NCBI GenBank assembly: GCA_017527945.1
Contig: JAFXPL010000136.1
Location: forward strand, 1-7,277
Reading direction: 5' to 3'
Length of the DNA stretch: 7,277 bases
From: Bacteroidales bacterium
GTDB taxonomy: Bacteria; Bacteroidota; Bacteroidia; Bacteroidales; WCHB1-69
Shown: one piece after another, positions 1 through 7,277 of the stretch
How positions within the stretch are numbered: position 1 is the first letter of the stretch
Layout: each line of letters opens with the position of its first letter
Translations under genes and position numbers: made by a program
The notes under the pieces: model-generated
Databases searched by the model: none
What the model was told of the DNA's origin: nothing
What the model saw: only the letters and a program-made list of their open reading frames with translations

Positions 1-2
1 AT

Positions 3-206
3 AAAGGAATTGCGAACGGACTGTGGCTCCAAGTGAAACGTATGGTGGCGGGGATTTACCATTTCGTGTCCGCCGCGATGTTCCACCGATACGTCTATGA
101 AGCACTGTTCAGGAGGAGGACATGCCGATGCAACAACACGCAGCGGTTCGAGCAGGCGATGGGACGCGTCGAACAGGTGATCCCGTACTATCTGGTAAGT
201 CCGTGA
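3..206 (+). CDS. C-terminal fragment of IS1595-family (ISXO2-like) transposase, 5' end outside window
   Basis: The reading frame is open from the left edge to TGA at 204-206 and gives 67 residues. It resembles the C-terminal end of ISXO2-like DDE transposases of the IS1595 family: an 'ANGLWLQVKRMVAGIYHFVS' block, then 'FHRYVYEALFRR', then 'NNTQRFEQAMGRVEQVIPYY'. In the family this reads roughly N-G/I-x-x-W-x-x-(I/V)KR-x-x-x-G-x-YHxVS, RYxDEFxFRxN and a final RF...Y. This part follows the catalytic core, so the catalytic aspartates would lie outside the window. The family asparagine of the 'FRxN' box is arginine here, and a tyrosine stands where the family usually has aspartate in 'RYxDE'. The copy may therefore be decaying, or it may belong to a divergent subgroup. 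Upstream truncation or frameshift cannot be judged. The outer end of the element should lie just past the stop, but I could not identify its terminal inverted repeat. Family recognition is from memory of motifs, not a search. Confidence 0.7.
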   Translation, partial: KGIANGLWLQVKRMVAGIYHFVSAAMFHRYVYEALFRRRTCRCNNTQRFEQAMGRVEQVIPYYLVSP

Positions 207-275
207 CGGGGTAGCGTGACAGGGGCACCGCGCAAGTGCCGGCCGCCAGAAACAGCAAAAAGATTGTCACTATTT

Positions 276-294
276 AACTGTGAATTAAACAGTT
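276..294. repeat. Small inverted repeat next to IS fragment
   Basis: AACTGT at 276-281 and ACAGTT at 289-294 are perfect 6-base inverted copies around a 7-base AT-rich centre. The repeat lies about 70 bases past the transposase stop. It could form a weak hairpin. No T-run follows, so it is not a convincing terminator, and it is not clearly an IS end. No function is assigned. Confidence 0.3.
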
Positions 295-418
295 CCAAAC
301 AGCCGGAAAGGAGTAAACAGTCAACTTCCATATACTGGAAAACCAATTTAAAAGTCCACTAAAACTCTGGTGCACAAACTCTTCTGCAATAATCCCCCTG
401 CCAAACCAGCCTATCACT

Positions 419-509
419 CCCCACCCCGCCCCACCTTCAACCCTCGCCCCCCCCAGCGCACCTTCAGCAACACCCTCCCCCCCTTCCGAGCCCTTCACCC
501 CCCGCACCC
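419..509 (-). other. Predicted G-quadruplex-forming tract (G-runs on the - strand)
   Basis: On the + strand this is nearly G-free and packed with C-runs. The right-hand cluster has runs at 473-475, 477-483, 491-493, 498-503 and 507-509, with spacers of 1, 7, 4 and 3 bases. Read on the - strand this meets the usual G3+N1-7 quadruplex rule. The left-hand cluster has runs at 419-422, 424-427, 429-432, 441-443 and 447-454, with spacers of 1, 1, 8 and 3; it is borderline because of the 8-base spacer. The two longest homopolymers are C8 (447-454) and C7 (477-483), which are prone to replication slippage. The tract lies about 280 bases upstream of the M6 protease promoter. That the motif is present is seen directly; any in vivo structure or role is inference. 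Confidence 0.6.
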
Positions 510-770
510 TGGAAACGCCCCAGTGGAATTATTCAGCATCCATATAAATATATTGTAGGAAAACAGCAAAGCTGCGCACACCACCGCAGTCCACAACCCT
601 GTACCAGACTAAATGCATGACAATCAAAGACATAACACTTTATCAGCAGAACAGTCGGCCGGGTTCCGACCGTCCCTAAGAATTTGCGCCCCTCACCGAC
701 CTGCAGCATACACGCATCGAACAGCCTCCCTTCGGCATATTTCTTTTCAATACTTATCAACAACCACAAG

Positions 771-796
771 TTGGAATCGCAAAAAATATATTTTTG
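771..796 (+). promoter_or_regulatory. Bacteroidota-type promoter for the M6/M16 peptidase unit
   Basis: TATTTTTG at 789-796 matches the Bacteroidota -7 consensus TAnnTTTG exactly. A TTG at 771-773 begins 18 bases earlier and could serve as the -33 element, a slightly short spacing. Transcription would begin near 803, leaving a leader of about 25 bases before the ATG at 829. The -7 box sits inside a near-perfect palindrome (779-797, GCAAAAA...TTTTTGC). No other match stands in the 15-base gap before the second gene, so this promoter probably drives both peptidases. Confidence 0.7.
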
Positions 797-828
797 CAAG
801 TTTAATTGTAAATCAACCTGACAAAGGT

Positions 829-2409
829 ATGAAGAGAATTTTTATCCTGTTGTTCACCGCAATTGTCGCATCGGGTTTCGCAGCACCGACAGACACCATA
901 CCGCCGCTGCTGCCTCCACGTCCGCCGCAAAACTACGAACTGGCGCCCCATATCCGCTTGGAAAGGAATGAACGGCTGACGCTCACCAACCTGGTCGTCT
1001 TCGTCCGTTTCGCCGACGACCCGGAATTCACCGAGTCGCTGACGAACATAAACCAGATGTTCAACGACACCACGCCCTACAACATCTCCGTCCACAACTA
1101 CTACAAAGTGACCACTTACGGGAAAATCAACTACCACACGGTCTATACCAACAACATCCAAGACACGGTCATCGTCTCCTATCAGGACCCGAAACCGCGC
1201 TCCTATTACCAACCCTACAGCGACACCAATCCGGATGGATACCCGCCGCAAACCATGAGCATCACTAATCCCCGGGAAACGGAACTGTTAGGCAGAGTGC
1301 TGCGGCATATCGACTCGCTGCATCTTGTGGACAGCAGCATCAATTTAGACGGCAACAACGACGGGCTCATCGACAACATCAGTTTCATCCTGAAAGGAAA
1401 TGTCGGTGACTGGAACGACCTTTTGTGGCCCCACATGAACTTCTTCGGCCCGGAAGTCTACCATCTCTACATAAACGGAAAGCGTCCGCACTGCTACAAC
1501 TTCGAGTTCGCCAACTCCGGCCCCTATTTCACCGCCAATGTGTTCGCCCACGAGATGGGGCACTCCTTAGGCGTCCCCGACTTTTACCATTACTACCATT
1601 ACAACAGCATCGCGCCGGTCGGACTTTGGGACCAGATGGCGCAGAACAACCTGCAACAGATCTCTACCATTTTCAAATACAAGTTCTTAGGCATCGTTGA
1701 CGAGCCCGTGGAAATCACGGAGGACGGGCACTACGTACTGAACAGCAACACCTCCTCCGACCAGAACAACTGCTATTTCATCCGCTCGGCACAAGACCCG
1801 GACCAGTGGTTCACCTTCGAGTACCGCAACTGCGACGACTTCATGGAGAACACCCCGAGAAGCGGCCTGATCATCGGACGATGGTACGACAACGTCAACC
1901 TCGACAACATGTACGAGGCCGGAAACGGTATGTTCGACTTTTACGAAAAGCCGCACACCTATTGGGTTTTCCGTCCGAACAGCAACATCGACACCGTCAA
2001 CGGGAGCATCAGCTTAGCGGCATTCGGAAACGCGAACCGGACTTCATTCGGCCCCACCACCAACCCGCGCCCCTACCTCATCGACGGAACGCCGGAAAAC
2101 AGCTTTGAGATCACCAACATCCACTACAGCGGCGACCAGGCCTCTTTTGACGTGCATTTCCTGAACGTTGGCATACATGCATACGAAAAGCAAAACAGCC
2201 ATATTTACCCGAATCCTGCAAACAATGAATTGAACATCTCCATTGACAACGTAAGCCGCGTGGAGGTTTTCGACTTGTTAGGAAAGACGATTCTCTCCGA
2301 AGCGCATCCTGGATCGAGCATAAATGTCTCCGCGCTTCAACAAGGGATGTATATCATGAAGATCCACACGGGTGATGCCTGTTATACTGAAAAATTCATC
2401 AAAAGATAA
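829..2409 (+). CDS. Secreted M6-family metalloprotease with T9SS sorting domain
   Basis: This is a predicted extracellular zinc endopeptidase of the M6 (immune inhibitor A-like) family, 526 aa. Residues 1-19 look like a Sec signal peptide (MKRIFILLF..., cleavage probably around A18-A19), followed by a proline-rich linker (about 25-33). The peptidase domain spans about 50-290. 'AHEMGHSLGVPD' at 240-251 holds the HExxH zinc site (H241, E242, H245) and the Gly/Pro/Asp extension typical of M6. 'GLWDQM' at 265-270 fits the Met-turn region. 'LDGNNDGLID' (173-182) resembles an Asp/Asn calcium-binding loop seen in this family. About 290-445 is a beta-rich region I cannot name. Residues 459-526 are a type A T9SS C-terminal domain: 'YPNPANNELNI', 'VEVFDLLGK', 'LQQGMYIMKI' and a final 'EKFIKR'. 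The enzyme should cross the outer membrane and be released or surface-anchored. I chose ATG 829 because it follows the promoter directly and begins the signal peptide; the frame stays open upstream to 613 but without coding character. The substrate is unknown. Confidence 0.9.
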   Translation: MKRIFILLFTAIVASGFAAPTDTIPPLLPPRPPQNYELAPHIRLERNERLTLTNLVVFVRFADDPEFTESLTNINQMFNDTTPYNISVHNYYKVTTYGKINYHTVYTNNIQDTVIVSYQDPKPRSYYQPYSDTNPDGYPPQTMSITNPRETELLGRVLRHIDSLHLVDSSINLDGNNDGLIDNISFILKGNVGDWNDLLWPHMNFFGPEVYHLYINGKRPHCYNFEFANSGPYFTANVFAHEMGHSLGVPDFYHYYHYNSIAPVGLWDQMAQNNLQQISTIFKYKFLGIVDEPVEITEDGHYVLNSNTSSDQNNCYFIRSAQDPDQWFTFEYRNCDDFMENTPRSGLIIGRWYDNVNLDNMYEAGNGMFDFYEKPHTYWVFRPNSNIDTVNGSISLAAFGNANRTSFGPTTNPRPYLIDGTPENSFEITNIHYSGDQASFDVHFLNVGIHAYEKQNSHIYPNPANNELNISIDNVSRVEVFDLLGKTILSEAHPGSSINVSALQQGMYIMKIHTGDACYTEKFIKR

Positions 2410-2424
2410 TATAAATCAATAAGT

Positions 2425-5334
2425 ATGAAACGTAACGTTATCGCAAGCCTGCTGCTGACGGCCTTCTGTCTCCTGGCCTTCAGTTCATTCGCGCAGAATT
2501 ACCACAAGGAGACCTATCAGAACGACCCGATGAACGTCATCCACTACACGTTGGACAACGGCCTGCAGGTCTTCATGTCTGTAAACAAGGACGTGCCGCG
2601 CATCCAGACCTACATCGCGGTGCGCGTGGGCAGCAAGAACGACCCTGCCGAATCCACGGGCCTCTCCCACTACCTGGAGCACCTGATGTTCAAGGGCACC
2701 ACCCACTTCGGCACGCTCGACTGGCCGAAGGAGCAGGAGCAGCTCAAGAAGATCGAAGCCTTGTACGAGGTCTATAACCACACCACCGACCCCGCCAAGC
2801 GCAAGGCCATCTACCACGAGATCGACTCCGTCTCCTACGAGGCTTCCAAGTACGCCATCCCGAACGAATACGACAAGATGATGTCGATGATCGGCGCACA
2901 GGGCACCAACGCCTTCACCTCCACCGACATGACCGTCTATCAGGAGGACATCCCGAGCAACGAGCTCGAACGCTGGCTCAAGATCGAGGGCGAGCGCTTC
3001 GCAGACCCTGTCTTCCGCCTCTTCCACACCGAGTTGGAGGCCGTCTATGAGGAGAAGAACATGAACATGGCCAACGACAGCCGCACCGCCTACGAGAAGC
3101 TCAACGAGGCCCTCTTCCCGCACCACCCCTACGGCACGCAGACCACCATCGGCACCATCGAGCACCTGAAAAACCCGTCCCTGACGAACATCAACAAGCA
3201 CTTCTACACCTACTACGTGCCCAACAACTACTGCATCGCCATGTCGGGTGACTTCGACCCGGAACAAGCCATCAGACTGATTGACAAATATTTCGGAAAA
3301 ATCCAGCCGCGTTACATCCCCGACTTCACCTACGTGAAGGAGAAGCCCATCCGCGCGGTGAAGACCGTTGACGTTTATGGTTTGGAGGCCGAGAACGTGC
3401 AGATTGCCTTCCGCATCGATGCCGGCACTGGCTCCCGCGACGTGCTCCTCGCCGAGATGGTGGATGCCGTGCTGATGAACGGATCCTGCGGTATCATCGA
3501 CGAGAACATCAACCAGAAGCAGCTCGCCCAGTACGCCGCTTCCGGCGTGGGCGACATGAACGACTACGCCTATTTCCGCCTCATCGGTATGCCCAAACAG
3601 GGACAGACCCTCGAACAGCTCAAGGACCTCCTGCTGCAACAACTCGAAGTGCTGAAATCCGGCAACTGGGACGCCGACCTGCTCACCGCCGCCATCAACA
3701 ACCGCAAACTCAGCGACATGACCTCCTTGGAGAGCAACTCCAACCGTGCCATGAAGATGGCCATGGCCTACCTCGCCCACCAGAGCTGGCAGGATGTGGT
3801 CAACGAGACCGAAAACATGAGCTATGTGACCAAGGAGGATGTCATCGACTTCGCCAAGCGCATGTTCAAGAACAACAACTACGTGGTGGTCTATAAGCGC
3901 CAAGGCGAACAACGCAACGTGCAGAAGGTCGATAAGCCCGAAATCACCCCCGTGGTGATGAACCGCGACGTGGAAAGCAACTTCCTGAAGGAGGTCAAGA
4001 ACATGAAGGTGAACCCCATCGAGCCCGTCTTCATCGATTTCAGCAAGGACATGCAGAAGGGCAAGGCCAACGGCAACGAGATTCTTTACGTGAAGAACAC
4101 CGACAACGGCCGCTTCCAGCTGATCTACCGCTATAACTACGGCCGGTTCTATGACAAGAAGGCCGGTATCACCAACTCCTTCCTCGACCAGCTGGAGAGC
4201 GACAACCGTACCCTCAGCCAGATCAACCGCGAAATGTACGACCTTGCCTGCGACTACAGCATCGGCTTCGGCGACAAATACGCCACCGTCCGCATCTCCG
4301 GCCTGAGCGAGAACATGGAGAAGGCCATGGCCATCGTGGAGGACATCCTCAACAATCCGAAAATCTCCGAAGCGTCCGTCACGAACTCCATCAGCGACGT
4401 GCTGAAATCACGCAACGACGCAAAATCACGCCAGCAGACCATCTTCCAAAACATGCTCCGCTACGTCTCCTACGGCAAAGACAACACCCGCAAGTATTTC
4501 GTGAGCAACGAAGAGGTGCAGAACATCAAGGCTCAGGATGTCGTCAACCAAATCAAGACGATGACCTCCCAGCCGCAGCGCATCCTCTACTACGGCGACC
4601 TCAGCCTCAACGACTTGCAAAAGGTCGTCACGGAGAAGCACAGCGTGCACCCGGCCAAGAAACCCGCGAAGATGGGTTCTGACTACGACCGTTTGGCCAC
4701 GAAGGAGAACAAGGTCTATTTCGCGCACTACGATGCCAAGCAGTCGCTGTGCCGCCAGCTCACCACCTCCGTGCCCGCCAACTGGGCCATGAGCCCGCAA
4801 ATCGAGATGTACAACGAGTACTTCGGCGGCAGCATGAACTCCATCGTCTTCCAGGAAATCCGCGAAAAACGCTCCTTAGCCTACTCCGCCGCCGCCTACT
4901 TCGTAGAACCGAACGAAAAAGGCAAGCTCGACTACAACATGACCCACATCGGCACGCAGAACGACAAGCTGATCGACGCCATGGAGGCCTTCAACGACCT
5001 GTTGGACAACATGCCGGTCTCCGAACTGAACTTCGACCTCGCCAAGACCTCCCTCATCTCGCAGTACCGCACCGACCGCACCCGCAAGATGAGCATCATC
5101 AACTACTACCTCACCTGCGAGGAGATGGGACTGAAGACCCCGCTCGACCGCACCAATTTCAACGCCATCCAGAAAATGACCCTGAACGACGTGGTGAACT
5201 TCAACAAGAACTACATCAAGGGCCAGAAGCGCGTGGTGGTCGTCCTCGGCAACAAGGATGAAGTCAACCTGAAGGGCCTCGAAAAATACGGCAAGGTGAC
5301 GACCCTGTCGTTGGAGGAAATCTTCGGATACTAA
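2425..5334 (+). CDS. Periplasmic M16-family zinc peptidase, fused two-half (pitrilysin/PqqL-like) type
   Basis: This 969-aa protein has the length and double architecture of pitrilysin/PqqL-type M16 peptidases, which digest peptides inside a closed clamshell chamber. A signal peptide covers residues 1-23 (cleavage probably in 'SSFA|Q'), with no lipobox, so a periplasmic location is expected. The N-terminal half (about 36-250) carries the inverted zinc motif HxxEH as 'HYLEHLMFKGT' (H82, E85, H86). The third zinc ligand is probably E203 in 'ELEAVYEE', by alignment with the family E-x6-E pattern. 'TNAFTSTDMTVY' (161-172) is another family block. An M16_C-like domain begins near 250 ('YTYYVPNNYCIAMSGDFDPE', 261-280). 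The C-terminal half (about 545-969) lacks a zinc motif, as expected for the inactive half, but has the conserved 'FQEIREKRSLAYS' (809-821). Between HxxEH and NAFTS there are about 45 more residues than in compact members, charged and helical-looking (about 98-150). The gene starts 15 bases after the M6 gene with no promoter between them, so co-transcription is likely. Confidence 0.93.
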   Translation: MKRNVIASLLLTAFCLLAFSSFAQNYHKETYQNDPMNVIHYTLDNGLQVFMSVNKDVPRIQTYIAVRVGSKNDPAESTGLSHYLEHLMFKGTTHFGTLDWPKEQEQLKKIEALYEVYNHTTDPAKRKAIYHEIDSVSYEASKYAIPNEYDKMMSMIGAQGTNAFTSTDMTVYQEDIPSNELERWLKIEGERFADPVFRLFHTELEAVYEEKNMNMANDSRTAYEKLNEALFPHHPYGTQTTIGTIEHLKNPSLTNINKHFYTYYVPNNYCIAMSGDFDPEQAIRLIDKYFGKIQPRYIPDFTYVKEKPIRAVKTVDVYGLEAENVQIAFRIDAGTGSRDVLLAEMVDAVLMNGSCGIIDENINQKQLAQYAASGVGDMNDYAYFRLIGMPKQGQTLEQLKDLLLQQLEVLKSGNWDADLLTAAINNRKLSDMTSLESNSNRAMKMAMAYLAHQSWQDVVNETENMSYVTKEDVIDFAKRMFKNNNYVVVYKRQGEQRNVQKVDKPEITPVVMNRDVESNFLKEVKNMKVNPIEPVFIDFSKDMQKGKANGNEILYVKNTDNGRFQLIYRYNYGRFYDKKAGITNSFLDQLESDNRTLSQINREMYDLACDYSIGFGDKYATVRISGLSENMEKAMAIVEDILNNPKISEASVTNSISDVLKSRNDAKSRQQTIFQNMLRYVSYGKDNTRKYFVSNEEVQNIKAQDVVNQIKTMTSQPQRILYYGDLSLNDLQKVVTEKHSVHPAKKPAKMGSDYDRLATKENKVYFAHYDAKQSLCRQLTTSVPANWAMSPQIEMYNEYFGGSMNSIVFQEIREKRSLAYSAAAYFVEPNEKGKLDYNMTHIGTQNDKLIDAMEAFNDLLDNMPVSELNFDLAKTSLISQYRTDRTRKMSIINYYLTCEEMGLKTPLDRTNFNAIQKMTLNDVVNFNKNYIKGQKRVVVVLGNKDEVNLKGLEKYGKVTTLSLEEIFGY

Positions 5335-5339
5335 AATAT

Positions 5340-5402
5340 CAGTGATTTGTGATTTGTGAACGGTGAGCGGTAAACCGTAAACTGTTAATCGTAAATCGTA
5401 AA
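5340..5402. repeat. Nine tandem degenerate heptamers (consensus NNGTRAN)
   Basis: Starting five bases after the M16 stop codon, the sequence divides exactly into nine 7-base units: CAGTGAT, TTGTGAT, TTGTGAA, CGGTGAG, CGGTAAA, CCGTAAA, CTGTTAA, TCGTAAA, TCGTAAA. GT at positions 3-4 is invariant, and position 6 is always A. The units drift gradually from GTGA to GTAA forms, and the last two are identical. As I recall, similar heptamer arrays occur between genes in other Bacteroidota genomes, where their role is not settled. The array lies between the stop codon and the terminator, so it would be transcribed as the 3' untranslated region of the peptidase mRNA. Confidence 0.85.
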
Positions 5403-5411
5403 CCAAGACGG

Positions 5412-5454
5412 GCATCGGCATCCTGGGAGCGACCGGGATGCCGATGCTGTTTTT
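5412..5454 (+). terminator. Rho-independent terminator after the M16 gene
   Basis: A perfect 12-bp stem pairs 5412-5423 (GCATCGGCATCC) with 5436-5447 (GGATGCCGATGC). It can extend inward by TGG/CCG (one U-G wobble plus two G-C pairs) to 15 bp around a 6-base loop (5427-5432). The T-run TGTTTTT follows at 5448-5454. The left side is not A-rich, so it should act only in the + direction. It closes the two-gene peptidase unit. Confidence 0.9.
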
Positions 5455-5496
5455 GGAGGATACAAAAGCGGGGAAACGGTTAATTACAAAAAAATG

Positions 5497-5504
5497 TATT
5501 TTTG
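5497..5504 (+). promoter_or_regulatory. Bacteroidota-type -7 box for the lipoprotein gene
   Basis: TATTTTTG matches TAnnTTTG exactly and sits in the frequent Bacteroidota context TGTATTTTTGC. I see no clear TTG -33 element at the expected distance. Predicted transcription start is near 5511, giving a leader of about 57 bases before ATG 5568. The box lies 43 bases past the preceding terminator T-run, so the lipoprotein is a separate transcription unit. Confidence 0.7.
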
Positions 5505-5567
5505 CAGCCTCAAACAATAAACCGGTCCCGAGCTGCGTTATCAGCCGGAACATCAAATCGCATCATT

Positions 5568-6707
5568 ATGGCAAAGAGAATCGTATTATCCATTTGTGCA
5601 GCAGTAGTGTTGGCCCTGTTTGGCAACGCCTGCCACCGCACTCCCGTCGAACCGACGCCGTCACCCGAAAACCCGGCCAACACAGAAGGCATGTACCTTG
5701 GCATAATAGGTTTCAACGACCAGCTGTACATCAAGGATATCAGCCTTTTGAACAGTTCGACATACCCGAATTTCACGAAATTCATCGACGCCCTCGTCCC
5801 CGGCAACGGCACGGCACTGTATTATGCCGACTACACGGCCCTGAAGAAAATGAGGGCCTATTCCCGGCCCAAAAAGCTGAAAAACGTGGCGTTAGTGACG
5901 TTTACGGACGGTCTTGACAACATCTCGACCGCCAACAACCAATACGACCCGGAAGCCTACGGCAGCACCACCGCCTACCGCGATGCCCTGCACAACAAGA
6001 TCATGAACGAGCCGATACACGGCGTTCGCGTCTCGGCCTACTCCATCGGCCTGAAGGGCAGCGACGTCACCGACGAGGCGCAGTTCATGGAGACGCTCCG
6101 CAAGCTGGCCAGCAGCAACAGCAACGTGTTCCAAGTGGCGAACATGGACGAAGCCATGGCCCGGTTCTCGGACATCGCCTCCAGCCTCTACTCCATCTCC
6201 ACGTCCGTGAACTTGGGCGTGAACGTTCCCGGCGGCTACGACGAGGGACAGATCCTCCGCTTCACCTTCGACAACGTGAATTCGGCGGCCCAGTCAACCC
6301 GCTTCGTCGAGGCCACCTACCGCCGCACCTCTTCCGGCACCAGAACGCTGGACAACATCATCTATTACGGAATCGCCCAAGGCCCGGTCACAATCGCTTC
6401 CTCTTCCCTGCAGGGCGCCTACTACAAGTTCCTGCTCGAAGGGCTCGCCTACCTCGACGGCACCCCGATCTCCCAGACGGACTTGAACAACATCAAGCTC
6501 TGGAAACGGACCAGCACGGGCGCGTGGGACAAAGAGACGGAGTTCAACCCGGCAAGCTCGACCACGGTTACGGAGGACAAGAACAGCGCCCTGGTCATCC
6601 TGGTGTTGGACTGCACGACCTCGTTGGGCAGCGATTTCGCCAACATGCAAAACAGCGCCAAACAGTTCACCCGGACACTCGCCAACGCCGAGGACAAACG
6701 GCGGTAA
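5568..6707 (+). CDS. Predicted lipoprotein with a vWA-like domain, apparently circularly permuted
   Basis: The product is 379 aa. Residues 1-21 are a hydrophobic signal sequence ending 'LALFGNAC', with C22 as probable lipid-attached cysteine; the lipobox is loose because -3 is Gly rather than Leu. A Pro-rich linker (about 23-38) follows. Residues 42-210 carry vWA hallmarks: 'YLGIIGFND' (beta strand), 'GNGTALYYADYTAL' with the likely MIDAS threonine T82, 'NVALVTFTDGLDN' with D114, 'VRVSAYSIGLKG', and a final 'FQVANMDEAMARF'. The usual first strand and DxSxS motif are absent from the N-terminus. Residues 214-338 look beta-rich ('VPGGYDEGQILRFTFDN' and on). At 340-371 comes 'SALVILVLDCTTSLGSDF' and a helix, which looks like the missing strand 1/helix 1 with D348-x-T350-x-S352. 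ATG 5568 is preferred because it starts the signal peptide; the longer frame would begin at a TTG overlapping the promoter. A metal-dependent binding role at the envelope is inference. The ligand is unknown. Confidence 0.82.
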   Translation: MAKRIVLSICAAVVLALFGNACHRTPVEPTPSPENPANTEGMYLGIIGFNDQLYIKDISLLNSSTYPNFTKFIDALVPGNGTALYYADYTALKKMRAYSRPKKLKNVALVTFTDGLDNISTANNQYDPEAYGSTTAYRDALHNKIMNEPIHGVRVSAYSIGLKGSDVTDEAQFMETLRKLASSNSNVFQVANMDEAMARFSDIASSLYSISTSVNLGVNVPGGYDEGQILRFTFDNVNSAAQSTRFVEATYRRTSSGTRTLDNIIYYGIAQGPVTIASSSLQGAYYKFLLEGLAYLDGTPISQTDLNNIKLWKRTSTGAWDKETEFNPASSTTVTEDKNSALVILVLDCTTSLGSDFANMQNSAKQFTRTLANAEDKRR

Positions 6708-6738
6708 TCCTAACGGTGCCTTTTTGACAACGACCAAG

Positions 6739-6769
6739 CTCTCTTCCTTTTGCGAAGAGAGTTTTTTTT
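6739..6769 (+). terminator. Rho-independent terminator after the lipoprotein gene
   Basis: A perfect 8-bp stem pairs 6739-6746 (CTCTCTTC) with 6754-6761 (GAAGAGAG) around a 7-base loop. A run of eight T follows (6762-6769). Bases AAG before the stem can pair with the first T residues, extending it by up to three pairs. It ends the single-gene unit 32 bases after the stop codon. Confidence 0.9.
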
Positions 6770-6874
6770 GGACTGTGCCTTTTCCTCGAAGCCAGCCATG
6801 CGCCCTCCTCTTCATCCTGACACGCCACCGCATTTAGGACCAAAACGAACCATCCGCCCATACTGCAATTTTTG

Positions 6875-6882
6875 TACTTTTG
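6875..6882 (+). promoter_or_regulatory. Bacteroidota-type -7 box for the right-edge gene
   Basis: TACTTTTG matches TAnnTTTG exactly, in the common context TTGTACTTTTGC. No clear -33 TTG is visible at the expected spacing. Transcription should start near 6889, leaving only about 14 bases before ATG 6903. This supports that ATG over alternatives. Confidence 0.65.
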
Positions 6883-6902
6883 CCTCACGAAAATTTGAAC
6901 CT

Positions 6903-7277
6903 ATGTCCCCGAACGAACCCGATATTCTGCAACTCCGCCAAATGGTGGAGGAATCCGTCTCAAGGAAGATGAAGACCCCGGCCGACTTCCAGTTCCTCAC
7001 CGGCATCATCCAAGAGCGCTGCAAGGAGACCCTCGGCGTGACCACCCTCAAGCGCATCTGGGGCTATGTGGAGGGTTACGACACCACCCGCTACTCCACC
7101 CTCTCGGTCCTCGCCCGTTGCGTGGGTTTTCACGACTGGGACGATTTCCTGGCCAACCACGACCGCGCGGGCGAATCCTCGAACCCGGTGTTGGGCCGCG
7201 TCCTGCATCCCGACGAGATCCCGCAGGAGGGTTTTGTGCGCATCGCCTGGTCGCCCGACCGCCGTGTGCTGCTGCGC
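6903..7277 (+). CDS. Probable Bacteroidota DNA-binding/regulatory protein, N-terminal 125 codons, cut by the window edge
   Basis: The frame is open from ATG 6903 to the right edge. Residues 1-90 are helical and resemble the N-terminal region of a Bacteroidota protein group I remember only by motif: a leading helix, 'TPADFQFLTGIIQE' (25-38), 'TLKRIWGYVEGY' (48-59), and 'STLSVLARCVGFHDWDDF' (65-82). The 'TLKRxWGY...TLxxLAxxxGxxxWxxF' pattern looks like a helix-turn-helix-type fold, so DNA binding is plausible but not shown. From about 95 a second region starts. 'EGFVRIAWSPDRRVLLR' (109-125) looks like the opening of a small beta domain found in the same proteins. The gene has its own promoter, and a terminator separates it from the lipoprotein gene. 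The C-terminus is missing from the window. The target is unknown, and it may or may not act on its neighbours. Confidence 0.75.
   Translation, partial: MSPNEPDILQLRQMVEESVSRKMKTPADFQFLTGIIQERCKETLGVTTLKRIWGYVEGYDTTRYSTLSVLARCVGFHDWDDFLANHDRAGESSNPVLGRVLHPDEIPQEGFVRIAWSPDRRVLLR

Follow-up and report, generated by a model that had tools for sequence, protein, structure and literature searches.

A Bacteroidales lipoprotein family that is very probably a circular permutant of a vWA-in-beta-domain unit

The window analysed here (the whole stretch of 7,277 nucleotides of Bacteroidales DNA) carries, at 5568..6707 on the forward strand, the gene for P0001, a 379-aa lipoprotein which, from our reading of the sequence and its homologs, very probably contains a circularly permuted vWA domain. 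The open reading frame runs from an ATG at 5568 to a stop codon ending at 6707, and the coordinates and residue numbers of an earlier sequence-only reading were all correct when we rechecked them. Upstream lies TATTTTTGCA (5497..5506, +), which is similar to the -7 box of Bacteroidota, TAnnTTTG (5 matches against 2.1 expected), and a terminator-like hairpin with a T run follows directly 3′ of the gene (6736..6764, +; 3 such sites against 2.5 expected from shuffles).

On the same strand, gene 829-2409 codes for a metallopeptidase of M6-like (immune inhibitor A) type that has an HEMGH motif and a T9SS sorting domain at its C-terminus (Pfam Por_Secre_tail, E 1.2e-14; Peptidase_M6, E 7e-4, under the cut-off), and 15 bp past it begins the gene for a 969-aa M16 (insulinase/pitrilysin-type) peptidase (2425-5334, +), in which M16_C was matched in two stretches (E 1.7e-28). 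Downstream, the start of an open reading frame (6903-7277, +) is regulator-like by reading, has no Pfam match and is preceded at 6875 by TACTTTTG, likewise -7-like. TATTTTTGCA recurs at 789-798 (+), 5′ of the M6-like peptidase gene (2 matches against 0.14 expected); because the same box lies upstream of each, the M6-like peptidase gene and the P0001 gene would seem to be separate transcription units. When open reading frames of at least 100 aa were clustered by BLAST, neither peptidase gene nor the downstream frame had a counterpart in 79 loci with related genes, leaving an operon of the vWA gene with these neighbours unsupported. The family has no neighbourhood in common: of the gene clusters outside it, the biggest occurred in 8 of 80 stretches, and gene-order sharing near family genes was synteny between near relatives only, plus a downstream lipoprotein gene in six loci.

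P0001 opens with the signal peptide and lipobox (GNAC) that qualify it as a lipoprotein (5568..5633, +), the lipid-bearing C22 being encoded at 5631-5633. A linker of residues 23-41 (5634..5690, +) leads into the N-terminal vWA part, from strand 2 to the last helix (residues 42-211; 5691..6200, +), with the motifs IGFN (47-50), the MIDAS threonine T82 (5811..5813, +), TFTDGLDN (111-118) with the MIDAS aspartate D114 (5907..5909, +), and YSIGL (158-162). There follow two parts of a beta domain, residues 212-236 (6201..6275, +) and 246-338 (6303..6581, +), which meet in a joint at about residues 237-245 (6276..6302, +). Only then comes what we read as vWA strand 1 (340-348; 6585..6611, +), the DCTTS that would be the MIDAS DxTxS (D348, T350 and S352; 6609..6623, +) and helix 1 (356-371; 6633..6680, +), where the domain ends.

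The AlphaFold model of P0001 (pLDDT 85.6, pTM 0.71) agrees with this layout. Residues 1-35 have pLDDT below 50; strands lie at 42-49, 53-61, 104-113 and 155-162, and a helix at 193-211, such that the vWA alpha/beta fold is present in the model for the beta2-alpha6 part; residues 212-338 are beta-rich, and the chain closes with a strand at 340-348 and a helix at 356-371, with a mean pLDDT of 93-97 over 341-370. The sequence-only reading had placed the start of the mature protein at a strand-2-like block, and strand 1 and helix 1 at the C-terminus; the model has no strand before residue 42, and its last strand and helix fall where they had been proposed. On this prediction the fold of P0001 is probably that of a vWA domain.

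The same order of motifs runs through the family. A database search returned 980 proteins related to P0001 at E<=1e-3, of which 120 listed matches were used. Order was scored in 242 sequences: the proteins of at least 330 aa listed by this search and by the un-permuted-profile search described below (five shorter ones having been excluded beforehand), the window protein and 79 loci, taken from the best 80 of 120 confirmed stretches among 149 candidates. The permuted pattern, TDG with D.[ST].S following 195-270 residues on, was present in 234 of the 242 (window included; among the matches listed). These sequences depart from the canonical order modelled in PF00092, beta1-alpha1-beta2...alpha6, the DxS/TxS coming after TDG. 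Four of the eight sequences without the pattern are loci cut by contig ends (L036, L041, L056 and L057), P0168 and P0082 have an altered C-terminus, P0146 was missed owing to a TFSDG although its DCTTS is in place, and P0145 is the remaining one.

The five MIDAS positions (D, T/S, S, T, D) are occupied in 234/234 permuted sequences and in 96/96 of the canonical-order sister proteins described below, in a rotated joint alignment that left out 3 of 99 canonical sequences, each of 280 aa or less after cropping; these 100% counts say less at D114, D348 and S352, because the motif crop partly selected those residues in the permuted set. D114 was also present in 76/76 sequences under the same crop. 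T82, which no filter chose, is Thr in 76/76 (the window and 75 of the 79 loci) as well as in both larger sets. The co-conservation that the sequence-only reading had proposed to examine was found, and loss of DxTxS among homologs was looked for and not seen.

P0001 itself matches no Pfam family in native order even at E<=10, and there was still no Pfam vWA match when its C-terminal segment was moved to the front; NCBIfam gave a weak VWA match alone (residues 78-202, E 0.018). Since P0001 has no Pfam match in either order, its statistical tie to vWA domains runs via its relatives. Seventeen members were un-permuted by setting the C-terminal segment before the beta2-alpha6 part. With the resulting profile, 24 PDB sequences were matched at E<=0.01, and every one is a vWA protein; they include mussel PTMP1, complement factor B and C2, CLCA, Mfa5 and collagen VI, whereas the same pieces in native order gave two PDB matches, with the best stretch on the beta1-alpha1 segment. 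Against Pfam, PF00092 was matched by 13/17 and VWA_2 by 11/17 un-permuted members (best E 6.5e-14), compared with 11/17 and 4/17 in native order (best E 2.7e-10). Four members, the window protein among them, were also taken singly. Of the other three, L079 is matched in one stretch, 2-172, when un-permuted and in two in native order, the best on profile positions 40-172; L063 improves from E 6.5e-8 to 2e-11; and L055, with no native vWA match, reaches E 3.7e-10.

Other native-order searches set the background for this comparison. A narrow native alignment (A1) gave nothing in PDB at E<=1, and a full-length one (A3) matched 13 sequences at E<=0.1, of which 12 also passed E<=0.01; every one was complement factor B, matched locally at what is taken as the DxSxS segment, so the native profile is not blind. 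In L060, positions 2-44 of PF00092 fall on residues 260-307, the site of its DxSxS, in line with the assignment of the C-terminal strand 1. At E<=0.01, PF00092 was matched in native order by 7/56 members of the near alignment and 37/56 of the wider full-length members. The un-permuted profile gave 246 matches; among those recognised or read in the 120 listed, none was of canonical order.

A natural relative, P0137, is a 240-aa protein without the beta part, so that alpha6 runs straight on into beta1 through a connection of a few residues, and its AlphaFold model has a pTM of 0.84, with pLDDT of 87 for residues 201-210 and 96-97 for 211-240; against Pfam it has no match. Whole-model Foldseek searches (the window protein and a second model) found nothing in PDB at E<=0.001, and the structure aligners left the permuted strand unplaced: most rows from VIA-align, which re-aligns Foldseek candidates only, end at the last helix. 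At L043:11152-11874 a permuted vWA gene of 240 aa that has no beta part lies 11 bp after a full-length member of the family, of which it is apparently a tandem paralog.

It could be argued from the lack of a Pfam match in the window protein, and from its poor Foldseek list, that the pieces are separate: a vWA-like fragment without strand 1 and, at the C-terminus, a strand and helix of no relation to it, whose DxTxS is there by chance. We find this hardly credible, as the un-permuted profiles match vWA proteins, the P0137 model joins the pieces, D348 and S352 are conserved together with T82, and in the sister proteins beta1-alpha1 directly precedes beta2 and is recovered as a separate BLAST piece in the rotated position. 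A chance motif or a truncated vWA is ruled out by the un-permuted profiles, P0137 and the rotated BLASTP pieces.

These sister proteins came from a search of whole genomes in the bacterial family to which the genome of L003, a close relative, belongs, where 48 of 104 genomes had matches: 29 with the canonical form and 21 with a collinear permuted-form match, two having both. In 20 genomes there was a two-piece match within one open frame, and in 20/20 the piece comprising the beta domain and beta1-alpha1 came before beta2-alpha6; nine further genomes, each with one partial match, had canonical order on reading (one being cut at a contig start). The complete canonical proteins read are of 501-603 aa, except L140 at 498. 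They begin with a signal peptide, beta part 2 (YYIEG...WQRDSEV), strand 1 (MVVMLVLDCSTS) and helix 1, and continue with the remaining vWA, beta part 1 (CYVPS..GKVRWTLG) and a tail that, from its sequence, looks like an outer-membrane barrel; Pfam named no barrel in it. These Bacteroidales proteins, annotated 'VWA domain-containing protein' (L111-L122; P0169-P0255), have the same beta domain, vWA and MIDAS residues as the permuted family. They differ in their canonical order, with the vWA between the beta parts, in a lipobox pattern found in 8/87, and in the barrel-like tail.

Pairwise alignments place the two forms in rotated register. By BLASTP, P0157 residues 14-223 match L116 158-367 (E 1.2e-23) and P0157 219-350 match L116 21-154 (E 8.7e-14), while P0001 41-297 match L117 163-438 (E 7.8e-20) and 309-374 match L117 91-158 (E 3.9e-8). 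Of the 84 pairs compared, some had just one piece under E 0.01. With both alignments in native order, hhalign gave E 1.2e-36 for a region that takes in beta2-alpha6 and the strands after it. After rotation the whole unit of P0157 and L116 could be aligned with 104 of 318 positions identical (33% in this one pair), and two collinear alignments in rotated order span the unit, as would be looked for in a permuted homolog of the canonical sisters. Beta part 1 of P0001 is homologous to the post-vWA strands of the sisters and part 2 to their pre-vWA strands, and the joint between them is the alignment breakpoint, corresponding to both ends of the unit in the sisters. Because the vWA of the sisters is likewise housed in this beta domain, it is the whole vWA-plus-beta unit that appears permuted, and its ends now fall between alpha1 and beta2. 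Here the sequence-only reading stood in part: the beta-rich stretch does lie between the permuted vWA pieces, but it is no random insert, the vWA of the sisters sitting inside that same domain.

Thus our comparison of un-permuted with native profiles, the P0137 model and the canonical-order sisters all bear out the circular permutation first proposed from one sequence, and we consider it very probable that the P0001 family is a circular permutant of a vWA-in-beta-domain unit. We propose that the starting form was a MIDAS vWA inserted in a small beta domain as one two-domain unit. The order in the canonical sisters is [beta part 2]-[beta1-alpha1-beta2...alpha6]-[beta part 1]-barrel-like tail, and in the permuted family [beta2...alpha6]-[beta part 1+2]-[beta1-alpha1]; on this view the old termini were fused inside the beta domain, and the alpha1-beta2 loop was opened to give new ones. 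The folded chain would then be an ordinary vWA, its C-terminal DxTxS closing the metal site with T82 and D114 if strand 1 packs as we infer.

Bacteroidales type V pili are assembled via strand exchange, and a segment at the chain end, as beta1-alpha1 is, could in principle complete the vWA of a neighbouring molecule by domain swapping or strand donation, so that oligomers or filaments would form and the permutation would not be intramolecular; our AlphaFold models are of monomers only. We regard such donation as quite improbable, given that alpha6 and beta1 of P0137 are joined by few residues in a confident monomer model, that many members have extra domains past alpha1, and that the same pieces are covalently adjacent in the canonical sisters. 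There is likewise a slim chance that beta1-alpha1 is exchanged between molecules to close metal sites in trans, with the lipoproteins forming adhesive oligomers; if so, the permutation would be an assembly device and not a neutral rearrangement.

The circular permutant is found in rumen and gut Bacteroidales, in 'UBP6' and other bacterial metagenome-assembled genomes (MAGs), and in Treponema/Spirochaetaceae MAGs, which we take as termite-gut. Elsewhere it is rare: at E<=1e-20 the permuted form occurred in 1 of 395 sampled genomes of the phylum of L003 (its own), in 5/296 of the spirochaete phylum (query genome counted) and in 11/28 of the phylum of the UBP6 genome. A canonical profile at E<=1e-12 recovered the same 1, 5 and 11 genomes, its two-piece matches being in permuted order in one gene of the spirochaete phylum and nine of the UBP6 phylum. 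In the order of L003 the canonical profile matched 11/198 genomes, among them G723, G892 and G993, where the match was canonical and full-length. Among the samples searched, then, the permuted form is in three groups, and canonical sisters are confined to the order to which L003's genome belongs.

In a tree of rotated sequences without outgroup (41 permuted and 18 canonical rows, thinned), one branch splits the two forms with SH-aLRT 100. In a tree of 63 rows with the small canonical-order lipoproteins L137 and L138 as its outgroup, the canonical barrel sequences form a clade (95/100) and the base is not resolved; the permuted sequences as a single clade were not rejected (p-AU 0.546) and appeared in 54% of 200 bootstrap trees. 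On these sequences the canonical barrel-type sisters may have arisen within the permuted group. From the usual order of vWA domains, we infer that the canonical order is ancestral.

As to function, 201 of the 231 permuted sequences that start with Met have a lipobox-like pattern, and Pfam names C-terminal partner domains of kinds other than vWA among 56 relatives: Lcl_C in 11, fn3 in 5, Fib_succ_major and Laminin_G_3 in 4 each, Flg_new_2 in 3 and FGE-sulfatase in 2. In six loci (L020, L023, L025, L051, L054 and L059) the permuted vWA gene is followed at 18-29 bp by the start of a lipoprotein-like gene, and those scanned encode fn3 domains in 5/5 and CUB or InlB-type repeats in 4/5. The vWA gene and the downstream fn3 lipoprotein gene could possibly form a two-gene surface system. 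Our proposed arrangement would have the lipid tether on the strand-2 side, with the further domains of many relatives lying beyond helix 1. Lipobox, partner domains and downstream genes, as read from sequence, fit the display of a metal-dependent binding head, and P0001 is likely to be an adhesin or a ligand-binding module that is anchored to the cell and depends on a divalent metal. That it is specifically a metal-dependent surface adhesin, which would take metal binding, exposure and adhesion together, we put at somewhat better than an even chance.

The permuted vWA might instead be a periplasmic scaffold, a chaperone or an envelope component, a proposal about function that is compatible with the permutation and weighed apart from it. 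P0001 lacks an obvious surface-export signal: one study describes that of Bacteroidota lipoproteins as C-X-K-(D/E)2 or an acidic stretch (PMC5080379), and the residues after C22, HRTPVE, are unlike it. In the family, 104 of the 201 lipobox-bearing permuted sequences have at least two acidic residues among the six past the Cys. Certain vWA proteins serve as chaperones, the domain being termed a peptide-binding chaperone in PMC9503650. Set against the lipobox frequency, the fusions to Lcl_C, fn3, laminin-G and InlB-repeat domains, and the downstream lipoprotein-like genes, this non-adhesive role seems to us a sizeable though lesser possibility.

We know of no vWA or I domain that has been described as circularly permuted. 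None was found in the open PMC papers searched for permuted vWA, MIDAS or I domains; the permutation wording in passages of PMC2430557, PMC7824862, PMC9503650 and PMC3650047 concerns unrelated matters. In comparison with the vWA/integrin I domain (PF00092, PF13519), beta1-alpha1 of this family is at the C-terminus, and the native-order PF00092 matches of its members, in the single cases examined, cover part of the profile or break up into several stretches. The permuted order explains why annotation overlooks such proteins or catches them incompletely (P0001 and P0137 without a Pfam match, PF00092 in the 7/56 and 37/56 members given above).

The nearest described system in architecture is Bdellovibrio MIDAS adhesin Bd0875, which combines a lipobox with a MIDAS fold set into a small beta-rich domain that its N- and C-terminal parts build together (PMC11003981). 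Bd0875 is likened here by architecture alone; it shares the connectivity of the canonical sisters, canonical vWA order is implied, and the passages on it (PMC11003981) speak of no permutation. Structural matches to our models included the integrin beta headpiece (hybrid-betaI), SpaC, RrgA, GBS104 and Mfa5, all of canonical order. In the integrin beta headpiece and in these pilus adhesins, the vWA has beta domains on both flanks.

Few adhesion folds are as widespread as vWA/I domains, and the present family indicates that their alpha1-beta2 loop tolerates new termini, which would shift the membrane tether and fused domains to other places on the MIDAS domain. Because sister proteins have the same pieces in ordinary order, the rotation can be read from sequences, and with permuted and canonical forms in one bacterial family sharing a partner domain, breakpoints, tether and metal-site closure become directly comparable. 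Two further proteins from the order of L003 (L137:501-1523 and L138:727-1755) are 340-aa lipoproteins with beta strands either side of a vWA (PF00092, E 2e-13 and 8.2e-12); they differ in being of canonical order without the barrel-like tail, and were used as outgroup only. Both also show a weak match, under the cut-off, to the integrin-beta-like SIBA-E vWA (E 5e-4 and 3e-4).
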